A stretch of DNA of 64,000 nucleotides from Acaryochloris sp. IP29b_bin.148 (GCF_028285565.1 NZ_JANQOY010000033.1:1-64000); one strand, 5' to 3'; shown: positions 1 to 64,000, counted from the first letter of the stretch. The notes: a model not told the origin generated them from the letters alone. A program made the numbers and translations.

Positions 1-170
1 ACATCTTGAGAAAGGGAATCGCTACCGCAGGGCATGTGGGAAGCGGGCTACTGGATAGTCAAAACGCTTCTGGAGATGAGGCCGCTACTGTGTTGAACCC
101 GAGTTCAACACAGCAAGTCACGTCGCAGAAAGAAGAATCTCCTGCTATACCCGTAGGGGTAGCGGGATGA
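1..170 (+). pseudogene. tnpB: TnpB (IS200/IS605 OrfB) C-terminal end, cut by window edge
   Basis: The frame beginning at base 3 is open for 55 codons and ends TGA at 168-170. It reads ILRKGIATAGHVGSG and finishes ESPAIPVGVAG, which is the usual low-complexity tail of cyanobacterial TnpB proteins (RNA-guided nucleases of IS200/IS605-type elements). Only the tail beyond the catalytic RuvC and zinc-finger parts is in the window, so whether the gene is intact upstream cannot be judged. The 3' end overlaps a GC hairpin of the kind that forms the omega-RNA scaffold. The family call is recognition from memory, not an alignment. Confidence 0.6.
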
Positions 171-177
171 GTGTCAA
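134..177 (+). ncRNA. omega-RNA-like 3' scaffold end
   Basis: GAATC is followed by a hairpin (CCTGCTA at 141-147 pairs with TAGCGGG at 160-166, one G-U) and then GAGTGTCAA. In TnpB systems the omega-RNA scaffold overlaps the 3' end of tnpB and ends at the element boundary, so the flanking bases from about 178 (AACCCATGATTCC) would be the guide. A similar arrangement recurs at 44,021-44,055. Inferred from layout. Confidence 0.4.
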
Positions 178-337
178 AACCCATGATTCCGCTTGCTATG
201 CTTAGCGTTGGTCATATCAAGCTGCTGAGGTCAGTGCCGATAATGGTCTAAACTAAGATTTGCTATCGTGAATGGTTTAATGCAGAATAAGACCGACTCA
301 CACAGCTAATGAGCAGAGAATTGATTGGTCCAGCATT

Positions 338-2035
338 ATGGTGATCCGACAGTATCTGATGGCGACGGGTTTAGGGATTGTTCTGCTAGGAAGTGCGGGC
401 GAAACGGCCCTGGGACAGCCTGCTGAAACCCCAACGGCAAAGGTTGAACTGAATCGAGACACTGATTTGTTAAATCTGCCCGTTCAATCGGAAGCCGTTA
501 AGATTGATCTGAATCAGCCCATTACCCTTCAGCAGGCCTATGAGCTGGCGCTGCGCAACAATCTGAATCTGCAAGTCTCGGAGCTACAGCTGCAGCAAAA
601 TCAAGCTGTGCTGCAACAGGCAAAAGCAGCCAATTGGCCAACGGTTAGCGTGCAATCTGCCCTCACCCGCACGGATTCAGCTAGCTTTTTCGTCAACCAA
701 GACCCCATTGCCGTTGACGCTCAGTCCCAACTGCAGGTCCAGCAGCGAACCTTGGAGAACTTGCAGACCCAGCAGGCCCAATCACAACAGCAGCTGGCGA
801 TCCAAATTCAGCAGTTGCAGGTGCGACTTCAGCAAGATCAAAACCAAATTCAACAACAAATTTTCGACCAGCAAATTCAGCAGTTACAGCTCCGCGCCAA
901 TACCAGTGCCTTACCGATTACGATTTCTAACGTCACGCCCTTCCAGCCCTTATCGGCCATTTCTCAGGGCCAGGGAAATTTGGGCGGCATTTCCAACCTA
1001 ATTAATGGTACGGTGTCTGCCACCTACAACATCTATACCTCAGGACTTCGTTCCGGCCAAATTGAATCGGCTAAAGCTCAGGTCAAAATCTCTGAGTTGG
1101 AAATCAAGCGCCAGCTGGAGCAGTTGCGCTTAGATGTTGCCAACGATTATTACAACCTCCAACAAACCTCGGCACTCATCTCTGTAGCCAATGATGCGGT
1201 GCGCAATGCTGAGGCCAGCCTCGATGTTGCCAAAGCGAGAGAGCAGGCTGGTCTTGGGACAAAGTTTGATGTACTCCAGTCAGAAGTGCAGCTTGCGGAT
1301 ACGGTTCAAAATGCCACGCAGGCCAAAAATTTATTGGAGATTGCCCAACGGCAGTTGGCCCAACGCCTCAATATTAAGGAAACGGTTAACCTAGCTGCTG
1401 CAGATCAGGTAGATCTGGCTGGGGGTTGGCTACTGACGATGGAGGAAAGTATTGTCTTAGCCCTCCAAAATCGGGTTGAACTGGCACAAATTCTCAATCA
1501 ACGTCAATTAGCTGAGCAGCAACGTCGAGTGGCACTGGCTGCTAATAAACCTCAGCTGCAAGCCTTTGCCAACATGGAAGTGGCGGATGAGCTAGATGAT
1601 AATGTTTCCGGTGCCTTTGGCTATACCCTTGGCGTGCAAGTTTCGATCAACTTCTTTGATGGTAAGGCCGCTAAATCGAGGGCAGCGCAGCAAGAAGAGA
1701 ATATTGCGATCGCAGAGACACAATTTGCTGATACTAAAAACCTACTGCGGTTTGAGGTAGAACAAGCCTACGCCAACTTACAATCCAATTTACGCAACAT
1801 CAACACGGCGCAAAGCAGCGTAGAACTCGCCAAAGAAAGCTTGGCCTTAGCCCGGTTGCGATTCGGGGCAGGCATTGGCACTCAACTCGATATCACCAGT
1901 GCTGAGACCTCCTTAACCCAATCCAGAGGGAATCTAATTGCTGCCATCTTGGACTATAACCGCGCACTAGTAGCACTCCAACGGGCCACCAGCTATGCAC
2001 AACCGATTAGTGGTGTAACGCCTCCGGGAGGCTAG
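338..2035 (+). CDS. TolC-family outer membrane efflux protein
   Basis: 565 aa. An N-terminal signal peptide (VIRQYLMATGLGIVLLGSA) precedes two outer-membrane-efflux repeats, each beginning with the family's 'LQQAYELALRNN' / 'MEESIVLALQNR' helix and each with long alternating helices. A Gln-rich coiled-coil insert lies at about residues 100-185. Such proteins trimerise to form the outer-membrane/periplasmic tunnel for type I secretion or RND/ABC efflux. No inner-membrane partner is adjacent, so the substrate is unknown. The stop is one base before the start of the photolyase gene, so the two are probably cotranscribed. The ATG at 338 places the signal peptide correctly. Confidence 0.88.
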   Translation: MVIRQYLMATGLGIVLLGSAGETALGQPAETPTAKVELNRDTDLLNLPVQSEAVKIDLNQPITLQQAYELALRNNLNLQVSELQLQQNQAVLQQAKAANWPTVSVQSALTRTDSASFFVNQDPIAVDAQSQLQVQQRTLENLQTQQAQSQQQLAIQIQQLQVRLQQDQNQIQQQIFDQQIQQLQLRANTSALPITISNVTPFQPLSAISQGQGNLGGISNLINGTVSATYNIYTSGLRSGQIESAKAQVKISELEIKRQLEQLRLDVANDYYNLQQTSALISVANDAVRNAEASLDVAKAREQAGLGTKFDVLQSEVQLADTVQNATQAKNLLEIAQRQLAQRLNIKETVNLAAADQVDLAGGWLLTMEESIVLALQNRVELAQILNQRQLAEQQRRVALAANKPQLQAFANMEVADELDDNVSGAFGYTLGVQVSINFFDGKAAKSRAAQQEENIAIAETQFADTKNLLRFEVEQAYANLQSNLRNINTAQSSVELAKESLALARLRFGAGIGTQLDITSAETSLTQSRGNLIAAILDYNRALVALQRATSYAQPISGVTPPGG

Positions 2036-2036
2036 G

Positions 2037-3491
2037 GTGCGTGTTTTAATTTGGTTTCGCAATGACTTGCGGCTCCATGACCATGCCCCACTGCATCAGG
2101 CGGCGCGTTCCAAGGCTGATATTATTCCTTGCTACTGCTTTGATCCGCGTCAGTTTGGTCGAACGCCCTTTGACTTTCCCAAAACGGGACTGTTTCGAGC
2201 CCAGTTTTTGTTGGAGAGTGTGGCGGACTTGCGTCAATCTTTGCAAGCCAAGCAGAGCGATCTAATTCTGCGTCAGGGGCATCCTGAGGCGGTATTGCCA
2301 GAGCTAGCGCAAGCCTTGAAGGTGGATGCGGTGTATTTCAACCGAGAAGTCACCGCTGAGGAGATAAACGTTGAGAATCGTTTGCGCACTGCTTTAGCTG
2401 ATCTAGGTATTGAATGCTTGCGGTTTTGGAGCAGTACCCTCTATCACCCGGAACAACTGCCTTTCCCGATCCGAGAGCTGCCAGAAGTATTCACGAATTT
2501 TCGCAAGCAGGTGGAGAAATCTGCAAAGCCCAAAGCTCCTTTTCCAACACCCCAAACTTTATCAGCTTTACCAGATATTGATCCGGGTGAGTTGCCTCAA
2601 CTGGAAGACTGGGGATTATCAGCTCCTGAGCTTGACCCCAGAGCGATGATTCGATTCTCTGGGGGAGAAACGGCAGCATTGGCACGATTGCAAGACTATA
2701 TTTGGGAGCAGGATTGCCTTAAGCAGTATAAGGAAACCCGTAACGGCATGCTGCAGCCGAATGATTCCACGAAGTTTTCGCCTTGGTTAGCGTTGGGCTG
2801 TGTATCGCCGCGCTATATTCACCAGCAGGTGAAGACCTATGAACAGGAGCGGGTTAAAAATAATTCCACGTACTGGCTGATTTTTGAGCTGATTTGGCGC
2901 GATTATTTTCGGTTTATTTGTGCCAAGCATGGCAAGCGAGTCTTTCGGTTATCAGGGTTGCAGGGGTTGACATTACCCTGGCAGGACAACCGCGAAACCT
3001 TTGAGAAATGGCAAAGGGGCCAAACGGGATTTCCGCTGATTGATGCCAATATGCGGGAGTTGGCAGCGACGGGGTTTATGTCGAATCGGGGACGGCAGAA
3101 TGTGGCCAGCTTTTTAACCAAGAATTTGGGCCTGAATTGGCAGATGGGGGCAGAATGGTTTGAATCCTGTCTGATTGATTACGATGTTTGCAGTAATTGG
3201 GGCAATTGGAATTATGCGGCGGGGGTGGGAAATGATGCCCGTGGTTTCCGGTTTTTCAATATTGTCAAACAGGCAAAGGATTATGACCCCCAAGGAGATT
3301 ATGTGCGTCATTGGTTACCGGAGTTACAGGCTATACCAGGGGGACAGGTGCAGACGCCTTGGCAATTAACGGCGTTGGAGCAGGAGATGTTTGGGGTAAC
3401 AGTGGGCAAGGATTATCCAGAGCCGATGGTGGATTTGTGGCAGTCGGCGAAGGTGAATGAGCAGATTTATAACCGAGTGGTAAATCGGTAG
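2037..3491 (+). CDS. Cryptochrome DASH / photolyase family protein
   Basis: 484 aa, GTG start one base after the TolC stop. The N-terminal photolyase alpha/beta domain (VLIWFRNDLRLHDHAPL, about residues 3-130) is followed by the FAD-binding helical domain. WRDYFRFICAKHG, GFPLIDANMRELAATGFMSN, NRGRQNVASFL and WGNWNYAAGVGNDARG are in place, and YAAGVGNDARGFRFFN with FNIVKQAKDYDPQGDYVRHW is characteristic of the DASH branch. DASH proteins bind FAD and a folate antenna and repair cyclobutane dimers, mainly in single-stranded DNA, with possible light-signalling roles. The length is typical. Coupling to a TolC gene looks incidental. Confidence 0.92.
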   Translation: MRVLIWFRNDLRLHDHAPLHQAARSKADIIPCYCFDPRQFGRTPFDFPKTGLFRAQFLLESVADLRQSLQAKQSDLILRQGHPEAVLPELAQALKVDAVYFNREVTAEEINVENRLRTALADLGIECLRFWSSTLYHPEQLPFPIRELPEVFTNFRKQVEKSAKPKAPFPTPQTLSALPDIDPGELPQLEDWGLSAPELDPRAMIRFSGGETAALARLQDYIWEQDCLKQYKETRNGMLQPNDSTKFSPWLALGCVSPRYIHQQVKTYEQERVKNNSTYWLIFELIWRDYFRFICAKHGKRVFRLSGLQGLTLPWQDNRETFEKWQRGQTGFPLIDANMRELAATGFMSNRGRQNVASFLTKNLGLNWQMGAEWFESCLIDYDVCSNWGNWNYAAGVGNDARGFRFFNIVKQAKDYDPQGDYVRHWLPELQAIPGGQVQTPWQLTALEQEMFGVTVGKDYPEPMVDLWQSAKVNEQIYNRVVNR

Positions 3492-3502
3492 ACGTAATCA
3501 TC

Positions 3503-3826
3503 ATGGCACTAACCAGAGATTTTAAAGAAACGATTTATGCCCGAGTACAATCGGAGCCTGAGTTTGCAACTGCTTTACTGGATGGGGCTGCATACTTGCT
3601 GCTCAATGGTGAACCAGAAACGGCTCGATTGATACTTAGGGATTTGGTTAATGCAACGGTTGGTTTTGAATAACTTGCCATTGCAGCCAAGAAGCCTAGC
3701 AAGAGCCTTCATCGCATGCTCTCTGCAAAAAGGAATCCAACAATGGATAGCTTAAATACAATATTCACGGTTCTACGGCAGACATTAAATGTAGATATTC
3801 AAGTTCATGCAATGCCTTGTTCTTGA
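3503..3826 (+). pseudogene. Xre/HigA-type antitoxin gene broken by an in-frame stop
   Basis: From ATG 3503 the frame reads MALTRDFKETIYARVQSEP and stops at TAA 3671-3673. The same frame then continues LAIAAKKPSKSLHRMLSAK to a TGA at 3824-3826, for 108 codons in all. The composite matches the common small HigA-like helix-turn-helix antitoxin family (ending ...TLNVDIQVHA), in which the interrupted position is normally Gln (GFEQLA). A single CAA-to-TAA change therefore explains the break. No frameshift is needed. The HTH half lies beyond the stop, so the 56-aa product should not bind DNA. No toxin gene is visible next to it. Confidence 0.75.
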
Positions 3827-3917
3827 ATCCATCTCGTTATGAGTACTATTCAAGGAATTTAACCACTCCTATGTGGATGAGGTTTGGGAGGCAGATGCCG
3901 AGTGACCCAAGACTTAC

Positions 3918-5501
3918 TTACAACTTTGCGAGTATTTTCTGTTTTACGGCTTGATACTTTTGCTTTAACAGCTTTTTACTATCTACCAATGTTCCTGTGG
4001 CCGTAGTTTGCTTGGCTGTTGATAAACAGTTTTGCAACAATTGACATTGACGCTGAGGAATTTTTATCGTGACAACATTGACGGGCTGACTGGGATTCGA
4101 TGAGTCAAACAACATCAATAAATAATATCCCCGCTCACTCAACAGTTTGGTGATATGTTGCCCACCGGCATCCTTTAAATCAATATAGCAAGGGAGCCAC
4201 CGCGGACCTTTTTGGTGATCAAACAAAGTCGTAATCCATAAAATGGTGGGATGGGGCGTAAAGGTACAGAGAAAATGGCTATGGCGGCTGCTGAGCGATC
4301 GCTCCTCAATTTCTTGTTTGTTTAACATCACCCATAAGCCAACGGCTTCTTGATCTGGTGATGAGATAGTTTGGGCAAAGACGATGTTGGCAATCGGTTT
4401 ATTCTTAGGCCAGGATGCCCGCCATGCGAGATCTTCTATTGACCAAAAGACGACTTGGGTTTGTTCGGCCATCGTCAGATTGGCCCGTTGAGCATGCTGT
4501 TGAGGTGTAATGTTTGTTAAATCAATGGATCCAGCATTGCTGCCTACAGGCGAGTTAGTATTTGCCTGAACATCGCTCTTTAAGGACTTGATAATTTCTG
4601 TGGCTGACTGGGGTCTTTGCTCAGGGTCTTTAGCCAAGCAACTCATGATTAAGTCTTCTAAGGCCGAGGGAATGTTGAGTGTCGGATCCACTTCCCGCAA
4701 GCGCTGAGGAGATAAATGTTGATGGGCTTCTGCCCAACTTTCAATCGTGTTGGTTTCAGCCATAATGGGAAAATACCCTGTCAAGGCTTCAAACATGGTA
4801 ATTCCCAAACTGTAGATATCAGAACGTGCATCAACCATAGCTCCCGAAAATTGTTCAGGGGAACCATAGGCAACGGTGCCGATAAAGGAATGCGATCGCA
4901 TCTCCTGGGCTTGGCTACTCAAAAAGTCTGCAATCCCAAAATCGAGGAGTTTGGCCAATTCACCCAAGCTGGCATCCTTGATCAAGAAAATATTACTAGG
5001 TTTGATATCTCGATGAATCACTTGGTGCAACTCGCCCTCTATCTGGATGCCTTGATGGGCGCATTGCAGACCTGCACAGACTTGAGTGATCAGATGAATA
5101 AAGCGCGTTAAGGGAATTTGTCCAGCTTCAATCAGATCATCCAGGGTTTGCCCCTGCATAAACTCCATCACATAGAAGGGAATTTGCTCTTCATGCAAGC
5201 CATAATCTAATACGCGCACAATATTCAAGCTTTGATGGCCTAAAAGTGCGCCAATTCGGGCTTCTCGAGCAAATCGAGAGGCAATCGCCTCATTCTGAAG
5301 GGTATGGGTGAGGAATTTAACGGCGACAGTGACATCCCCTAATAATCGATCTTTGGCTCGATAAACACTGCCCATGGCACCGCTACCCACCAACTCAACA
5401 AGTTCATAGCGATCGATTAAAAGTTGGCCAACCTGAATACCAGATTGATGTTTCTGCTTAGACGACTGATTAAACTTAAAGTACTTATTGAGCAGCTTCA
5501 C
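3918..5501 (-). CDS. Serine/threonine protein kinase (PknB-like)
   Basis: 527 aa. The N-terminal Hanks-type kinase domain (about residues 30-310) has a glycine loop (LVGSGAMGSVYRA), VAVKFL lysine, catalytic HRDIKPSN, DFGIADF, and the activation-segment/APE-region motif GTVAYGSPEQFSG, so it should be active. A cyanobacterial C-terminal region of about 200 aa follows; I cannot name it, and it has no obvious membrane segment or repeat. The protein is probably cytosolic and phosphorylates unknown targets. It is transcribed divergently from nothing close. A GGGGATC motif occurs about 95 bases upstream of the start. Confidence 0.9.
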   Translation of the reverse strand: MKLLNKYFKFNQSSKQKHQSGIQVGQLLIDRYELVELVGSGAMGSVYRAKDRLLGDVTVAVKFLTHTLQNEAIASRFAREARIGALLGHQSLNIVRVLDYGLHEEQIPFYVMEFMQGQTLDDLIEAGQIPLTRFIHLITQVCAGLQCAHQGIQIEGELHQVIHRDIKPSNIFLIKDASLGELAKLLDFGIADFLSSQAQEMRSHSFIGTVAYGSPEQFSGAMVDARSDIYSLGITMFEALTGYFPIMAETNTIESWAEAHQHLSPQRLREVDPTLNIPSALEDLIMSCLAKDPEQRPQSATEIIKSLKSDVQANTNSPVGSNAGSIDLTNITPQQHAQRANLTMAEQTQVVFWSIEDLAWRASWPKNKPIANIVFAQTISSPDQEAVGLWVMLNKQEIEERSLSSRHSHFLCTFTPHPTILWITTLFDHQKGPRWLPCYIDLKDAGGQHITKLLSERGYYLLMLFDSSNPSQPVNVVTIKIPQRQCQLLQNCLSTAKQTTATGTLVDSKKLLKQKYQAVKQKILAKL

Positions 5502-5660
5502 TGACGGCTTATCCCCGTTTGGGCGAAAAAACTGGTTCGCTTTATTCTTAGTTTGCCCCGGCTATAGCCAAGACCTCACAAGCCAAGGGATTCGGGGATC
5601 ACTACTCTCAATGGGTTTGCTAGCTTACTGGGCTCAGTATTTTTACGAATGCCAATTCCA

Positions 5661-5694
5661 AAAAAGGCTGAGAAGAAACCTTCCCAGCCTTTTT
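5661..5694 (-). terminator. Rho-independent terminator of the DUF4912 gene
   Basis: A 15-bp stem (AAAAAGGCTGAGAAG / CTTCCCAGCCTTTTT) with a 4-nt loop. Read on the minus strand the single mismatch becomes a G-U pair and the stem is followed by a run of T. It lies 30 bases beyond the DUF4912 stop. Confidence 0.8.
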
Positions 5695-5723
5695 AAAATA
5701 GTGACTATGCTGAAATTAGCGCG

Positions 5724-6959
5724 TTAGACGAGCCATTCCTGCACCGCCTCTTCTTTTGTATTGGTGCGGCGTTCAGGCGTTTCCCGTGTAAATTTCATAT
5801 GAATTGAACGATTTTGCTCGCCATCGGCAGCCACAGCCATAATTGGATAATCAATCAAGCCATCCTGGAATGACATTTGGAACCGGAAGGTACCATCAGA
5901 GTTGAGTTGAATCGGCTGGCCACCAATGGTTACCGTCGCATCGGGTTCCGTGGCGCCATAGACAATCAGCTCAGCATCCGCCACAAGCCAGAACTGGCGG
6001 GGACGGATAGGGGGAGCAGAGGCCGAGAAACCGACGCCAGACATGTTGATCCCAGAAGCAGTGGGAATGGCCCAGAGACCCACCCCAGAAGGAAATACAT
6101 AGGAACTCAAAGCCGATTCATGCACAGGAGCTTGCTGCATGGAACCATAGAGGGAACCGGCAACGCGCAGTGCTTCGACGCCTTCAGCCATACCGAAGAC
6201 TTGATCATAAATGCTATTTTCGGGAGCAGCAGCGACCGGCTTCTTCTCTGGAGGAACCAGGGTCATCAACTGTTTACCCCGCAAGTCCATCTCCCAATCC
6301 ACCGTCATAAATTGATCTTCAACCCAATCGGAGGGGTAGGTGGGGGGCACATGCACAGGGACAGAGCGGGCCAAGACCAGCCAGCGCCCATCCGCACAGC
6401 GATAGCCAATTTCAATAATGTAATCGCGATCGCTCACAGGTAACGGTAAGTACCATTCTCTGGCCATTTCATCACAGGGATATTCCTGGACGCTATGGGG
6501 CACTTGATAGGCCAAATCAATATCCGTCGCATCATACAGACGCAGCGCTAGTTGTTGACCGCCCTGATTGCGCAACATCACCTTATGGTCATTCGGGATA
6601 TCCCAATAGGTATATGCCCACTGTGGATCGCGAGGCATCAGCACAATCCGGGTCTCGCCATACCCTTCGGGTAAGTCGTTAATATCGGCATCAACAGAGG
6701 CTAAGGCGACGGTATCTTCTTGACCCACTTCAAATTTGGCAGCTTCTACTCGTTCTTGAGCTGTGACCGTATCCGCAAAGTTGGGACTGCTTTGGTGATT
6801 CATGGTTGAAGGCACCGAGGCATTTTGTTGAGCCACTCGAATGGATTCTAAGAGCTGATCTTTACGCATACGGCTATAGCGCGATACACCATAGCGGCTG
6901 GCAACACGACGGAGCTGTCGCAAGGTCATTTGTTCTAAAGGCAATTGATCGGGAGACAT
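5724..6959 (-). CDS. DUF4912 protein with Rho-N/SAP-like N-terminus
   Basis: 411 aa. Residues 1-45 (LRQLRRVASRYGVSRYSRMRK) resemble the Rho N-terminal/SAP-like helical fold often found at the start of cyanobacterial DUF4912 proteins. The DUF4912 core (about residues 100-220) has RIVLMPRDPQWAYTYWDIP, a beta-rich domain of unknown function. A second beta-rich segment follows at about 310-400 (LWVVADAELIVYGATEPDA region, TVTIGGQPIQLNSDGTFRFQ) that looks like an Ig-type or carbohydrate-binding-like fold. Biochemical role unknown. A strong terminator follows. The start at 6959 gives the expected MSPDQLPLEQMTLRQLR opening. Confidence 0.75.
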   Translation of the reverse strand: MSPDQLPLEQMTLRQLRRVASRYGVSRYSRMRKDQLLESIRVAQQNASVPSTMNHQSSPNFADTVTAQERVEAAKFEVGQEDTVALASVDADINDLPEGYGETRIVLMPRDPQWAYTYWDIPNDHKVMLRNQGGQQLALRLYDATDIDLAYQVPHSVQEYPCDEMAREWYLPLPVSDRDYIIEIGYRCADGRWLVLARSVPVHVPPTYPSDWVEDQFMTVDWEMDLRGKQLMTLVPPEKKPVAAAPENSIYDQVFGMAEGVEALRVAGSLYGSMQQAPVHESALSSYVFPSGVGLWAIPTASGINMSGVGFSASAPPIRPRQFWLVADAELIVYGATEPDATVTIGGQPIQLNSDGTFRFQMSFQDGLIDYPIMAVAADGEQNRSIHMKFTRETPERRTNTKEEAVQEWLV

Positions 6960-7394
6960 ATCAGTAAAGACCTCGAAGGACTACGAATGAGCTGTGAGCA
7001 TCCTTCCAAAGTTAGCCTTGAGTAAATATAACTACTTGGGGATCGCTTTGTTAACAAATATGTACGATGTTTTTAGATTCGTCAAGATCCAAAACCACCT
7101 AAAAATCTAGCTTTAACGCAAAGTAAGTATATTTGGGGATCTTTGAGTCATGAATTCATGACTCAAAGATCCCCGCAGGGGATCATAGCTAACTCAAGCA
7201 GGTTATCTGTACCTGATGCTTGTACCTGCTATCGTTCGACCCAAAACTTCAACGCCGAGATCAGCCCAACCGCTTGCCTATCGCCTTCGGCATATAAGAA
7301 GGCGATATTTTGCCCGCTTGAGCAAGATGACGCACACATCTGCCTTTCATCTAGCGATCCCTCTCGCCCTTGTAGATCAGATTCAGGCTGTGCC
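6960..7394. other. Intergenic region with a large palindrome and hairpins
   Basis: No convincing gene; the small ORFs here resemble nothing. It holds a GGGGATC at 7038-7044, a perfect 40-bp palindrome at 7135-7174, a second overlapping hairpin at 7168-7184, and a 10-bp-stem hairpin at 7279-7307 (TATCGCCTTC / GAAGGCGATA) followed by TTTT on the plus strand. Confidence 0.7.
7135..7174. repeat. Perfect 40-bp palindrome
   Basis: The half-site GGGGATCTTTGAGTCATGAA is followed directly by its exact reverse complement with no spacer. The right arm end (GATCCCC, 7168-7174) also pairs with GGGGATC at 7178-7184 across GCA, giving an alternative small hairpin. Confidence 0.9.
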
Positions 7395-7916
7395 CTACAG
7401 CGTAAAGGCTGACTCGATGTAGTCCAACAACCTCAGTTGGTAACCCCTTATCTGGAGAGGACAATTTAGATGAATTGGGGTAGAAGCTAGGACGTCAGTG
7501 ATATCGGGAGGGGTAACTGGTTCAGTTCCTCTGATTTTGTTGCATTGCACCAATGCAACATCAAACTGACAGGACAGCTCGTACAAATGGGGATGCTGGC
7601 TCAAAAATAGCTGAGCGGTTTTCCAAAGTTTTTGCTGCTTTTGCGGTGTGATGGCTAAGCGACCATCTGCATCCCAGTTTCGAGATTGGCGCGTTTTGAC
7701 TTCCACAAAAGCCAAGCGATCTATATAGGCTGGTGTCTGAGTGCGAGAGTTAGGGGACCGGGCAATAATATCAATTTCACCCCATCGACAATGCCACCTG
7801 TGAGCCAGAATTTGCCATTGCTGCTGCTTCAGCCATTGGCACACTAGCTGCTCACCCCATTGTCCAGTTTGGGCTGTATGCGACGGCTTTTGAGGGCGAG
7901 ATTGAGGAGATGTCAT
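7395..7916 (-). CDS. YraN family protein (UPF0102), putative endonuclease
   Basis: 173 aa. The N-terminal signature G.WGEQLVCQWLKQQQWQIL, then HRWHCRWGEIDIIAR and LAFVEVKTR, reproduces the restriction-endonuclease-like core (E, D and E-x-K) of the YraN family. The function is uncertain; in other bacteria it is linked to Holliday-junction or recombination processing. The protein is longer than usual because of an insert around SPNSRTQTPAYIDR and a C-terminal extension. It is a single gene, with its nearest neighbour divergent. Confidence 0.85.
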   Translation of the reverse strand: MTSPQSRPQKPSHTAQTGQWGEQLVCQWLKQQQWQILAHRWHCRWGEIDIIARSPNSRTQTPAYIDRLAFVEVKTRQSRNWDADGRLAITPQKQQKLWKTAQLFLSQHPHLYELSCQFDVALVQCNKIRGTEPVTPPDITDVLASTPIHLNCPLQIRGYQLRLLDYIESAFTL

Positions 7917-8021
7917 AGGTTCGTCGAGAAAGCAGGCGAGAGTCCGATAGGATCAAAGATAGGCGATTCGCTGCATCATCCCTGATGGTGTCCTTAACAT
8001 TTTGATTGACATATCCTACTT

Positions 8022-8549
8022 ATGAAAATGACTCGTTTTAAGGTATCTCTCGGATTGACGAAACTCAAACGACTAGGCTTGACCTGCCTATTTGCAGGTC
8101 TCTTGGTCAGCTTGAGTCTAAGTTCATGGCTGCCAACGGCCTGGGCAGATGTATATAACAAGGAGATACTGTTGAATGTCGATTTCTCTAATCGCGATTT
8201 AACCGATTCTAGCTTTACCAAGGCCGATCTGCGGGGCAGCGATTTTAGCCATAGTGACTTACGCGGTGTGAGTTTTTTTGCCGCGAATCTAGAGGATGTC
8301 AATTTAGAAGGAGCGAACCTCAGCGTTGCCACCCTCGATAGTGCCCGATTTGCCCGAGCGAATTTGACGAATGCCAATTTAGAGGGAGCATTTGCCTTTA
8401 ATGCTGAATTTCGGAAAGCCATTATTGATGGTGCCGATTTTACGGATGTTGATTTGCGTGATGACACGATGGAAACGCTATGTGCTGCTGCCCAAGGCAC
8501 CAATCCAGTGACGGGGCGTAATACTCGGGATACGTTGTACTGTGACTAA
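8022..8549 (+). CDS. Exported pentapeptide-repeat protein
   Basis: 175 aa. A cleavable signal peptide (hydrophobic [18 protein letters not shown], then ALA-type site near PTAWADVY) is followed by about 20 A(D/N)LXX pentapeptide units (residues about 52-145), such as [15 protein letters not shown]. These form a right-handed quadrilateral beta-helix. The C-terminus has two cysteines (METLCAAAQ and TLYCD) that could form a disulfide. The family is common in the cyanobacterial thylakoid lumen or periplasm; its molecular role is not established. The next gene starts shortly downstream on the same strand. Confidence 0.85.
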
Positions 8550-8600
8550 GGTCGGGCAAAACCGTATAGTCTGTTGTTTTCAGGACCAAGAGGCCATATT

Positions 8601-10232
8601 GTGAAGAAATTTGCACGGTTGTGGCGATGGCAACGCTTATGCCGCCGATGGGTGGGGCTGTTTTGTGTCGTTGTCTTATTGGTGCTGAGCTGCAGTCCAC
8701 GCCCGTCTAATGTGTCTTCTAACCCAGATCGTCGGATTGCCATGGGCAGCACGGCGAAAATTCGCACGATTGATCCAGCCGATGCCTACGAACTCTTCCC
8801 AGCTACCTTGCTCTACAACCTGGGAGAAACGCTATATACCTATGATTTAGAGACCACAACGCTCACCCCTCAACTCGCTACTGCCCTACCGGACGTCAGT
8901 AAGGATGGCTTGACCTATACCATTCCGCTGCGGCAAGGTGTCACCTTTCATGATGGCACCCCCTTCAACGCGGCAGCCATGACCTTTTCCTTGCAGCGTT
9001 TTATCCAAAATGGGGGACAACCCTCTTTTTTGCTGGCTGAGCCCATCGCTGATGTCGTTGCATCTGGGGACTACGAACTGACGATTACCCTCAAACAGCC
9101 CTTTGCCGCCTTACCTGCCCTGCTCACTTTTTTTGGGGCTTGTGCGGTGTCGCCCCAAGCCTACACGATTGGCCCTGGCGAATTTGAACCCAAAAGCTTT
9201 GTGGGCACCGGTCCTTACAAATTGGTGAACTATGGCAGTGATGTGATTCGCCTGGATGCCTTTGAGCAGTATTGGGGCGAGCAACCTGCCAATTCAGGCG
9301 TCAATTTGCAATTGTTTTCCAATGCAACCAACCTTTTCAATCAGTTTCGGGCAGGCGATATTGATGTGGGCTATCAGGGGTTGGAAACCGACCAAATTCA
9401 ACGTTTGCAAACGGAGGCCTCCTCGACAGGATGGCAGGTGATTGAGGCCCAAGGCAATGCCGTCACCCATATGGTCTTGAATGTTAACCAGAAGCCCTTA
9501 GATCAAGAGGCTGTTCGGCAGGCCATTGCTTTGCTAGTGGATCGCCCCTTAATCAAGGAACGGGTATTTCAGGGACAAGCAGAACCGCTGTATAGCTTAA
9601 TCCCGAGTACCTTTGCTGAAGCTCGGCCTGTCTTGCAAGATCGATATGGTGACGGGGATCCGGCTCAAGCGCGTCAGTTATTAACGGCAGCGGGATACTC
9701 GGCTCAGCAACCCTTAACCCTTCATTTGTGGTATCCCTCGAATTATGCCGCTCGACGGTCAATGGCCCAATTACTAAAAGCAGTATTAGAACAGCGATCG
9801 CAAGGTATTATCCAGCTCAAGCTCAGCAGTGTCGAGTCTACGGTGGGCAATAGTAGCTTAAATAAAGGCATTTACCCGTCCTACTTGGTTAACTGGTATC
9901 CAGACTTTTTTGATGCGGATACCTATGTTCAGCCGTTTTTATCTTGCGATCGCGGATCGGAACAGACGGGCTGTGAAGAAGGAGGGAGCCGTTCCCTGGG
10001 GTCGTTCTATTACAATCGCGAGATGAATCAGCTGATTGAGCAGCAACGCCAAACCCAAGATTCTCAGGAACGCCAAACATTCTTGACTCAGATTCAGGAG
10101 AAGTTAGCCACCGATCTTCCTTATATTCCGCTGATCCAGAGAAAAGAGTATGTCTTTAGTGGTAAAGGGATTGAAGGCGTCCAAATCACCAAGACTCAGC
10201 AATTTCCACTCTGGACCATTCGCAAGTCATAA
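8601..10232 (+). CDS. ABC transporter substrate-binding lipoprotein (peptide/nickel type, SBP_bac_5)
   Basis: About 543 aa from GTG 8601; the ORF track's TTG at 8574 only adds FSGPRGHI. The N-terminus VKKFARLWRWQRLCRRW has a hydrophobic stretch ending VLLVLSC, a lipobox, so the protein is likely a lipoprotein. The family-5 fold is clear: AMGSTAKIRTIDPADAYE, YTIPLRQGVTFHDGTPF and VGTGPYKLVNYG. Such proteins bind oligopeptides, nickel chelates or other solutes for ABC import. No permease or ATPase gene adjoins it, so it is an orphan here and the ligand cannot be assigned. Confidence 0.87.
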   Translation: MKKFARLWRWQRLCRRWVGLFCVVVLLVLSCSPRPSNVSSNPDRRIAMGSTAKIRTIDPADAYELFPATLLYNLGETLYTYDLETTTLTPQLATALPDVSKDGLTYTIPLRQGVTFHDGTPFNAAAMTFSLQRFIQNGGQPSFLLAEPIADVVASGDYELTITLKQPFAALPALLTFFGACAVSPQAYTIGPGEFEPKSFVGTGPYKLVNYGSDVIRLDAFEQYWGEQPANSGVNLQLFSNATNLFNQFRAGDIDVGYQGLETDQIQRLQTEASSTGWQVIEAQGNAVTHMVLNVNQKPLDQEAVRQAIALLVDRPLIKERVFQGQAEPLYSLIPSTFAEARPVLQDRYGDGDPAQARQLLTAAGYSAQQPLTLHLWYPSNYAARRSMAQLLKAVLEQRSQGIIQLKLSSVESTVGNSSLNKGIYPSYLVNWYPDFFDADTYVQPFLSCDRGSEQTGCEEGGSRSLGSFYYNREMNQLIEQQRQTQDSQERQTFLTQIQEKLATDLPYIPLIQRKEYVFSGKGIEGVQITKTQQFPLWTIRKS

Positions 10233-10466
10233 CGTAGGGCGCGCCACGCCAGTGAGTTTCGAGAGGGGACTCATAGGGGCTAGACAATGGACAATCTCAC
10301 CCTCGCCAGCGCCTCTCATTCTTGTTTGAGTGGACTTAAGTCCATCTAGCTCACTCTAGGTGCTCGTTCCGCAGCCCTGCATCAGTCTAGGCTCATGAAT
10401 AGGCATGATAGCGTTAAAAAGAATTGCCATTTACATAGAGTATGAGAATCACCTTCGCCTGCGGGC

Positions 10467-13400
10467 ATGCTAGAAGGCAATATCGATAGGGGGGATATGC
10501 AGCATTCACACCAACCTCACATCACTCCTTGCAGTGGATATGAACTCTTGGAAATCCTCTATGAGGGGGAGTATACGCTGGTCTATAGAGCCCGGCGCAG
10601 TGAAGATCGCGCGTCCGTTATCGTTAAAACCTCCCAACCCCAGGTGCCTTTAAGATTTCCAGATCACCTGGCCTTTCGCAAGCAATTCACCATCGGTCGT
10701 CATCTTAACCATCCTGGAATTATCCAGCTGTTCAGTCTAGACCCCTATCAGCAAACCTATGCCTTGATTATGGAGGATGTGCAGGGTATAGCTCTGTCTG
10801 AATTTTTGCAGTCTACTGTTGCCCTCCAAGATGGGTTGAAGATTGCCCTGCAATTGGCCGACGTTCTCCACTATCTGGGCCAACAGCGCATCCTGCACAA
10901 GGACATCAAACCCGCTAATATTCTCATCCATCCTCAGACCCTTCAGATCAAGCTGATTGACTTTGGCATGGCGTCACTGCTCCCCAAGGAAACCCAGGAG
11001 CTTAAGAATCCCAATGCCCTAGAAGGCACGTTGGCTTATATGTCCCCAGAACAAACGGGACGGATGAATCGGGGGATTGATTTTCGCAGTGACTTTTATA
11101 GCTTGGGAGTCACACTATTTGAGCTGTTGTCAGGGCAATTACCCTTTCAAGCCGATGAACCGATGGGGTGGCTCCATTGCCATATTGCTCAAGTGCCTCC
11201 TTCTTTAACGGAATTTGGGGTGCCCGAAGCTGTTGCGAATATCGTGGCTAAGCTGCTGGCCAAAAATGCGGAAGATCGCTACCAGAGCGCGTTGGGATTA
11301 AAGCATGACTTAGAACAGTGCCTGACTCAGTTAACGGAGCAGGGAGAGATTGCCCCCTTTGGGTTGGGACAACGGGATGTGTGCGATCGCATCTTGATAC
11401 CGGAAAAACTCTATGGTCGTGAGTCAGAAATCCAAATCCTGCTAGACGCGTTTGACCGGGTGTCTCAGGGTAGCTCAGAGTTAATGTTGGTGGCAGGTTT
11501 TTCTGGCATAGGCAAAACGGCAGTCATCAATGAAGTCCACAAGCCCATTACTCAAAGAAAGGGCTATTTCATCCAGGGCAAGTTTGACCAATTCAATCGA
11601 AATATTCCGTTCTCCGCCTTTGTGCAAGCCTTTCGTAGCCTAATGGCGCAGCTATTAGGGGAGTCAGATGCTCAACTATCGAGTTGGCAGGCCAACATCC
11701 TAGCGGCTGTGGGTGACAGTGGCCAGGTGCTAATTGAGGTCATTCCTGAGTTAGAACGGATTATTGGTCAGCAGCCTGCCGTACCGGAACTATCTGGAAC
11801 CGCAGCCCAGAATCGATTCAATCTGCTGTTGGGCAAGTTTATTCAAGTCTTTGCGACTCCTGAACATCCCCTGGTGATCTTTCTGGATGATTTGCAGTGG
11901 GCAGATTCTGCCTCTTTGAATTTATTCAAACTGCTGACGGATCAGGCCAATTCAGGACACCTATTATTACTGGGGGCCTATCGGGATAATGAGGTTTATC
12001 CTGCCCATCCATTGATGCTGGCCCTACGAGAGGTGGAACAGCAGCATATTCTTAGCCTCAAACCGCTGGCGTTACCGGACATTAATCAGCTGGTGGCAGA
12101 TACGCTGATGTGTGAGTTGGAGATGGCAACACCACTGACTGAATTAGTGTACCCAAAAACCCAGGGAAATCCCTTCTTTACCACCCAATTTCTGCAAGAA
12201 CTGCATCAAGACCAGCTCATTGTCTTGAATCATGACGCTGGCTATTGGCAATGCGATGTACCCCAATTACAGCAGGCAAGCCTGACGGCCGATGTTGTGG
12301 ACTTGATGGTACAGCGGTTGCGGAAATTGCCAGAACCGACTCAGGAGGTGTTGAAGCTGGCAGCCTGTATGGGCAACTCCTTTGATTTAGCCACCTTAGG
12401 GATGGTGTATGAACAGCCGCAAGTGCAGGTTGCCACAGATTTATGGCAAGCTCTGCAAGATGGCTTTATTCTGCCCCACAGTGAAACCTATAAACTCTTT
12501 CACAACCGCCATACCGATGTTGAGATGGGTCCTCCCCATGACATCACCATTCGCTATCATTTCTTGCATGATCGGGTTCAACAGGCGGCCTATGCTCTGA
12601 TTCCAGAGTCGGAGAAGGGAGGCTATCACTTAAAGATCGGTCAACGCTTACTGAAGGGCAGTGCTGAGCTGGACTCAGATCAAAGTATTTTCAATGTTGT
12701 CAATAGCCTCAATCACGGCATTGATTTAATTGAGGACCTGTCTCAGCGACAGCAACTGGCTCAGCTCAATTTAGAGGCAGGGCAGAAAGCAAAAGCTGCG
12801 ATTGCTTATCCAGAGTCAGCTTCATATCTAGAGACAGGAATCCAGCTACTCAACGAGCAGAGATGGCAGACTCAATACGATCTCACCCTGACTCTTTATT
12901 CTGAGTTAGTGGATGTGCATTTTTTAAGGGGGGAGTTTGAAGCCGTTGAAGCGATTAGCGCCAGGGCCTTAGAGCAGATTCAGACGATTATGGATGCCCT
13001 GCCCTTCTACCTGGCTCAAATTGCCAGCGATCAGGCCCAAGGGAAAATGTTGGCAGGTCTAGAGTTGGGGTTGCAAGTTCTAGATCAACTCGGGATTCAT
13101 CTGTCCACAGAGATTGATGACGAGATGATCCAAAAGAAATTGAGTCAAATCCTCACTCAATTTATGGCTAAGACGATCGACGATTTTGTGGCTCTCCCCC
13201 AAAGTCATGATCTGCAGTTGTTAAGGACTCAGGATTTATTAACCCTGATGGTGGGTTATGCCTATAAATCCAAGCCAGAACTCCTACCGCTGATTATTTG
13301 TGAGCAAATCGAACTGTTGCTGCAACAGGGCAATATTCCAGCATCGGCTTCTATCTATGCCCTGTTTGGCATGTTGTTATGTGGCTTACAAGAGTTTGAG

Positions 13401-16400
13401 TCTGGCTACTTTGCGGGTGAAGTGGCGCTGGCTGTCATGGAGGCTTTTCCAGCGAAGCAATTTGAAATGAGGGTCAGGAATCTCATTTATTCCTTTATCA
13501 TGCCCTGGAAAAGTTCGCTCAAAACTTGCATCCCTGAGTTAAAAAAAGGCTTCGCCATCGGCATTGAAACTGGAGACATCGAATATACCACCTATGGAAT
13601 TAACCACTATTGTATGTTTCTATATTTTGCAGGTGTTGACTTAGAAACCGTCTCACAAGAGTTTTATACCTATAGCAACGTTTTAGAAAATTACCGACAG
13701 GAAAGGATCTTATCAGCCGTTCAACCGTTTCATCAACTGGTTTTAAACCTAATTGCACCTAGCGAAAAACCTTGGGAACTTGAGGGTGATATTTTTCAAG
13801 AATCTACGGTTTTGCCCTATTGGCAAGAAAACTGTCTTGATTTGTTTCTTGCTTCTCTATTTATTAATAAGCTTATTTTAAGTTATTTATTTAACAATCC
13901 AGCTTTAGGATTCGAAATTGCCGAAATTACCAACCAATATGCTGGCAGTATGGCCCGGGCATTTCAGCTCTCCTATTTATTTCTTTATCGGGCACTTTCA
14001 GGCTTAGCCATCTACAATCAGGTGTTACCCGATATTCAGGATGTTTACCTCTCTCAAATCGATCAAGATTTAAAGGCTTTGGAGCAATTTGCCCACCATG
14101 CTCCCATGAATTTTCAACATCAGGTCGATTTGATTCGAGCTGAACGATATCGTGTTTTTGATCAGAAATTAGAGGCCATAGAGCATTATGATTGTGCCGT
14201 TGCCGGAGCAAAAGAGAATGGTTATATCCAAGAAGAGGCCTTAGCGAATGAACTCGCAGGTAAGTTTTATCTGGAGTGGGGTAAAGAGAAAATTGCTTCA
14301 ACCTACATGCAAGAGGCTTACCACTGCTATGCCCGCTGGGGCGCTAAGGCTAAAACCGAAGATCTTGAGCAGCGCTACCCAACGTTACTTCAGCCAATCC
14401 TCCAACCCGCTTTCCAATGCTTCAACCCACTGGATACCCTAGCCAACGTTGCCAACCCTAACCTCTCTATTTACTCTGCCACTGCCACTCATTCGACTCA
14501 GACTAACGTCAATACAGTCTTCGATTTTTCTGCCCTCCTCAAAAGTGCCCAAGCCCTTTCAGAAAGACTGCATCTGGATGAGTTGCTAGAGCAGCTTGCC
14601 CTGATGATGCTACAAAACTCGGATGCCGATCGCTTGGCTCTTCTACTCCCTGATGCTGATAACACTTGGCAGATGAAGGTCTCTGCAACCCCTAAGACGA
14701 CCACACTATCTTCAGTTCCACTCGTGGATTGTCTCGATCTCCCCCGACAGCTCATTCAGTTTGTTAAAAACACCCAAGAAGCGTTAGCGGTGGACGCTCT
14801 CAACACGAATGTGCCGATTATTGATGATTACTTGCAGGAGCATCAGCCTCGGAGTGTGCTGTGTTTACCGATTCTGCACCAAGGCCACCTCACGGGTTTG
14901 CTGTATTTGCAAAATCAATCTGCCGCAGGGGTATTTACGCGCGATCGCATCACCATTCTCAATTTCCTCTGTACCCAAGCAGCGATTTCCTTAGAGAACG
15001 CTTATCTGTTTGCGGAACACCAGCGGATAGAAACGAAACTCGCCCATAACAACGTGATCCTCCAAGCCCAACAGGAGTCGTCCCTAGATGGCATGCTGGT
15101 GATCAATGCCGATCGTCAGGTCAGTGCTTATAACCAGCGATTTATTTCACTTTGGAAGATCCCCGACACTATTCTAGCCACCCAGGATGACCGACAACTA
15201 CTGGGGTTCGTCTTAGATCAGCTCGTTAATCCCATGGAGTTTTTGGACAAGGTTGAATACCTTTATGACCATCCAGAAGAACGCAGCTTTGACGAAATTG
15301 CCCTCAAGGATCAGCGCTTTTTAGAACGCTACTCTTCACCCGTCACCTTACCCTCGGGTGAGTACAATAGCCGCATCTGGTATTTTCGAGATATTAGCGA
15401 TCGTAAACGTCTGGAAAGAGAACAGGCTCAACTGTACGAATCACTGGCGCTGAAATCTTCTGCTATCGAAGCATCCGATGCAGGGATGGCGGTTTTGCAT
15501 GAGGGCAAATATATTTACCTCAACTACAGCCATCTAACTCTGTTGGGTTATGAGCAGCAAGAGCTACTCGGTGAAAGTTGGGAAAAACTCTATGATGCAG
15601 CAGAGATTGAGAGGTTTAAACAAGATATTTTTCCTCTACTGGCTCAGCAGGGGCGCTGGCTCGGAGAAGCAACCGCTCGACGAAAAGATGGCAGCACCTT
15701 TCCGCAAGAGATTAGCCTGTGTGCTTTAGAGGATAGCACGCTGATTTGCATTTGCCGGGATATTAGCGATCGCAAACGGGCCGAAAAAGCCCTGCAGTTT
15801 ACCCAATATTCTGTCGATAATGCTGCAGATTGTATTTTGTGGATCCAGCCTGACGGTGGCATTGCCTATGCGAATCAGGCTGCCACTCTGATGCATGGCT
15901 ATACCAGCGATGAGCTGATGCTGATGTCGGTCTTTGACCTCAATCCTACCCTTACACCAGAGGGATGGTTCTGGCACTGGCAAGAACTTCGTGAACGCCA
16001 CAGTTTTAGTGTGGAGTCTCAGCATCAAACCCAAGATGGGAGCTTGTTCCCCGTAGAGGTCGTCGTTAATTACTTAGAATTTGAAGGGGACGAGTATAAC
16101 TTTGTCCGTGTTCGAGATATTAGCGATCGTAAGGCTGCTGAACAGGAATTAATCCTCAAACAAAATCACCTAGAAGCGCTGCTCAACAATATTCCTCATA
16201 TTGCCTGGATTAAGAATGCTGACAATCAGTTTATTGCGGCGAATAAGCCCTTGGCTCAAATGCTCAATATTGGCTCAGCAGACATAATGGGCAAAACCGA
16301 CTTCGACTTTTTCCCTGCCGAGACTGCCCAGAGGTTCCGAGACGATGACTTACAAGTCTTATCGTCTGGTGTCCGTAAAGTGCTAGAAGAGAGAATCCAG

Positions 16401-18431
16401 AGAGGAGATGGGAGTTGGGGATGGCTAGAAACGACGAAAACCCCCTTTCATGATGAGCAAGGACAGTGGGCGGGGACGGTTGGGATTGCCGCAGACATCA
16501 CCGATCGCAAAGCTGCCGCCCAGGAACTCTATGAATCCAAGCAGTTATTGCAATTAGTACTGGATACCATCCCTCAACTCGTATTTTGGAAGGATCGACA
16601 GTCCGTGTATTTGGGATGTAACCAAGCCTTTGCGAAAGTTGCGGGTTTAGACCATCCCGATCAAATTATTGGCAAACGAGATACCGATTTACCTTGGAAA
16701 CCAGAAGAAACGGAGTTCTTCCTAGAGTGTGATCAAAGGATTATGGCTAGTGGAAAAGCAGAGCTAGGGATTATAGAATCCCAATTCACAGCCGAGAGTA
16801 AGGAAACCTGGATAGAAACCAATAAATCTCCCCTCAAAGATTCAGAAGGCAACGTGATTGGTATCCTAGGCACCGTTCAAGACATTACCCAGCTTAAAGA
16901 AGCGGAACAAACCCTTAAAAACATCAATGAAGCGCTGGAAGAACGGGTTTCCGAACGAACTGCCGCATTGGAGCAGACGAATCGTGCTTTAACAGCGGCT
17001 AAAGAGATCGCAGATAGTGCCAATCAAGCCAAGAGCGAGTTTTTGGCCAATATGAGCCATGAACTCCGAACCCCCCTCAATGGCATTCTGGGCTATGCTC
17101 AAATCCTCAATCGCTCTAACCAAATTGCGGCTAAAGATAAGCGAGGGCTGGAGGTGATTCATCAGTGTGGGTCACATTTATTAACCCTGATTAACGACAT
17201 CCTCGATTTATCCAAAATTGAAGCTCGCAAGTTAGAACTCAGCCCTCAACCAACGGATTTACGGACGTTGGTGACCTCAGTGGTGGATATGTTTCGCCTC
17301 AAAGCGGCCCAAAAAGGGATTGAACTGCTGCGCCAACTGGATGATCCTCTCCCCCAAGAGGTGGAGATTGACGAAAAGCGGTTCCGGCAAGTTTTAATTA
17401 ATTTGGTAGGGAATGCCCTCAAGTTTACAGAACAAGGCAGTGTCACGTTCCAAGTAGATCAGCTTGAGTTAGCGGCAGGTCGATCAACTCTCCGATTTGC
17501 CGTCATGGATACGGGGATAGGTATTGCCACGGATCAGTTGTCTCGGTTATTTAAGGCGTTTGAACAGGTCGGTGATCCACAGCATCATACCGAAGGCACC
17601 GGGTTGGGCTTAGCTATTAGCCAACGGATTGTTCAACTGATGGGTGGAGAAATCCAGGTATCCAGCCAGCTCGGTGTTGGCAGTGTATTTTCCTTTTGTG
17701 TGACGGTGCCACTGGCTCAAGATGAGGCTAAAACCGTGACTAAACCGGTTTCTCAACCCATCGTTGATTATGTAGGAGATCGCCGCACGCTCTTAATTAT
17801 TGATGATCGCTGGGAAAATCGAGCGGTTATTCAAAACTTGTTGGCCCACCTGGATCTAAAACTCGTGGAAGCATCAAATGGCGAGGAGGGCCTAGAAAAA
17901 CTGCCGATCTGTCAACCCGATGCAATCATCCTAGATCTAGCGATGCCTGTAATGGATGGTTTCGACTTTCTTCAACACCTGCGCCATCAGCCAGCCTTCA
18001 CCGCTTTTCAAGAGACGCCAGTGATTGTTTCTTCGGCTTCTGTGGGATACTCCGAACAGCAACTGGCTTTAGAACAGGGGGGGGATGCCTTTCTTGCCAA
18101 ACCTGTTGATGCCCAGGCGTTATTCCAGGTACTGGCTCAACAATTAAAGCTGAATTGGATCTATGGAGACTTGCCCGGAAAACTAGAGTCGTTCCCTACT
18201 GTCGCAGAAATTGTTGTGCCCTCACTGTCAGTTCTGCAAACTCTGCTCGCCTTTGCTCAGATGGATAATATCAGTGATCTAAGGGCACACTTAGATCACT
18301 TAGTGAAAGAGGATGAACAGTATCTTTCCTTTGTTGACCCTATGCTGCAGTTGGCCAAACAGTATCAAACAGAAGAGATAGAAACGTTACTCCAGGAGTA
18401 TATTGCCCAGGAGAAATCCAATGGAGAGTAG
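10467..18431 (+). CDS. Giant Ser/Thr kinase - AAA ATPase - GAF - multi-PAS hybrid histidine kinase
   Basis: 2654 aa. Order: Hanks-type kinase (about 25-295; glycine loop degenerate, ILHKDIKPANI in place of HRD, LIDFGMASLLP); AAA/MalT-like ATPase (Walker A GFSGIGKT, Walker B VIFLDDLQWAD) with a long helical TPR-like stretch to about 1340; GAF (about 1370-1510); about five PAS/PAC units (1520-2150), several ending 'DISDRK'; coiled coil; HisKA (FLANMSHELRTPLNGILGYA), HATPase (NLVGNALKFTEQG, GTGLGLAISQRIV); and a receiver (LLIIDDRWENR, ILDLAMPVMDGFDF). No membrane segment, so a cytosolic integrator. ATG 10,497 (MQHSHQP), preceded by AGGGGGG, is an equally good start. Stop overlaps the next gene. 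Confidence 0.9.
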   Translation: MLEGNIDRGDMQHSHQPHITPCSGYELLEILYEGEYTLVYRARRSEDRASVIVKTSQPQVPLRFPDHLAFRKQFTIGRHLNHPGIIQLFSLDPYQQTYALIMEDVQGIALSEFLQSTVALQDGLKIALQLADVLHYLGQQRILHKDIKPANILIHPQTLQIKLIDFGMASLLPKETQELKNPNALEGTLAYMSPEQTGRMNRGIDFRSDFYSLGVTLFELLSGQLPFQADEPMGWLHCHIAQVPPSLTEFGVPEAVANIVAKLLAKNAEDRYQSALGLKHDLEQCLTQLTEQGEIAPFGLGQRDVCDRILIPEKLYGRESEIQILLDAFDRVSQGSSELMLVAGFSGIGKTAVINEVHKPITQRKGYFIQGKFDQFNRNIPFSAFVQAFRSLMAQLLGESDAQLSSWQANILAAVGDSGQVLIEVIPELERIIGQQPAVPELSGTAAQNRFNLLLGKFIQVFATPEHPLVIFLDDLQWADSASLNLFKLLTDQANSGHLLLLGAYRDNEVYPAHPLMLALREVEQQHILSLKPLALPDINQLVADTLMCELEMATPLTELVYPKTQGNPFFTTQFLQELHQDQLIVLNHDAGYWQCDVPQLQQASLTADVVDLMVQRLRKLPEPTQEVLKLAACMGNSFDLATLGMVYEQPQVQVATDLWQALQDGFILPHSETYKLFHNRHTDVEMGPPHDITIRYHFLHDRVQQAAYALIPESEKGGYHLKIGQRLLKGSAELDSDQSIFNVVNSLNHGIDLIEDLSQRQQLAQLNLEAGQKAKAAIAYPESASYLETGIQLLNEQRWQTQYDLTLTLYSELVDVHFLRGEFEAVEAISARALEQIQTIMDALPFYLAQIASDQAQGKMLAGLELGLQVLDQLGIHLSTEIDDEMIQKKLSQILTQFMAKTIDDFVALPQSHDLQLLRTQDLLTLMVGYAYKSKPELLPLIICEQIELLLQQGNIPASASIYALFGMLLCGLQEFESGYFAGEVALAVMEAFPAKQFEMRVRNLIYSFIMPWKSSLKTCIPELKKGFAIGIETGDIEYTTYGINHYCMFLYFAGVDLETVSQEFYTYSNVLENYRQERILSAVQPFHQLVLNLIAPSEKPWELEGDIFQESTVLPYWQENCLDLFLASLFINKLILSYLFNNPALGFEIAEITNQYAGSMARAFQLSYLFLYRALSGLAIYNQVLPDIQDVYLSQIDQDLKALEQFAHHAPMNFQHQVDLIRAERYRVFDQKLEAIEHYDCAVAGAKENGYIQEEALANELAGKFYLEWGKEKIASTYMQEAYHCYARWGAKAKTEDLEQRYPTLLQPILQPAFQCFNPLDTLANVANPNLSIYSATATHSTQTNVNTVFDFSALLKSAQALSERLHLDELLEQLALMMLQNSDADRLALLLPDADNTWQMKVSATPKTTTLSSVPLVDCLDLPRQLIQFVKNTQEALAVDALNTNVPIIDDYLQEHQPRSVLCLPILHQGHLTGLLYLQNQSAAGVFTRDRITILNFLCTQAAISLENAYLFAEHQRIETKLAHNNVILQAQQESSLDGMLVINADRQVSAYNQRFISLWKIPDTILATQDDRQLLGFVLDQLVNPMEFLDKVEYLYDHPEERSFDEIALKDQRFLERYSSPVTLPSGEYNSRIWYFRDISDRKRLEREQAQLYESLALKSSAIEASDAGMAVLHEGKYIYLNYSHLTLLGYEQQELLGESWEKLYDAAEIERFKQDIFPLLAQQGRWLGEATARRKDGSTFPQEISLCALEDSTLICICRDISDRKRAEKALQFTQYSVDNAADCILWIQPDGGIAYANQAATLMHGYTSDELMLMSVFDLNPTLTPEGWFWHWQELRERHSFSVESQHQTQDGSLFPVEVVVNYLEFEGDEYNFVRVRDISDRKAAEQELILKQNHLEALLNNIPHIAWIKNADNQFIAANKPLAQMLNIGSADIMGKTDFDFFPAETAQRFRDDDLQVLSSGVRKVLEERIQRGDGSWGWLETTKTPFHDEQGQWAGTVGIAADITDRKAAAQELYESKQLLQLVLDTIPQLVFWKDRQSVYLGCNQAFAKVAGLDHPDQIIGKRDTDLPWKPEETEFFLECDQRIMASGKAELGIIESQFTAESKETWIETNKSPLKDSEGNVIGILGTVQDITQLKEAEQTLKNINEALEERVSERTAALEQTNRALTAAKEIADSANQAKSEFLANMSHELRTPLNGILGYAQILNRSNQIAAKDKRGLEVIHQCGSHLLTLINDILDLSKIEARKLELSPQPTDLRTLVTSVVDMFRLKAAQKGIELLRQLDDPLPQEVEIDEKRFRQVLINLVGNALKFTEQGSVTFQVDQLELAAGRSTLRFAVMDTGIGIATDQLSRLFKAFEQVGDPQHHTEGTGLGLAISQRIVQLMGGEIQVSSQLGVGSVFSFCVTVPLAQDEAKTVTKPVSQPIVDYVGDRRTLLIIDDRWENRAVIQNLLAHLDLKLVEASNGEEGLEKLPICQPDAIILDLAMPVMDGFDFLQHLRHQPAFTAFQETPVIVSSASVGYSEQQLALEQGGDAFLAKPVDAQALFQVLAQQLKLNWIYGDLPGKLESFPTVAEIVVPSLSVLQTLLAFAQMDNISDLRAHLDHLVKEDEQYLSFVDPMLQLAKQYQTEEIETLLQEYIAQEKSNGE

Positions 18432-20688
18432 TGTCGAAATTATGGTGGTGGATGATACTCCCGCCAATTTAGAGGTTATTTCTGAAACCTTATCGTCTGC
18501 AGGCTATCGGGTTGCTGCTGCCATCAGTGGGGAACGGGCACTCAAGCGTCTCAAAACCCATCCACCAGCGCTGATTCTGTTAGATATTCAAATGCCGGGT
18601 CTAGATGGGTTTGAGACCTGTCGACAAATCAAAGCAAATCCTGAATCCAACCATATTCCGATTATTTTTATCACAGCTCGTTCTGATACCGAGAGCATTC
18701 TCCACGGATTTGAAGTGGGGGCTGTGGATTACATCAGCAAGCCTTTTCAAGAAGCGGAACTGCTAGCTCGGGTGAACACCCATTTGCAACTGCGCCATGT
18801 CAATCAGCTCTATGCGTTGGAACGAGAGAAGGCAGAACAGTTAGAACAACTGAATCAGCAGCTGTCTCTGACTCAATTTTCCGTCGATCATTCGGTTGAT
18901 GGCATATTGTGGATCACCCCAAATATGAGCTTTGCCTATGCCAACGACTCCATGTGTGAAATGCTGGGCTATTCCAGGGCAGAACTGTTGCAGCTCTCAG
19001 TATCCGCCTTAAAGTCCAGCTTTAACGACTCGGAATGGCAGATCTTTCAAGCGCAAGTTAAAGAACAGCAACGGTTGCGGTTGGAAGCGCAGATACTGAC
19101 GAAGGATGGGCAAGAGCTGCCCGTGGATGTGTCTCTCAATTATCTGCAATTTTCTGATGGTGAGTATTATGTGGCCCATTGTCGCGATATTCGCGATCGC
19201 AAATTAGCAGAAGAAAAGCTACAGCAGAGTAATGAAAGACTGCGTATAACGAATCAAGACCTGATTCGGGCCACCCAATTTAAAGATGAATTTCTGGCCA
19301 GTATGAGCCATGAGCTGCGCACCCCCCTCAATGCTGTGCTTGGATTCAGCCAGTTGATGCAGCGAGATCAGTCGATGTCTGCTGACAACCATGAAATGCT
19401 ACAGATTATCAACCGGAATGGTGAACATCTCCTGGCCTTAATCAACGACATTTTAGAAATGTCAAAAATTGAAGCTGGGAAAATCGTTCTCAAGCCCACC
19501 ACCGTTGATTTCCCTAAGTTTTTAGATGATCTTCACAACCTTTTCAAAGGCAAGGCTGAGGCCAAGCATTTGGAACTCACGGTTCTCTATCCGCCTGAGA
19601 TGCCCCGCTATATCCAGGTTGACGTTGTCAAGCTGCGGCAGATCCTACTTAACCTGATGGGGAATGCTCTAAAATTTACCCAGCAGGGCCAAATCAGCCT
19701 CCACACTAAGATTTTGGATACAGCCCCAGACTTGTCGCCAACGGCAGTCCACTTGCAATTTATGATCAGTGACACTGGCACAGGGATTAAACCCGGCGAG
19801 TTGGAAAGCATTTTCCATCCTTTTATTCAGTCTGAAGACGGCAAGCATGCTCACCAAGGCACCGGGTTAGGTCTGCCCATTAGCTGCAAGTTTGCCCAGT
19901 TGATGGGGGGCAATATCCAAGTCCAGAGTATTTGGGGGAAAGGGAGCACTTTTTATTGCGATATTTTGGTAGAAGCCTCCGCAAATGATGCTCAGGCTGA
20001 AGACAGTTCATCCCAGCATTATCAGACCATGCAAGGGTTCTCAGACTCGCAGACCTCCTATCGTCTGCTGGTGGTAGATGATAATGTAGACAATCGGGCG
20101 TTGCTAACGCACATGCTTTCCATTCCGAGTTTCGAAGTCCGTACTGCTGTTAGCGGTTCTCAGGCAGTAGACATCAACGAAAGTTGGCACCCCCATTTGA
20201 TCTGTATGGATATTAGTATGCCGGAGATGAGTGGTTTAGAAGCGACTCGCCGGATCAGGCGTTCCAACTCTACCCCTAAGATCATTGCCATTACCGCTAA
20301 TGCCTTTGCGGATGATCGTCAAGCCGCCCTAGCCGCAGGGTGCGATGATTTTATTGCCAAACCCTTCACAGAAGTCACCATTTTTAAGCGAATTGCCAAA
20401 CTCCTAGATCTGGAATTTACGACAGAGTCTGCCCTCTCCATACCCACCCAGGACCATTGGGATCCGTCCAATTTACAAGAGGCTCAGATTCAATCCGACT
20501 TCAGTGCCATGCCAACGGCATGGCAAGAGCATGTACAACAGTCTATTCGCACCCTCGACGAGCAGTCTCTCCGAACCTTACTGAAGGATGTCCCGGCTGA
20601 GCACCATGCGATGGTTGATGCCATTTCAAGGCTTCTCAAGGATTATCGCTATGACATTTTAATGAGTCTTTTGAAGATGGAGTCTTAG
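18421..20688 (+). CDS. Hybrid histidine kinase, receiver-PAS-HisKA-HATPase-receiver
   Basis: About 755 aa from ATG 18,421, which overlaps the previous stop in ATGGAGAGTAG; the track's earlier start adds MPRRNP only. Domains: receiver (IMVVDDTPANLEV, LILLDIQMPGLDGFE, about 5-125); PAS (about 145-265); HisKA (FLASMSHELRTPLNAVLGFSQ); HATPase_c (LMGNALKFTQQG, GTGLGLPISCKFAQLMGG); second receiver (LLVVDDNVDNRALL, LICMDISMPEMSG, about 545-665); and a helical tail without a recognisable HPt histidine. Translational coupling to the giant kinase suggests a shared signalling chain, with phosphotransfer between them possible. Confidence 0.92.
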   Translation: MESSVEIMVVDDTPANLEVISETLSSAGYRVAAAISGERALKRLKTHPPALILLDIQMPGLDGFETCRQIKANPESNHIPIIFITARSDTESILHGFEVGAVDYISKPFQEAELLARVNTHLQLRHVNQLYALEREKAEQLEQLNQQLSLTQFSVDHSVDGILWITPNMSFAYANDSMCEMLGYSRAELLQLSVSALKSSFNDSEWQIFQAQVKEQQRLRLEAQILTKDGQELPVDVSLNYLQFSDGEYYVAHCRDIRDRKLAEEKLQQSNERLRITNQDLIRATQFKDEFLASMSHELRTPLNAVLGFSQLMQRDQSMSADNHEMLQIINRNGEHLLALINDILEMSKIEAGKIVLKPTTVDFPKFLDDLHNLFKGKAEAKHLELTVLYPPEMPRYIQVDVVKLRQILLNLMGNALKFTQQGQISLHTKILDTAPDLSPTAVHLQFMISDTGTGIKPGELESIFHPFIQSEDGKHAHQGTGLGLPISCKFAQLMGGNIQVQSIWGKGSTFYCDILVEASANDAQAEDSSSQHYQTMQGFSDSQTSYRLLVVDDNVDNRALLTHMLSIPSFEVRTAVSGSQAVDINESWHPHLICMDISMPEMSGLEATRRIRRSNSTPKIIAITANAFADDRQAALAAGCDDFIAKPFTEVTIFKRIAKLLDLEFTTESALSIPTQDHWDPSNLQEAQIQSDFSAMPTAWQEHVQQSIRTLDEQSLRTLLKDVPAEHHAMVDAISRLLKDYRYDILMSLLKMES

Positions 20689-20917
20689 TCTACCCCTGAT
20701 TGCTCTGAATGCTGATGGCAGGGGTCTACAATCTCTCTCCCGTCATTCTCTTCTACCTTTGTTGGCGAGACGACTATTCAATTTGAGCAAGGCGACGGGA
20801 ACAAGCATAAACTACAAATAGCAGCTTATTAGCCCTGTTCACTCGTTGCTAGCCCGGCCAACATTATTGCTGAACGGTCCATCACCTGTCGTTTTTGCTC
20901 GTTAGATCCATCCCTTT

Positions 20918-22093
20918 ATGCAAATCTACTTAGACTACAGCGCAACGACTCCCTGTTATCCACAGGTGATTTCAGCAATGGCTGCGGTGTGGCAAGAGCA
21001 GTGGGGCAATCCATCAAGTTTGCATGAGTGGGGTCAACGCGCAGCCACTGTGCTCGAAGAGGCACGCATGCAAGTCGCTGACTTAATCCATGCCTCTTCT
21101 GAGTCTATTATCTTTACCTCGGGTGGCACAGAGGCCAATAATTTGGCGATCATGGGCATCGCTAGAACCGTTGCTCAACCGCAGCATTTGATTATCTCTA
21201 GTGTTGAGCATGCTGCCATTGCCGAGCCTGCCAGGTTATTAGAACAGCAGGGATGGCAAGTAACCCGTTTACCTGTGGATGGGCACGGTCGGGTCGCTCC
21301 AGCGACCTTACAGGATGCACTGCAAGAGAATACCGTTTTAGTGTCTATCATTTATGGGCAAAGCGAAGTCGGAACCCTCCAACCCATTCAGGCCCTGGGG
21401 CAAATTGCTCGCGATCAAGGGGTGCTGTTCCATACTGATGCTGTCCAAGTCGTCGGCCGACTCCCCATAGATGTGCAGGCTTTACCGGTTGATTTAGTCT
21501 CGCTTTCTAGTCATAAGCTCTATGGTCCTCAAGGCGCAGGGGCCTTGTATGTGCGGTCAGGAACGCCACTGGTTCCCTTGCTTGCGGGCGGTGGACAAGA
21601 ACAAGGATGGCGTTCGGGCACACCTGCTGTCCCCACCTTAGCGGGGTTTGGTTTAGCTGCTGAATTAATGGCTGAGCAGATGACGGCAGAACAAGAACGG
21701 CTGCTGCAATTACGCGATCGCATGTTGTCCCAACTGGCAACATCCCCCTATCTAATTCCCACAGGAGATTTTAACCATCGCCTCCCCCACCATCTCAGTT
21801 TTTGTTTGCCTCCTCATGCGCCAGCTCATATCACTGGCAAAACCTTAGTACGGCACATGAATCAAGCGGGAATTGCCATCAGCGCTGGCTCTGCTTGTCA
21901 CAGTGGCACATTAGAGCCCAGCCGCATCCTCAAGGCCATGGGATACTCCGATCAGCAAGCCTTGACGGGTATTCGCCTAACGCTAGGAAAACACACCACC
22001 TCAGCAGATATTGACTGGACCACAACAGTGCTGCACCAGCTGTTAACTAGACTGTTGGCTCCAACGACTATGTCAGCTGCTGTCCCTCACTAA
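20918..22093 (+). CDS. Cysteine desulfurase (NifS/IscS-like)
   Basis: 391 aa, PLP-dependent class V aminotransferase fold. The start MQIYLDYSATTPCYPQV is the family signature. The PLP lysine is in SLSSHKLYGPQGAGALYV, a histidine stacks on PLP in ISSVEHAAI, and the catalytic cysteine loop is SAGSACHSGTLEPS. The enzyme removes sulfur from L-cysteine for Fe-S cluster assembly and thio-cofactors. The length and loop match the NifS/IscS (group I) type. No scaffold (IscU/NfuA) gene adjoins it. ATG 20,918 is the only sensible start. Confidence 0.92.
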   Translation: MQIYLDYSATTPCYPQVISAMAAVWQEQWGNPSSLHEWGQRAATVLEEARMQVADLIHASSESIIFTSGGTEANNLAIMGIARTVAQPQHLIISSVEHAAIAEPARLLEQQGWQVTRLPVDGHGRVAPATLQDALQENTVLVSIIYGQSEVGTLQPIQALGQIARDQGVLFHTDAVQVVGRLPIDVQALPVDLVSLSSHKLYGPQGAGALYVRSGTPLVPLLAGGGQEQGWRSGTPAVPTLAGFGLAAELMAEQMTAEQERLLQLRDRMLSQLATSPYLIPTGDFNHRLPHHLSFCLPPHAPAHITGKTLVRHMNQAGIAISAGSACHSGTLEPSRILKAMGYSDQQALTGIRLTLGKHTTSADIDWTTTVLHQLLTRLLAPTTMSAAVPH

Positions 22094-22099
22094 ACCGTC

Positions 22100-22252
22100 T
22101 TAAGGCGCAACACCCACAGGTCGGCTAGTTTGAATTAACTGCATCGCATTGAGCTGAGCATGGGCCAAAAAGGCTAAGCTCACCATTGCAGCTAGATATA
22201 AACCAATCGCTAAACTCGTTTTAGAACAAATCCGAGAGGTAAAAGAATTCAT
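22100..22252 (-). CDS. Possible 50-aa membrane or exported small protein
   Basis: A minus-strand frame from ATG 22,252 to TAA 22,100 reads MNSFTSRICSKTSLAIGLYL, then AAMVSLAFLAHAQLNAMQLI, ending PVGVAP. A basic start, one hydrophobic stretch of about 18 residues and an AHAQ sequence like a signal-peptidase site are what a short membrane or exported peptide would show. No clear Shine-Dalgarno precedes it and I recognise no family. It lies in the otherwise empty gap between the convergent cysteine desulfurase and gamma-glutamylcyclotransferase genes. It is too short for the ORF track and is a candidate only. Confidence 0.4.
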   Translation of the reverse strand: MNSFTSRICSKTSLAIGLYLAAMVSLAFLAHAQLNAMQLIQTSRPVGVAP

Positions 22253-22388
22253 ATTAGGCTTGAGAATATGTGGGAGTGATGATGTCTATGATCAGCATGC
22301 CAAGGCTCAGGCACTTTGGACACCCTTTGCGATTTATCGTTATAAAAGCAGCCTGATTTTGTAAATAAAGATAACGTTATCTCGTGGA

Positions 22389-22949
22389 TCAATCGTTAAT
22401 AGAAGTTGGATGCGAGTCGTTCAACATCAAGGCTTGGTGCAGTTGCGCAATGTCTGATCGTAGGGTGTTTTGTCGGCAACGTTGTGCATCGGGGTCAGGA
22501 ACAGATAAAACAGCTCTCAGGCCGTGGATATAAGCCGTTGGTAATCCCTGATTCATCGCTCCCACTACAACATAGGCTTTGTACCAATGAAAAGGGCTCA
22601 ACGCATTATCTTTGAGCAGAGCAATGTAGGTAAAGGCAGTGATATTGCCTTGCGGGGTCACAACCTTCAGGGGGTGGCGAGCATAGCCCACGCCTAAGCT
22701 TTCTGCACGATCCAAGGCCGGAAGTTCTGTGGGATCGAGCTGAAATATCGCGCCCCAGACGCTATCTTCAGAACATCCCGTTGCTTCTATATTGCCTTTT
22801 CCCGAGCCATCGAGCCCTATCTTATTAAATCGCAGCCGATACCCTAACAGTTGGCCTTGACTGATCACCGTAGCGGAGGGCACTCGCTGCTGTAGACGAG
22901 CACGATATAAATTAGACCCATAGGCGAAGTAATGGACTGAGCTAGCCAT
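22389..22949 (-). CDS. Gamma-glutamylcyclotransferase (AIG2-like)
   Basis: 186 aa. The opening YFAYGSNLYRARLQQRVPSA is the substrate-binding YGSN loop of the family, and the catalytic-type acid lies in LPALDRAESLGVGYARHPL. WGAIFQLD and a C-terminal helical tail complete the fold. Members cleave gamma-glutamyl amino acids or glutathione-like compounds to 5-oxoproline; the substrate here is unknown. It ends with a tail of about 40 aa beyond the core. It is 6 bases downstream of the GGDEF gene on the same strand, so the two are likely cotranscribed. Confidence 0.85.
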   Translation of the reverse strand: MASSVHYFAYGSNLYRARLQQRVPSATVISQGQLLGYRLRFNKIGLDGSGKGNIEATGCSEDSVWGAIFQLDPTELPALDRAESLGVGYARHPLKVVTPQGNITAFTYIALLKDNALSPFHWYKAYVVVGAMNQGLPTAYIHGLRAVLSVPDPDAQRCRQNTLRSDIAQLHQALMLNDSHPTSIND

Positions 22950-22955
22950 AATCCG

Positions 22956-24503
22956 TCATGAATGGTCTACAAAGAATGGGCTATGCTGTGCTCGATAGAC
23001 TTGCTTATCTTGATACATCGCTTGATCTGCCCAGTGTAAGAGTTCTGGTAAACTCCTGCCGTTATGGGGATGACAGGCGATACCAATACTAGCCGTAATG
23101 TGGAGTGTATGGGCCTCAATGTCTAGCGTTTGTTGCAGTCGAACGGCAATCCGCTCACGTGTATTATGGGCAGCATCCTGATTGGCTTGAAAGAGTAAGG
23201 CCACAAATTCATCTCCACCCAGACGGACAACAATATCGCCCTGGCGCACACAGGTTTTGAGACACTTCGCAACGTGAATGAGAACAATATCGCCAATATG
23301 ATGACCGTAGGTATCATTAATGGGTTTGAAGTCATTCAAATCCACGTATAGCAATGCTACAGGCCAAAGTCCTTGGCCAGCACTACTGAGTGCCAGCTTG
23401 CCTGTAATTTCTAATTGTCGTCGATTACAAAGCCCAGTCAGACTGTCAAAGTAAGCAAACTGCTGCAGCTGCACCTGTTTTTGATGTTCTACCGTCACAT
23501 CACGAATAATGACAACAGATCCCACTGGACGGTAACCCGGACTTTGTAAGGCGCGAATCTTAACCTCCTTGAATAGGGGGTGAGAAGGGTGAGAGAGTTC
23601 AATGGTGTCTGTTATTTCTACAGGCAGAGGAGTGGTCAGCAGATGCTGATAGGCTGGAAAACCCACAGCAAAAGGTTGACCTAGAACATCACGATGTTGG
23701 CTTTCCCGGTAAGCACTGGGATTTAAATCGACAATATGATGTCTGGTATCTAGAAAAATGACCGCATCTTCGGTATTTAAAAACACTGTGCGATAGGAAA
23801 TCGGTGAGATCTCGAATAGTCTGCCACGGAACAGCCCCCTAATCATGATCACACTACTGAGTGCAAAGCTAATAGGTGTCAGATCTAAGCCATTGAGATG
23901 TACATCTGCCAGCAAGTACAACAAACTAGAGAAGAAGGGAATGATTGTGGCTGACAAAAGCACCAGGATTTGCTGCCGATAGATTTGAGAGCTAGCAAAA
24001 TAGGTATTGAGTAGGACCCCGACTCCCCCTAGCAACAACAAGTAGTTATAGGGCATCATCACGTAACTAAACCACCAGCCATGCTGAATCATTAGCTGTG
24101 GGGCAGGAGTCCTGCCCAATTTAACAGAGGTCCAAATGAGGCCATGCAAAGGATCAGTAAAGGCAAAAAGCAGGCTGAGGAGAGGCACAACCATCAGCCA
24201 TCGCATTTTCTGGTGAGAAAGACGAGCATCATGATGGGTGTACTGCAGGGTAAAGATAAACCAATAGGGCGCAAAAAAAGGAATGCCTAGATATTGCAGT
24301 TTTCCAAAAACGATGCGGGGAGTGGCTTGTATGCTCAGACATTCTAGAACCGAAAAAAAGCACCAGATACAGATGCTCACGATGCACCCAATAAAGGGTT
24401 TTGCGCCGGTAACGGATCGCTGTTGCCACATATAAATAGCAATACTGCCTGTCGCAATAGCTGAGATCGCAGGTAAAAGTGCTAGGAGGTAGTAAATCAG
24501 CAT
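22956..24503 (-). CDS. Membrane diguanylate cyclase, 7TM-PAS-GGDEF
   Basis: 515 aa. Residues 1-225 hold about seven hydrophobic helices in the arrangement of the histidine-kinase N-terminal 7TM sensor domain. A PAS domain follows (about 230-340, including VFLNTEDAVIFLDTRHHIVDL), then GGDEF (about 345-505) with FDSLTGLCNRRQLE, YVDLNDFKPINDTYGH and an intact RLGGDEFVALL. It should synthesise cyclic-di-GMP in response to a membrane or small-molecule cue. No EAL domain. The gene is followed at 6 bases by the gamma-glutamylcyclotransferase gene. Start ATG 24,503 places the first helix immediately. Confidence 0.88.
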   Translation of the reverse strand: MLIYYLLALLPAISAIATGSIAIYMWQQRSVTGAKPFIGCIVSICIWCFFSVLECLSIQATPRIVFGKLQYLGIPFFAPYWFIFTLQYTHHDARLSHQKMRWLMVVPLLSLLFAFTDPLHGLIWTSVKLGRTPAPQLMIQHGWWFSYVMMPYNYLLLLGGVGVLLNTYFASSQIYRQQILVLLSATIIPFFSSLLYLLADVHLNGLDLTPISFALSSVIMIRGLFRGRLFEISPISYRTVFLNTEDAVIFLDTRHHIVDLNPSAYRESQHRDVLGQPFAVGFPAYQHLLTTPLPVEITDTIELSHPSHPLFKEVKIRALQSPGYRPVGSVVIIRDVTVEHQKQVQLQQFAYFDSLTGLCNRRQLEITGKLALSSAGQGLWPVALLYVDLNDFKPINDTYGHHIGDIVLIHVAKCLKTCVRQGDIVVRLGGDEFVALLFQANQDAAHNTRERIAVRLQQTLDIEAHTLHITASIGIACHPHNGRSLPELLHWADQAMYQDKQVYRAQHSPFFVDHS

Positions 24504-24698
24504 GATCCATCATGAATTAGCACTATCGTAGCCTATTCGGTATATCCTGCCTGAGCTTGGCGTCTTCCTATGGTTTGATGATTATGCACACGTTGTGTTT
24601 CGAGGTAGAAGAAGACATGCTGCGAAGAAGGTGAGACGAGCTTGCAGAAAGATAGCCAAATTGTGTTAGCCTAAATTGTGCCGAACCCTCGGCCAAAT

Positions 24699-24769
24699 GC
24701 GGGTGTAGTTTAGTGGTAAAACCTTAGCCTTCCAAGCTAATGATGGGGGTTCGATTCCCCCCACCCGCT
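24699..24769 (+). tRNA. tRNA-Gly (anticodon TCC)
   Basis: Complete 71-nt cloverleaf: acceptor GCGGGTG/CACCCGC, D arm GTTT/AAAC, anticodon stem TTAGC/GCTAA with loop CTTCCAA (anticodon TCC), T arm GGGGG-TTCGATT-CCCCC, discriminator T. CCA is not encoded. The Tn7-like element begins 14 bases past its end, so the gene was left intact by the insertion. Confidence 0.97.
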
Positions 24770-24778
24770 TTATCAAGT

Positions 24779-24783
24779 AATTC
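24779..24783. repeat. Target-site duplication, left copy (AATTC)
   Basis: AATTC directly precedes the outer TGTACA of the left end and is repeated exactly at 27,819-27,823 after the right end. A 5-bp duplication is the hallmark of Tn7-family transposition. Confidence 0.88.
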
Positions 24784-24841
24784 TGTACATTCCAGAATTA
24801 TTTGTCCGTTTCTGTACATTCCAGAATTATTTGTCCGTTTC
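24784..24841 (+). repeat. Tandem 29-bp duplication of the left tip
   Basis: Two exact 29-bp copies (24,784-24,812 and 24,813-24,841), each starting TGTACATTCCAGAATTATTT. Each contains a putative transposase-binding core (CCAGAATTATTTGTC). Only the outer copy abuts the target duplication. Confidence 0.92.
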
Positions 24842-25057
24842 CCAGAATTAGTGTCACAAAAACATAGAAATGTGACTGGTCGAAGTGGATGTATGCGAGA
24901 TCACTCGGCGAAGAATAAAACGCAGAACCCTTGCCCCTTAAAGCTTTCTCGATCTCTCAGACCCATCCAATCTCGATGCTAGTTTAATAATATTCCTAAC
25001 TTTAAGAAGACCAAATAGAATGTACTGGTTCGTTTTCCAGAATTAGTGTCGTGTAAC
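24842..25057 (+). repeat. Left subterminal region, copy 1 of a ~216-bp direct repeat
   Basis: Runs from CCAGAATTAGTGTCAC to GTGTAAC and is about 80% identical by eye to 26,640-26,854. Both copies hold two TTCCAGAATTA-type sites, a GTCACA...TGTGAC inverted pair, and a conserved middle (TCGGCGAAGAATAAAACGC). Homology stops sharply at GTGTAAC, where the cargo begins. Confidence 0.85.
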
Positions 25058-25061
25058 ATTC

Positions 25062-26480
25062 ATGAGGCTGGCGGCATGGCAGAGAAATCGAACCAAGTGT
25101 TGCACCGTAGGCAGAGTTACTGCCATCCGGCGGTCAAGCCGAACCGATTTGACTCCGAATACCACTCCTCCGAAAATCGGCGTGTGTTTAGTTTGTTGCA
25201 ATAAACCCGTAGTGTTTACATTTAATCCGAAACAGTTCCTGAGTCAACTTGGTAGCGTCACACTGCCAAGAGGCGCAGAGGAAGCCGTACTATGCGTCTT
25301 TAAGACCAGCCTTCAAAAGGAAGAAGGGGACTGTCTGCGTCCTTTTTGTGTTCTTACCGAGCGCAGTCACGATCAGAACAGCACAAAATGGATTGATCCA
25401 ATACGGGCTGAGACCGGTTTGCCAAAACTGAGCCAGCTTTCATGCTACGGAGTAAGAGCAATTCAGCTTGAAATGAGAGAGGACGAACTGACGATAGTTG
25501 GAATTACCGACGTCCCGCGAAGACAAATTCATGACAAGTTCATGGGGGTGATATGGGGTAGCTACCTAGAACTGGATGCAATGGGGATTGCAGATATTAG
25601 AGCTTGTCATGTGACACGGAAATCTATTCGTGAGACTGTCGAAACACCGATTGCGAGGTATCAGGGTGGTCGGTATTACACACGCAATTTTGAGGAAAAA
25701 ACAGAGAAGGTGTTTTCTCAGAATGGAGGGGAGGTTAATAGATTTCTCGTTGAGCTGGAACGTCTTCCAGGTCAGCCAGTTCCTACTTCTGCGGGGTGCT
25801 ATAACTACCCGTACTTCAGCGAGAATTTGCCGATCAGTATTTTCTCTGAAGATGTGTTTCATGGCCGACACGCCATGCATCAGGTATTTACTACAGCAGT
25901 AAGTCGATTGGCCAGGCGTGGTCGCGGAGGTGCAGCCATCGTTCTCGATGGTTCCGAGTCAATCGACAACGTAAAAACCATCAAGCCACCCGAATTGTTC
26001 GAGCATAGAGATCGAAACGGCACTGAGATGCCATGCACATCTGTCATTAACTGGACGGCATGGCAAGCCATTTGGCAGCACCTTGAGCAAGAGAGAAGAC
26101 CGATTGATCAGCTCCCACAAGAATCTAAGGATAGGAAAGATTATGTGAAATGGATCATTGAAAGACTCTCTTACCAACTAAATGAGTACGCAAGTATGCT
26201 GTGCGACATGATGATCCCTGATGGGGCTTTAGTTCTGGGAAAATTCCTCGAACCCGTAGCAATGGGAGTCAAACTGGAAGTTTCGGATGTTGGGGATTTG
26301 AGCCAAGAAGCGAATGACTATTTGGAAAAAAATATGAAGGGGATGCGTCATCGGTCAATGGCTTCCGCAATTAATTGTCTGCCGCGTTCACACGGTTTTG
26401 TCATCTCAAATGACGGACCAGTTACACTGTTTCGAGGAAGAGAGGTCGAGGGAAAAGCCGTTGAGGTTTTGAAGATGTAA
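25062..26480 (+). CDS. Predicted DACNV-DisA_N protein (diadenylate cyclase-like), transposon cargo
   Basis: Up to 472 aa. The first 50 codons look non-conserved, and GTG 25,212 (VFTFNPKQFLSQLGSV) may be the real start. The N-terminal half (about 51-190, with SLQKEEGDCLRPFCVLTE) resembles the DACNV-type sensor that precedes DisA_N domains. The C-terminal half carries the cyclase motifs in order: HAMHQVFTTAVSRLARRGRG, DGALVLG (about 385) and RHRSMASAINCLPRSHGFVI (about 429), corresponding to DGA and RHR of diadenylate cyclases. A soluble enzyme making c-di-AMP or a related nucleotide is inferred. The gene begins right after the GTGTAAC boundary. No effector gene is next to it. Confidence 0.7.
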   Translation: MRLAAWQRNRTKCCTVGRVTAIRRSSRTDLTPNTTPPKIGVCLVCCNKPVVFTFNPKQFLSQLGSVTLPRGAEEAVLCVFKTSLQKEEGDCLRPFCVLTERSHDQNSTKWIDPIRAETGLPKLSQLSCYGVRAIQLEMREDELTIVGITDVPRRQIHDKFMGVIWGSYLELDAMGIADIRACHVTRKSIRETVETPIARYQGGRYYTRNFEEKTEKVFSQNGGEVNRFLVELERLPGQPVPTSAGCYNYPYFSENLPISIFSEDVFHGRHAMHQVFTTAVSRLARRGRGGAAIVLDGSESIDNVKTIKPPELFEHRDRNGTEMPCTSVINWTAWQAIWQHLEQERRPIDQLPQESKDRKDYVKWIIERLSYQLNEYASMLCDMMIPDGALVLGKFLEPVAMGVKLEVSDVGDLSQEANDYLEKNMKGMRHRSMASAINCLPRSHGFVISNDGPVTLFRGREVEGKAVEVLKM

Positions 26481-26639
26481 ACATGCCCCCAACATCTGAC
26501 GTAGGTGGTGTTGGGCCACATAACTATGGTTATACGACTGCGAGGCTAAAGGAGCATTGTTTCTAACAAGCTGACCCATTAAACGACCGGCCTCATGCCC
26601 TGCAAGTGATTTGTCGTTTGCTAGGAGCAATGCACTTTT
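26481..26639. other. Module 1 right edge and inter-module spacer
   Basis: Holds the hairpin CCCAACA/TGTTGGG (about 26,488-26,515) just after the cyclase stop, the 18-bp repeat at 26,523-26,540, and an inverted pair AAACGAC (26,581-26,587) / GTCGTTT (26,613-26,619) after CTAACAAGC, which could be a decayed attC. No gene is credible here. Confidence 0.5.
26523..26540. repeat. 18-bp cargo-boundary repeat, copy 1
   Basis: ACTATGGTTATACGACTG, one mismatch from 27,452-27,469. It lies on the far side of cargo 1, as copy 2 does for cargo 2. On the minus strand it reads CAGTCGTATAACCATAGT. Confidence 0.8.
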
Positions 26640-26854
26640 CCAGAATTAATGTCACAAAATTAGAAATGTGACTGGTGGCTAGGAGATGTCTAGTAGATCA
26701 TTCGGCGAAGAATAAAACGCGGAACCTTTTCCCCTCATAGCCTTCTGGATCTCTCAGACCTACCCAATCTCGATGCTAGTTAAATAATCTTCCTGACTCC
26801 AAGTGAATTAGATAGGATTTTGTGGTTCGTTTTCCAAAATTAGTATTGTGTAAC
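26640..26854 (+). repeat. Left subterminal region, internal copy 2
   Basis: Diverged second copy of 24,842-25,057, with no exact TGTACA tip (only TGCACTTTTCCAG). It ends at GTGTAAC (26,848-26,854), exactly where copy 1 ends, and is followed by unrelated cargo. Confidence 0.85.
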
Positions 26855-26937
26855 GTCTGAGGTAACCGATTGCAAACGGAAACCGCTCCATTCGTAACCG
26901 ACTGTTTTGAGTACTCCGGTTCACCGATTTGTTAGGC
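26848..26937 (-). other. attC: Integron attC site
   Basis: Read on the minus strand: R'' box GCCTAAC (fits RYYYAAC), spacer, L'' GGTGAACCG, variable loop, L' CGGTTACC, spacer, R' GTTACAC (one mismatch to GTTRRRY). L'' and L' pair with a single unpaired G, the extrahelical base typical of attC, and TAAC pairs with GTTA. About 90 bp, within the usual size. The upstream gene's stop codon lies inside R'', as in true cassettes. Confidence 0.75.
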
Positions 26938-27432
26938 GTCGGCGTTCCGATCATTGGCACGCTTGGCTTCCCCGGATACGTGCATCGAATCTACTGCGTT
27001 TGCGAGCACTTGTGCATAAGGACCGTTCAGTTCTTCGGCAACAAACCCCGACGCAAGGCACTGAAACGTGTAGTCCCACAGAAACGCGAAATAGTGCTTG
27101 ATTCTCTCCCAATACCTCGGATCATACTGATGATGGGCCGCGTTCGTTCTCTCTGCCTCTACCTTCCAAGGTGAGTTGTGAACAATACATAGCTGCCCCG
27201 GTGGGGCCTTTCCTGCCAGAGCTTGCGAGTCAAGTTCTGAGATATTGGGTGTCCCGTAGCAGACACTTTCAGGTTCTTGGAAACGCAGAACTACCCATCT
27301 ACCGGGGACCCTGGCAGGATAGACGAAAAACACAGCTAGGCCGTCCGATAAGGCGGTCCCTTCTGGTTGGCCATGGCCATATGCTATTGGCCACTCGATC
27401 GGTTCTACGGTCACTTGGTTGAAGTCGAACAC
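26932..27432 (-). CDS. Hypothetical protein in an integron-type cassette
   Basis: 166 aa, GTG start at 27,432 and TAA stop inside the attC R'' box. I recognise no domain. The protein is soluble, beta-rich at the start (FDFNQVTVEPIEWPIAYG) and helical near the end (YWERIKHYFAFLWDYTFQCL). Three cysteines are scattered. The frame runs almost the full length of the cassette (about 27,451 to 26,855), which is normal for integron cassettes. The closed position between attC and an attI-like sequence supports a real captured gene rather than chance. Promoter and function unknown. Confidence 0.6.
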   Translation of the reverse strand: MFDFNQVTVEPIEWPIAYGHGQPEGTALSDGLAVFFVYPARVPGRWVVLRFQEPESVCYGTPNISELDSQALAGKAPPGQLCIVHNSPWKVEAERTNAAHHQYDPRYWERIKHYFAFLWDYTFQCLASGFVAEELNGPYAQVLANAVDSMHVSGEAKRANDRNADA

Positions 27433-27818
27433 TTGTATATACGGTAGCCTGACTATAGTTATACGACTGACTGACGTATAAATCCTCTACATAGAATATT
27501 AGATTTCAAGTGTCGTGTAATGCTCTGATTTGGATAGAAAAGCGACACATTGGTAGTTATCACTTATCTATTAGCTCACTAGAAATATCCATCTCAAGAA
27601 CAACAGTGCCATCAATAAAATTTGTAGATTTGGCACTGAAGACAAGAAATGACACCTAATTCTGGAAAGTCCTATAAAGAATTGACATTTAATTATGAAA
27701 AGATAATCAGTTGAGAAAAAAACTAAATTTCTCCGAAGTCCTTATCTGATATATTCCTCAAAGATTTAAAGCTGTGACATTAATTCCAGAAAAGTGTCAT
27801 TTAATTCTGGAATGTACA
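27433..27818. other. Right end of the Tn7-like element
   Basis: AT-rich and non-coding. Transposase-site-like repeats lie at 27,649-27,669 (ATGACACCTAATTCTGG), 27,682-27,700, 27,773-27,793 (TGTGACATTAATTCCAG) and 27,794-27,818, the last ending in TGTACA. No CRISPR-like repeat is visible. Confidence 0.75.
27452..27469. repeat. 18-bp cargo-boundary repeat, copy 2 (attI-like position)
   Basis: ACTATAGTTATACGACTG. On the minus strand the cassette would begin within GTCAGGC right after CTATA, one change from the integron core GTTAGGC, so this is where an attI-like site would be. By position only. Confidence 0.5.
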
Positions 27819-27823
27819 AATTC
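27819..27823. repeat. Target-site duplication, right copy (AATTC)
   Basis: Exact match to 24,779-24,783, directly after the right TGTACA. Confidence 0.88.
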
Positions 27824-27988
27824 TGGCTCGAATCTTTTGGTTTAACTTGTAAAGGACTGACTTTTCCCAGCCACATCATCAGTAAGGTCAAGGGTGTAGC
27901 GATATCATCCGTCTTAATGGATATGGCAGTCTGGGCTGCTACTGCGTAGCAAAGATTTACATCAGGGATAGCTGACTTCAGGTCTTCA
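27824..27988 (-). pseudogene. Possible coding remnant beside the insertion
   Basis: The minus-strand frame is open with protein-like composition (ANLEDLKSAIPDVNLCYAVA, LTLLMMWLGKVSPLQV) but has no start codon; a TAA stands directly upstream of it. It points toward the tRNA and may be the residue of an older tRNA-associated element. No family recognised. Confidence 0.25.
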
Positions 27989-27996
27989 AGATTGGC

Positions 27997-28689
27997 TTAC
28001 TCAGATTTTGTTTTATTTCTGTAAACAATATCGAAATAGCTTCCTACTTTTGCCCGGCTAGCAAACTTATCACGAGCGTATTCAGAGTATCCATTCTCCA
28101 TCATAAACGCGCTGATATCTGAGAGCTGACAGCAGCCTCCATAAGACTCAAAATCTGGCACTTCTAATTTGATAAATTCAAAATGCTTTAAAACAGGAAG
28201 ACTACCCTGTAAGACCAGCATCTCTGATCCTTGCGTGTCCATAATGAGCGCTTGGTAACGCGTTACATCTATTTGTTCTTTTTTGAGAAGTGAGTCCAAA
28301 GTGATGCTAGCGAGAGAAAGAGTAGTGGTGAACTCAATATTAGGCCAAATCTCTTTATGCCCTTTCAAATCTAGAATGGACGAGGATTGCCCATTATTAT
28401 TGGAGATAAAAAAGTCATATTTCTGATGGTCAACTTCTGTCACTAGATATTGAAATGCGCGCTGTTCTTTATAGCCGCTCAAGTTGGCTTGGAGTTGAGT
28501 AAAAACCTCAGGGATGGGCTCAATCCAAATAACATCTAAATCGTACTTTTTATAGAGATTCCGTTCTTGTCCAACATTAGCGCCAATATGAATCACCCCA
28601 GTAACCTGTTGTAGGAATTGGTTTGGGTCTTCTGCTAATGCTTTCCTAATGCGATATAAAAGTATTTTGCTTTTAGCAACAATCATCAT
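27997..28689 (-). CDS. FkbM-family methyltransferase
   Basis: 230 aa. A class I SAM-dependent methyltransferase fold of the FkbM type: VTGVIHIGANVGQERNLY is the SAM-binding glycine loop, VIWIEPIPEVFTQL the acidic beta-2 region, SSILDLKGH and ITLDSLLKK the family's middle motifs, and ALIMDTQGSEMLVLQGS the post-core acidic motif. FkbM proteins O-methylate sugars, polyketides or other small molecules, often in polysaccharide or secondary-metabolite loci. No such cluster is adjacent, so the substrate is unknown. It lies just outside the transposon and is not part of it. Confidence 0.87.
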   Translation of the reverse strand: MMIVAKSKILLYRIRKALAEDPNQFLQQVTGVIHIGANVGQERNLYKKYDLDVIWIEPIPEVFTQLQANLSGYKEQRAFQYLVTEVDHQKYDFFISNNNGQSSSILDLKGHKEIWPNIEFTTTLSLASITLDSLLKKEQIDVTRYQALIMDTQGSEMLVLQGSLPVLKHFEFIKLEVPDFESYGGCCQLSDISAFMMENGYSEYARDKFASRAKVGSYFDIVYRNKTKSE

Positions 28690-28986
28690 TCAATTTCTGC
28701 GTTTGCTGCAGCAAGGTACAACAATCACAACTGAATAAAACTGCTCCTAACGTATCACCAAGGTAATCGCTTGTCTATTCAATCTTAGGGGAGGGGTGAA
28801 TGAAAAAAAGCGCGTTTAGTTCAACGTGGAAGCCCCGCGCCATACTCTTTGATTTGGCGTCAGGAGATCGAGCGCATGACCGCAGGGAGTCATTCAAGGG
28901 GATGTATTACTCCCCTTGAAATTGGCTAGACTGCAAGTCTGTTCTGCATGACAGCTTTTTGAACTTAAATCTTCGTTCGTTCTTTC
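28690..28986. other. Intergenic stem-loops, possible IS605-type remnant
   Basis: No gene. It contains GC-rich GAAGCCCCGCGCC with a matching GGCGT (about 28,830-28,862), reminiscent of omega-RNA or IS605 end sequences, and a perfect 10-bp stem TTCAAGGGGA / TCCCCTTGAA at 28,893-28,920 with an 8-nt loop. No U tract follows on either strand, so a terminator is unlikely. Confidence 0.4.
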
Positions 28987-29982
28987 TTACCGCGAATGTT
29001 TGAGGAAAAAGTCAACGATCATGGCACTCGCATTGATATCCTTCGACACCCTACCTATCAATCTGGGGCTTAGATATTGCGCACCACCGGGCCAAGAGTG
29101 GCCTCCACCAATCACTTTGACGAGAGTGACCTCTGTCTGATCAGCACAGCCGGTATATTGCTCCATTTCAACCCTTGTCCCATCGTTAGGATCCGTATCA
29201 GGGAGTGATGTTCTCTTGGGTGTAGCCTGACAGTGATTGCGAAGGCGAAAATGCTCAATGGTATCGGTCGTTGAAAGGATTTCGCCTCGACTACGACCCA
29301 ACCGAAACAGACGAACATGCCCGCCCTGATAAGGCACAATTGGATCCTCCGTGCCGTTGATGAACATGGCGGAAATCGGTTGCTTAGGAGTCTGATGCTG
29401 TAGAGCGAGGGGAAGTTGGGCAGTGACAGGTGCGATCGCAGCAATTTTGTCCGATAAATCTAGCGCCAAGCGCACTGACATAAACCCACCATTAGAAATG
29501 CCAGTAACGTAGACCCGTCGAGCATCAACGCCATACTCCTCAATCATCTTGTCAATGACCTTGGACAAAAAGCCAACATCATCGTAGGATTTATTGCGCT
29601 TCAGATGCGGAGTCCGCCCGTCACTCCATTGGCGATTTATGCCATCGGGGAAAACCAAAATGACACCTCGCTGATTCGCAAGGGTCTTGAACTGGTCTTG
29701 AGAAAGCTTTTGATCAAACTGGCGGCCCGTTCCCCCTCCTCCATGCAGGGCCAATACCAATGGCAGCGACTTCTGTCGGTTAAACCCTTCCGGTAAGTAA
29801 ATATGATAGGTTCGCTGGATGCCTTCATGCCTAACCCGTTTCGTTAGGCTGTTTGCAGGATTGCTCTTTGAGTTTGGGGGCGTTACGGAACTGGCCTGGC
29901 AGCCAATACACAAGAGGATGGATGACGACACCATACAAACGCCAAGACCCACTGCCCCGACCGTCCGTCCAAATCCCTTCAT
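28987..29982 (-). CDS. PHB-depolymerase/LpqC-like esterase lipoprotein
   Basis: About 331 aa from ATG 29,982 (MKGFGRTVGAVGLGV); the track's start at 30,030 adds 16 unlikely residues before the signal peptide. A lipoprotein signal ends SSILLCIGC. Alpha/beta-hydrolase motifs: oxyanion region VLALHGGGGTG, nucleophile elbow YVTGISNGGFMS, acid near INGTEDPIVPYQG, and histidine in IGGGHSWPGG. This is the polyhydroxybutyrate depolymerase / feruloyl-esterase-like family (LpqC type), secreted and membrane-anchored, acting on ester bonds of polymers or plant-type phenolics. Substrate not decided by sequence. Confidence 0.87.
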   Translation of the reverse strand: MKGFGRTVGAVGLGVCMVSSSILLCIGCQASSVTPPNSKSNPANSLTKRVRHEGIQRTYHIYLPEGFNRQKSLPLVLALHGGGGTGRQFDQKLSQDQFKTLANQRGVILVFPDGINRQWSDGRTPHLKRNKSYDDVGFLSKVIDKMIEEYGVDARRVYVTGISNGGFMSVRLALDLSDKIAAIAPVTAQLPLALQHQTPKQPISAMFINGTEDPIVPYQGGHVRLFRLGRSRGEILSTTDTIEHFRLRNHCQATPKRTSLPDTDPNDGTRVEMEQYTGCADQTEVTLVKVIGGGHSWPGGAQYLSPRLIGRVSKDINASAMIVDFFLKHSR

Positions 29983-30148
29983 ATCAGCAACTCCTCTGCA
30001 CCTCTTGAATGGGGTGAGCCTCTCACCCAAATGAACTTCACCTAAGGCTTAGACTGGCTGAGCAGGAGTAAGGTTCAATCCGGCCAGACTTTATTGGATG
30101 TCAACCGGATCAGGCGTCCCTTGCAAGCGGCTCTCACGCCGGAAGCAG

Positions 30149-31936
30149 CTACTTTTTAGCCTCAGCTGTGGATTTGATCTGCAATTCTTTCAGCTGCTTC
30201 TGATCCACATTGGAAGGGGCTTGAGTGAGTAAGCAACGCGCCTGCTGGGTTTTGGGAAATGCAATGGTGTCTCGAATCGACTCTTCACCGCTGAGAAGCA
30301 TGGCCAAGCGATCAATACCATAGGCAATCCCGCCGTGGGGAGGGGCACCAAAGTTAAAGGCATTCAGCAAGAACCCGAATTTATCCTGGGCTTCCTCCTC
30401 TGATAAGCCAATGGCATCAAACACTCGCCGTTGCAAATCCGCTTGATAAATTCTCAGACTTCCACCGCCAATTTCCAGACCGTTATAGACCAGGTCATAG
30501 GCTTGAGCACGGGCTGTTTTGAGATCTGCTGCATCTTCAGGGTAAGGCGCTGTAAAGGGGTGGTGGAGCGCTTCTAGCCGCTTTTCATCGGCGTTCCACT
30601 CGAACATGGGGAACTCGGTAATCCACAGTAGATCGATTTGGTCAGGATCAATCAGATTCATCTCTGCACCCAACGCTAGACGCAACCTGGAGAGAGACGC
30701 ATTCACGATCTCCGTAGGACCTGCGCCAAACAGAAGTAGATGACCCGGCTTGGCTCCGGTCCGCTCTAAAAGTTCTGCCGTTTGCTCTGGAGAGAGGTTG
30801 TCTTTAATCGCCCCAATTGTATCGATGGCCCCATCGTCTTTGACCCGGATATAGGCCAGACCTTTGGCGCCACCGGCACTGGCTTCAGAAAATAAATCGC
30901 CACCCGGTTTAATGCGAACGTTAGAAATATTGGCATTGCCATCAGGGATGGGCAGAACTTTAACTTGTCCCCCTTTTTTAATCGCCCCCGAAAATACCTT
31001 GAAGCCTGAGTCTGCCAATAAGTCAGAGACATTCACTAACTCAAGTTCAAACCGGGTATCTGGGCGATCGGTGCCGTAGCGTTCCATCGCTTCGCTATAG
31101 GTCATCTGCGGGAAGGTCTTTGGTAAGTCAATATCTTTCAGGGTCTTGAAGACATGCCGCATTAAGTCTTCGTTGAGCTGGATGATTTCTGCCTGAGACA
31201 TAAAGCTCATTTCCATATCCAGCTGGGTAAATTCCGGCTGGCGGTCGGCGCGCAAATCCTCATCCCGGAAACAGCGGGCAATTTGGTAATAGCGGTCAAA
31301 CCCCGATACCATCAGCAATTGCTTAAAAATCTGGGGAGACTGCGGTAGTGCAAACCATTCTCCTGGATTGGCTCGACTGGGTACTAGATAGTCTCGTGCA
31401 CCTTCGGGAGTGGAGCGTGTTAGGACTGGGGTTTCAACATCCACAAAGCCTTGCTGATCTTCTAGGTAGCGACGGATAGATTGCATCAACCGATGCCGCA
31501 TCATAATGTTTTGGTGCATGCGATCGCGGCGCAAATCCAAATATCGATACTTAAGGCGTAGCTCTTCTTTGACCGATTCTTCATCAGCTGTCGAGACCTG
31601 AAAGGGCAACTGCTGATGCACGGCATTGAGCAGTTCAATCTGATCGGCATAGATCTCCACCTCACCCGTGGGTAGCCGAGGATTAAGAGAATCATCGGGG
31701 CGGCGACTTACCTTCCCCTGAATGCGCACCACATATTCATTGCGCAGGGCATCGGCTTGGGGATAGGCGTCAGGCGTGCGTTCTGGATCACTGACAATTT
31801 GGATAATCCCGGTGCGATCGCGCACGTCCAAAAAAATCACCCCCCCGTGATCGCGACGACGGTCTACCCAACCACAGAGGGTAACCCGTTCACCCACATG
31901 ATCATTTCGTAATTCACTGCAATAGTGGGTTCGCAT
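30149..31936 (-). CDS. aspS: Aspartate-tRNA ligase
   Basis: About 595 aa from ATG 31,936 ([20 protein letters not shown]); the extra 21 residues in the track are not conserved. An N-terminal OB anticodon-binding domain ([20 protein letters not shown]) is followed by the class II core, with motif 2 ([20 protein letters not shown]), the bacterial GAD insert (about 290-420) and motif 3 ([13 protein letters not shown]). It charges tRNA-Asp, and possibly tRNA-Asn in organisms relying on the amidotransferase route. The length is normal for the bacterial enzyme. It is a single-gene unit. Confidence 0.96.
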
Positions 31937-32305
31937 ATTGGATTGATCTCGCTCCCGCTTTAAACAACAAGGTTCTCCCCACCAACAGGGAGGTATCATT
32001 GCACCTTGGCAAACTCACCTATTATCGCAGCTATTCTCTATGGATGCAGCTCTAGACTGAAATCAGTGAATGAGGGTTATATCGGCTTGCTTTAGGACAA
32101 CTAGAATTATTACCGTCTAAGAGTTTGCCGGATTTATTCAGGTGGCATAGAGTGCAGAGCCCTTTTAAACGGTGAGCCGAGCCGTTAAAATCCACCAGGG
32201 TTAGACTTGACTACTATGGTCGTAATTCTAGAGTAGTGAAAGTTCATTAATTAGTCTTTTGGTAATGACATAACATTTCATTTACACAAGAGCCTTGAGA
32301 TTGAA
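31937..32305. other. Divergent promoter region aspS / uridine-kinase-like gene
   Basis: No gene. A near-palindromic hairpin lies at about 32,163-32,191 (TTTTAAACGG, GAGCCGAG loop, CCGTTAAAA), possibly a terminator or regulator site. The rest is AT-rich promoter-like sequence. Confidence 0.45.
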
Positions 32306-32971
32306 GTGAGTGAAATAGAATTACAGGAATCTTGTACCCAAGCACAGCCACTGGTTGAGCTGCTTCGACGAGAACTGAACTGCCGAACGGTGCCAATTTT
32401 TATTGCCCTTGACGGGCGCAGTGGCTCTGGAAAGTCAACAATAGCCTCAATTGTGGCTGACGAATTGAATGCTGATTCTTCAGAAGAAGCGATTGTTACC
32501 GTGATCGAAGGCGATCAATTCTACGGTGGTGGTAGTGCATCAACATGGGATGCGATATCTATTGACCAAAAGATTGATCGGGTCATTGACTGGCAGCGTC
32601 AGCGCCTACTACTAAAGTCTTTGCGAAACCAAGGTACGGCTGTTTGGCAGTATTTCGATTGGGACAGTGATGACTGGGATGCAGACATCATTCCCCTGAA
32701 ACCTCAGCCGATACGATGTGTTGCAACACCAGTAGTACTCCTAGAAGGTGCGTATAGCGCTCGACCAGAACTGTCGGATTTACTCGATATTCGCGTCTTA
32801 CTCAATATCCCTACACAGGTGCGTCGCGCACGTCTCCTAAAGCGAGAGGGAGAGGCATATCGAGACGACTGGGAACGTCGCTGGGCAGCAGCTGAAGATT
32901 ATTATTTCGGCTCAATTACACCAGCCCATGAGTATGATCTTGTGCTAGGTCAAGCTGATGAACAGTCGTAA
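32306..32971 (+). CDS. Uridine kinase-like P-loop protein
   Basis: 221 aa, GTG start at 32,306. A Walker A motif sits in IFIALDGRSGSGKSTIASIV. EGDQFYGGGS corresponds to the substrate-binding DxFY region of uridine/phosphoribulokinase-type kinases, and VVLLEGAYSARPEL is the Walker B-like strand with the catalytic-area acid. RARLLKREG and DWERRWAAAEDYYF form the lid. It probably phosphorylates a nucleoside or small alcohol such as uridine. It differs enough from Udk that the exact substrate is uncertain. Transcribed divergently from aspS. Confidence 0.75.
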   Translation: MSEIELQESCTQAQPLVELLRRELNCRTVPIFIALDGRSGSGKSTIASIVADELNADSSEEAIVTVIEGDQFYGGGSASTWDAISIDQKIDRVIDWQRQRLLLKSLRNQGTAVWQYFDWDSDDWDADIIPLKPQPIRCVATPVVLLEGAYSARPELSDLLDIRVLLNIPTQVRRARLLKREGEAYRDDWERRWAAAEDYYFGSITPAHEYDLVLGQADEQS

Positions 32972-33108
32972 AACAGCTGTCTTGAGTTTCACAACGAACT
33001 GAGTTTCGGCAGCTTAAGATCTAAGCTCAAGCACCAACTTCTGTGTGGATTGGATGCAGAAGATTTAGGATCTAGAGTGAATAGCTGTATAACCTGTCAT
33101 TCACCCCT

Positions 33109-34989
33109 GTGACCGATTCTGCTTCCCCCTCGACCCTACTTAAAAATCGCGATCGCTTAGAAGCCAGGCTGCGAGAAATTCCCCCTGAGCCCGGTGTCTA
33201 CTTTATGCGCGATGCCAACGATGACATTCTCTACATCGGCAAGTCGAAAAAACTGAGAAACCGCGTGCGGTCCTACTTCCGCCAAATTCAAGACCATCCT
33301 CCTCGGATTGAACTGATGGTGCATCAGGTCGCCGATATTGAATTTATCGTCACGGATACCGAAGCCGAAGCGTTAGCGCTGGAAGCTAACCTGATCAAAC
33401 AGCACCAGCCCCACTTTAATGTGCTGCTCAAAGACGATAAAAAATACCCGTATCTTTGCGTCACCTGGTCGCAAACCTATCCTCGGATTTTTATTACTCG
33501 CAAGCGGCGTTTGGGGAATGCCCAAGACAAATATTACGGTCCCTATGTCGATGTTTGGCAGTTGCGACAGACCTTGCGCTTAGTCAAACGTCTTTTTCCC
33601 CTGCGCCAGCGACGAAAACCGCTCTTTAAGGACCGTCCTTGCCTCAACTATGAAATTGGTCGCTGCCCAGGCGTTTGCCAAGAACTGATTTCACCCGCCG
33701 CCTATCGGCACACCCTGCAAAAAGTGGTCATGATTTTTCAGGGCCGTACCAGCGAACTGATCCAGACCCTGTCACAGCAAATGGAAGCAGCCGCCGAAGC
33801 GCTCAATTTTGAACAAGCGGCCCGACTGCGCGACCAAATTAAAGGCTTGCAAGGGTTGGGCGCCGATCAAAAAGTGGCCTTGCCGGACGATACGATTTCG
33901 CGAGATGCCATTGCCCTCGCGGCGGACGATCAATGTGCCTGTGTCCAACTCTTCCAGATTCGATCAGGACGTTTAGTGGGCCGACTTGGGTTTATGGCTG
34001 ATGTTCAATCTGGATCGCTGGGGATGATTTTGCAGCATGTTCTTGAAGCCCATTATGGCAGTGCCGATCCCGTAGAACTGCCCACCGAAATCCTGGTCCA
34101 AACCGATCTTCCAGAAACAGATTTACTGACCAGCTATCTCAGTCAACGGAAGGGTCGCAAAGTCAGCATTGTCTGCCCACAGCGGCAGCTCAAAGCCGAA
34201 CTAGTTGAGATGGTAGGACGCAATGCCCAATATGAGCTGGCTCGGATGCAGAAGAGTCGCGATCGCAACATCCAAGCCCTCCAAGACCTGGCGACTTTGC
34301 TCGATCTACCTGACCTGCCTCACCGCCTTGAATGCTACGACATTTCTCATATTCAGGGATCTGACGCTGTCGCTTCTAGAGTCGTCTTCCTCGACGGTCT
34401 ACCCGCTAAACAACATTATCGGCGGTACAAAATTCGGAATCCCCACGTTCGCGCTGGTCATTCTGACGACTTTGCCAGCTTGGCAGAGGTGCTACATCGC
34501 CGCTTTCGCCAATATCAGGAGTCCCCCGATATCCCTCGGCAAGGAACGGCTGACTGGCCAGACTTAGTGGTCATCGATGGGGGCAAAGGGCAATTATCAG
34601 CGGTGATGACGTCTCTAACCAAATTAGAGGTGGCGGAAGACCTACAGGTGATCAGCCTAGCCAAGCAACGAGAAGAGATTTTCCAACCCGGTGCGAGTCA
34701 CCCCGTACCTACCGATGCGGAACAGCCCGGAGTTCAACTGCTTAGACGATTGCGCGATGAAGCCCATCGATTTGCCATTAGTTTTCATCGGCAAAAACGG
34801 CTCGATCGAATGAGGCGGTCTCGCCTCGACGATATTCCAGGCCTCGGGCACCACCGCCAAAAGGAATTGTTAGCCGCCTTTCGTTCAGTTGACTATATTC
34901 GGGAGGCCAGTCCAGAACAGCTGGAGAATGTTCCTACGATTGGCCCTCATCTGGCTCAGAAAATTTATGATTACTTCCATCCTGCCTAA
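33109..34989 (+). CDS. uvrC: UvrABC excinuclease subunit C
   Basis: 626 aa, GTG start. The GIY-YIG nuclease domain is at the N-terminus ([19 protein letters not shown], about 25-105), which makes the 3' incision. A UVR motif ([16 protein letters not shown], about 225-250) contacts UvrB. The RNase H-like endonuclease domain ([29 protein letters not shown]) makes the 5' incision. A helix-hairpin-helix pair ([30 protein letters not shown]) is at the end. A four-cysteine cluster typical of UvrC is visible ([15 protein letters not shown] region). Intact and of normal length for nucleotide excision repair. Confidence 0.96.
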
Positions 34990-35422
34990 GGTGTGGTCAG
35001 TGATGATTTCAGCAAAAAAGCCTTGAGCAAGCGTTTGTAGAGAGAGAAAAACCTCAAACTTCTATCGACGATAAAGTGTCTATTTATTGAACACTTCTCT
35101 ACTACAGCTGAAAATGATATTTGTCTCGCAAGCGTGTTTTTAAAATGATTTCAAGGTGATCCCCGTCTACTCAGTATCTGACATCTCAACTTCTGATCAT
35201 CAGACAATTCTGTGCCTTTTAAGGGCTGGGGATCATTTGGGGATCAATTTAAAAAATCATTAAAATACCTACAAGTTTCAATTCAGCCAATGCTATAAAT
35301 GTAGGGGATCAAGCTTAGAAACTTTTTCACTTATATTTTAAATCGTAATTTCTTAATAATTTCTTTCTTTTTCTACCTCTGAATCACCATCTGTTTCCTC
35401 ATTTAAGATAAGGACTTTAATT
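34990..35422. other. Intergenic region with four GGGGATC motifs
   Basis: No gene. GGGGATC occurs at 35,228-35,234, 35,239-35,245 and 35,304-35,310, and inverted at 35,158-35,164, all within 155 bp and upstream of the zinc-ribbon gene. AT-rich promoter-like sequence and a Shine-Dalgarno-like AAGGAC precede its ATG. Confidence 0.6.
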
Positions 35423-35614
35423 ATGAGCCGCATAGAAAAAATCCGCTGCCCTAACTGTGGCAGTGAATATGGCGAGCGCCACTATATTGATAATCTGACC
35501 CGTACGCAATGCGTGGCCTGTGATTATTTGATGATTACAGATGCTACAACCGGCGAAGTTGTGGAAGCGTATGCACCAGGTCTATATATGAGCAGCTGCT
35601 CCTCTTCCTCCTAA
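35423..35614 (+). CDS. Small zinc-ribbon protein
   Basis: 63 aa. Two CxxC pairs (IRCPNCGSEYGER and TQCVACDYLMI) spaced as in a zinc ribbon, a short acidic linker (DATTGEVVEAYAPGLY) and a Ser/Cys-rich tail (SSCSSSS). Shine-Dalgarno-like AAGGAC lies upstream of ATG 35,423. Such small cyanobacterial zinc ribbons bind nucleic acid or partner proteins; no specific role can be assigned. Its 430-bp upstream region is unusually long and motif-rich, suggesting regulation. The stop is 4 bases from the convergent nadK stop. Confidence 0.7.
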   Translation: MSRIEKIRCPNCGSEYGERHYIDNLTRTQCVACDYLMITDATTGEVVEAYAPGLYMSSCSSSS

Positions 35615-35618
35615 CAGA

Positions 35619-36542
35619 TTACGGTAGCTCTACCGATGTGGGTTTAGCAATATGGGGTAACCCCCAGCCTAATTTTTCGCGCAAAATTTTGAAAAATTCA
35701 GGCGAGCCTAAGCGGATAAAGCGGGCTGCATAGGGAGATTTGTGAATCCGAACGCGCTCGCCAGGCGAGATGTAGCACCCTGCATTGCCATCCACGGCCA
35801 GCACCAGCTGTTGTTGGTTAGCAGGGAAGATTCCTACCGGTTCCGTATCAGCAAAAACCAGCGCCCGCGAGGCCAAAGAGTGGGGGCAAATCGGGATCAG
35901 CTGCATAACCGGCACACCCGGCGCAATCACAGGTCCGCCAGCTGCTAAGGCGTAAGCTGTCGAGCCCGTTGGCGTGGAGACCAACAAGCCATCAGCCGCA
36001 ATATCCACCACGGCATGTTCGCCCACCTCAATTTCAAAATGGCACATGCCCGTTAAGGGCTCTTTATGCAGCAGCATCTCATTGAGAGAAAGCGCTTCCC
36101 AAAGCACTTTGTCGCCACTGACGACTTGGACGGTTAACGTTGCTCGTTCTTCAATAGAGAAGTCTTCTTCTAACAATAGATCAAAGACTTCGTTCAGTTG
36201 ATTGACATAGGTTTCAGTCAAAAAACCCATATGCCCCGTATTTACGGTCAGCATCGGGATATTGCAGGGGGCTAACTGCCGTCCTGCAGATAGCACGGTG
36301 CCATCCCCGCCTAACACAATGGCAAACTTAACGTCCTGATCGAATCCCGCAGGAACTAATTCGTCAATGGCAGAGAAACAGACGGGATGTCCCGGTCGGG
36401 AATAACCCAAAATACCGCCGACACCTGTGGCCATACTGACTTGCCAACCACAGGCTTGAAACTTTTCTTTGAGCTCTGTCGCTATTCGGCAAGCGAAGGG
36501 CTTGAGATCGTTATAGATGATGCCAGCTTTCGCCACGCTCAA
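35619..36542 (-). CDS. nadK: NAD(+) kinase
   Basis: 307 aa from TTG 36,542; GTG 36,536 (giving [12 protein letters not shown]) is equally possible. Key motifs: [19 protein letters not shown] (GGDGT phosphate-binding loop), [21 protein letters not shown], and [20 protein letters not shown], the NAD-binding second signature. The enzyme phosphorylates NAD to NADP using ATP or polyphosphate. Cyanobacteria usually carry two NadK paralogues; this sequence cannot be assigned to one. It lies 14 bases downstream of ycf39 on the same strand and is likely cotranscribed with it. Confidence 0.93.
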
Positions 36543-36556
36543 GATTCAACCTATCG

Positions 36557-37537
36557 TTATGAAGATGGAGTTTTGAAAGGGCTTCGTTTGCGAGATTGCT
36601 TTTGATTCTTTTCGTATTCCAGTTGTTTCAGTTTTTTGAGAATACGATCAAAATATTCTTGCATATAGGCTTCGAGTGTTGAAATGCTAGCTTCATCAAT
36701 CCCAAAGGTCTTGTAAGTCTCCGCCATAGGAACAGTGATAGGAGCTTGCGAGGTAATCACTTCGCTAAATGCTAAGCGATCCGCAATATTCCAACTCCAC
36801 TGAAAGAAACGAGCTATTTTTTCGCCACTTCTGAGTAAATTAATCGGCATACGGGTGATTTTTGCCGGTTGATTGGCTAGATTTTCGCACAGCTCCACAA
36901 TCTGATCGGGAGACCAGTCTTTGGGCCCCGCTAAATCATAGGTTTGGTTTTCTGTTTCAGGGTGAGAGAGGGCATTCACCGCAAATTTAGCAATATCCTG
37001 TGTATCCATGTAGGCCGAAGAGGTGGCCTCATTCATGACCCACACAGATTGATCTTCTAAAATCGGGATTGCATATTGGCCAATCAGCCCTTGAAAGAAA
37101 CCACAGGGCCTAAGGATGGTGTAGTTTAATCCTGATTCTTTAAGAAACAACTCAGTACAGTGCTTAATATCCATCAGCGGCACATTGGGATAATGCTCTG
37201 CCCCCAAGATGGAAAAGAAAATAAACCGCTGAATCCCTGCAGCTTTGGCAGCTTGAATCAGAGAAACTTTGCCGTCCCAGTCTACCTCCCGAATGCTAAT
37301 CGAATCCGTGGCTCGAACTGTGGCGGCATCAATCACAACGTTGCTACCTTCCATGGCCAACCTGAGCGTTTCAGGGTTCCGCAAGTCACCTTTGATCAAT
37401 GAGGCTCCCCATTCTCTCAGGAAGGTAGCTGCTCGTGGGGCACGCACTAAACAAGTGACCTCATGTCCCTCGTCTAAGGCGCGACGGACAATTTGCCTGC
37501 CTAGTGTTCCGGTGGCACCGACAATTAATAGATTCAT
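36557..37537 (-). CDS. ycf39: Ycf39-like NmrA/atypical SDR protein (photosystem II assembly)
   Basis: 326 aa. A Rossmann NAD(P)-binding start (LLIVGATGTLGRQIVRRAL) and atypical SDR/NmrA body: GDLRNPETL, VIDAATVRATDSISIREVDW, FIFFSILGAEHYPNVPLM, LNYTILRPCGFFQGLIGQYA. These match Ycf39/HCF244, which works with high-light-inducible proteins in D1 insertion and chlorophyll delivery during photosystem II assembly. The C-terminus carries a basic tail (KNQKQSRKRSPF) beyond the usual end. First gene of a likely ycf39-nadK unit. Confidence 0.88.
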   Translation of the reverse strand: MNLLIVGATGTLGRQIVRRALDEGHEVTCLVRAPRAATFLREWGASLIKGDLRNPETLRLAMEGSNVVIDAATVRATDSISIREVDWDGKVSLIQAAKAAGIQRFIFFSILGAEHYPNVPLMDIKHCTELFLKESGLNYTILRPCGFFQGLIGQYAIPILEDQSVWVMNEATSSAYMDTQDIAKFAVNALSHPETENQTYDLAGPKDWSPDQIVELCENLANQPAKITRMPINLLRSGEKIARFFQWSWNIADRLAFSEVITSQAPITVPMAETYKTFGIDEASISTLEAYMQEYFDRILKKLKQLEYEKNQKQSRKRSPFKTPSS

Positions 37538-37631
37538 GAGGTCTTAAATACAAATCTTAACTTTTGTAATATTTTATCAGAAAGATGAGATCTTCATGGG
37601 CTGAATCGGCAGATCCTCATCTATTACGATC

Positions 37632-38609
37632 CTACAACTTAGGTAGGTTAGTTCGTGGGTTGAAGCGGCGGAGGTGGGCAAGTTGCTCATATAATTCTCG
37701 CTCGGCTGCACTGAGATCGGGGGGTGGCGTAATTTGAATCTTAACGACGAGATCGCTGGCTCCCCCTTTCGCCCGAGGCCAGCCTTTACCCCGTAATCGT
37801 AGCGCTTGTCCAGACTTGATGCCAGCCGGAATATTCATTCGGACAGTGCCCGTCAGCGTTGGCACATCGATCTGCCCCCCTAACACCGCTTCATCGGGCG
37901 TAATCGGCAGCTCACAGAGAATATTATCCTGATCAAATTTAAAGAAGGGATGGGCATCAAGCTTGATTTTAAGGTAGAGATCGCCGCGAGACTGCGTCAG
38001 GGGATTCATTTGTCCCTTCCCTTTTACTCGAATGCGGCTCTCGGGTTTGGTACCGGGTGGGATCCGCACTGTGATGGTTTCAGTCCCACCAATGGTGAGC
38101 CGCTTTTCTACTCCGTTTAATGCTTCGCTAAAGGTCAACCTGAGGTCTGCTTCGGAATCAGCAGAGAGGCCCGGTGAGTTGAAACCCGAAAAGTCTTGAA
38201 ATCCAAAACCAGGTGAGCTAGAGGTACTGGTTCGGTAGGAGTAGCTTCGTTCGGTTGAGGTGGATGCCCCTGACCCAAATCCGCCTGAGAATCGGCCTAA
38301 TAATTCATTGATAAAGTCATCAAAACTACCGTACTGCCCAAAGTCAAAATCAAAGCCGCTGGCTGAACCCCCAGCTTGGTTCCAATACTGACCAAACTGA
38401 TCGTATTTTCGACGTTTGTCTGGATCCGAGAGCACCTCATAGGCTTCATTAATTTCTTTGAATTTGGCTTCAGCCGCCTTATCCCCAGGATTCATATCTG
38501 GATGATATTTGCGAGCTAGTTTCCGAAACACCTGTTTGACTTCGGTTTCACTTGCGGATTTACTGACCCCCAGTATCTTGTAATAGTCTTTGAAATCCGT
38601 GGAAGGCAT
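37632..38609 (-). CDS. DnaJ-family co-chaperone (CbpA type)
   Basis: 325 aa. A J domain at residues 5-75 (DYYKILGVSKSASETEVKQV, with KYHPDMNPGDK containing HPD) stimulates DnaK ATPase. A Gly/Phe/Ser-rich linker (about 75-160; FSGGFGSGASTS) follows, then DnaJ_C substrate-binding domains (VRIPPGTKPESRIRVKGKG, GDLYLKIKLDAHPFFKFD, LRLRGKGWP). There is no cysteine zinc-finger region, so it is a CbpA/DnaJ-type B protein, not canonical DnaJ. A tandem 17-bp repeat lies about 145-178 bases upstream of the start. Confidence 0.92.
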   Translation of the reverse strand: MPSTDFKDYYKILGVSKSASETEVKQVFRKLARKYHPDMNPGDKAAEAKFKEINEAYEVLSDPDKRRKYDQFGQYWNQAGGSASGFDFDFGQYGSFDDFINELLGRFSGGFGSGASTSTERSYSYRTSTSSSPGFGFQDFSGFNSPGLSADSEADLRLTFSEALNGVEKRLTIGGTETITVRIPPGTKPESRIRVKGKGQMNPLTQSRGDLYLKIKLDAHPFFKFDQDNILCELPITPDEAVLGGQIDVPTLTGTVRMNIPAGIKSGQALRLRGKGWPRAKGGASDLVVKIQITPPPDLSAAERELYEQLAHLRRFNPRTNLPKL

Positions 38610-38994
38610 CGGTGATACTCCTCAAGGCAATAGTTAGAGTCGACAAATCAGGCAAGGCCATAGGCTGTGCTCTCATTCCTGACGGGCAATGGCCAGAAAT
38701 CATTGATATAGATCTCTGTTGAAGTCTAAGGTAGCCATCTCTAGCTCATCTTTAATATTGGCTTAACGTCAATATTGGCCTAACGTCTGCTCCCATCTTT
38801 CGATTCAAAGGCTGGCAGGAGGGGAGATTGGAAAAGAGCTTAACTTCACCCTAGCAAGATTCAGCGGGTCAGCGGTTCGGTTTTCACTAAAATCTGGCGT
38901 GATATATCCGTACTGCACCAGTACGGTTGAGGAGCGATGTCTTCCATAGACGTCTGCCCCATCACACGTATGGTTTTTTCATCTGATATGGGGA
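38610..38994. other. Intergenic region with tandem repeat and hairpin
   Basis: No gene. A 17-bp tandem repeat (AATATTGGCYTAACGTC) lies at 38,754-38,787, upstream of the DnaJ-like gene. A 7-bp stem hairpin CCGTACT/AGTACGG is at 38,908-38,926, downstream of menA on the opposite side. Confidence 0.6.
38754..38787. repeat. 17-bp tandem direct repeat
   Basis: AATATTGGCTTAACGTC at 38,754-38,770 followed without gap by AATATTGGCCTAACGTC at 38,771-38,787. A possible double operator for the DnaJ-like gene. Confidence 0.8.
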
Positions 38995-39891
38995 TTAGGC
39001 GAGGATACCGATGCCGAGCAGGATGCCACTGACAAAATGAAAGGCCACAGCAATAAACTTACAATTGCTGACGTAGCGCGGTTGATCATGAAACTTCAAG
39101 ACATGCTGGCATAAGTAGAAGGCCAACGGGAAGCTCGCTAAGGTCAACAGTGCACCGAGGGGAAAGAGGTGGAGGGCCGTAAATATCCCAATTAGGCCAA
39201 AGATACTGCCGCAAATCCACGGGAGGAGACGAGCCCCTCGTTCAGTGCCCAAGCGAACAATCGGTGAACGTTTGCCTGCAGCCAGATCATCCGCCACTTG
39301 ATGGAAGTGAGAACAGAGCAAAATAAGACTGGTGGTCAGCCCAACGATGATGGATGCGGCCCAACTATGGGCTGACCACGATTGGGTTTGACTATAGTAG
39401 GCAGCAGAGACAGCTAGGGGACCAAACGTAACAAAACAAATAATTTCTCCTAACCCTTGATACCCCAGGCGAAAGGGTGGTCCCTGATAGGTATAGCCCA
39501 GAAAACAGCTACATAAAATGAGTCCTAAAACCGTGACATCCTGTTGCCACCAAGCAATCGCTAAAATACCGAGACATCCCAAGCCGAGGAATAGATTGGC
39601 GAGCCAGAAAATTAAGGACTGATTTCCCGTCAAATTCACCAAAGAATGGGGTTTATTCACGTCAATTCCGGTATCAGCATCAAAGACGTCGTTGGTCAGA
39701 TTGAGCCAAGCAATAATCAAAATCGCCGCACTGAGGAATGTCCCAAAAATGACCCCATTGATAGACTGTTGATCCGACCATGCGATCGCAGATCCCACCC
39801 AGATCGGAATAATGGCCACACTATACATAGGCGGTTTCAGCGCAGCCAGCCACAATTTTGAGGGAGAAGCGGGCACAGACTTGGTCGTCAT
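38995..39891 (-). CDS. menA: 1,4-dihydroxy-2-naphthoate phytyltransferase-type prenyltransferase
   Basis: 298 aa, about eight or nine membrane helices. UbiA-family aspartate motif NLTNDVFDADTGIDVNKPHS (first Asp-rich loop) and the second loop HFHQVADDLAAGKRSPIVRLG bind the prenyl diphosphate through magnesium. The cyanobacterial MenA adds phytyl to the naphthoate ring in phylloquinone (the photosystem I A1 cofactor) synthesis. It is transcribed divergently from menF 224 bases away, so two steps of the pathway share a promoter region. Start ATG 39,891. Confidence 0.93.
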   Translation of the reverse strand: MTTKSVPASPSKLWLAALKPPMYSVAIIPIWVGSAIAWSDQQSINGVIFGTFLSAAILIIAWLNLTNDVFDADTGIDVNKPHSLVNLTGNQSLIFWLANLFLGLGCLGILAIAWWQQDVTVLGLILCSCFLGYTYQGPPFRLGYQGLGEIICFVTFGPLAVSAAYYSQTQSWSAHSWAASIIVGLTTSLILLCSHFHQVADDLAAGKRSPIVRLGTERGARLLPWICGSIFGLIGIFTALHLFPLGALLTLASFPLAFYLCQHVLKFHDQPRYVSNCKFIAVAFHFVSGILLGIGILA

Positions 39892-40115
39892 AAATTCAGG
39901 TTAAGAGGGACATTATTGTTTAGGGTACAGGATTGCCTCTTCCTAAGCATTTGTGACAAAGGGATAGATGAACCACACTGGATGCCCCTTTCAATGGTTA
40001 GATGGAATAAAGGTAAGAGTCCTGTGGTTGAGCGGTGGCGATGGCGCAAGACTTTGAACTTTAACATTGGAGGTAACCCGCACTCCCAGCGATCCACCTT
40101 GCTATCCTCGATTTC

Positions 40116-41531
40116 ATGACAGTCACTTCTTTTTCTGCCCATTTATTTCAGGACCGCAGGTCAATCCATGAGTTTCTCGCTTCCTGCCGTACCATTGCCA
40201 TTGATAAAGAGCATGCCCAGGTCGTCAGCCTGTCTCTGGAAATCCCCCAACTTGATGCCCTAGCTGTTCTCAGTCTCTTACAGCAGCCTGACCGTCCTTA
40301 TTTTTACTGGGAAAAGCAATCTCAAGGCACTGCGATCGCAGCCACCGAACCGCTGCTGCATTTACAGGTGGATGGGGCACAGCGCTTTACGCAAGCCCAG
40401 CATTTTATTTGCACCTCCTTAGTCGATACGGTATCGGCTGGCGCGCTACATTTGCCCTTTGCCGGGCCACATTTTTTCTGTAGCTTCACCTTTTTTGACC
40501 AGACCCATCGGGAAGCCCGTTTATTTCCTGGTGCTTCCGTGTTTTTACCTCGTTGGCAAATTGCCTGTGATCAAGACCAAGCGGTATTGGTCGCCAATGC
40601 CATCGTTGATGCAGAGACGCCTTTAGAGAAGCTAGCTCGAGAGATCTGGCAACGGTGGCAGCTGTTGCAGACCCCAAGACGCTGTCCGTCGCCGCGATCG
40701 CAACCGACGAACTTTGCCTATCCACTGTTGGCCAATTCTGACGCCTTTACGACGGCAGTGGCCGATACCTTAGAACATATCGAAGCCGAGAAACTGCAAA
40801 AGCTGGTGTTAGCTCATACCCTGGATGTCAAAACACCACAACCGCTGGATCTTTGTCATGCCTTAGGCACCCTCAGGGCGCGCTATCCAGAATGCTATGT
40901 GTTTGCCGTCAGCAACGGCCAAGGACAAAACTTTATCGGGGCCAGTCCTGAGCGGTTGATTGAATTGCGCGATCGCCACCTCGTCACCGATGCGCTGGCT
41001 GGATCTGCCCCCCGAGGTCATTCTCGCGCCGATGATGAAGCGCTCGGCCACCAGCTCCTCAACAGCAAAAAAGATGGGCACGAGCATCGGGTGGTCCTCG
41101 ACTTTATTCGCGATAGTCTCTGGGAGTTGGGCATTACCCCCCAAGTGGCCTCCCTGCCACATTTGCTGCAACTCCCCAATATTCAACATCTACGGACGTT
41201 GATTACAGCTGAGGTTCCCCAACATTTGCATCTGCTGGAAATTTTAGCGGCGCTACACCCTACACCCGCCGTCGCCGGGATGCCGCGAGAAATTGCCCAA
41301 GCCCAAATTCACCGCCATGAACCCTTTGAGCGCCATCTCTATGCCGCCCCGTTAGGATGGATTGATCATCAAGGCAATGGCGAATTTACAGTGGGTATCC
41401 GGTCCGCGCTAATCAATGGATTTCAAGCCCGGCTCTATGCTGGCGCTGGTATTGTGGCCGGGTCCGATCCACAACGAGAACTCGCCGAAATTCAGCTCAA
41501 GCTCCATACCCTGCTAGATGCGCTGATGTAG
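40116..41531 (+). CDS. menF: Isochorismate synthase
   Basis: 471 aa, chorismate-binding fold. The C-terminal catalytic half has KLVLAHTLDVKTPQPLD, FIGASPERLIELRDRHLVTD, ALAGSAPRGHSRADDEALG, SKKDGHEHRVVLDFIRDSL, HPTPAVAGMPREIAQ and YAGAGIVAGSDPQRELAEI. The last two carry the magnesium/chorismate residues of isochorismate synthases. It commits chorismate to phylloquinone synthesis. The N-terminal about 180 residues are less conserved, as in other cyanobacterial MenF. Divergent from menA. Its stop is 6 bases from the convergent NUDIX gene. Confidence 0.92.
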   Translation: MTVTSFSAHLFQDRRSIHEFLASCRTIAIDKEHAQVVSLSLEIPQLDALAVLSLLQQPDRPYFYWEKQSQGTAIAATEPLLHLQVDGAQRFTQAQHFICTSLVDTVSAGALHLPFAGPHFFCSFTFFDQTHREARLFPGASVFLPRWQIACDQDQAVLVANAIVDAETPLEKLAREIWQRWQLLQTPRRCPSPRSQPTNFAYPLLANSDAFTTAVADTLEHIEAEKLQKLVLAHTLDVKTPQPLDLCHALGTLRARYPECYVFAVSNGQGQNFIGASPERLIELRDRHLVTDALAGSAPRGHSRADDEALGHQLLNSKKDGHEHRVVLDFIRDSLWELGITPQVASLPHLLQLPNIQHLRTLITAEVPQHLHLLEILAALHPTPAVAGMPREIAQAQIHRHEPFERHLYAAPLGWIDHQGNGEFTVGIRSALINGFQARLYAGAGIVAGSDPQRELAEIQLKLHTLLDALM

Positions 41532-41537
41532 GTCGAG

Positions 41538-42086
41538 TTACGCTAAGCGCGTGCGCGCCATATAAAAGCCACAAATAGACTTGGCATCAATCGGTACCCC
41601 GTCCAGAATCGCGGCCTCCAATTCTTCTGAGGTCATCAACACCGTTTCAATATCTTCATCGTCATCCTGCGCCGGTGGGTGCTCCAATAACTCCAAATCC
41701 TGAGCCAAAAACGCATAGATAATTTCATCCGAATACCCCGGTGCTAAAGGAAACTCCCCCAGCTTTTGCCACTGATGGGCTCGATAGCCAGTCTCCTCCT
41801 CAATCTCTCGCCGAATCGTTACCGCCGGATCTTCATGCACTTCCACCGTTCCCGCCGGGAATTCCAACAGCCGTCCCTGCAAGGCAAAGCGATATTGCTT
41901 CACTAACACAAACTGCCCGTCTTGGGTTATTGGCACCGCCATTGCTCCACCGGGATGCCGCACACAGGACCAATCCCCCTCACTTCCATTTGGCAACCGC
42001 AGACGATTGGCCTCGAAGGTATATTTGCGACCATCGTAAAACATCAGTGGCTTGAGGATTTCAGGCGGTTCTTGGAATAAAGACAT
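41538..42086 (-). CDS. NUDIX hydrolase (ADP-ribose pyrophosphatase-like)
   Basis: 182 aa. The Nudix box is complete: GTVEVHEDPAVTIRREIEEE followed by TGYRA (pattern G-x5-E-x7-REUxEExGU). The upstream segment VLVKQYRFALQGRLLEFPAG is typical of ADP-sugar pyrophosphatases (NudF-like), and APGYSDEIIYAFLAQDLE is the usual post-box region. It probably hydrolyses ADP-ribose or related sugar nucleotides. It follows folK on the same strand with an 86-base gap and may share its transcript. Confidence 0.9.
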   Translation of the reverse strand: MSLFQEPPEILKPLMFYDGRKYTFEANRLRLPNGSEGDWSCVRHPGGAMAVPITQDGQFVLVKQYRFALQGRLLEFPAGTVEVHEDPAVTIRREIEEETGYRAHQWQKLGEFPLAPGYSDEIIYAFLAQDLELLEHPPAQDDDEDIETVLMTSEELEAAILDGVPIDAKSICGFYMARTRLA

Positions 42087-42172
42087 AGGTTGAAAGTTAA
42101 GTGTGGCGGTCAGAGTTTAAAGCTAAACAAGAGCGAATGGGTGCCTTGTGACCCTCCACAGAATGACGCTAG

Positions 42173-42679
42173 CTAATCAGACAGTTGCTGAACTCCTGTA
42201 TAGTCTACAGCTTTGGCAAGCTCGGCAATGGTTTGTTCCTGAACGGGGTGCACCCAGCCTGGACAAATTTCCGCCAAAGGAGCCAACACAAAGGCGCGTT
42301 CGTGCAGAAAGGGATGTGGCACCGTCAGGGTTGGCGTTTGAATCACCCGGTCTCCATACAGCAAGAGATCTAAGTCTAAGGTGCGGGGTCCCCAACGTTG
42401 GCGCCGCACGCGTCCAAACTGGGCTTCAATCTGCAGGAGCTTCTCCAGCAAGGGCTGCGGTGAGTAGGTCGTCAACAAACTGACACAGCCATTGAGGTAA
42501 TCCGGTTGAGGGGGGCCAACGGCTGCGGTTTGAAACCAGTGAGATTGGGCCTGGACGGTGATCTTGGGATCTTGGCTGAGTTGGTCAATCGTAGCCACTA
42601 AAATGGCCCGAGAGTCTCCTAGATTGCTACCGAGTGCGATCGCAACAGGATGCTCGGATTTTGGGTCTGTTGGCACCAT
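42173..42679 (-). CDS. folK: 6-hydroxymethyl-7,8-dihydropterin pyrophosphokinase
   Basis: 168 aa. VAIALGSNLGDSRAILVATI is the ATP/pterin-binding start, QTAAVGPPQPDYLNGCVSL the pterin loop, and RWGPRTLDLDLLLYGDRVI the signature with the magnesium aspartates, followed by TVPHPFLHERAFVLAPLAEI. It transfers pyrophosphate from ATP to 6-hydroxymethyl-dihydropterin in folate synthesis. Length normal; all key residues present. Other folate genes are not in the window. Confidence 0.95.
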   Translation of the reverse strand: MVPTDPKSEHPVAIALGSNLGDSRAILVATIDQLSQDPKITVQAQSHWFQTAAVGPPQPDYLNGCVSLLTTYSPQPLLEKLLQIEAQFGRVRRQRWGPRTLDLDLLLYGDRVIQTPTLTVPHPFLHERAFVLAPLAEICPGWVHPVQEQTIAELAKAVDYTGVQQLSD

Positions 42680-42816
42680 ATTGATTCTGGCTAAATATCG
42701 GATTGTATCGCTGACGATGCGCCCAGAAAATAATGCTTTGTCTTGAAGACCTCACTGATCCTGATCATGCATCGTCACGGGGAGGCTAGGATATACATGG
42801 TTCCTGGAAGCTGTTA

Positions 42817-42886
42817 TGCTAGACACTCTAGAAGTTTCTAGCTTTGCCACTTAGTTTTCTGGTGATTTTCTAGAGCGTTCTAGACC
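42817..42886. promoter_or_regulatory. Cluster of CTAGA repeats upstream of btpA
   Basis: Four CTAGA/TCTAG sites arranged as two imperfect dyads (CTAGACACTCTAGAAG and TTTCTAGAGCGTTCTAGACC) about 50-120 bases before the btpA start. A possible operator; no known factor is assigned. Confidence 0.45.
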
Positions 42887-42935
42887 CTTTTTTTATTTAT
42901 TAATAGCCTCCCTACTGAGTTCGACTCAATTATCC

Positions 42936-43787
42936 GTGGAGTTACAACACATTTTTAAATCTTCTAATCCCATTATTGGCGTTGTTCACCTCCTGCCACT
43001 CCCCACCTCCCCTCGTTGGGGTGGAAGCCTCAAGGCTGTCATTGCCCGGGCTGAGCAGGAATCAGCAGCGCTTGCTGCTGGAGGGGTGGATGGCCTGATT
43101 ATTGAAAATTTCTTTGATGCTCCGTTTACCAAAGAGAACGTCGATCCAGCCGTCGTCAGTGCGATGAGTCTCGTCGTGCAGCGGGTCAAAAATCTTGTAC
43201 CGTTGCCCATTGGCATTAACGTGCTACGTAATGATGCCTGTAGCGCTATGGCGATTGCATCCTGTGTGGAAGCCCAATTTATTCGGGTCAATGTGCTGAC
43301 AGGCGTTATGGCCACGGACCAAGGTCTGATTGAAGGCGAAGCCCATCGGCTGCTGCGCTATCGCCGCGAACTCGGCAGTGACGTTAAAATTTTCGCCGAT
43401 GTGCTCGTTAAGCATGCTCGTCCCTTAGGCGTACCGAACTTAACCACAACGGTACGAGAGACCATTGAGCGAGGCTTAGCCGATGGCATTATTATCTCGG
43501 GGTGGGAAACAGGCAGTCCCCCCAATTTAGGCGACCTAGAGCTAGCCGTGGATGCCGCTAAAGATGTTCCTGTCCTGATTGGCAGCGGTGCCACTTGGGA
43601 AAATATTCCCAACCTGATTCAAGTGGCTGATGGAGCCATTGTCTCCAGTTCTCTCAAGCGGCATGGTCAGGTGGAACAGCCGATTGATCCCATTCGAGTC
43701 AGTCGATTTGTGGAAGCCATGCGGCGAAGCTTAACCAATCAAGATCCAGCGAAAGCGAAGTCATCGGTTATGCTCAGTTCTGATTGA
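42936..43787 (+). CDS. btpA: BtpA-family protein (photosystem I accumulation)
   Basis: 283 aa, GTG start at 42,936. IGVVHLLPLPTSPRWGGSL, GGVDGLIIENFFDAPFTKEN, LPIGINVLRNDACSAMAIA, FIRVNVLTGVMATDQGLIEG and DGIIISGWETGSPPNLGDLE are signatures of the BtpA/SgcQ TIM-barrel family. In cyanobacteria BtpA is a peripheral thylakoid protein needed to stabilise photosystem I reaction-centre proteins. Its enzymatic activity, if any, is unknown. The upstream region carries a cluster of CTAGA dyads. An IS605-type remnant sits directly downstream. Confidence 0.92.
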   Translation: MELQHIFKSSNPIIGVVHLLPLPTSPRWGGSLKAVIARAEQESAALAAGGVDGLIIENFFDAPFTKENVDPAVVSAMSLVVQRVKNLVPLPIGINVLRNDACSAMAIASCVEAQFIRVNVLTGVMATDQGLIEGEAHRLLRYRRELGSDVKIFADVLVKHARPLGVPNLTTTVRETIERGLADGIIISGWETGSPPNLGDLELAVDAAKDVPVLIGSGATWENIPNLIQVADGAIVSSSLKRHGQVEQPIDPIRVSRFVEAMRRSLTNQDPAKAKSSVMLSSD

Positions 43788-43790
43788 CGT

Positions 43791-44055
43791 CCTCTCCCCC
43801 CAACCCTAACGGGTATGGTTGGAGATTCCCCGGATCACTCCAAAGGTTTCCTCGCGGCTTCAGTCCGGGGTGGAAAATTGCCTCGGGCAGATTTATCTGC
43901 CGTGAAATATTCACGATAAAATAGCAACGTGAAAACGTTCAAGTTTAAAGAGGCAGGATCTCTGTCTCTGGGAGTAGGCGATGTTAGACCGTCTCAGACG
44001 GCAGTTGCTGCTTGAGTCCCGAATCCCCCCACTGAAGATGGGGGGAGTGGATCAA
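43791..44055 (+). mobile_element. IS200/IS605-type remnant with omega-RNA-like end
   Basis: About 265 non-coding bases between btpA and the helicase. They start with pyrimidine-rich CTCTCCCCCCAACCC and end with GAATC, a hairpin (CCCCCC, ACTGAAGAT, GGGGGG at 44,025-44,045) and GAGTGGATCAA. The GAATC-hairpin-GAGTG-TCAA layout matches the tnpB-linked copy at 134-177. No transposase coding remains. The bases after 44,055 would be guide-like flank. Identification rests on resemblance to cyanobacterial IS605 ends. Confidence 0.45.
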
Positions 44056-44083
44056 TACGCTCAATTGTCCTGTCCAATTCCTC

Positions 44084-46366
44084 TTGACAATAGATTTAGA
44101 GCAAAAAATCGCTAATTTACGAGCATCGCTGCGGCCCGGTCAGCGTGAATTAGCTGATTGGCAAGCCGGTCCCTTAGCGGTTTCTGCTGTGCCAGGAGCC
44201 GGGAAATCCTACGGGATGGCTGTGGCTGCAGCCTTGACCTTAGCCCGTCAGCAACTAAATCGCGCCCAGCAGCTTGTGATTGTGACCTTTACCCGCTCGG
44301 CAGCCACTCACCTGAAGCAGCAGGTTCGTCAGCATTTACGCGAGTTGCAACTGCCCATGAGTGGCTTTACAGTCCAGACCTTACATGGATTGGCCCTCAA
44401 CATCGCCTCGCGCCATCCTCAACTGTCGGGCATTCATTTAGAACAGGTCACCCTGATTACCCCGAACCGCCACCATCGTCTGTTGCGGCAATGTGTTGAG
44501 CAATGGGTGGCGGATCACCCTCAGCTGTATCAAGCCTTACTGGTTCAAGGAGCCTTTGATGGTGAAGAAACAGAACGTTTACGCCGACAGTCTGTGTTGA
44601 GATCTGATTGTTTGCCAGAGTTGGCTGCGATCGCCATTCGCGAAGCCAAAAGTTCAGGTCTCAGTCCCCAACAGCTCTATGCCCTCGCCGAACAGAGGCC
44701 AGACGAGATCCCCGTGCTGGAGATTGCCGCTGGACTCTACGAGCGATATCAGCGATTGCTCCACTCCCAGCAACTGATTGACTACGACGATATGATTTTG
44801 GCTGCCCTCCAGGTCTTGGATAATCCGAGTGCGCGCCAAATCTGGCAAACGCAAGTCTTTGCCGTCTTTGAAGATGAAGCGCAGGACTCCACCCCCTTGC
44901 AGTCTCGCTTGCTCAATCTATTGGCAAAGGACCTCTCCACAGCTGCTCCCAATCTCGTGCGTGTCGGTGATCCCAACCAGGCTATCAACTCCACGTTTAC
45001 CCCTGCGGATCCGATTTTCTTTCGCCAGTTTTGTCGACATAGTCAGGGGCAGCATCGGCTAGCCACGATGAATCAAGCCGGGCGTAGCTCCGCCGTGATT
45101 ATTGAGGCCGCCAACTTTATGTTGGACTGGATTAATCAGTCCCAACTGGCAGGGCAAGAACAGCCTTTTCAGCCACAGGCCATTCAATCCGTTGCCCATA
45201 ATGATCCCCAAGCCAATGCCAATCCAGCGCCCCAAGGGCAAGGGTTAGAAATTCTAACGCCTGAGGATGTTTACCAAACCGCCGACTTAATCGGGCAGCG
45301 GGTCTGTCAGTTGCTAACCGATCATCCCGAGGCCAATGCTGCTGTTTTGGTGAGAGAAAACAAACAAGGTAGCTTTCTCGCCGAACGCTTTAATCATCCC
45401 GATCAAACGGTTAGTCTAGCGGCCCACGGCATTGACATCCTCGATGTGGGGGGCGGTAGCCGCCAAACGCAAGTTCCCTTACAAATGCTGACGGTCTTAC
45501 AGTTTTTGGCGCGTCCCCATTCTCCTGACACCCTCAAAGCCGCTCTGCAAATCTTTGTGGATCGACAACTGATTCCCGCCCAAGACGTGCATCCCTTGGC
45601 CAGTCAGCCGGAGACGTTTCTTTATCCTGGACCTCTCGATTCACCTCAACCGGATAAAGTCCAGGAGGCCCGTCGCTTTTGCTGTAAATTATTGCGATCG
45701 CGCTGGGAATTGCCCCACTATCGGCTGATTTCATTTTTGGCGCTGGCCATGAAGTACAATCCTGCCGAGCTAGCCACGGCGGATAAATTGGCAGCCCGCC
45801 TCGCGCAACAAGCTGCCGGTGCGCCGTCGATGACCACCACCTTACCGATTTTGCAAGAACTGATCAGTGCTGAACGGTTTGATCCCGTTGAGGTGGACGA
45901 GGTGGAATCCCAATATCTACGTCCCCGGCAACTGACGATTATAACGATGCATAAAGCCAAGGGCTTGGACTGGGATTTTGTGTTTCTACCGTTTTTACAT
46001 GCCCGGATTATTCCTGGAGAGTTGCGGGTTCCGGCTGCTAGCCAATTTCTCGGTCCCTTTAGTTTGGCAGAGGTGGCCCGCGCCCAGATTCGAGCTAGTG
46101 TGCATAACCACTCGCCCTTACCGAATATCGAAACGGCTTGGCAGCGGGCCAGCGATCTCAAAAGTGCAGAGGAATTTCGCCTGCTCTACGTCGCTATGAC
46201 TCGTGCCAAGCGGTTGTTATGGATGTCTGCCGCTCAGCAGGCCCCCTATAACTGGAACTGGTTTGATTGGCAGCGCCAAACCAAGCTAGAGGGGCAACGT
46301 CCCTGCCCCATCCTCGACCCTTTACAAGCTCAATTTCCTCAATCTGTTCGACGAGTTGAATCGTGA
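44084..46366 (+). CDS. UvrD/PcrA-like superfamily I DNA helicase
   Basis: 760 aa, TTG start at 44,084. SF1A motifs in order: Q-motif/I (LRPGQRELADW, VSAVPGAGKSYGMAVA), Ia (VIVTFTRSAATHLKQQV), II (VFEDEAQDSTPLQSRL), III (VRVGDPNQAINSTFTPADP), V (ITIITMHKAKGLDWDFVFLP) and VI (RLLYVAMTRAKRLL). It is an ATP-driven 3'-to-5' DNA translocase/helicase. No nuclease domain or partner is evident, and it is somewhat divergent from housekeeping UvrD. The start is close behind the IS605 remnant, so its promoter may lie in that remnant. Confidence 0.88.
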   Translation: MTIDLEQKIANLRASLRPGQRELADWQAGPLAVSAVPGAGKSYGMAVAAALTLARQQLNRAQQLVIVTFTRSAATHLKQQVRQHLRELQLPMSGFTVQTLHGLALNIASRHPQLSGIHLEQVTLITPNRHHRLLRQCVEQWVADHPQLYQALLVQGAFDGEETERLRRQSVLRSDCLPELAAIAIREAKSSGLSPQQLYALAEQRPDEIPVLEIAAGLYERYQRLLHSQQLIDYDDMILAALQVLDNPSARQIWQTQVFAVFEDEAQDSTPLQSRLLNLLAKDLSTAAPNLVRVGDPNQAINSTFTPADPIFFRQFCRHSQGQHRLATMNQAGRSSAVIIEAANFMLDWINQSQLAGQEQPFQPQAIQSVAHNDPQANANPAPQGQGLEILTPEDVYQTADLIGQRVCQLLTDHPEANAAVLVRENKQGSFLAERFNHPDQTVSLAAHGIDILDVGGGSRQTQVPLQMLTVLQFLARPHSPDTLKAALQIFVDRQLIPAQDVHPLASQPETFLYPGPLDSPQPDKVQEARRFCCKLLRSRWELPHYRLISFLALAMKYNPAELATADKLAARLAQQAAGAPSMTTTLPILQELISAERFDPVEVDEVESQYLRPRQLTIITMHKAKGLDWDFVFLPFLHARIIPGELRVPAASQFLGPFSLAEVARAQIRASVHNHSPLPNIETAWQRASDLKSAEEFRLLYVAMTRAKRLLWMSAAQQAPYNWNWFDWQRQTKLEGQRPCPILDPLQAQFPQSVRRVES

Positions 46367-47778
<1,412 letters not shown>

Positions 47779-47804
47779 GGGCTGAGCCATATCTCCAAAC
47801 TCAA

Positions 47805-47840
47805 TCTCACGCTCTTAATCTTAAGGTTAGGAGCGTGAGA
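47805..47840. terminator. Hairpin between convergent gap1 and GST genes
   Basis: A perfect 10-bp stem TCTCACGCTC / GAGCGTGAGA with a 16-nt loop, between two converging stops. U tract weak on both sides, so a bidirectional terminator is likely but not certain. Confidence 0.55.
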
Positions 47841-47841
47841 C

Positions 47842-48528
47842 TTATGGGGCCGAGTTGAGCAGGATGTCTGCTCGCTGGCGTCGTCGTTTGCGCCATATTC
47901 TGGCCAAGGCCCGAATACTGCGGAGAAATCGATCCTTTTCAGCCACGGATAACTGGGTTTGCTGCCAAGCATCTCTGGCCGTTAGTCGATCCAGCCAAGT
48001 TTGCAAAGGAGGATGATCGACTAGATCAATCCCTAACTCACACGCGACTGGTACAAAAACCCCCGCCACAATATCAGCCAAACTCAGCTGTTGGCCGCCA
48101 AAATAAGGGGCGTGTCCGAGTCGCTCTTCAAATACAGTCAAGGCAGTGGCTGCCCGATGTCTGGCATAGGTTTGCTGATCCGGTTTTTGCATCAGTAGCT
48201 CACCAATCGCAGGCATCAGTTCATTGATAGACACCATCTGCACCATACGCACCTTCGCCAGCGCCTGGACATCGCTAGGCAGGAGTGGTGGCTGCGGATA
48301 TTGCTTTTCCAAATAATCCAAAATGGCTTGCGATTCCGTCACGCAAAATCCATTGTCCACTAAGACTGGAATGCGGCAAAAGGGATTGAGGGCTCTGAAT
48401 TCAGGGGTAAATTGTCCCCCCTTTTCCATACTGACGGGGACAAGCTCAAACTCGAGTCCCTTCTCCAGTAGCGTGATCCAAACAGGACGACTAAAGAGAG
48501 AGGGTTTAGCAAAATAGAACAAAATCAT
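47842..48528 (-). CDS. Glutathione S-transferase family protein
   Basis: 228 aa. Thioredoxin-like N-terminal domain (ILFYFAKPSLFSRPVWITLL, NPFCRIPVLVDNGFCVTESQ with the cis-Pro and ES glutathione site), then the all-helical C-terminal domain (YFGGQQLSLADIVAGVFVPV with the N-capping SLAD motif). It probably conjugates or reduces via glutathione in stress defence; the substrate is not predictable. A basic tail (RIWRKRRRQRADI) extends beyond the usual end. Convergent with gap1. Confidence 0.88.
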   Translation of the reverse strand: MILFYFAKPSLFSRPVWITLLEKGLEFELVPVSMEKGGQFTPEFRALNPFCRIPVLVDNGFCVTESQAILDYLEKQYPQPPLLPSDVQALAKVRMVQMVSINELMPAIGELLMQKPDQQTYARHRAATALTVFEERLGHAPYFGGQQLSLADIVAGVFVPVACELGIDLVDHPPLQTWLDRLTARDAWQQTQLSVAEKDRFLRSIRALARIWRKRRRQRADILLNSAP

Positions 48529-48655
48529 AGCTATTAAGCACGAACGATCGTTCTAAATATAAAGCCTTGTCGCCCCTGCTTCAACCCCAAGCGGTCAAAA
48601 ATTGACTAAAAGGGAGAAGTCTCAGGCATTCAGCGTTGGCTGACAGGATTTCGCG

Positions 48656-50338
48656 TTATTCCACCTTCAGGTCACCGCGCAGCAGTTGCTGAGTGGTTGA
48701 TTCTCCTAGCTGATCCAGTCGACGGTTTAGCAACCACCTTAGACTTACGAGCAGATTAAAGTGGAGCCCAGCCATCAGCAGGGCACTGGTGACGGCAGTC
48801 TCCTCTAGGGCAGCGAGGGCAAAGGGCGTCAGTAAGATCAAGCTGCCACCCGCTTGTCCGGGAATAATTCCAAAAATAATAAGGATAAAGGCTGGCAAAA
48901 GGGTAGGGCCTAGCAAAGTTGCGGTTACCCATAGGTTGCGGTTGGAGATGGGCCGTAACAACATCACCTGATTGAATAGGGTGAATATCACAATCAAGGT
49001 GGAATTGAATAGCAGTCCGGCCATGCCGACCCCAGAGTCACCTGAGGGTAAGGACAGCATCCAAACCATAATCAGCAGACCAGCGATGCCTAGATTAATT
49101 GCGATCGCAATCCAAGTTGGGCTGTTATTGGCCCACACTAAATCATGGAAACGCTGTGCTTTGCCCTGAGCCGATGGATAATTTCCGCGAAATCGAGCCC
49201 AATCCTCTAGATCCTGATGGTGGGGAAGTAACAAGACAATCATCAGCAGGAACCACAAGAAATGAGTCAAGATAACGGCCATCATCAAACTGGTTGAAAG
49301 GATGTTCTTTGAATTAACTGAAAATCCTAAGAGGCAGACAAAGAAGCAAGCGGTGGCCCCATAGCTTTGTTTTTTACTGAGCAGCGACACGGTTGGATTA
49401 CGGAAGCGCCGTTGTAGAGGTTGCCATAACCACCATGTCCAGAGCCCAAAATGGGTCAGTGCAAAGAACCCTAATCCCACGCCACTTCTGCCGATGGGGA
49501 CTAAAAACCACTGCCAGTCCGATAACCGATAGGACTCAAAAGGGAGGTTCACGCCCGTCAGATTAGGAGCAATATCCTGATAAATAAAGGGGAAAATCGC
49601 TGAAGGCGATAGCGTATATAGCCAGTCAATAGAACTGTGGGTTAAAGCGTTTCGAGTAAGAAACAGCAGGAGTAATACAAGACCTGCACTCCATAACCAG
49701 GCTTGAAAGCCATTTAGCCAGTTGCTGGCAAGTCCTAGCAATAAAGCCAGACTGTAGTAGAAACAACAGCTAGCCAATAGCAGAACATCAAAGCCTACTA
49801 TTCTGATCACCGGAATTTCGGCGGCTAGCCCCGCCATATAGTGGAGTGGCAACGTGAGAAGGACAGCCAAGTAAAGTAGGAAGGGAGTGCCCAACATTTT
49901 ACCCACCAAGATGGTGCGGGCTGTTTGCGGACTAAGGCTAATAAACGTTAGGGTTCCTTGGCGATCTTCTTTTGAGAGATCGCTGATCAGCAAAAAGGTG
50001 CCGCCCACGATCAGGCCAAACATCAAGAAAATGCAGCTCCAAGAAAAGACTTGCAACCACCATCCTTGCCAATTCACCAGCAGATATTGTTCTCGGCTGA
50101 CTTGGAAACAGTCCAGCCCCGTTTTCCGGTACTCCGCAGTCGCACAATTCCCCCACCGATAATCTAAGGTTCGATATTGCCAGAATAGAAACAGTCCTTG
50201 AGCAACCAAAGATAAAAATACTGTCAGTAAAACACTGCGTACTTTCAAGCGACCTTGGATCTCCCGCATCAATTGCGGATTCCAGTCACCCAGGGTTTCT
50301 ATCCCTCTATTTACGAGGGAAAATTGAGCCTTGCCCAT
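48656..50338 (-). CDS. ABC-2 type exporter permease
   Basis: 560 aa with about 12 hydrophobic helices, e.g. VLLTVFLSLVAQGLFLFW, FLMFGLIVGGTFLLI, and many later ones. The segment DLSKEDRQGTLTFISLSPQT, and GKMLGTPFLLYLAVLL after it, is the typical coupling region of ABC-2/NatB-like permeases. It pairs with the ATPase gene whose stop directly abuts this start (TAA then ATG), so the two form one transporter. Substrate unknown; lipid, polysaccharide, peptide or sodium export are possible in this class. Confidence 0.82.
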   Translation of the reverse strand: MGKAQFSLVNRGIETLGDWNPQLMREIQGRLKVRSVLLTVFLSLVAQGLFLFWQYRTLDYRWGNCATAEYRKTGLDCFQVSREQYLLVNWQGWWLQVFSWSCIFLMFGLIVGGTFLLISDLSKEDRQGTLTFISLSPQTARTILVGKMLGTPFLLYLAVLLTLPLHYMAGLAAEIPVIRIVGFDVLLLASCCFYYSLALLLGLASNWLNGFQAWLWSAGLVLLLLFLTRNALTHSSIDWLYTLSPSAIFPFIYQDIAPNLTGVNLPFESYRLSDWQWFLVPIGRSGVGLGFFALTHFGLWTWWLWQPLQRRFRNPTVSLLSKKQSYGATACFFVCLLGFSVNSKNILSTSLMMAVILTHFLWFLLMIVLLLPHHQDLEDWARFRGNYPSAQGKAQRFHDLVWANNSPTWIAIAINLGIAGLLIMVWMLSLPSGDSGVGMAGLLFNSTLIVIFTLFNQVMLLRPISNRNLWVTATLLGPTLLPAFILIIFGIIPGQAGGSLILLTPFALAALEETAVTSALLMAGLHFNLLVSLRWLLNRRLDQLGESTTQQLLRGDLKVE

Positions 50339-51292
50339 TTATGACACCTGCTTATGGTCTAGTTTGTCGAGAAAGATGGTTTCTAAATCTTCTTGAATGC
50401 ACTGAAAATGATAGATGGGAAGATCGGCTGCCAGGAGCGATCTCAATAATGCAGCGGCATCCGCTTGATTCCCTTGAAAGTGAGCTTTGATCTGTTGGGT
50501 CGCTGGATCTAAGCGCCAACGCTCTATCTGAGGGCATTGCTCCAACAGTTGTTCCACGGGCTGCCAGTCCCCCAGGGTGGCAATCTGAATTTGCTGCTGG
50601 CTTAAGGCTTGGTAAAGCTGCTGAAGTGAAGTCTTTTCCACCAGATAGCCCAATTCCATAATCCCCACCGAGGTGCAAAGTTCGGCGAGGTCGCTGAGGA
50701 TATGGGAGGAAATAACGATAGTCATGCCCGCTTCTCGCAGCACATTAATCAATTCCCGAAACTGAACCCTGGCTAACGGATCTAAGCCGGAGACGGGTTC
50801 ATCCAACAACAGTAAAACTGGTTCATGGATAATCGTCCGAGCCAGGCCCAGTCGCTGCTTCATACCTCGCGATAGATTGGCGACGGAACTTCGCCGCTTA
50901 TGGGTCAACTGCACCAACTCCAAAACATCGAACAGGCGTTGACGACGGTGAGGCTGACGTAACTCATACAAACGGGCAAAGTAATTGAGATATTCCCACA
51001 CCGTCAGATCTTCGTAGAGGGGAAAATCATCGGGGAGATAACCAATCAGGCGCTTAAGATAGGCATTGGTTTGATTGCGCTCTAACAACTGGCCTCGAAT
51101 ATAGATATTGCCAAGGGTAGGCTGTTCTGCCGTCGCTAACATCCGAATCAGGGTGGTTTTACCCGCCCCGTTGGGACCAATCAGCCCAAAGACTTCTCCT
51201 GAGCCAATCTCTAAATCTAAGTCGTTGACCGCAACGTGACGACCAAATCGCTTCGTCAATCCCTGGGTGCGTACTGCTATTTCAGAGGACAT
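50339..51292 (-). CDS. ABC transporter ATP-binding protein
   Basis: About 317 aa from ATG 51,292 (SSEIAVRTQGLTKRFGRHVA); the track's 51,340 start adds 16 residues that are unlikely. Walker A GLIGPNGAGKTTLIRM, Q-loop IGYLPDDFPLYEDL, signature NLSRGMKQRLGLARTI, Walker B LLLLDEPVSGLDPLAR and the switch His in TIVISSHILSDLAEL are all intact. The C-terminal extension (about 225-317) is DrrA/NatA-like. First gene of a two-gene exporter operon with the ABC-2 permease. Confidence 0.93.
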   Translation of the reverse strand: MSSEIAVRTQGLTKRFGRHVAVNDLDLEIGSGEVFGLIGPNGAGKTTLIRMLATAEQPTLGNIYIRGQLLERNQTNAYLKRLIGYLPDDFPLYEDLTVWEYLNYFARLYELRQPHRRQRLFDVLELVQLTHKRRSSVANLSRGMKQRLGLARTIIHEPVLLLLDEPVSGLDPLARVQFRELINVLREAGMTIVISSHILSDLAELCTSVGIMELGYLVEKTSLQQLYQALSQQQIQIATLGDWQPVEQLLEQCPQIERWRLDPATQQIKAHFQGNQADAAALLRSLLAADLPIYHFQCIQEDLETIFLDKLDHKQVS

Positions 51293-51440
51293 TATTGATC
51301 TCAAACCATTCCGTAGGGTGATTTTAATCATCCTGAGCAAAATAATTTGTGATCTAGGTACATCAGCAGTGTGAGGGGGAGCCGAAGCAATCTATATTCA
51401 TGGCTTAAGGAGGATTGCGTAGATTGATTGCAGACAATAC

Positions 51441-52976
51441 CTACCAATCCCCCTCATAGCTCGGGTACTGTTCAGGGGATTCCCCATGCACCTCCAAGAT
51501 TTCACCCATAGGTGCTTGTTTTTTCTTCTTTTTAGTTCGAGTGCTCTGAATTTGGTTGAGATCTGGCTCGATGGTTTCCAGTCGAACTTCAAAAGTCCAA
51601 CAATCTCCAAAATCAAAAAGATATTCCATTACGCTGCCTTCTGACAGGGGTAGGCTGCCAATTTTGACTTCATCCGTGTGGATGGTTTCTCCGGCAGAGA
51701 AGAAGCCACCTTCAGCATAGGGGTGCAGTACTTCCACTTTTCGCCCCATTGCGTTGGTATAGGTGAAGGAATCCAGGTGATCGGAGTCAAACTCAACGGA
51801 GGAAAGAATATAGGCACTGAGATCCTCTAAAGTAGCCTCTCCAGATATAGCGATCCGTCGCCATATTTTCCCTAAACTGACCTTAAAGATATGGCGATCG
51901 GGTCGGAAGTCTGAACTAGGCAAGACCAACGTTTTTTGCCATTTGGAGAAATGGGGTTGCAAGGCATCCTGTAATTCACCATAGGGGACGGATGGATCCA
52001 CCTCAGAAGGCCATGACATGTCGTGTTCTTGAAAGGCATTTTTGACCAAATTTAAAAGTGGCGTTCCCAAGGGTAGTGCTTCAAAACTTTTAATCCGCCA
52101 TCCTTTGCCAGCCTCCGGTTTACCAGTTGTGATTTTCAGTAAGCCGAACATCTCCATTAACGCTAAATTATGGACGCCAGGATAGTAGCTGAAAAAATCC
52201 CGAACCGTTCTTTTCGGATTAAAGGTATGCTTTTTCTTCTCAACAATCTTGTGCCAGCTTTGTAGACAGCGATTACCCTCTGTAAGGAATCCCATTCGCT
52301 CTTCACCGATCATTTCTCCATGGCTGCGGATTAGCCAAGCTTCTAGCAGCGTGCAGTAACGTTCTGTGGGATTGAGTTGCTGCCATTGGTCATAAACTGG
52401 CGAATTTAGCGCTAGAAATTGTTTTTTCCCTTTTGCTACTACTTTGACAATGCCCGTTGCCCTCAGCAACAGATACAGTCCATGAATCGGTGGATAGGAT
52501 TTTTGAGCTGGACGCTTTAGATCAATATTGATGGGGTTACTTAATTGTTGATTCAGTTCAGCCAAGTCTTTCATCGCAATGTGCTGTCTTTTACCACTGA
52601 CCGCTTGCCCGTCTGGGCCAATAAAATCTAGCAGCGTTTGGAAGTCTTGGAGGAGGGAGCCTGGTTGAGTCTCACTAATAGTGAGGGTTTTGAGTAGCGT
52701 CATCTCTTGCTCTGACAAGGAGACGTCTTCATCTAAGGACGCGGACATTAAATCGGTCCTGAGGGAGCGTAGAACATCTCCTGGCCCCTCCTTGGCGGTT
52801 GGAGCAGTGGCGTCTAGGAGGTCAGCCATCTGATCGGCCGCATCCATGATTTTGTTGAGCAACTCTTCTGGATTGATCTGGGTGCCAACTTCTGGTAGTT
52901 CAACCCCCATCAAATCAAGAAACTGCTGGATATCTGGGGGAGGAGCTGTCATCGGCACAGTCGGGACAGCGGGCAT
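51441..52976 (-). CDS. pRiA4b ORF-3-like protein
   Basis: 511 aa. The C-terminal part (about 350-490) matches the plasmid pRiA4b ORF-3 domain: FKVSLGKIWRRIAISGEATL, FDSDHLDSFTYTNAMGRKVE and YLFDFGDCWTFEVRLETIEP. The first 340 residues are helical with no recognised domain, and PTVPMTAPPPDIQQFLDLMG at the start is proline-rich. The domain is common in mobile or accessory contexts and its function is unknown. It is 19 bases downstream of an uncharacterised 176-aa gene and probably cotranscribed with it. Confidence 0.78.
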   Translation of the reverse strand: MPAVPTVPMTAPPPDIQQFLDLMGVELPEVGTQINPEELLNKIMDAADQMADLLDATAPTAKEGPGDVLRSLRTDLMSASLDEDVSLSEQEMTLLKTLTISETQPGSLLQDFQTLLDFIGPDGQAVSGKRQHIAMKDLAELNQQLSNPINIDLKRPAQKSYPPIHGLYLLLRATGIVKVVAKGKKQFLALNSPVYDQWQQLNPTERYCTLLEAWLIRSHGEMIGEERMGFLTEGNRCLQSWHKIVEKKKHTFNPKRTVRDFFSYYPGVHNLALMEMFGLLKITTGKPEAGKGWRIKSFEALPLGTPLLNLVKNAFQEHDMSWPSEVDPSVPYGELQDALQPHFSKWQKTLVLPSSDFRPDRHIFKVSLGKIWRRIAISGEATLEDLSAYILSSVEFDSDHLDSFTYTNAMGRKVEVLHPYAEGGFFSAGETIHTDEVKIGSLPLSEGSVMEYLFDFGDCWTFEVRLETIEPDLNQIQSTRTKKKKKQAPMGEILEVHGESPEQYPSYEGDW

Positions 52977-52995
52977 CAGGGGATTATTTTGAGGA

Positions 52996-53526
52996 TCAGC
53001 GAATGCGCTGATTATATTCGGCTTGGAAGGCTTCTATATCGGCTTGGCTGGTCATATCAAAGCCCGCCTGCATCCCCTGCAACATAAAGTTCTTGGCAAT
53101 GCCGCCTCGGGATGCATCAAACATCCAGTCGGCAAATTTGTCTTGGATAGAGGCGAGATATTTTGCGATCGCACCCCCACTCCGCAATTTATACTCCTGT
53201 TTCAGAAACGTCCAAAAGGCTACTAACTCAGGAATCGCATCCTCTACTTCACTTCGATCTCGTAGAGTGAGCTTGCGAGGCAGAATATCCTCCATCACAA
53301 TTTGGACATCCCTCTTGGTCATCTTTGGCAGCGTAAATTCACCGTAGTGATAGGCCATTTCGATAAACGTACCGATCCAAAAGCCTCCCTCTGGGTATTG
53401 GGTGGCATGGGTATTCCCAATCTCTGTGCCTAAGAACTCATTGATCACATCAATGATGTAGTCCTCCAATAATGGCTCGACCTCGTCATAATCCAGGCCG
53501 TCGAGCTGGCGAATATCAAACGTCAT
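52996..53526 (-). CDS. Uncharacterised 176-aa acidic protein
   Basis: I do not recognise a family. The protein is acidic and mainly helical, with no membrane segment, no cysteine cluster and no nucleotide-binding loop. YPEGGFWIGTFIEMAYHYGE and LPKMTKRDVQIVMEDILPRK are its most distinctive stretches. ATG 53,526 is the likely start. It sits 19 bases upstream of the pRiA4b ORF-3-like gene on the same strand, and the tight spacing suggests the two work together. Codon use looks normal, so it is probably a real gene. Confidence 0.65.
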   Translation of the reverse strand: MTFDIRQLDGLDYDEVEPLLEDYIIDVINEFLGTEIGNTHATQYPEGGFWIGTFIEMAYHYGEFTLPKMTKRDVQIVMEDILPRKLTLRDRSEVEDAIPELVAFWTFLKQEYKLRSGGAIAKYLASIQDKFADWMFDASRGGIAKNFMLQGMQAGFDMTSQADIEAFQAEYNQRIR

Positions 53527-53643
53527 GATCTAGGTCCTCAGAGCAGATATCTAGAGAGTACTGACATGGCTATTTGTCTTCAAGCGGTTGGCGTCAGATC
53601 AGGCATCCCAGACGCGATACAGTGAGTTGGTCACAGTTAGGAT

Positions 53644-54081
53644 CTAGCGTTCAGACTGATGTTTTAATTTTCGCCGTAATCTCTGTTCTTGTATGGCGTT
53701 CGCCTTGAGGGCTAATGCGAGTCCTACTAAGAGATAGGCAAAAATAATACCCTTGGCAACCGCCACCAAGGATGAATTAAAGACACCTGGATCGGGAGTA
53801 TTTGTCCTAAACTTATCCAGTTGACTGAGAAAGCTCAGTGCGAGCGCTCCTGCGGCAAACGCCCAGGCTGCCACTAAATAGGCAATGGCGTTGGCTTTCT
53901 GGCGAAGGACCCAATAGACAGCCAGTAGCAGAACACCGCCAAGGATATAGTCGTCAAACCAATTAAAAAAGCGAGAAATATCCAAAATATGGTTTGAGCG
54001 CCGAACGGCCTCGGCAAGGGGGAGGAAAATTCCCATAACGACCGCCATCTTGACTGATAGGTTGAGAGGCTGATTATCCAT
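53644..54081 (-). CDS. Small membrane protein, unknown function
   Basis: 145 aa with about four hydrophobic helices (LSVKMAVVMGIFLPLAEA, YILGGVLLLAVYWVL, IAYLVAAWAFAAGALALS, IIFAYLLVGLALAL) and a basic C-terminal tail (EQRLRRKLKHQSER). No family recognised. It starts 11 bases downstream of the squalene-hopene cyclase stop on the same strand, so it is likely in the same transcript and may act in hopanoid or membrane-related processes. That last point is only inference from position. Confidence 0.65.
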   Translation of the reverse strand: MDNQPLNLSVKMAVVMGIFLPLAEAVRRSNHILDISRFFNWFDDYILGGVLLLAVYWVLRQKANAIAYLVAAWAFAAGALALSFLSQLDKFRTNTPDPGVFNSSLVAVAKGIIFAYLLVGLALALKANAIQEQRLRRKLKHQSER

Positions 54082-54092
54082 CCGTTCTGGTT

Positions 54093-56015
54093 CTACGACT
54101 GATTATTGGGGAAGAGCCTCTGATAGCGACTCAGAGCCGTCAGGGGAAAATGCTGCTGATACAGATGGTATTTCAAATAGAAATGCCCAGGAAACCCGGT
54201 ACCTGTAAAGTAATCTTCATCCCAAGTTCCATCAATGGTTTGCGTCTGAGTGAGATACTCTACCCCTCGCTCAATTGCAGTCTGAGCATAGGTCCCCGTT
54301 GCCTCCCCTGCCGACAACAACCCCATCAGTGCCCAAGCCGTTTGGGATGCGGTACTTGGACCTTGGCCTTTGAGATTAGGGTGATCATAGCTGGTGCAGG
54401 TTTCTCCCCATCCCCCATCTGAGTTTTGGCAACTCACTAGCCAAGCGGCGGCTTGTTGAAGCTGAGGTTGGAACCCGTTGGGGTCGATTAAGGCTAAGGC
54501 GGCCACTACACCGCTAGTGCCATAGATATAATTCACACCCCAACGCCCAAACCAGCACCCCTCTGGCTCTTGTTCTGATCGCAAATACTGGAGTGCCCGG
54601 TCAACGCTATGCTGGCCCGTGGATTTATGGCAGCGTCCAATCATTTCTAAAACGCGGGCGGTGACATCCGCTGTATTGGGGTCAATCATGGCTTTAAGGT
54701 CACCGTAGGGGAGATTGTTGAGCCAGTCTTGATCATTATTAATATCAAAGGCAGCCCAGCCGCCGGGGCGGCATTGCATCGTCGCGATCCAATTGACGGC
54801 TCTGGAAATTGCCGCCGCCTTTGCCTGCTCATCGGGGAGCTGAATTTCATTTAAGGCCATCACCACCACTGCGGTATCATCCACATCGGGATAGAAGCGA
54901 TTATCAAACTCAAAGGCCCAGCCCCCCGGTTCCCCGCCCGGATTTTTGACGGACCAGTCTCCATAGTCGAGAATCTGGTGGTCTAAGAGCCATTCTCCTG
55001 CCTTCACCAAGGCCGGATGATCCGGTGCCAGTCCAGATTCCGCTAAGGCTCGAACCACTAGCGCCGTATCCCATACCGGAGAAATACAGGGTTGAATCCA
55101 GTATTGGTCGTCTGTTTCCAGGGCAAAGCCGTCAACGGCGGCTAGTCCCCGCTCGATAATGGGGTCGTGGACATCGTATTCCAAGGCTTTCAGGCCCAGT
55201 AAAGAATTGAGCATGGCTGGAATAATGCCGCCCCAGTCTCCTGTGGCCTCTTGCCGTTCTAGGATCCAGCGTTCGGCAGCTTGGATTCCCTCTTCACGAA
55301 ACGGGACAAGGTTCATGGTCTCGGCAAATTTGAACAAACCATCGAGATGGATAAAGGCATCGGTCCAATCGTTTTGCAAAGGGAGATCAAACTGAGCCCG
55401 CTCTCGACCTTCCAAGAACAGCTCATCCAGATTAAATCCCGGTTCTACAGCATAGACCGGCTCTCGATCCATGACGATCAGTAAGGGCACCGTACTGCCT
55501 CTGGCCCAACTCGACATTTCGTAAATGGTGAAGGGGAATTGTTCGGGCAGCAACATCACCCAGGGCGGTAACGAGGGAATACCGCGCCATTCATAACAGC
55601 CAATTAAGGCCAGATGCAATTTTGTAAAGATGCGGGTTCGGCTAATGCCCCCCTGTTCCAAAATAAAGGCTCTGGCCCGCTCCATGGCCGGATCGGTGGT
55701 CGAGACCCCCAATAGCTTCAGGGCCATATAGGCTTCCACCGAGACGCTGATTTCGCCACCATCGCCAAAATAGAGTTCCCAACCGCCGTGGTCGCGCTGT
55801 TGCGATCGCAAATACGTTTCCACCTTTGCCAACGGCCGACTGCGATCGCTGCCCCAAATCTTATGGAGCAAGACCACTTCCGAGGTGATCGACACATTCG
55901 ATTCCAACTCTGCCCACCAGTAGCCTTGGTCCTTTTGCTGGGTGAGAAGATAGCGTTGCGACGCTGCGATCGCAGCATCTACGGTTTTTGGGTTTACTCT
56001 GTCTTGAACTTGCAT
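54093..56015 (-). CDS. shc: Squalene-hopene cyclase
   Basis: About 640 aa from ATG 56,015 (QVQDRVNPKTVDAAIAASQ); the track's extra 29 residues are not conserved. Catalytic DxDD appears in NRFYPDVDDTAVVVMAL, and repeated QW motifs (QRDHGGWELYFG, QDWLNNLPYGDL region, QNSDGGWGETC, QTIDGTWDED) stabilise the toroid. GWAAFDINNDQDWLN and SDGGWGETCTSYDHPNLKGQ are typical. A monotopic membrane enzyme, it cyclises squalene to hopene/hopanol, the hopanoid precursor. All key residues seem present. Confidence 0.95.
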   Translation of the reverse strand: MQVQDRVNPKTVDAAIAASQRYLLTQQKDQGYWWAELESNVSITSEVVLLHKIWGSDRSRPLAKVETYLRSQQRDHGGWELYFGDGGEISVSVEAYMALKLLGVSTTDPAMERARAFILEQGGISRTRIFTKLHLALIGCYEWRGIPSLPPWVMLLPEQFPFTIYEMSSWARGSTVPLLIVMDREPVYAVEPGFNLDELFLEGRERAQFDLPLQNDWTDAFIHLDGLFKFAETMNLVPFREEGIQAAERWILERQEATGDWGGIIPAMLNSLLGLKALEYDVHDPIIERGLAAVDGFALETDDQYWIQPCISPVWDTALVVRALAESGLAPDHPALVKAGEWLLDHQILDYGDWSVKNPGGEPGGWAFEFDNRFYPDVDDTAVVVMALNEIQLPDEQAKAAAISRAVNWIATMQCRPGGWAAFDINNDQDWLNNLPYGDLKAMIDPNTADVTARVLEMIGRCHKSTGQHSVDRALQYLRSEQEPEGCWFGRWGVNYIYGTSGVVAALALIDPNGFQPQLQQAAAWLVSCQNSDGGWGETCTSYDHPNLKGQGPSTASQTAWALMGLLSAGEATGTYAQTAIERGVEYLTQTQTIDGTWDEDYFTGTGFPGHFYLKYHLYQQHFPLTALSRYQRLFPNNQS

Positions 56016-56325
56016 CGTCCCTGATTTCTTTGAGCCTGCCGTCACAACATCAACCCTAGCGTAAAAGCCGCGCCCTGGTTGGATAGCTGGACGATACCAC
56101 AAGTCACCCGGATAGATCTAAGCAGGAACGCCAGGATGCAATTCTTGGTTTGGCGTTCTGACGTCTGTTATGGTGTGTTCCTAAGTGAGGTTAAAAGGCT
56201 AGCCATAAAGCATAACTACCCCCAACGGTAGACCGGTTGGATTCTGTCTAACCTTTTGAGTCTCCGAGCAACACCCTAGGTTTAGAGGGATCTGTCTCTA
56301 TTGATGCACTGTAGAGGTCCCAGAG

Positions 56326-56871
56326 ATGAGCAATTCACCCTATTCTTCTAGTTCAGATCCAGCGTTCAATCAACCGTCTGGAAAATCATCGACTGCTGTT
56401 CAGTCTGTCGACTTAGACCGAACCGTTCAGACTATCGGCATGGAACAGACCCGACTCGACCAAGAGCTGCAACAATTGCGAGGTCGCACTGCGGCACTGA
56501 TCGGCCTGCTCGTAGGGCTGATGCTTTTAGTGGTAGGCGGATTTACCTGGCTCACCCTTGAATTACAAAATATCAGTCAGGACGAGCAGCAAGATGCCAG
56601 TAATGTGGATGCCGCCCTGGCCAATCGCGTAGAGCAACTAGAAGAACAAATCACCGATCTGAGTCAGGCGGTTCCGGGAAATTTAACAGATACACTGCGC
56701 TCCAACCAAACCACATTGGCACGGATTCAAACGCAACTACAGCAACTGACCACTCAGATCAAGGCCTTGGAGCAATCGCCCAGCCTTGTCCAACCTCAAC
56801 CTAATATTCCCCTGCCCAACGCTGCCCCTGCCAGCCCACCCGTCCCAGACCCCTCACAGCCCAACCCGTAA
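56326..56871 (+). CDS. Single-span membrane protein with coiled coil
   Basis: 181 aa, no recognised family. A polar N-terminus (about 1-55) is followed by one transmembrane helix (LIGLLVGLMLLVVGGFTWL, about 62-80), a coiled-coil stretch (about 85-150; RVEQLEEQITDLSQA, ARIQTQLQQLTTQIKALEQ) and a proline-rich tail (PNAAPASPPVPDPSQPNP). This layout resembles small cyanobacterial envelope or thylakoid scaffold proteins, but function cannot be given. It stands alone, divergent from shc. Confidence 0.65.
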   Translation: MSNSPYSSSSDPAFNQPSGKSSTAVQSVDLDRTVQTIGMEQTRLDQELQQLRGRTAALIGLLVGLMLLVVGGFTWLTLELQNISQDEQQDASNVDAALANRVEQLEEQITDLSQAVPGNLTDTLRSNQTTLARIQTQLQQLTTQIKALEQSPSLVQPQPNIPLPNAAPASPPVPDPSQPNP

Positions 56872-57061
56872 TGAGCCGTATTGGGTCTTCTTATGAAGGG
56901 CATGGCATTGGCTGGAACTGATGCCATGCCCTCGCGTCCGTGTTGGTCAATCAAGATCAGGGATTAAGCACTGAATACTCTTTTTCAGGATGATTCAGTC
57001 AAAATACGGAGTCTGCTTCTACTGCCAATTTGTATGATGGGCATAGATATAGTGCCTTTTC

Positions 57062-59716
57062 ATGAAGTGTGAGATTCAACGGGCTTCAGCCCCAGACTGT
57101 AAAAAGATTCCGGCTGCGGAAGCAATGTCGCTTGGATGCGGAGACGGAATTGAATTTTACAAAACCATTATTCGTACCCTCCCTGATCTTATTTGGTTAA
57201 AAGATTCGGATGGTGTGTATCTGGCCTGTAATCATCGTTTCGAAGAGTTTCTCGGAGCCTCTGAACCAGAAATAGTGGGTAAGACTGATGACGATTTTGT
57301 GAATGCTAGGTTGGCCGATGGTTCACAAGCACGCGACCAGGATGTCATTCTGAAACGGTCCCCCGCCATTACAGAAGAATGGGCAACCTTTGCACAGGAT
57401 GGGCACCATGAACTTTTGGAAATTAGCCGACTTCCCGTGCAGGACGAGGATGGGGAACTGATCGGCATACTTGGCATTGGGCGCAATATTACGGCTCGCA
57501 GAGCATCAGAGGAAAAACTGCAAAAAAGTGAGGAACGGTTTTCTCTGGCGATGCGTGGAGCCAATGATGGGCTGTGGGACTGGAATCTGGAGACCCATGA
57601 AGTCTACTATTCACCCCGCTGGAAAAGCATGCTGGGTTATAACGATGATGAACTCACCCATGATCTCAGCACTTGGGAGAACCTGGTGCATCCCGATGAT
57701 AAAGGCAGGGTCTTGAAACTGGTTCAAGATTATTTAGTCGGCAAAGCTGATGCTTTTGATGTTGAAATGCGGATGCAGCATAAAGCAGGGCATGACGTGT
57801 TTGTGCTCTCGCGTGCATTTCTGGTCCATCGAGCGTCGGATGGTAAGGCTATTCGCCTAGTGGGTACTCATGTTGATATTACAACCCGCAAAAAAGCAGA
57901 CGCCTTTAATGACAAGAATGCCAAAATTTTGGAGATGATCGCTACCGGAAAACCCGCTGCTGAAATTTATGGTGAAATTGCTTTAATGTATGAAGCCCGC
58001 CATCCTGGCCTGCGATGTTCCATGCTGGAGTTGCAAGATGGACAATTGATGCATGGCGGGGCTCCTAGTCTACCCAAGGCATACTGCGATGCAGTTCATG
58101 GCCTCAAAAATGGCCCGAATGTCGGCTCCTGTGGCACCTCGACTTATACCGGCAAGCGGGTTTTAGTTGAGAATATTGCCACCGATCCTAAATGGGCCAA
58201 GATTAAGCATGTGGCACTGCCTCACGGCATGCGGTGCTGTTGGTCTGAACCGATTAAAAATTCGTCGGGCCAAGTGCTAGGGGCCTTTGGCATGTATTAC
58301 AACTACCCTGCCTTGCCCAATGCAGCGGAGTCCAACGATCTGACATCTGCGGCTAGATTGGCGGGGATTGTCATGGAGCGGGACCAAGCGCAAAAGCGGA
58401 TTCGAGAATTGGCCTTTACTGATGAACTCACAGGGCTTGCCAGTCGAGCCCACTTCTATCAGGTTCTGGAAGCCTCAATCACACGGTCTAAACGATATAC
58501 CTCTCGTTTGGGACTTCTCTATATCGATTTAGATAACTTTAAAGGCGTCAATGACAGCCTCGGGCATGATGCCGGTGATTTGTTGCTAAAAGAAATTGCC
58601 CAGCGGTTGCAAGGGGTCGCTCGTGACACTGATTTTGTGGCCCGTCTGAGTGGGGATGAATTTTGTATTCTGGTCAATGATGTCCCTGACGACTATGTTG
58701 CCACCCATGTGGCTCAACGGTGCCTGGAAGTGGTATCAACCCCCATCGAACTATTGGCCCGGAAATTTACGCCGGCTTGCAGTATTGGAATTGCCCACTA
58801 TCCCGATGACGGACAAGATCTGGCCAGCCTGATCAAAGCAGCGGATACGTCACTGTATGCCGCCAAAGAACGGGGAAAAAATCGACTGGCGTTCTATAAA
58901 CCTGAGCTGACCCAAGCTGCGGAGTACCGGTTTCGGGTGGAACAACATCTCAGGGAAGCGGTCGAGAAACAGCAGTTGTCTCTGGTGTATCAACCCCAAG
59001 TTCAGATACGAACGGGCAGCATTATCGGTGTTGAGGCACTCGCACGCTGGCATCACCCCCAATTAGGTTCAGTTCCACCCACGGAATTTATCGCCACCGC
59101 TGAACGAATCGGTATGATTAAACCCCTGACGGAGTGGGTGTTGACAACCGCCTGTAATCAAGCGGTTGCCTGGAAACAGGCTGGTTTGCCTGCCCTGCGC
59201 ATGGCGGTGAATATTTCTCCAGTTCATTTCCTCGATAAGGATTTTGTGTCCTTGATTCAACGAGTGATTGATGAGACCGGCATGGTGCCATCAGAACTAG
59301 AGCTGGAAGTGACTGAGAGTGTTGTGCAAACCGATCAAGAAAATCTCTCCATTTTTCAAGCTTTGAAAGATCTCGGTGTTTTACTAGCCATTGATGATTT
59401 TGGCACAGGATATTCATCCTTTGCGTCTCTTAAACATCTTGCGGTTGATTGTCTGAAAATTGATAAATACTTTATCGATGATATGCTGACCGACGATAAA
59501 TCCAAGACGCTGATTGGTGCCATGATCGAAATGGGCCACAATCTAGAGCATGAAATTATTGCCGAAGGGGTTGAAACCACCGAGCAAAATCATATGCTCA
59601 AAGAATTAGGATGCGAGACAGTACAAGGATATCTGTTAAGCAAGCCCGTTAGCGCCCAGACAATCGCCAAGCTACTGACAGGCAATGGTTTGGATAAACA
59701 GGAAAAGGTTGCCTGA
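57062..59716 (+). CDS. PAS-PAS-GAF-GGDEF-EAL cyclic-di-GMP protein
   Basis: 884 aa. PAS 1 (about 30-145; LPDLIWLKDSDGVYLACNHR), PAS 2 (about 160-280; GANDGLWDWNLETHEVYYS), GAF (about 285-440), GGDEF (about 445-610; ELTGLASRAHFY, and SGDEF in place of GGDEF) and EAL (about 620-875). The EAL part keeps EALARW, NISPVHF, ELEVTES, DDFGTGYSSF, LKIDKYFI, EGVET and VQGYLLSKP, so phosphodiesterase activity is expected. SGDEF can still be active, so bifunction is open. No membrane segment. Confidence 0.92.
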   Translation: MKCEIQRASAPDCKKIPAAEAMSLGCGDGIEFYKTIIRTLPDLIWLKDSDGVYLACNHRFEEFLGASEPEIVGKTDDDFVNARLADGSQARDQDVILKRSPAITEEWATFAQDGHHELLEISRLPVQDEDGELIGILGIGRNITARRASEEKLQKSEERFSLAMRGANDGLWDWNLETHEVYYSPRWKSMLGYNDDELTHDLSTWENLVHPDDKGRVLKLVQDYLVGKADAFDVEMRMQHKAGHDVFVLSRAFLVHRASDGKAIRLVGTHVDITTRKKADAFNDKNAKILEMIATGKPAAEIYGEIALMYEARHPGLRCSMLELQDGQLMHGGAPSLPKAYCDAVHGLKNGPNVGSCGTSTYTGKRVLVENIATDPKWAKIKHVALPHGMRCCWSEPIKNSSGQVLGAFGMYYNYPALPNAAESNDLTSAARLAGIVMERDQAQKRIRELAFTDELTGLASRAHFYQVLEASITRSKRYTSRLGLLYIDLDNFKGVNDSLGHDAGDLLLKEIAQRLQGVARDTDFVARLSGDEFCILVNDVPDDYVATHVAQRCLEVVSTPIELLARKFTPACSIGIAHYPDDGQDLASLIKAADTSLYAAKERGKNRLAFYKPELTQAAEYRFRVEQHLREAVEKQQLSLVYQPQVQIRTGSIIGVEALARWHHPQLGSVPPTEFIATAERIGMIKPLTEWVLTTACNQAVAWKQAGLPALRMAVNISPVHFLDKDFVSLIQRVIDETGMVPSELELEVTESVVQTDQENLSIFQALKDLGVLLAIDDFGTGYSSFASLKHLAVDCLKIDKYFIDDMLTDDKSKTLIGAMIEMGHNLEHEIIAEGVETTEQNHMLKELGCETVQGYLLSKPVSAQTIAKLLTGNGLDKQEKVA

Positions 59717-59845
59717 GGAAAGATGAGCACAGCAGCAATGGTCGGAAGAATAGAAGTTGAGGTAAGTCGCTACGCTTGCCTCACATGCTGTGGGAAAACT
59801 GAATCAAGCTTTGTATCGTCACTCAAGAGGCTGAGCTAGCTAAAT

Positions 59846-60793
59846 ATGTCGAAGTATTTGCGTAACCCCACTCAACGGTTGATCAGCAGTGGAGTGATGG
59901 GAACCTTGACTGGAGCGATGCTGTTCGCTTGGCCCAGTTATGCCAACTTTAAACCCCCTGGTGATTTGGAAAAACCAGGGAATCGTCGAGGATTAGCCAC
60001 TCGATTGTTTGAACGTCGACCTGGTCCCCTCAATGAAAGTACCCCTCGGCGAGGGCCTGCGAGAGTGACCCCCGTCCCGCTACCGAGTCCAGAAGCTCCC
60101 CCACTTTGGGATTTGCCCTCCGACCCTACCCCATCCTCTCCGCAGAAACCCTGTGTGGCTGGCAGGAACCCCACTTTGACCACGTTGGTTCCCAACAGCA
60201 ATATCGGTTTGACGGCATCCGCTGCTCCGACCTTCTATTGGTACACCCCCACGAACAGCTATAAGCTTGTGCAGTTCAGCTTGTTCAAAATGGATCCGGT
60301 TGGCAACCCCCTCACCCAGGTCTATACTTCTACCCTGCAAGTCTCTGGCAAAGCTGGGTTGTCGAGTGTTACGGTGCTTGCCCAAGAGACAACCCTCACC
60401 TTAGAACCTGGAACCGATTATCGTTGGCAAGTGGGTCTGTATTGTTCTCCCAACCAGCAACAGGGCATCGTGGCTAATGGGTGGATTCGCTTTGTCCCGC
60501 CTCCTTCTAAGTTGGTGAAGAAACTAGTGAAGGCAGACGCTCGCCAAACAGCAGATCTGTATGCGGAAGCGGGGTATTGGTATGACGCTGTCCACGCATT
60601 TGCGATCGCACAGCCTACCCAACCCCAAGAGGCCAACCTAACCCAAGCCTGGCAAGCTTTATTGACATCGGACGCCGTTCAATTGCCTGAGATTGCAGCG
60701 TGTCTATCAGACAGTAAAGAGCCTAATACAGCGTCGAGTAAACCGGGGAATCGCTCATCCAGTTCTGCTCGCCGCAGCGAATTGAGATGTTGA
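59846..60793 (+). CDS. DUF928 family exported protein
   Basis: 315 aa. A signal-like segment (SSGVMGTLTGAMLFAWPSYA) is followed by a proline/arginine-rich linker and the DUF928 domain (about 105-275; TTLVPNSNIGLTASAAPTFY, YKLVQFSLFKMDPVGNPLTQ, DYRWQVGLYCSPNQQQG, and the DLYAEAGYWYDAVHAF helical end). Function unknown; DUF928 genes are widespread in cyanobacteria. Its last 115 bases overlap, in the opposite direction, the end of the ArsR gene, and the Ser/Arg-rich tail encoded there may be a recent extension. Confidence 0.82.
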   Translation: MSKYLRNPTQRLISSGVMGTLTGAMLFAWPSYANFKPPGDLEKPGNRRGLATRLFERRPGPLNESTPRRGPARVTPVPLPSPEAPPLWDLPSDPTPSSPQKPCVAGRNPTLTTLVPNSNIGLTASAAPTFYWYTPTNSYKLVQFSLFKMDPVGNPLTQVYTSTLQVSGKAGLSSVTVLAQETTLTLEPGTDYRWQVGLYCSPNQQQGIVANGWIRFVPPPSKLVKKLVKADARQTADLYAEAGYWYDAVHAFAIAQPTQPQEANLTQAWQALLTSDAVQLPEIAACLSDSKEPNTASSKPGNRSSSSARRSELRC

Positions 60794-61011
60794 GTGCCTT
60801 CTTTGCGGGAATAAATCACCCCTGACTCCCGCAACACCTTGAAGTGGTGAGACAAGGTGGACTTGGCAATCTCACAATCAAAGGCATTACAAGTCAACTC
60901 ACCCGACGTTGCTAACTGACGAACAATGTCTAACCGGACTGGGTCTCCTAAGGCATATAACACAGCTGCCAAGGAGATTTGCTGCGGTTCTGGGTGAAAC
61001 AAGATTTTCAT
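60679..61011 (-). CDS. ArsR-family transcriptional regulator
   Basis: 110 aa winged helix-turn-helix: LAAVLYALGDPVRLDIVRQL, then recognition helix AKSTLSHHFKVLRESGVIYS and wing SRKEGTQHLNSLRRAEL. Two cysteines (ELTCNAFDCEIAKS) lie before the recognition helix and could sense redox or thiol-reactive signals. It is divergent from trxA; the shared 80-base gap holds nested inverted repeats (61,046-61,076). It probably represses trxA and the downstream reductase until oxidised; that is inference. Its 3' end overlaps the DUF928 gene tail. Confidence 0.88.
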   Translation of the reverse strand: MKILFHPEPQQISLAAVLYALGDPVRLDIVRQLATSGELTCNAFDCEIAKSTLSHHFKVLRESGVIYSRKEGTQHLNSLRRAELDERFPGLLDAVLGSLLSDRHAAISGN

Positions 61012-61045
61012 AGTTGCATTATGCCATGGGATGATCTATATTCTA

Positions 61046-61076
61046 ATTGTTCGAGGCTTTCGAATAAAAGAACAAT
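61046..61076. promoter_or_regulatory. Operator-like nested inverted repeats
   Basis: ATTGTTC (61,046-61,052) and GAACAAT (61,070-61,076) form a 7-bp dyad. Nested inside and overlapping the left arm is TTCGA-GGCTT-TCGAA (61,050-61,064). They lie in the divergent ArsR/trxA promoter gap, where an ArsR-type dimer would bind. Confidence 0.65.
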
Positions 61077-61091
61077 ATAGGAGGGCAATCG

Positions 61092-61415
61092 ATGTCTTCT
61101 ACAACCGCTATCAATGACACCACCTTTGCCACAGAGGTACTTGAGAGTCAGCAGCCTGTTCTCGTCGATTTTTGGGCACCTTGGTGTGGACCTTGCCGAA
61201 TGGTCGGTCCAATGGTCGAAGACCTGGCCTCAGACTATAAGGATCAGGTCAAAGTCGTTAAGTTCAACGTGGATGAAGGTAGCGATATTGCCAGTCAGTA
61301 CGGCATTCGCAGCATTCCCACATTAATCGTATTTAAGGAAGGTCAACCCGTTGAAACCCTAGTGGGTGCTTCCCCGAAATCAACCTTGGTTGAAGCCTTA
61401 GACAAACATCTGTAA
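61092..61415 (+). CDS. trxA: Thioredoxin
   Basis: 107 aa, classic m-type size. The active site WCGPC is in [18 protein letters not shown], the cis-Pro in [16 protein letters not shown], and the C-terminus is [16 protein letters not shown] strong Shine-Dalgarno AGGAGGG precedes ATG 61,092. It reduces protein disulfides using ferredoxin- or NADPH-thioredoxin reductase. Its position between a cysteine-bearing ArsR regulator and an old-yellow-enzyme reductase points to an electrophile or oxidative-stress module. A hairpin at 61,440-61,467 follows. Confidence 0.95.
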
Positions 61416-61439
61416 GGCTACTTACTTTGCATTCCTGAC

Positions 61440-61467
61440 GTTAAGGCGTAGCGCGCCGCCTTAACGA
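61440..61467 (+). terminator. Terminator-like hairpin after trxA
   Basis: A perfect 10-bp stem CGTTAAGGCG / CGCCTTAACG, loop TAGCGCGC, followed by ATTCTATTG. It may limit but not prevent read-through into the reductase gene 65 bases on. Confidence 0.6.
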
Positions 61468-61532
61468 TTCTATTGTCCTGCTAAGCAAGCCACTTCAGCT
61501 CTTTCATCCCCAATACATCGGGAGAGTTCTAC

Positions 61533-62633
61533 ATGTCTATTTCATTCTTGTTCGAACCCATTCGTCTGGGTGCCATTGACCTGCGCAATCGAATGGTGAT
61601 GGCCCCATTAACCCGAGGTCGATCGGGTCCCGATCGAATCCCCAATGCCCTAATGGCAAAATACTATCGACAGCGAGCTAGTGCAGGCTTGATTATTACT
61701 GAAGCGACCCAAGTTTCAGAGCAAGCTGCTGGCTGGGCCGAAACCCCTGGTATCTATTCACAGGAGCAAATTCAGGCGTGGCAGCAAGTGACAGATGCCG
61801 TCCATCAGCAGGGTGGCAAAATTGTCCTCCAAATTTGGCATACGGGACGGGCCTCTCATCCTGATTTCCAGCTGAATGGGGCACGACCGATTTCTGCATC
61901 AGCGATTAAACCCGCCGGTGAAGTTCATACTCCTCAAGGCAAGAAACCTTTTGTGACCCCAAGGGCTGTGAGTCTAGAAGAGATTCCGGGGCTTGTTCAA
62001 GACTTTGCTCAAGCTACTCGTAATGCTCGACAAGCAGGATTCGATGGCGTTGAAATCCATGCAGCTAACGGATACTTAATTGATCAGTTTCTGAGAGATG
62101 GAACCAACCAACGGCAAGATGCCTATGGGGGCACGATTGAGAATCGCGCTCGGTTTTTACTGGAGGTGACGGCGGCGGCGGTGAATGCTTGGAGTGCGGA
62201 TCATATCGGCGTCCGATTATCTCCCACTAATGCCTTTAATGACATGAGAGATAGCAATCCGATCTCAACCTTTACCTATGCCGCCCAAGCATTGAATTCC
62301 TTCAACCTGGCCTATCTCCATCTCCTCGAAGCCTTGCCAGGACATATGCTGGCGGTCGAGGGCGAGCGAGTGAGTCCCTACATTCGCAAGATTTTCCAAG
62401 GCCCTCTGATGATCAATGGGGGCTATGATGCGGTGAGTGGGGCAGCTGCGATCGCAAATCAAGACGCCGATCTAGTCGCCTATGGCATCCCATTTATTGC
62501 CAACCCAGATTTACCGGAACGCTTTGCCCAACAAGCTCCCTTAAATAAACCAGACCCATCCACGTTCTATACCCGTGGGGCAAAAGGTTACACCGATTAT
62601 CCGGCTCTTAGCCCGCTCCCCACGGTAGCTTAG
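61533..62633 (+). CDS. Old-yellow-enzyme type NADH:flavin oxidoreductase (alkene reductase)
   Basis: 366 aa TIM barrel with FMN sites: LRNRMVMAPLTRGRSGPDR, GLIITEATQVSEQAAGWAET, LQIWHTGRASHPDFQLNG, EIHAANGYLIDQFLRDGTN and INGGYDAVSGAAAIANQDAD. It resembles N-ethylmaleimide reductase / xenobiotic reductases, which reduce activated C=C bonds such as oxylipins, quinones and nitro-compounds with NAD(P)H. It follows trxA on the same strand and is possibly controlled by the same ArsR protein. Complete and of normal length. Confidence 0.93.
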   Translation: MSISFLFEPIRLGAIDLRNRMVMAPLTRGRSGPDRIPNALMAKYYRQRASAGLIITEATQVSEQAAGWAETPGIYSQEQIQAWQQVTDAVHQQGGKIVLQIWHTGRASHPDFQLNGARPISASAIKPAGEVHTPQGKKPFVTPRAVSLEEIPGLVQDFAQATRNARQAGFDGVEIHAANGYLIDQFLRDGTNQRQDAYGGTIENRARFLLEVTAAAVNAWSADHIGVRLSPTNAFNDMRDSNPISTFTYAAQALNSFNLAYLHLLEALPGHMLAVEGERVSPYIRKIFQGPLMINGGYDAVSGAAAIANQDADLVAYGIPFIANPDLPERFAQQAPLNKPDPSTFYTRGAKGYTDYPALSPLPTVA

Positions 62634-63373
62634 CGTGCCATCACTTCCATTGCTATCAAATTTGAAGACTATGGAGATGGAAGTTGTCTGGACACCTAAC
62701 GTACCGTGCGGCATCAGCCTTACTGGATTATGGGATGCAGGCCGTCTTGCGATCACCCTAGTAGATGAGATAAGACGGCTGCATCCAGCGGGAATAGGAC
62801 CACCCTTTGCAATCCTCGATCTGAATCGACATTAGGCGTTGACATCAAACTTTGTCTTGTATAACTGTCATCCACACGACCGTTACCCATCGTCTCTTCG
62901 TCGTCATTGGTGATGATATGGCTAATCAGGAGCGATGTCGGCATGCTGAGCAAAACTAAGCTTGCCATCCAATTTACACCTATAAATTTTGAGAATTTTA
63001 GGTATAAATTACGATAAAGAGCAGTTTTCGAGATGCGCTCTGTATACAAAGACTTCAGCTATATTCCACGTTGGGAAAAGGGGGGTAGGTCGATGCCCAG
63101 CCAGTTTCACCCTTTTTGAATGCAAACGGAAAATACTAAAAAATGGTTTCATCCTCAATATCTTAGCGAAATTGAATACTCCAAAAACATCATTTTATAT
63201 AATTTTTGTATTCTAAATTACACGTCTTGTAGGCACCCATTAAATTGGAATTTTATGTATAAAAATTATGATAGATGAACCCTCCATTTGAACTATACTA
63301 TTTCCGTAGTATAATCCTCTGAAGTGCAATGCAATCTATTGACTTTTTCCGTAGTATAATCCTCTGAAGTGCA
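62634..63373. other. 740-bp gap with one weak ORF and a tandem repeat
   Basis: Apart from the candidate at 62,753-62,968 and the 45-bp tandem repeat at 63,301-63,391, I see no gene. The right part (63,000-63,300) is AT-rich and promoter-like. Confidence 0.5.
62753..62968 (-). CDS. Possible 71-aa small protein
   Basis: From ATG 62,968 (preceded by AGGTG nine bases upstream) the frame reads MASLVLLSMPTSLLISHIIT, an acidic middle (NDDEETMGNGRVDD) and LQRVVLFPLDAAVLSHLLG. A short hydrophobic start and amphipathic end look protein-like, but no family is recognised. The track's longer version uses TTG 63,049. Uncertain. Confidence 0.35.
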   Translation of the reverse strand: MASLVLLSMPTSLLISHIITNDDEETMGNGRVDDSYTRQSLMSTPNVDSDRGLQRVVLFPLDAAVLSHLLG

Positions 63374-63391
63374 ATGCAATCTATTGACTTT
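63301..63391 (+). repeat. 45-bp tandem repeat over the CBM2 gene start
   Basis: A unit beginning TTTCCGTAGTATAATCCTCT, repeated with period 45 (63,301 and 63,346), followed by one extra base match. Each unit contains ATGCAATCTATTGACTTT, so the start codon is duplicated. The upstream copy's ATG (63,329) reads 12 codons to TGA. Confidence 0.92.
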
Positions 63392-64000
63392 GAGCTTGAA
63401 AACCAGTGGAGCGAAAGATTTCAGGCCTCTATATCTATTGTCAATAATGGCAAAAAAACGCTAGATGGCTGGATACTAGAATTTGAAGCTCCTTTCGAAA
63501 TTACTCAGATCTGGAATGCAGAGATTCTGAATAAAGAAGGCAATCGCTACACTATTCAATATGCAGACTGGAATAAAAATTTAGCTCCCGGACAAACGCT
63601 GACGTTTGGCTTTTTAGGGAAATCTGATACGGAGTCCGTCAGTCAACCGCGAGATTTTTAATCTCAACGGTGAAACCCCCACTCTGCCCAGTCCAGCACC
63701 CCAACCCGTGCCTGAAATTGAAATCGGTAACGTCACGGTCTCTGAAGCCGATGATCAGGCTGTGTTTGAAGTGACGCTTACGGATGCGAGTGACCAGCGC
63801 GTTACCGTTCAATACTCAACCGCCAATGGCACTGCTCTGTCGGGCTCTGACTATGAGGCTCAGTCTGGTCGCGCCATCTTTGAGCCGGGTCAAACCTCTA
63901 CATTGATTCGGATCAACCTCCTAGAAGATACGGCAGACGAATCCAATGAAAATTTCTCGCTCGAATTATCGCAACCCGCTAATGCTGACCTAGCCAACAC
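63374..64000 (+). pseudogene. CBM2 plus Calx-beta protein gene, frameshifted and cut by window end
   Basis: Segment 1 (63,374-63,661, 95 aa) is a family-2 carbohydrate-binding-module-like domain: QWSERFQASISIVNNGKKTL, DGWILEFEAPFEITQIWNAE and NKNLAPGQTLTFGFLG. Removing one T from the T5 run at 63,655-63,659 joins it to a second frame, open to the window end: NLNGETPTLPSPAPQPVP linker, then a Calx-beta domain (IEIGNVTVSEADDQAVFEVT, VQYSTANGTALSGSDYEAQS, IRINLLEDTADESNENFSLE). The intact product would be a large secreted adhesin- or hydrolase-like protein. No signal peptide precedes the CBM2, so the true N-terminus may be different or internal. Confidence 0.7.

Follow-up and report, generated by a model that had tools for sequence, protein, structure and literature searches.

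The 64-kb stretch of Acaryochloris sp. IP29b_bin.148 DNA analyzed here (the window) contains, at positions 24784-27818, an element of about 3 kb that combines the ends and the target geometry of type V-K CASTs with none of the gene content that defines an autonomous CAST. We consider it highly probable that this segment is a non-autonomous V-K CAST element, made up of two tandem units that have become fused, for which the V-K machinery was supplied in trans. Most likely, the element rode on the guide RNA and the enzymes of another transposon.

Boundaries of the element

The first 17 bp of the element (24784-24800, TGTACATTCCAGAATTA) are the exact reverse complement of its last 17 bp (27802-27818). 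The tips carry the TGT/ACA of Tn7-like transposon ends, and a 5-bp target-site duplication, AATTC, lies immediately outside them, as is characteristic of such ends (Table 1). The exact 17-mer tip occurs three times in the 5.07-Mb draft genome, always within this element. Moreover, searching the 64-kb window for TTCCAGAATTA-N1-3-TG[T/A]C with up to two mismatches returned ten candidate TnsB-type sites, all ten inside the element and none in the rest of the window, and the same pattern gave no match when the element was Markov-shuffled 10 times. At least three of these predicted sites belong to the left end and four to the right end. A sequence-only reading of this stretch had described the inverted tips, the AATTC on both sides and the repeated subterminal sites at both ends, and our analysis confirms that all of these features are real. 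A 5-bp direct repeat is common by itself, and the whole pattern could in principle reflect chance inverted repeats in a segment that is not mobile. We give this explanation practically no weight, as it is already contradicted by the restriction of ten specific sites to the element and by the homology to an independent insertion in a sister genome (G001, contig C32), which breaks precisely at the tip. The end architecture, which matches that of V-K CASTs, also speaks against it.

Table 1. Features of the element and of its attachment site (window coordinates).
Feature	Position	Strand	Remarks
tRNA-Gly(UCC) gene (tcc), attachment site	24699-24769	+	ARAGORN; Rfam tRNA, 76 bits; points toward element
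GTA, fits Cas12k GTN PAM	24716-24718	+	directly 5' of the 17-nt anchor-spacer match
Anchor protospacer AAACCTTAGCCTTCCAA within tRNA gene	24719-24735	+	identical to anchor spacers of G001 and G004
Target-site duplication AATTC, left copy	24779-24783	+
Left end #1	24784-25057	+	tRNA-proximal, CRISPR-side type; tip TGTACATTCCAGAATTATTTGTCCG; duplicated 29 bp; sites 24790, 24819, 24840, 25035
Cargo ORF 1	25062-26480	+	472 aa, start codon uncertain
Scrap, possible remnant of right end #1	26523-26540	+	18 bp, 17/18 identical to 27452-27469 (inner right-end sequence); suggestive only
Left end #2, tip lost	26636-26854	+	second tandem element; 81% identical to left end #1
Cargo ORF 2	26932-27432	-	166 aa; 86% identical to G001 L182:1387-1905, likewise adjoining a right end
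Right end #2	27441-27818	-	distal, TnsB-side type; tip TGTACATTCCAGAATTAAATGAC; sites 27651, 27684, 27776, 27796
Target-site duplication AATTC, right copy	27819-27823	+
Candidate TnsB-type sites	24790, 24819, 24840, 25035, 26363 (weak), 26638, 27651, 27684, 27776, 27796

Internal anatomy

The sequence-only reading took the segment for one complete element. The intact outer tips and the duplication agree with this view, but the interior does not. At the left tip, 29 bp are perfectly repeated in tandem (24781-24809 and 24810-24838). Farther inside lies another left-end block, which has no tip and shows 81% identity to left end #1 along 170 bp. The simplest reading of these repeats is that the segment is a composite, in which two elements of the same family, inserted in tandem, were probably fused by a junction deletion. 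This deletion would have taken away right end #1 together with the left end #2 tip.

Tandem V-K elements are also found in the sister genome G004. Exactly 5 bp (ACAAG) beyond the V-K CAST that occupies tRNA-Gly in this genome, the left end of another element starts, and the same 5 bp flank the left end of the CAST. ACAAG/CTTGT is common to the junctions (L091 120-200, L088 2860-2900), which points to repeated insertion at one position, and from the matching 5 bp we infer that the two contigs hold one element. By analogy, the G004 tandem illustrates how tandems of the window type may arise.

Cargo genes and absence of transposition machinery

Domain searches of the proteins of the element revealed no transposase domain, in keeping with the sequence-only reading, and tnsB, tnsC, tniQ and cas12k are all absent from it. 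The CRISPR array, tracrRNA and anchor guide that autonomous V-K CASTs carry near the left end are missing as well; matches within the element to an anchor guide or a truncated-repeat remnant were at shuffle level only. The draft genome, which is 87% complete, yielded no TniQ, Mu-transpos_C, TnsB or Cas12k, so an assembly gap may conceal a helper.

As for the cargo, the ORF 1 product has weak similarity to DAC (diadenylate cyclase) near its C-terminus, with a sub-threshold Pfam DAC hit (E = 0.09). Two motifs that we take to be those of the DAC family, DGA and RHR, are both visible in it. A DAC protein is a possible lead for ORF 1 and not an assignment. Its single-sequence structure prediction (pLDDT 32) was too low to serve for fold comparison. 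The plasmids and viral contigs searched hold no homologues of ORF 1, the plasmid search recovered neither a homologue of ORF 2 nor the right end of the element, and PADLOC and NCBIfam provided no named relatives or function for either cargo protein.

The tRNA-Gly target site

In cyanobacterial V-K CASTs, the tRNA gene is directed at the left end, near which the array lies, and a 17-nt anchor spacer is used with a GTN PAM located 46-82 nt from the left end (PMC9938897). The window element has the same geometry. The tRNA-Gly gene, which is the only RNA family returned by the Rfam search, ends 14 bp before the left tip and contains a GTA PAM followed by an exact 17-nt match to an anchor spacer. 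The distance from PAM to end is 65 bp, compared with 62 bp in G004, 53 bp in G001, 61 and 79 bp in G002, and 57 bp for a second G004 CAST, located at tRNA-Gly(CCC). V-K-type ends are present at the tRNA-Gly site in four of the seven genus genomes (G000, G001, G002 and G004), and V-K CASTs have reused this site. In the other three (G003, G005 and G006), no V-K-type ends were found at tRNA-Gly, the downstream regions are uninterrupted, and the flanks are too divergent for alignment to the AATTC site. The sequence-only reading had proposed looking for an empty site. A base-exact one (...CAAGTAATTCTGGCTCG, with a single AATTC) was not recovered among the genus genomes compared, because the sequence immediately to the right (27819-28968) has no counterpart in any of these relatives.

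Autonomous V-K CASTs in sister species

Two sister Acaryochloris MAGs, G001 (IP29b_bin.137) and G004 (IP29b_bin.176), carry V-K CASTs at tRNA-Gly(UCC), with their CRISPR-side ends at the tRNA gene and beside the same GGDEF gene. The order in G004 is TnsC, TniQ, a regulator, a 682-aa Cas12k (NF038191, E = 2e-134; ShCas12k structures, 5.6e-58), a truncated repeat with the anchor AAACCTTAGCCTTCCAA, the TGTACATTGCAAAGC left end, and tRNA-Gly. The G001 CAST is organized in the same way and has five full repeats; its Cas12k likewise matches NF038191 and the ShCas12k structures, but the frame is broken by one TAA, whereas that of G004 is open. The TnsB proteins of the two are 93% identical and match ShTnsB structures (2.4e-108). 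In both genomes, the truncated repeat is followed by a truncated anchor guide (G001 L089:5521; G004 contig C412, about 5297) that is identical to window positions 24719-24735. The second G004 CAST (L148, contig C280, 72-2578) also has a GTA PAM; its tRNA-matching spacer, GAACGTCAGCTTCCCAA, directly follows the last full array repeat, without a separate truncated repeat.

These findings sharpen the original assignment from a Tn7-like to a type V-K element, and the autonomous relatives with TnsB/TnsC/TniQ and Cas12k that the sequence-only reading had anticipated do exist, at tRNA-Gly in G001 and G004 and, with TTCC[A/G]GAATTA ends, in the filamentous cyanobacterium CCT1. With V-K CASTs of the ShCAST/AcCAST/AnCAST kind, G001 and G004 included, the window element shares the TGTACA tips, the layout of the 23-nt terminal motif, the 5-bp duplication, spaced candidate TnsB sites at both ends, a left end that faces the tRNA gene and a GTN PAM with a 17-nt anchor protospacer at 46-82 bp; with G001 and G004 it also shares the tRNA-Gly target. 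It differs from V-K CASTs in lacking tnsB, tnsC, tniQ, cas12k, tracrRNA, array and anchor guide, and from those of G001 and G004 also in its two-unit composition and in its core motif, TTCCAGAATTA instead of TTGCA.

Two types of ends

The ends of the autonomous CASTs of G001 and G004 contain TTGCA-type sites and not the TTCCA-type sites of the window element, and hence the window element may have been inserted by a different TnsB. Within Acaryochloris, no autonomous CAST of the TTCCA type was found. The site core varies among other V-K CASTs as well (GTGAC, TTAAC, TTCGC). In CCT1, Cas12k, an array and a TGTACGTTCCGGAATTATTTGAC left end adjoin tRNA-Pro, and TnsB/TnsC/TniQ lie behind a right end, TGTACGTTCCAGAGATAAATGACAC, which closely resembles that of the window element (TGTACATTCCAGAATTAAATGACAC); likewise, TGTACGTTCCAGAGATAAATGACACTTTACAGAATTAGTGTC in the CCT1 right end is a close match to TGTACATTCCAGAATTAAATGACACTTTTCTGGAATTAATGTC in ours. 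Sites of the TTCC[A/G]GAATTA type are present on both the Cas12k-side and the TnsB-side ends of CCT1, indicating that V-K TnsB proteins with such a preference exist. The CCT1 system differs from the window element in having its own TnsB/TnsC/TniQ and Cas12k and in being anchored at tRNA-Pro; the end bodies are unlike beyond the sites, and the two CCT1 ends lie on separate contigs (L149, L101). Altogether, the window ends have the site layout of the Acaryochloris V-K CASTs and the core of the CCT1 sites. The proposed search for such ends together with machinery succeeded in CCT1 but not in the draft genome of the element itself.

In G002, the tRNA-Gly gene is followed by a scrap of a TTGCA end and then by a TTCCA element. 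Just inside the TTCCA end that adjoins tRNA-Gly in this genome lies a unit of about 540 bp (L071 8527-9070), in which long inverted repeats (GGTCTTGTCC..CTTTTGGTGAATCGAAATTATTAGGTAGAAG) surround a 124-aa ORF.

Related elements without machinery

Contig C32 of G001 holds a right end (78% identical over 378 bp) and a 166-aa cargo protein (86%) closely related to those of the window element. It differs in its locus, which adjoins a universal stress protein gene, and in an extra MreB-like ORF, and there is no tnsB beside its right end. The alignment with the window stops exactly at TGTACA. Hence, a machinery-less unit occurs at an independent site, with homology ending at the tip; this applies to the right boundary only, as the C32 left end was not recovered. 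The right end of the window element also matches G004 C44 and contig C78 of its own genome, where this third right end is associated with a different cargo. A second element of the same genome (C143:22574-23824; L063 7575-8825) is 1,251 bp long, machinery-less and flanked by a CTTCT duplication. It is intergenic, just upstream of an acetate-kinase-like ORF, and retains a decayed anchor guide, which implies descent from a complete CAST.

The block of left end #1 recurs in G003, in G004 and, at 80% identity, on the Acaryochloris plasmid pMB05. The plasmid copy (L038 15001-15253) is a solo, somewhat decayed left end near a defence-rich region (type I restriction, McrBC, NACHT), and no V-K machinery is annotated in the parts of pMB05 examined. 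In G004 L166 (G004:C142, from 110), a TTCCA-type left end precedes genes for a PvuII-like endonuclease and a DNA methylase, with a small helix-turn-helix ORF between them; these may be the defence cargo of another TTCCA-type element. Bacterial MITE-like and other non-autonomous transposons are similar in having intact ends, no transposase and several copies that differ in content; in contrast to them, the window element carries genes, multi-site Tn7-type ends and a site defined by an RNA guide.

Probable mobilization in trans

According to the sequence-only reading, intact ends without machinery mean that the element was moved in trans. The ends alone do not prove this, because an internal deletion after insertion would look identical; it is the G001 C32 copy that lends support to the claim. 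Internal deletion might have stripped a complete V-K CAST at tRNA-Gly of its array and of tnsB, tnsC, tniQ and cas12k, in which case the element would never have moved in the absence of its own machinery. The composite indeed bears at least one deletion (the tipless left end #2 and the scrap of right end #1), and the decayed guide of the C143 element attests to complete-CAST ancestry. However, tnsB is the first gene at the right end of autonomous V-K CASTs (PMC9938897), and this position is held by the same unrelated cargo gene in the window and in G001 C32. Since these are two different loci, tnsB was already missing from this arrangement before it dispersed. The TTCCA-type ends on pMB05 and in G003 and G004, which have no visible machinery although several of them are cut by contig ends, also argue against decay in place, which we regard as unlikely for the element as a whole; for the first part of the composite, machinery loss after insertion is possible. 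Movement in trans is an inference, well supported by the right end and the cargo of G001 C32.

Alternatively, a Cas12k-free Tn7-like transposase, either TnsB/TnsC only or with a TniQ/TnsD that recognizes tRNA genes, might have placed the element, the match to the V-K guide being incidental. Elements with only TnsB and TnsC and with V-K-like sites exist in Nostoc, and G002, a genome without Cas12k, has copies of TnsB/TnsC/TniQ. Nevertheless, the insertion lies 65 bp from an exact V-K anchor PAM-protospacer, at the same tRNA and in the typical V-K orientation, and over half of the genus genomes have V-K-type ends at this site. The G002 TnsB/TniQ loci (L059-L061) were considered as relatives and discarded, as they belong to a different Cas12k-free family and lack matching ends. 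This alternative is, in our view, even less probable than decay in place. Regarding the Nostoc contigs, L093 (1-3953) and L094 (1-3954) encode TnsB proteins 99% identical to each other. L093 starts and stops at inverted tips (TGTCCATTAAAGAATTATTTGTC) and encodes TnsB (57% to Acaryochloris V-K TnsB) and a TnsC-like protein, along with one small ORF, but neither TniQ nor Cas12k; it is apparently a complete relative of V-K CASTs that has only TnsB and TnsC.

Under the preferred reading, mobilization by V-K machinery acting in trans, Cas12k, TniQ, TnsC and TnsB would have been supplied along with a 17-nt anchor guide that targets tRNA-Gly(UCC). Binding of the tRNA gene would have taken place at the GTA PAM, and a TnsB recognizing TTCCAGAATTA sites would have placed the element 65 bp downstream, its left end facing the tRNA, and generated the AATTC duplication. 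A later element would then have inserted at the same PAM distance, between the tRNA and the older element, before a deletion fused both.

Implications

CASTs are usually studied as complete machines with their own guide and enzymes. V-K CASTs and their homing to tRNA genes are already known, and no description of natural non-autonomous V-K elements was found in the open-access literature searched, a search that left subscription papers and most preprints outside. Our results raise the possibility, which we hold tentatively and place slightly short of probable, that Acaryochloris harbours a lineage of V-K elements that carry only cargo and have an end specificity of their own (TTCCAGAATTA). Such elements would borrow the Cas12k and the anchor guide of another CAST in trans, home to tRNA-Gly, stack in tandem and spread their cargo, for example a putative nucleotide cyclase or a PvuII-like restriction system. 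If so, they would be RNA-guided satellites of CASTs, and RNA-guided transposition would be shared in trans in nature, with one guide and one tRNA site serving a community of elements. Machinery-less elements would also reveal which end sequences suffice. Finally, the presence of TTCCA and TTGCA ends together at one site would allow the end specificity of TnsB to be tested in a natural setting, along with the question whether this specificity permits stacking despite target immunity.
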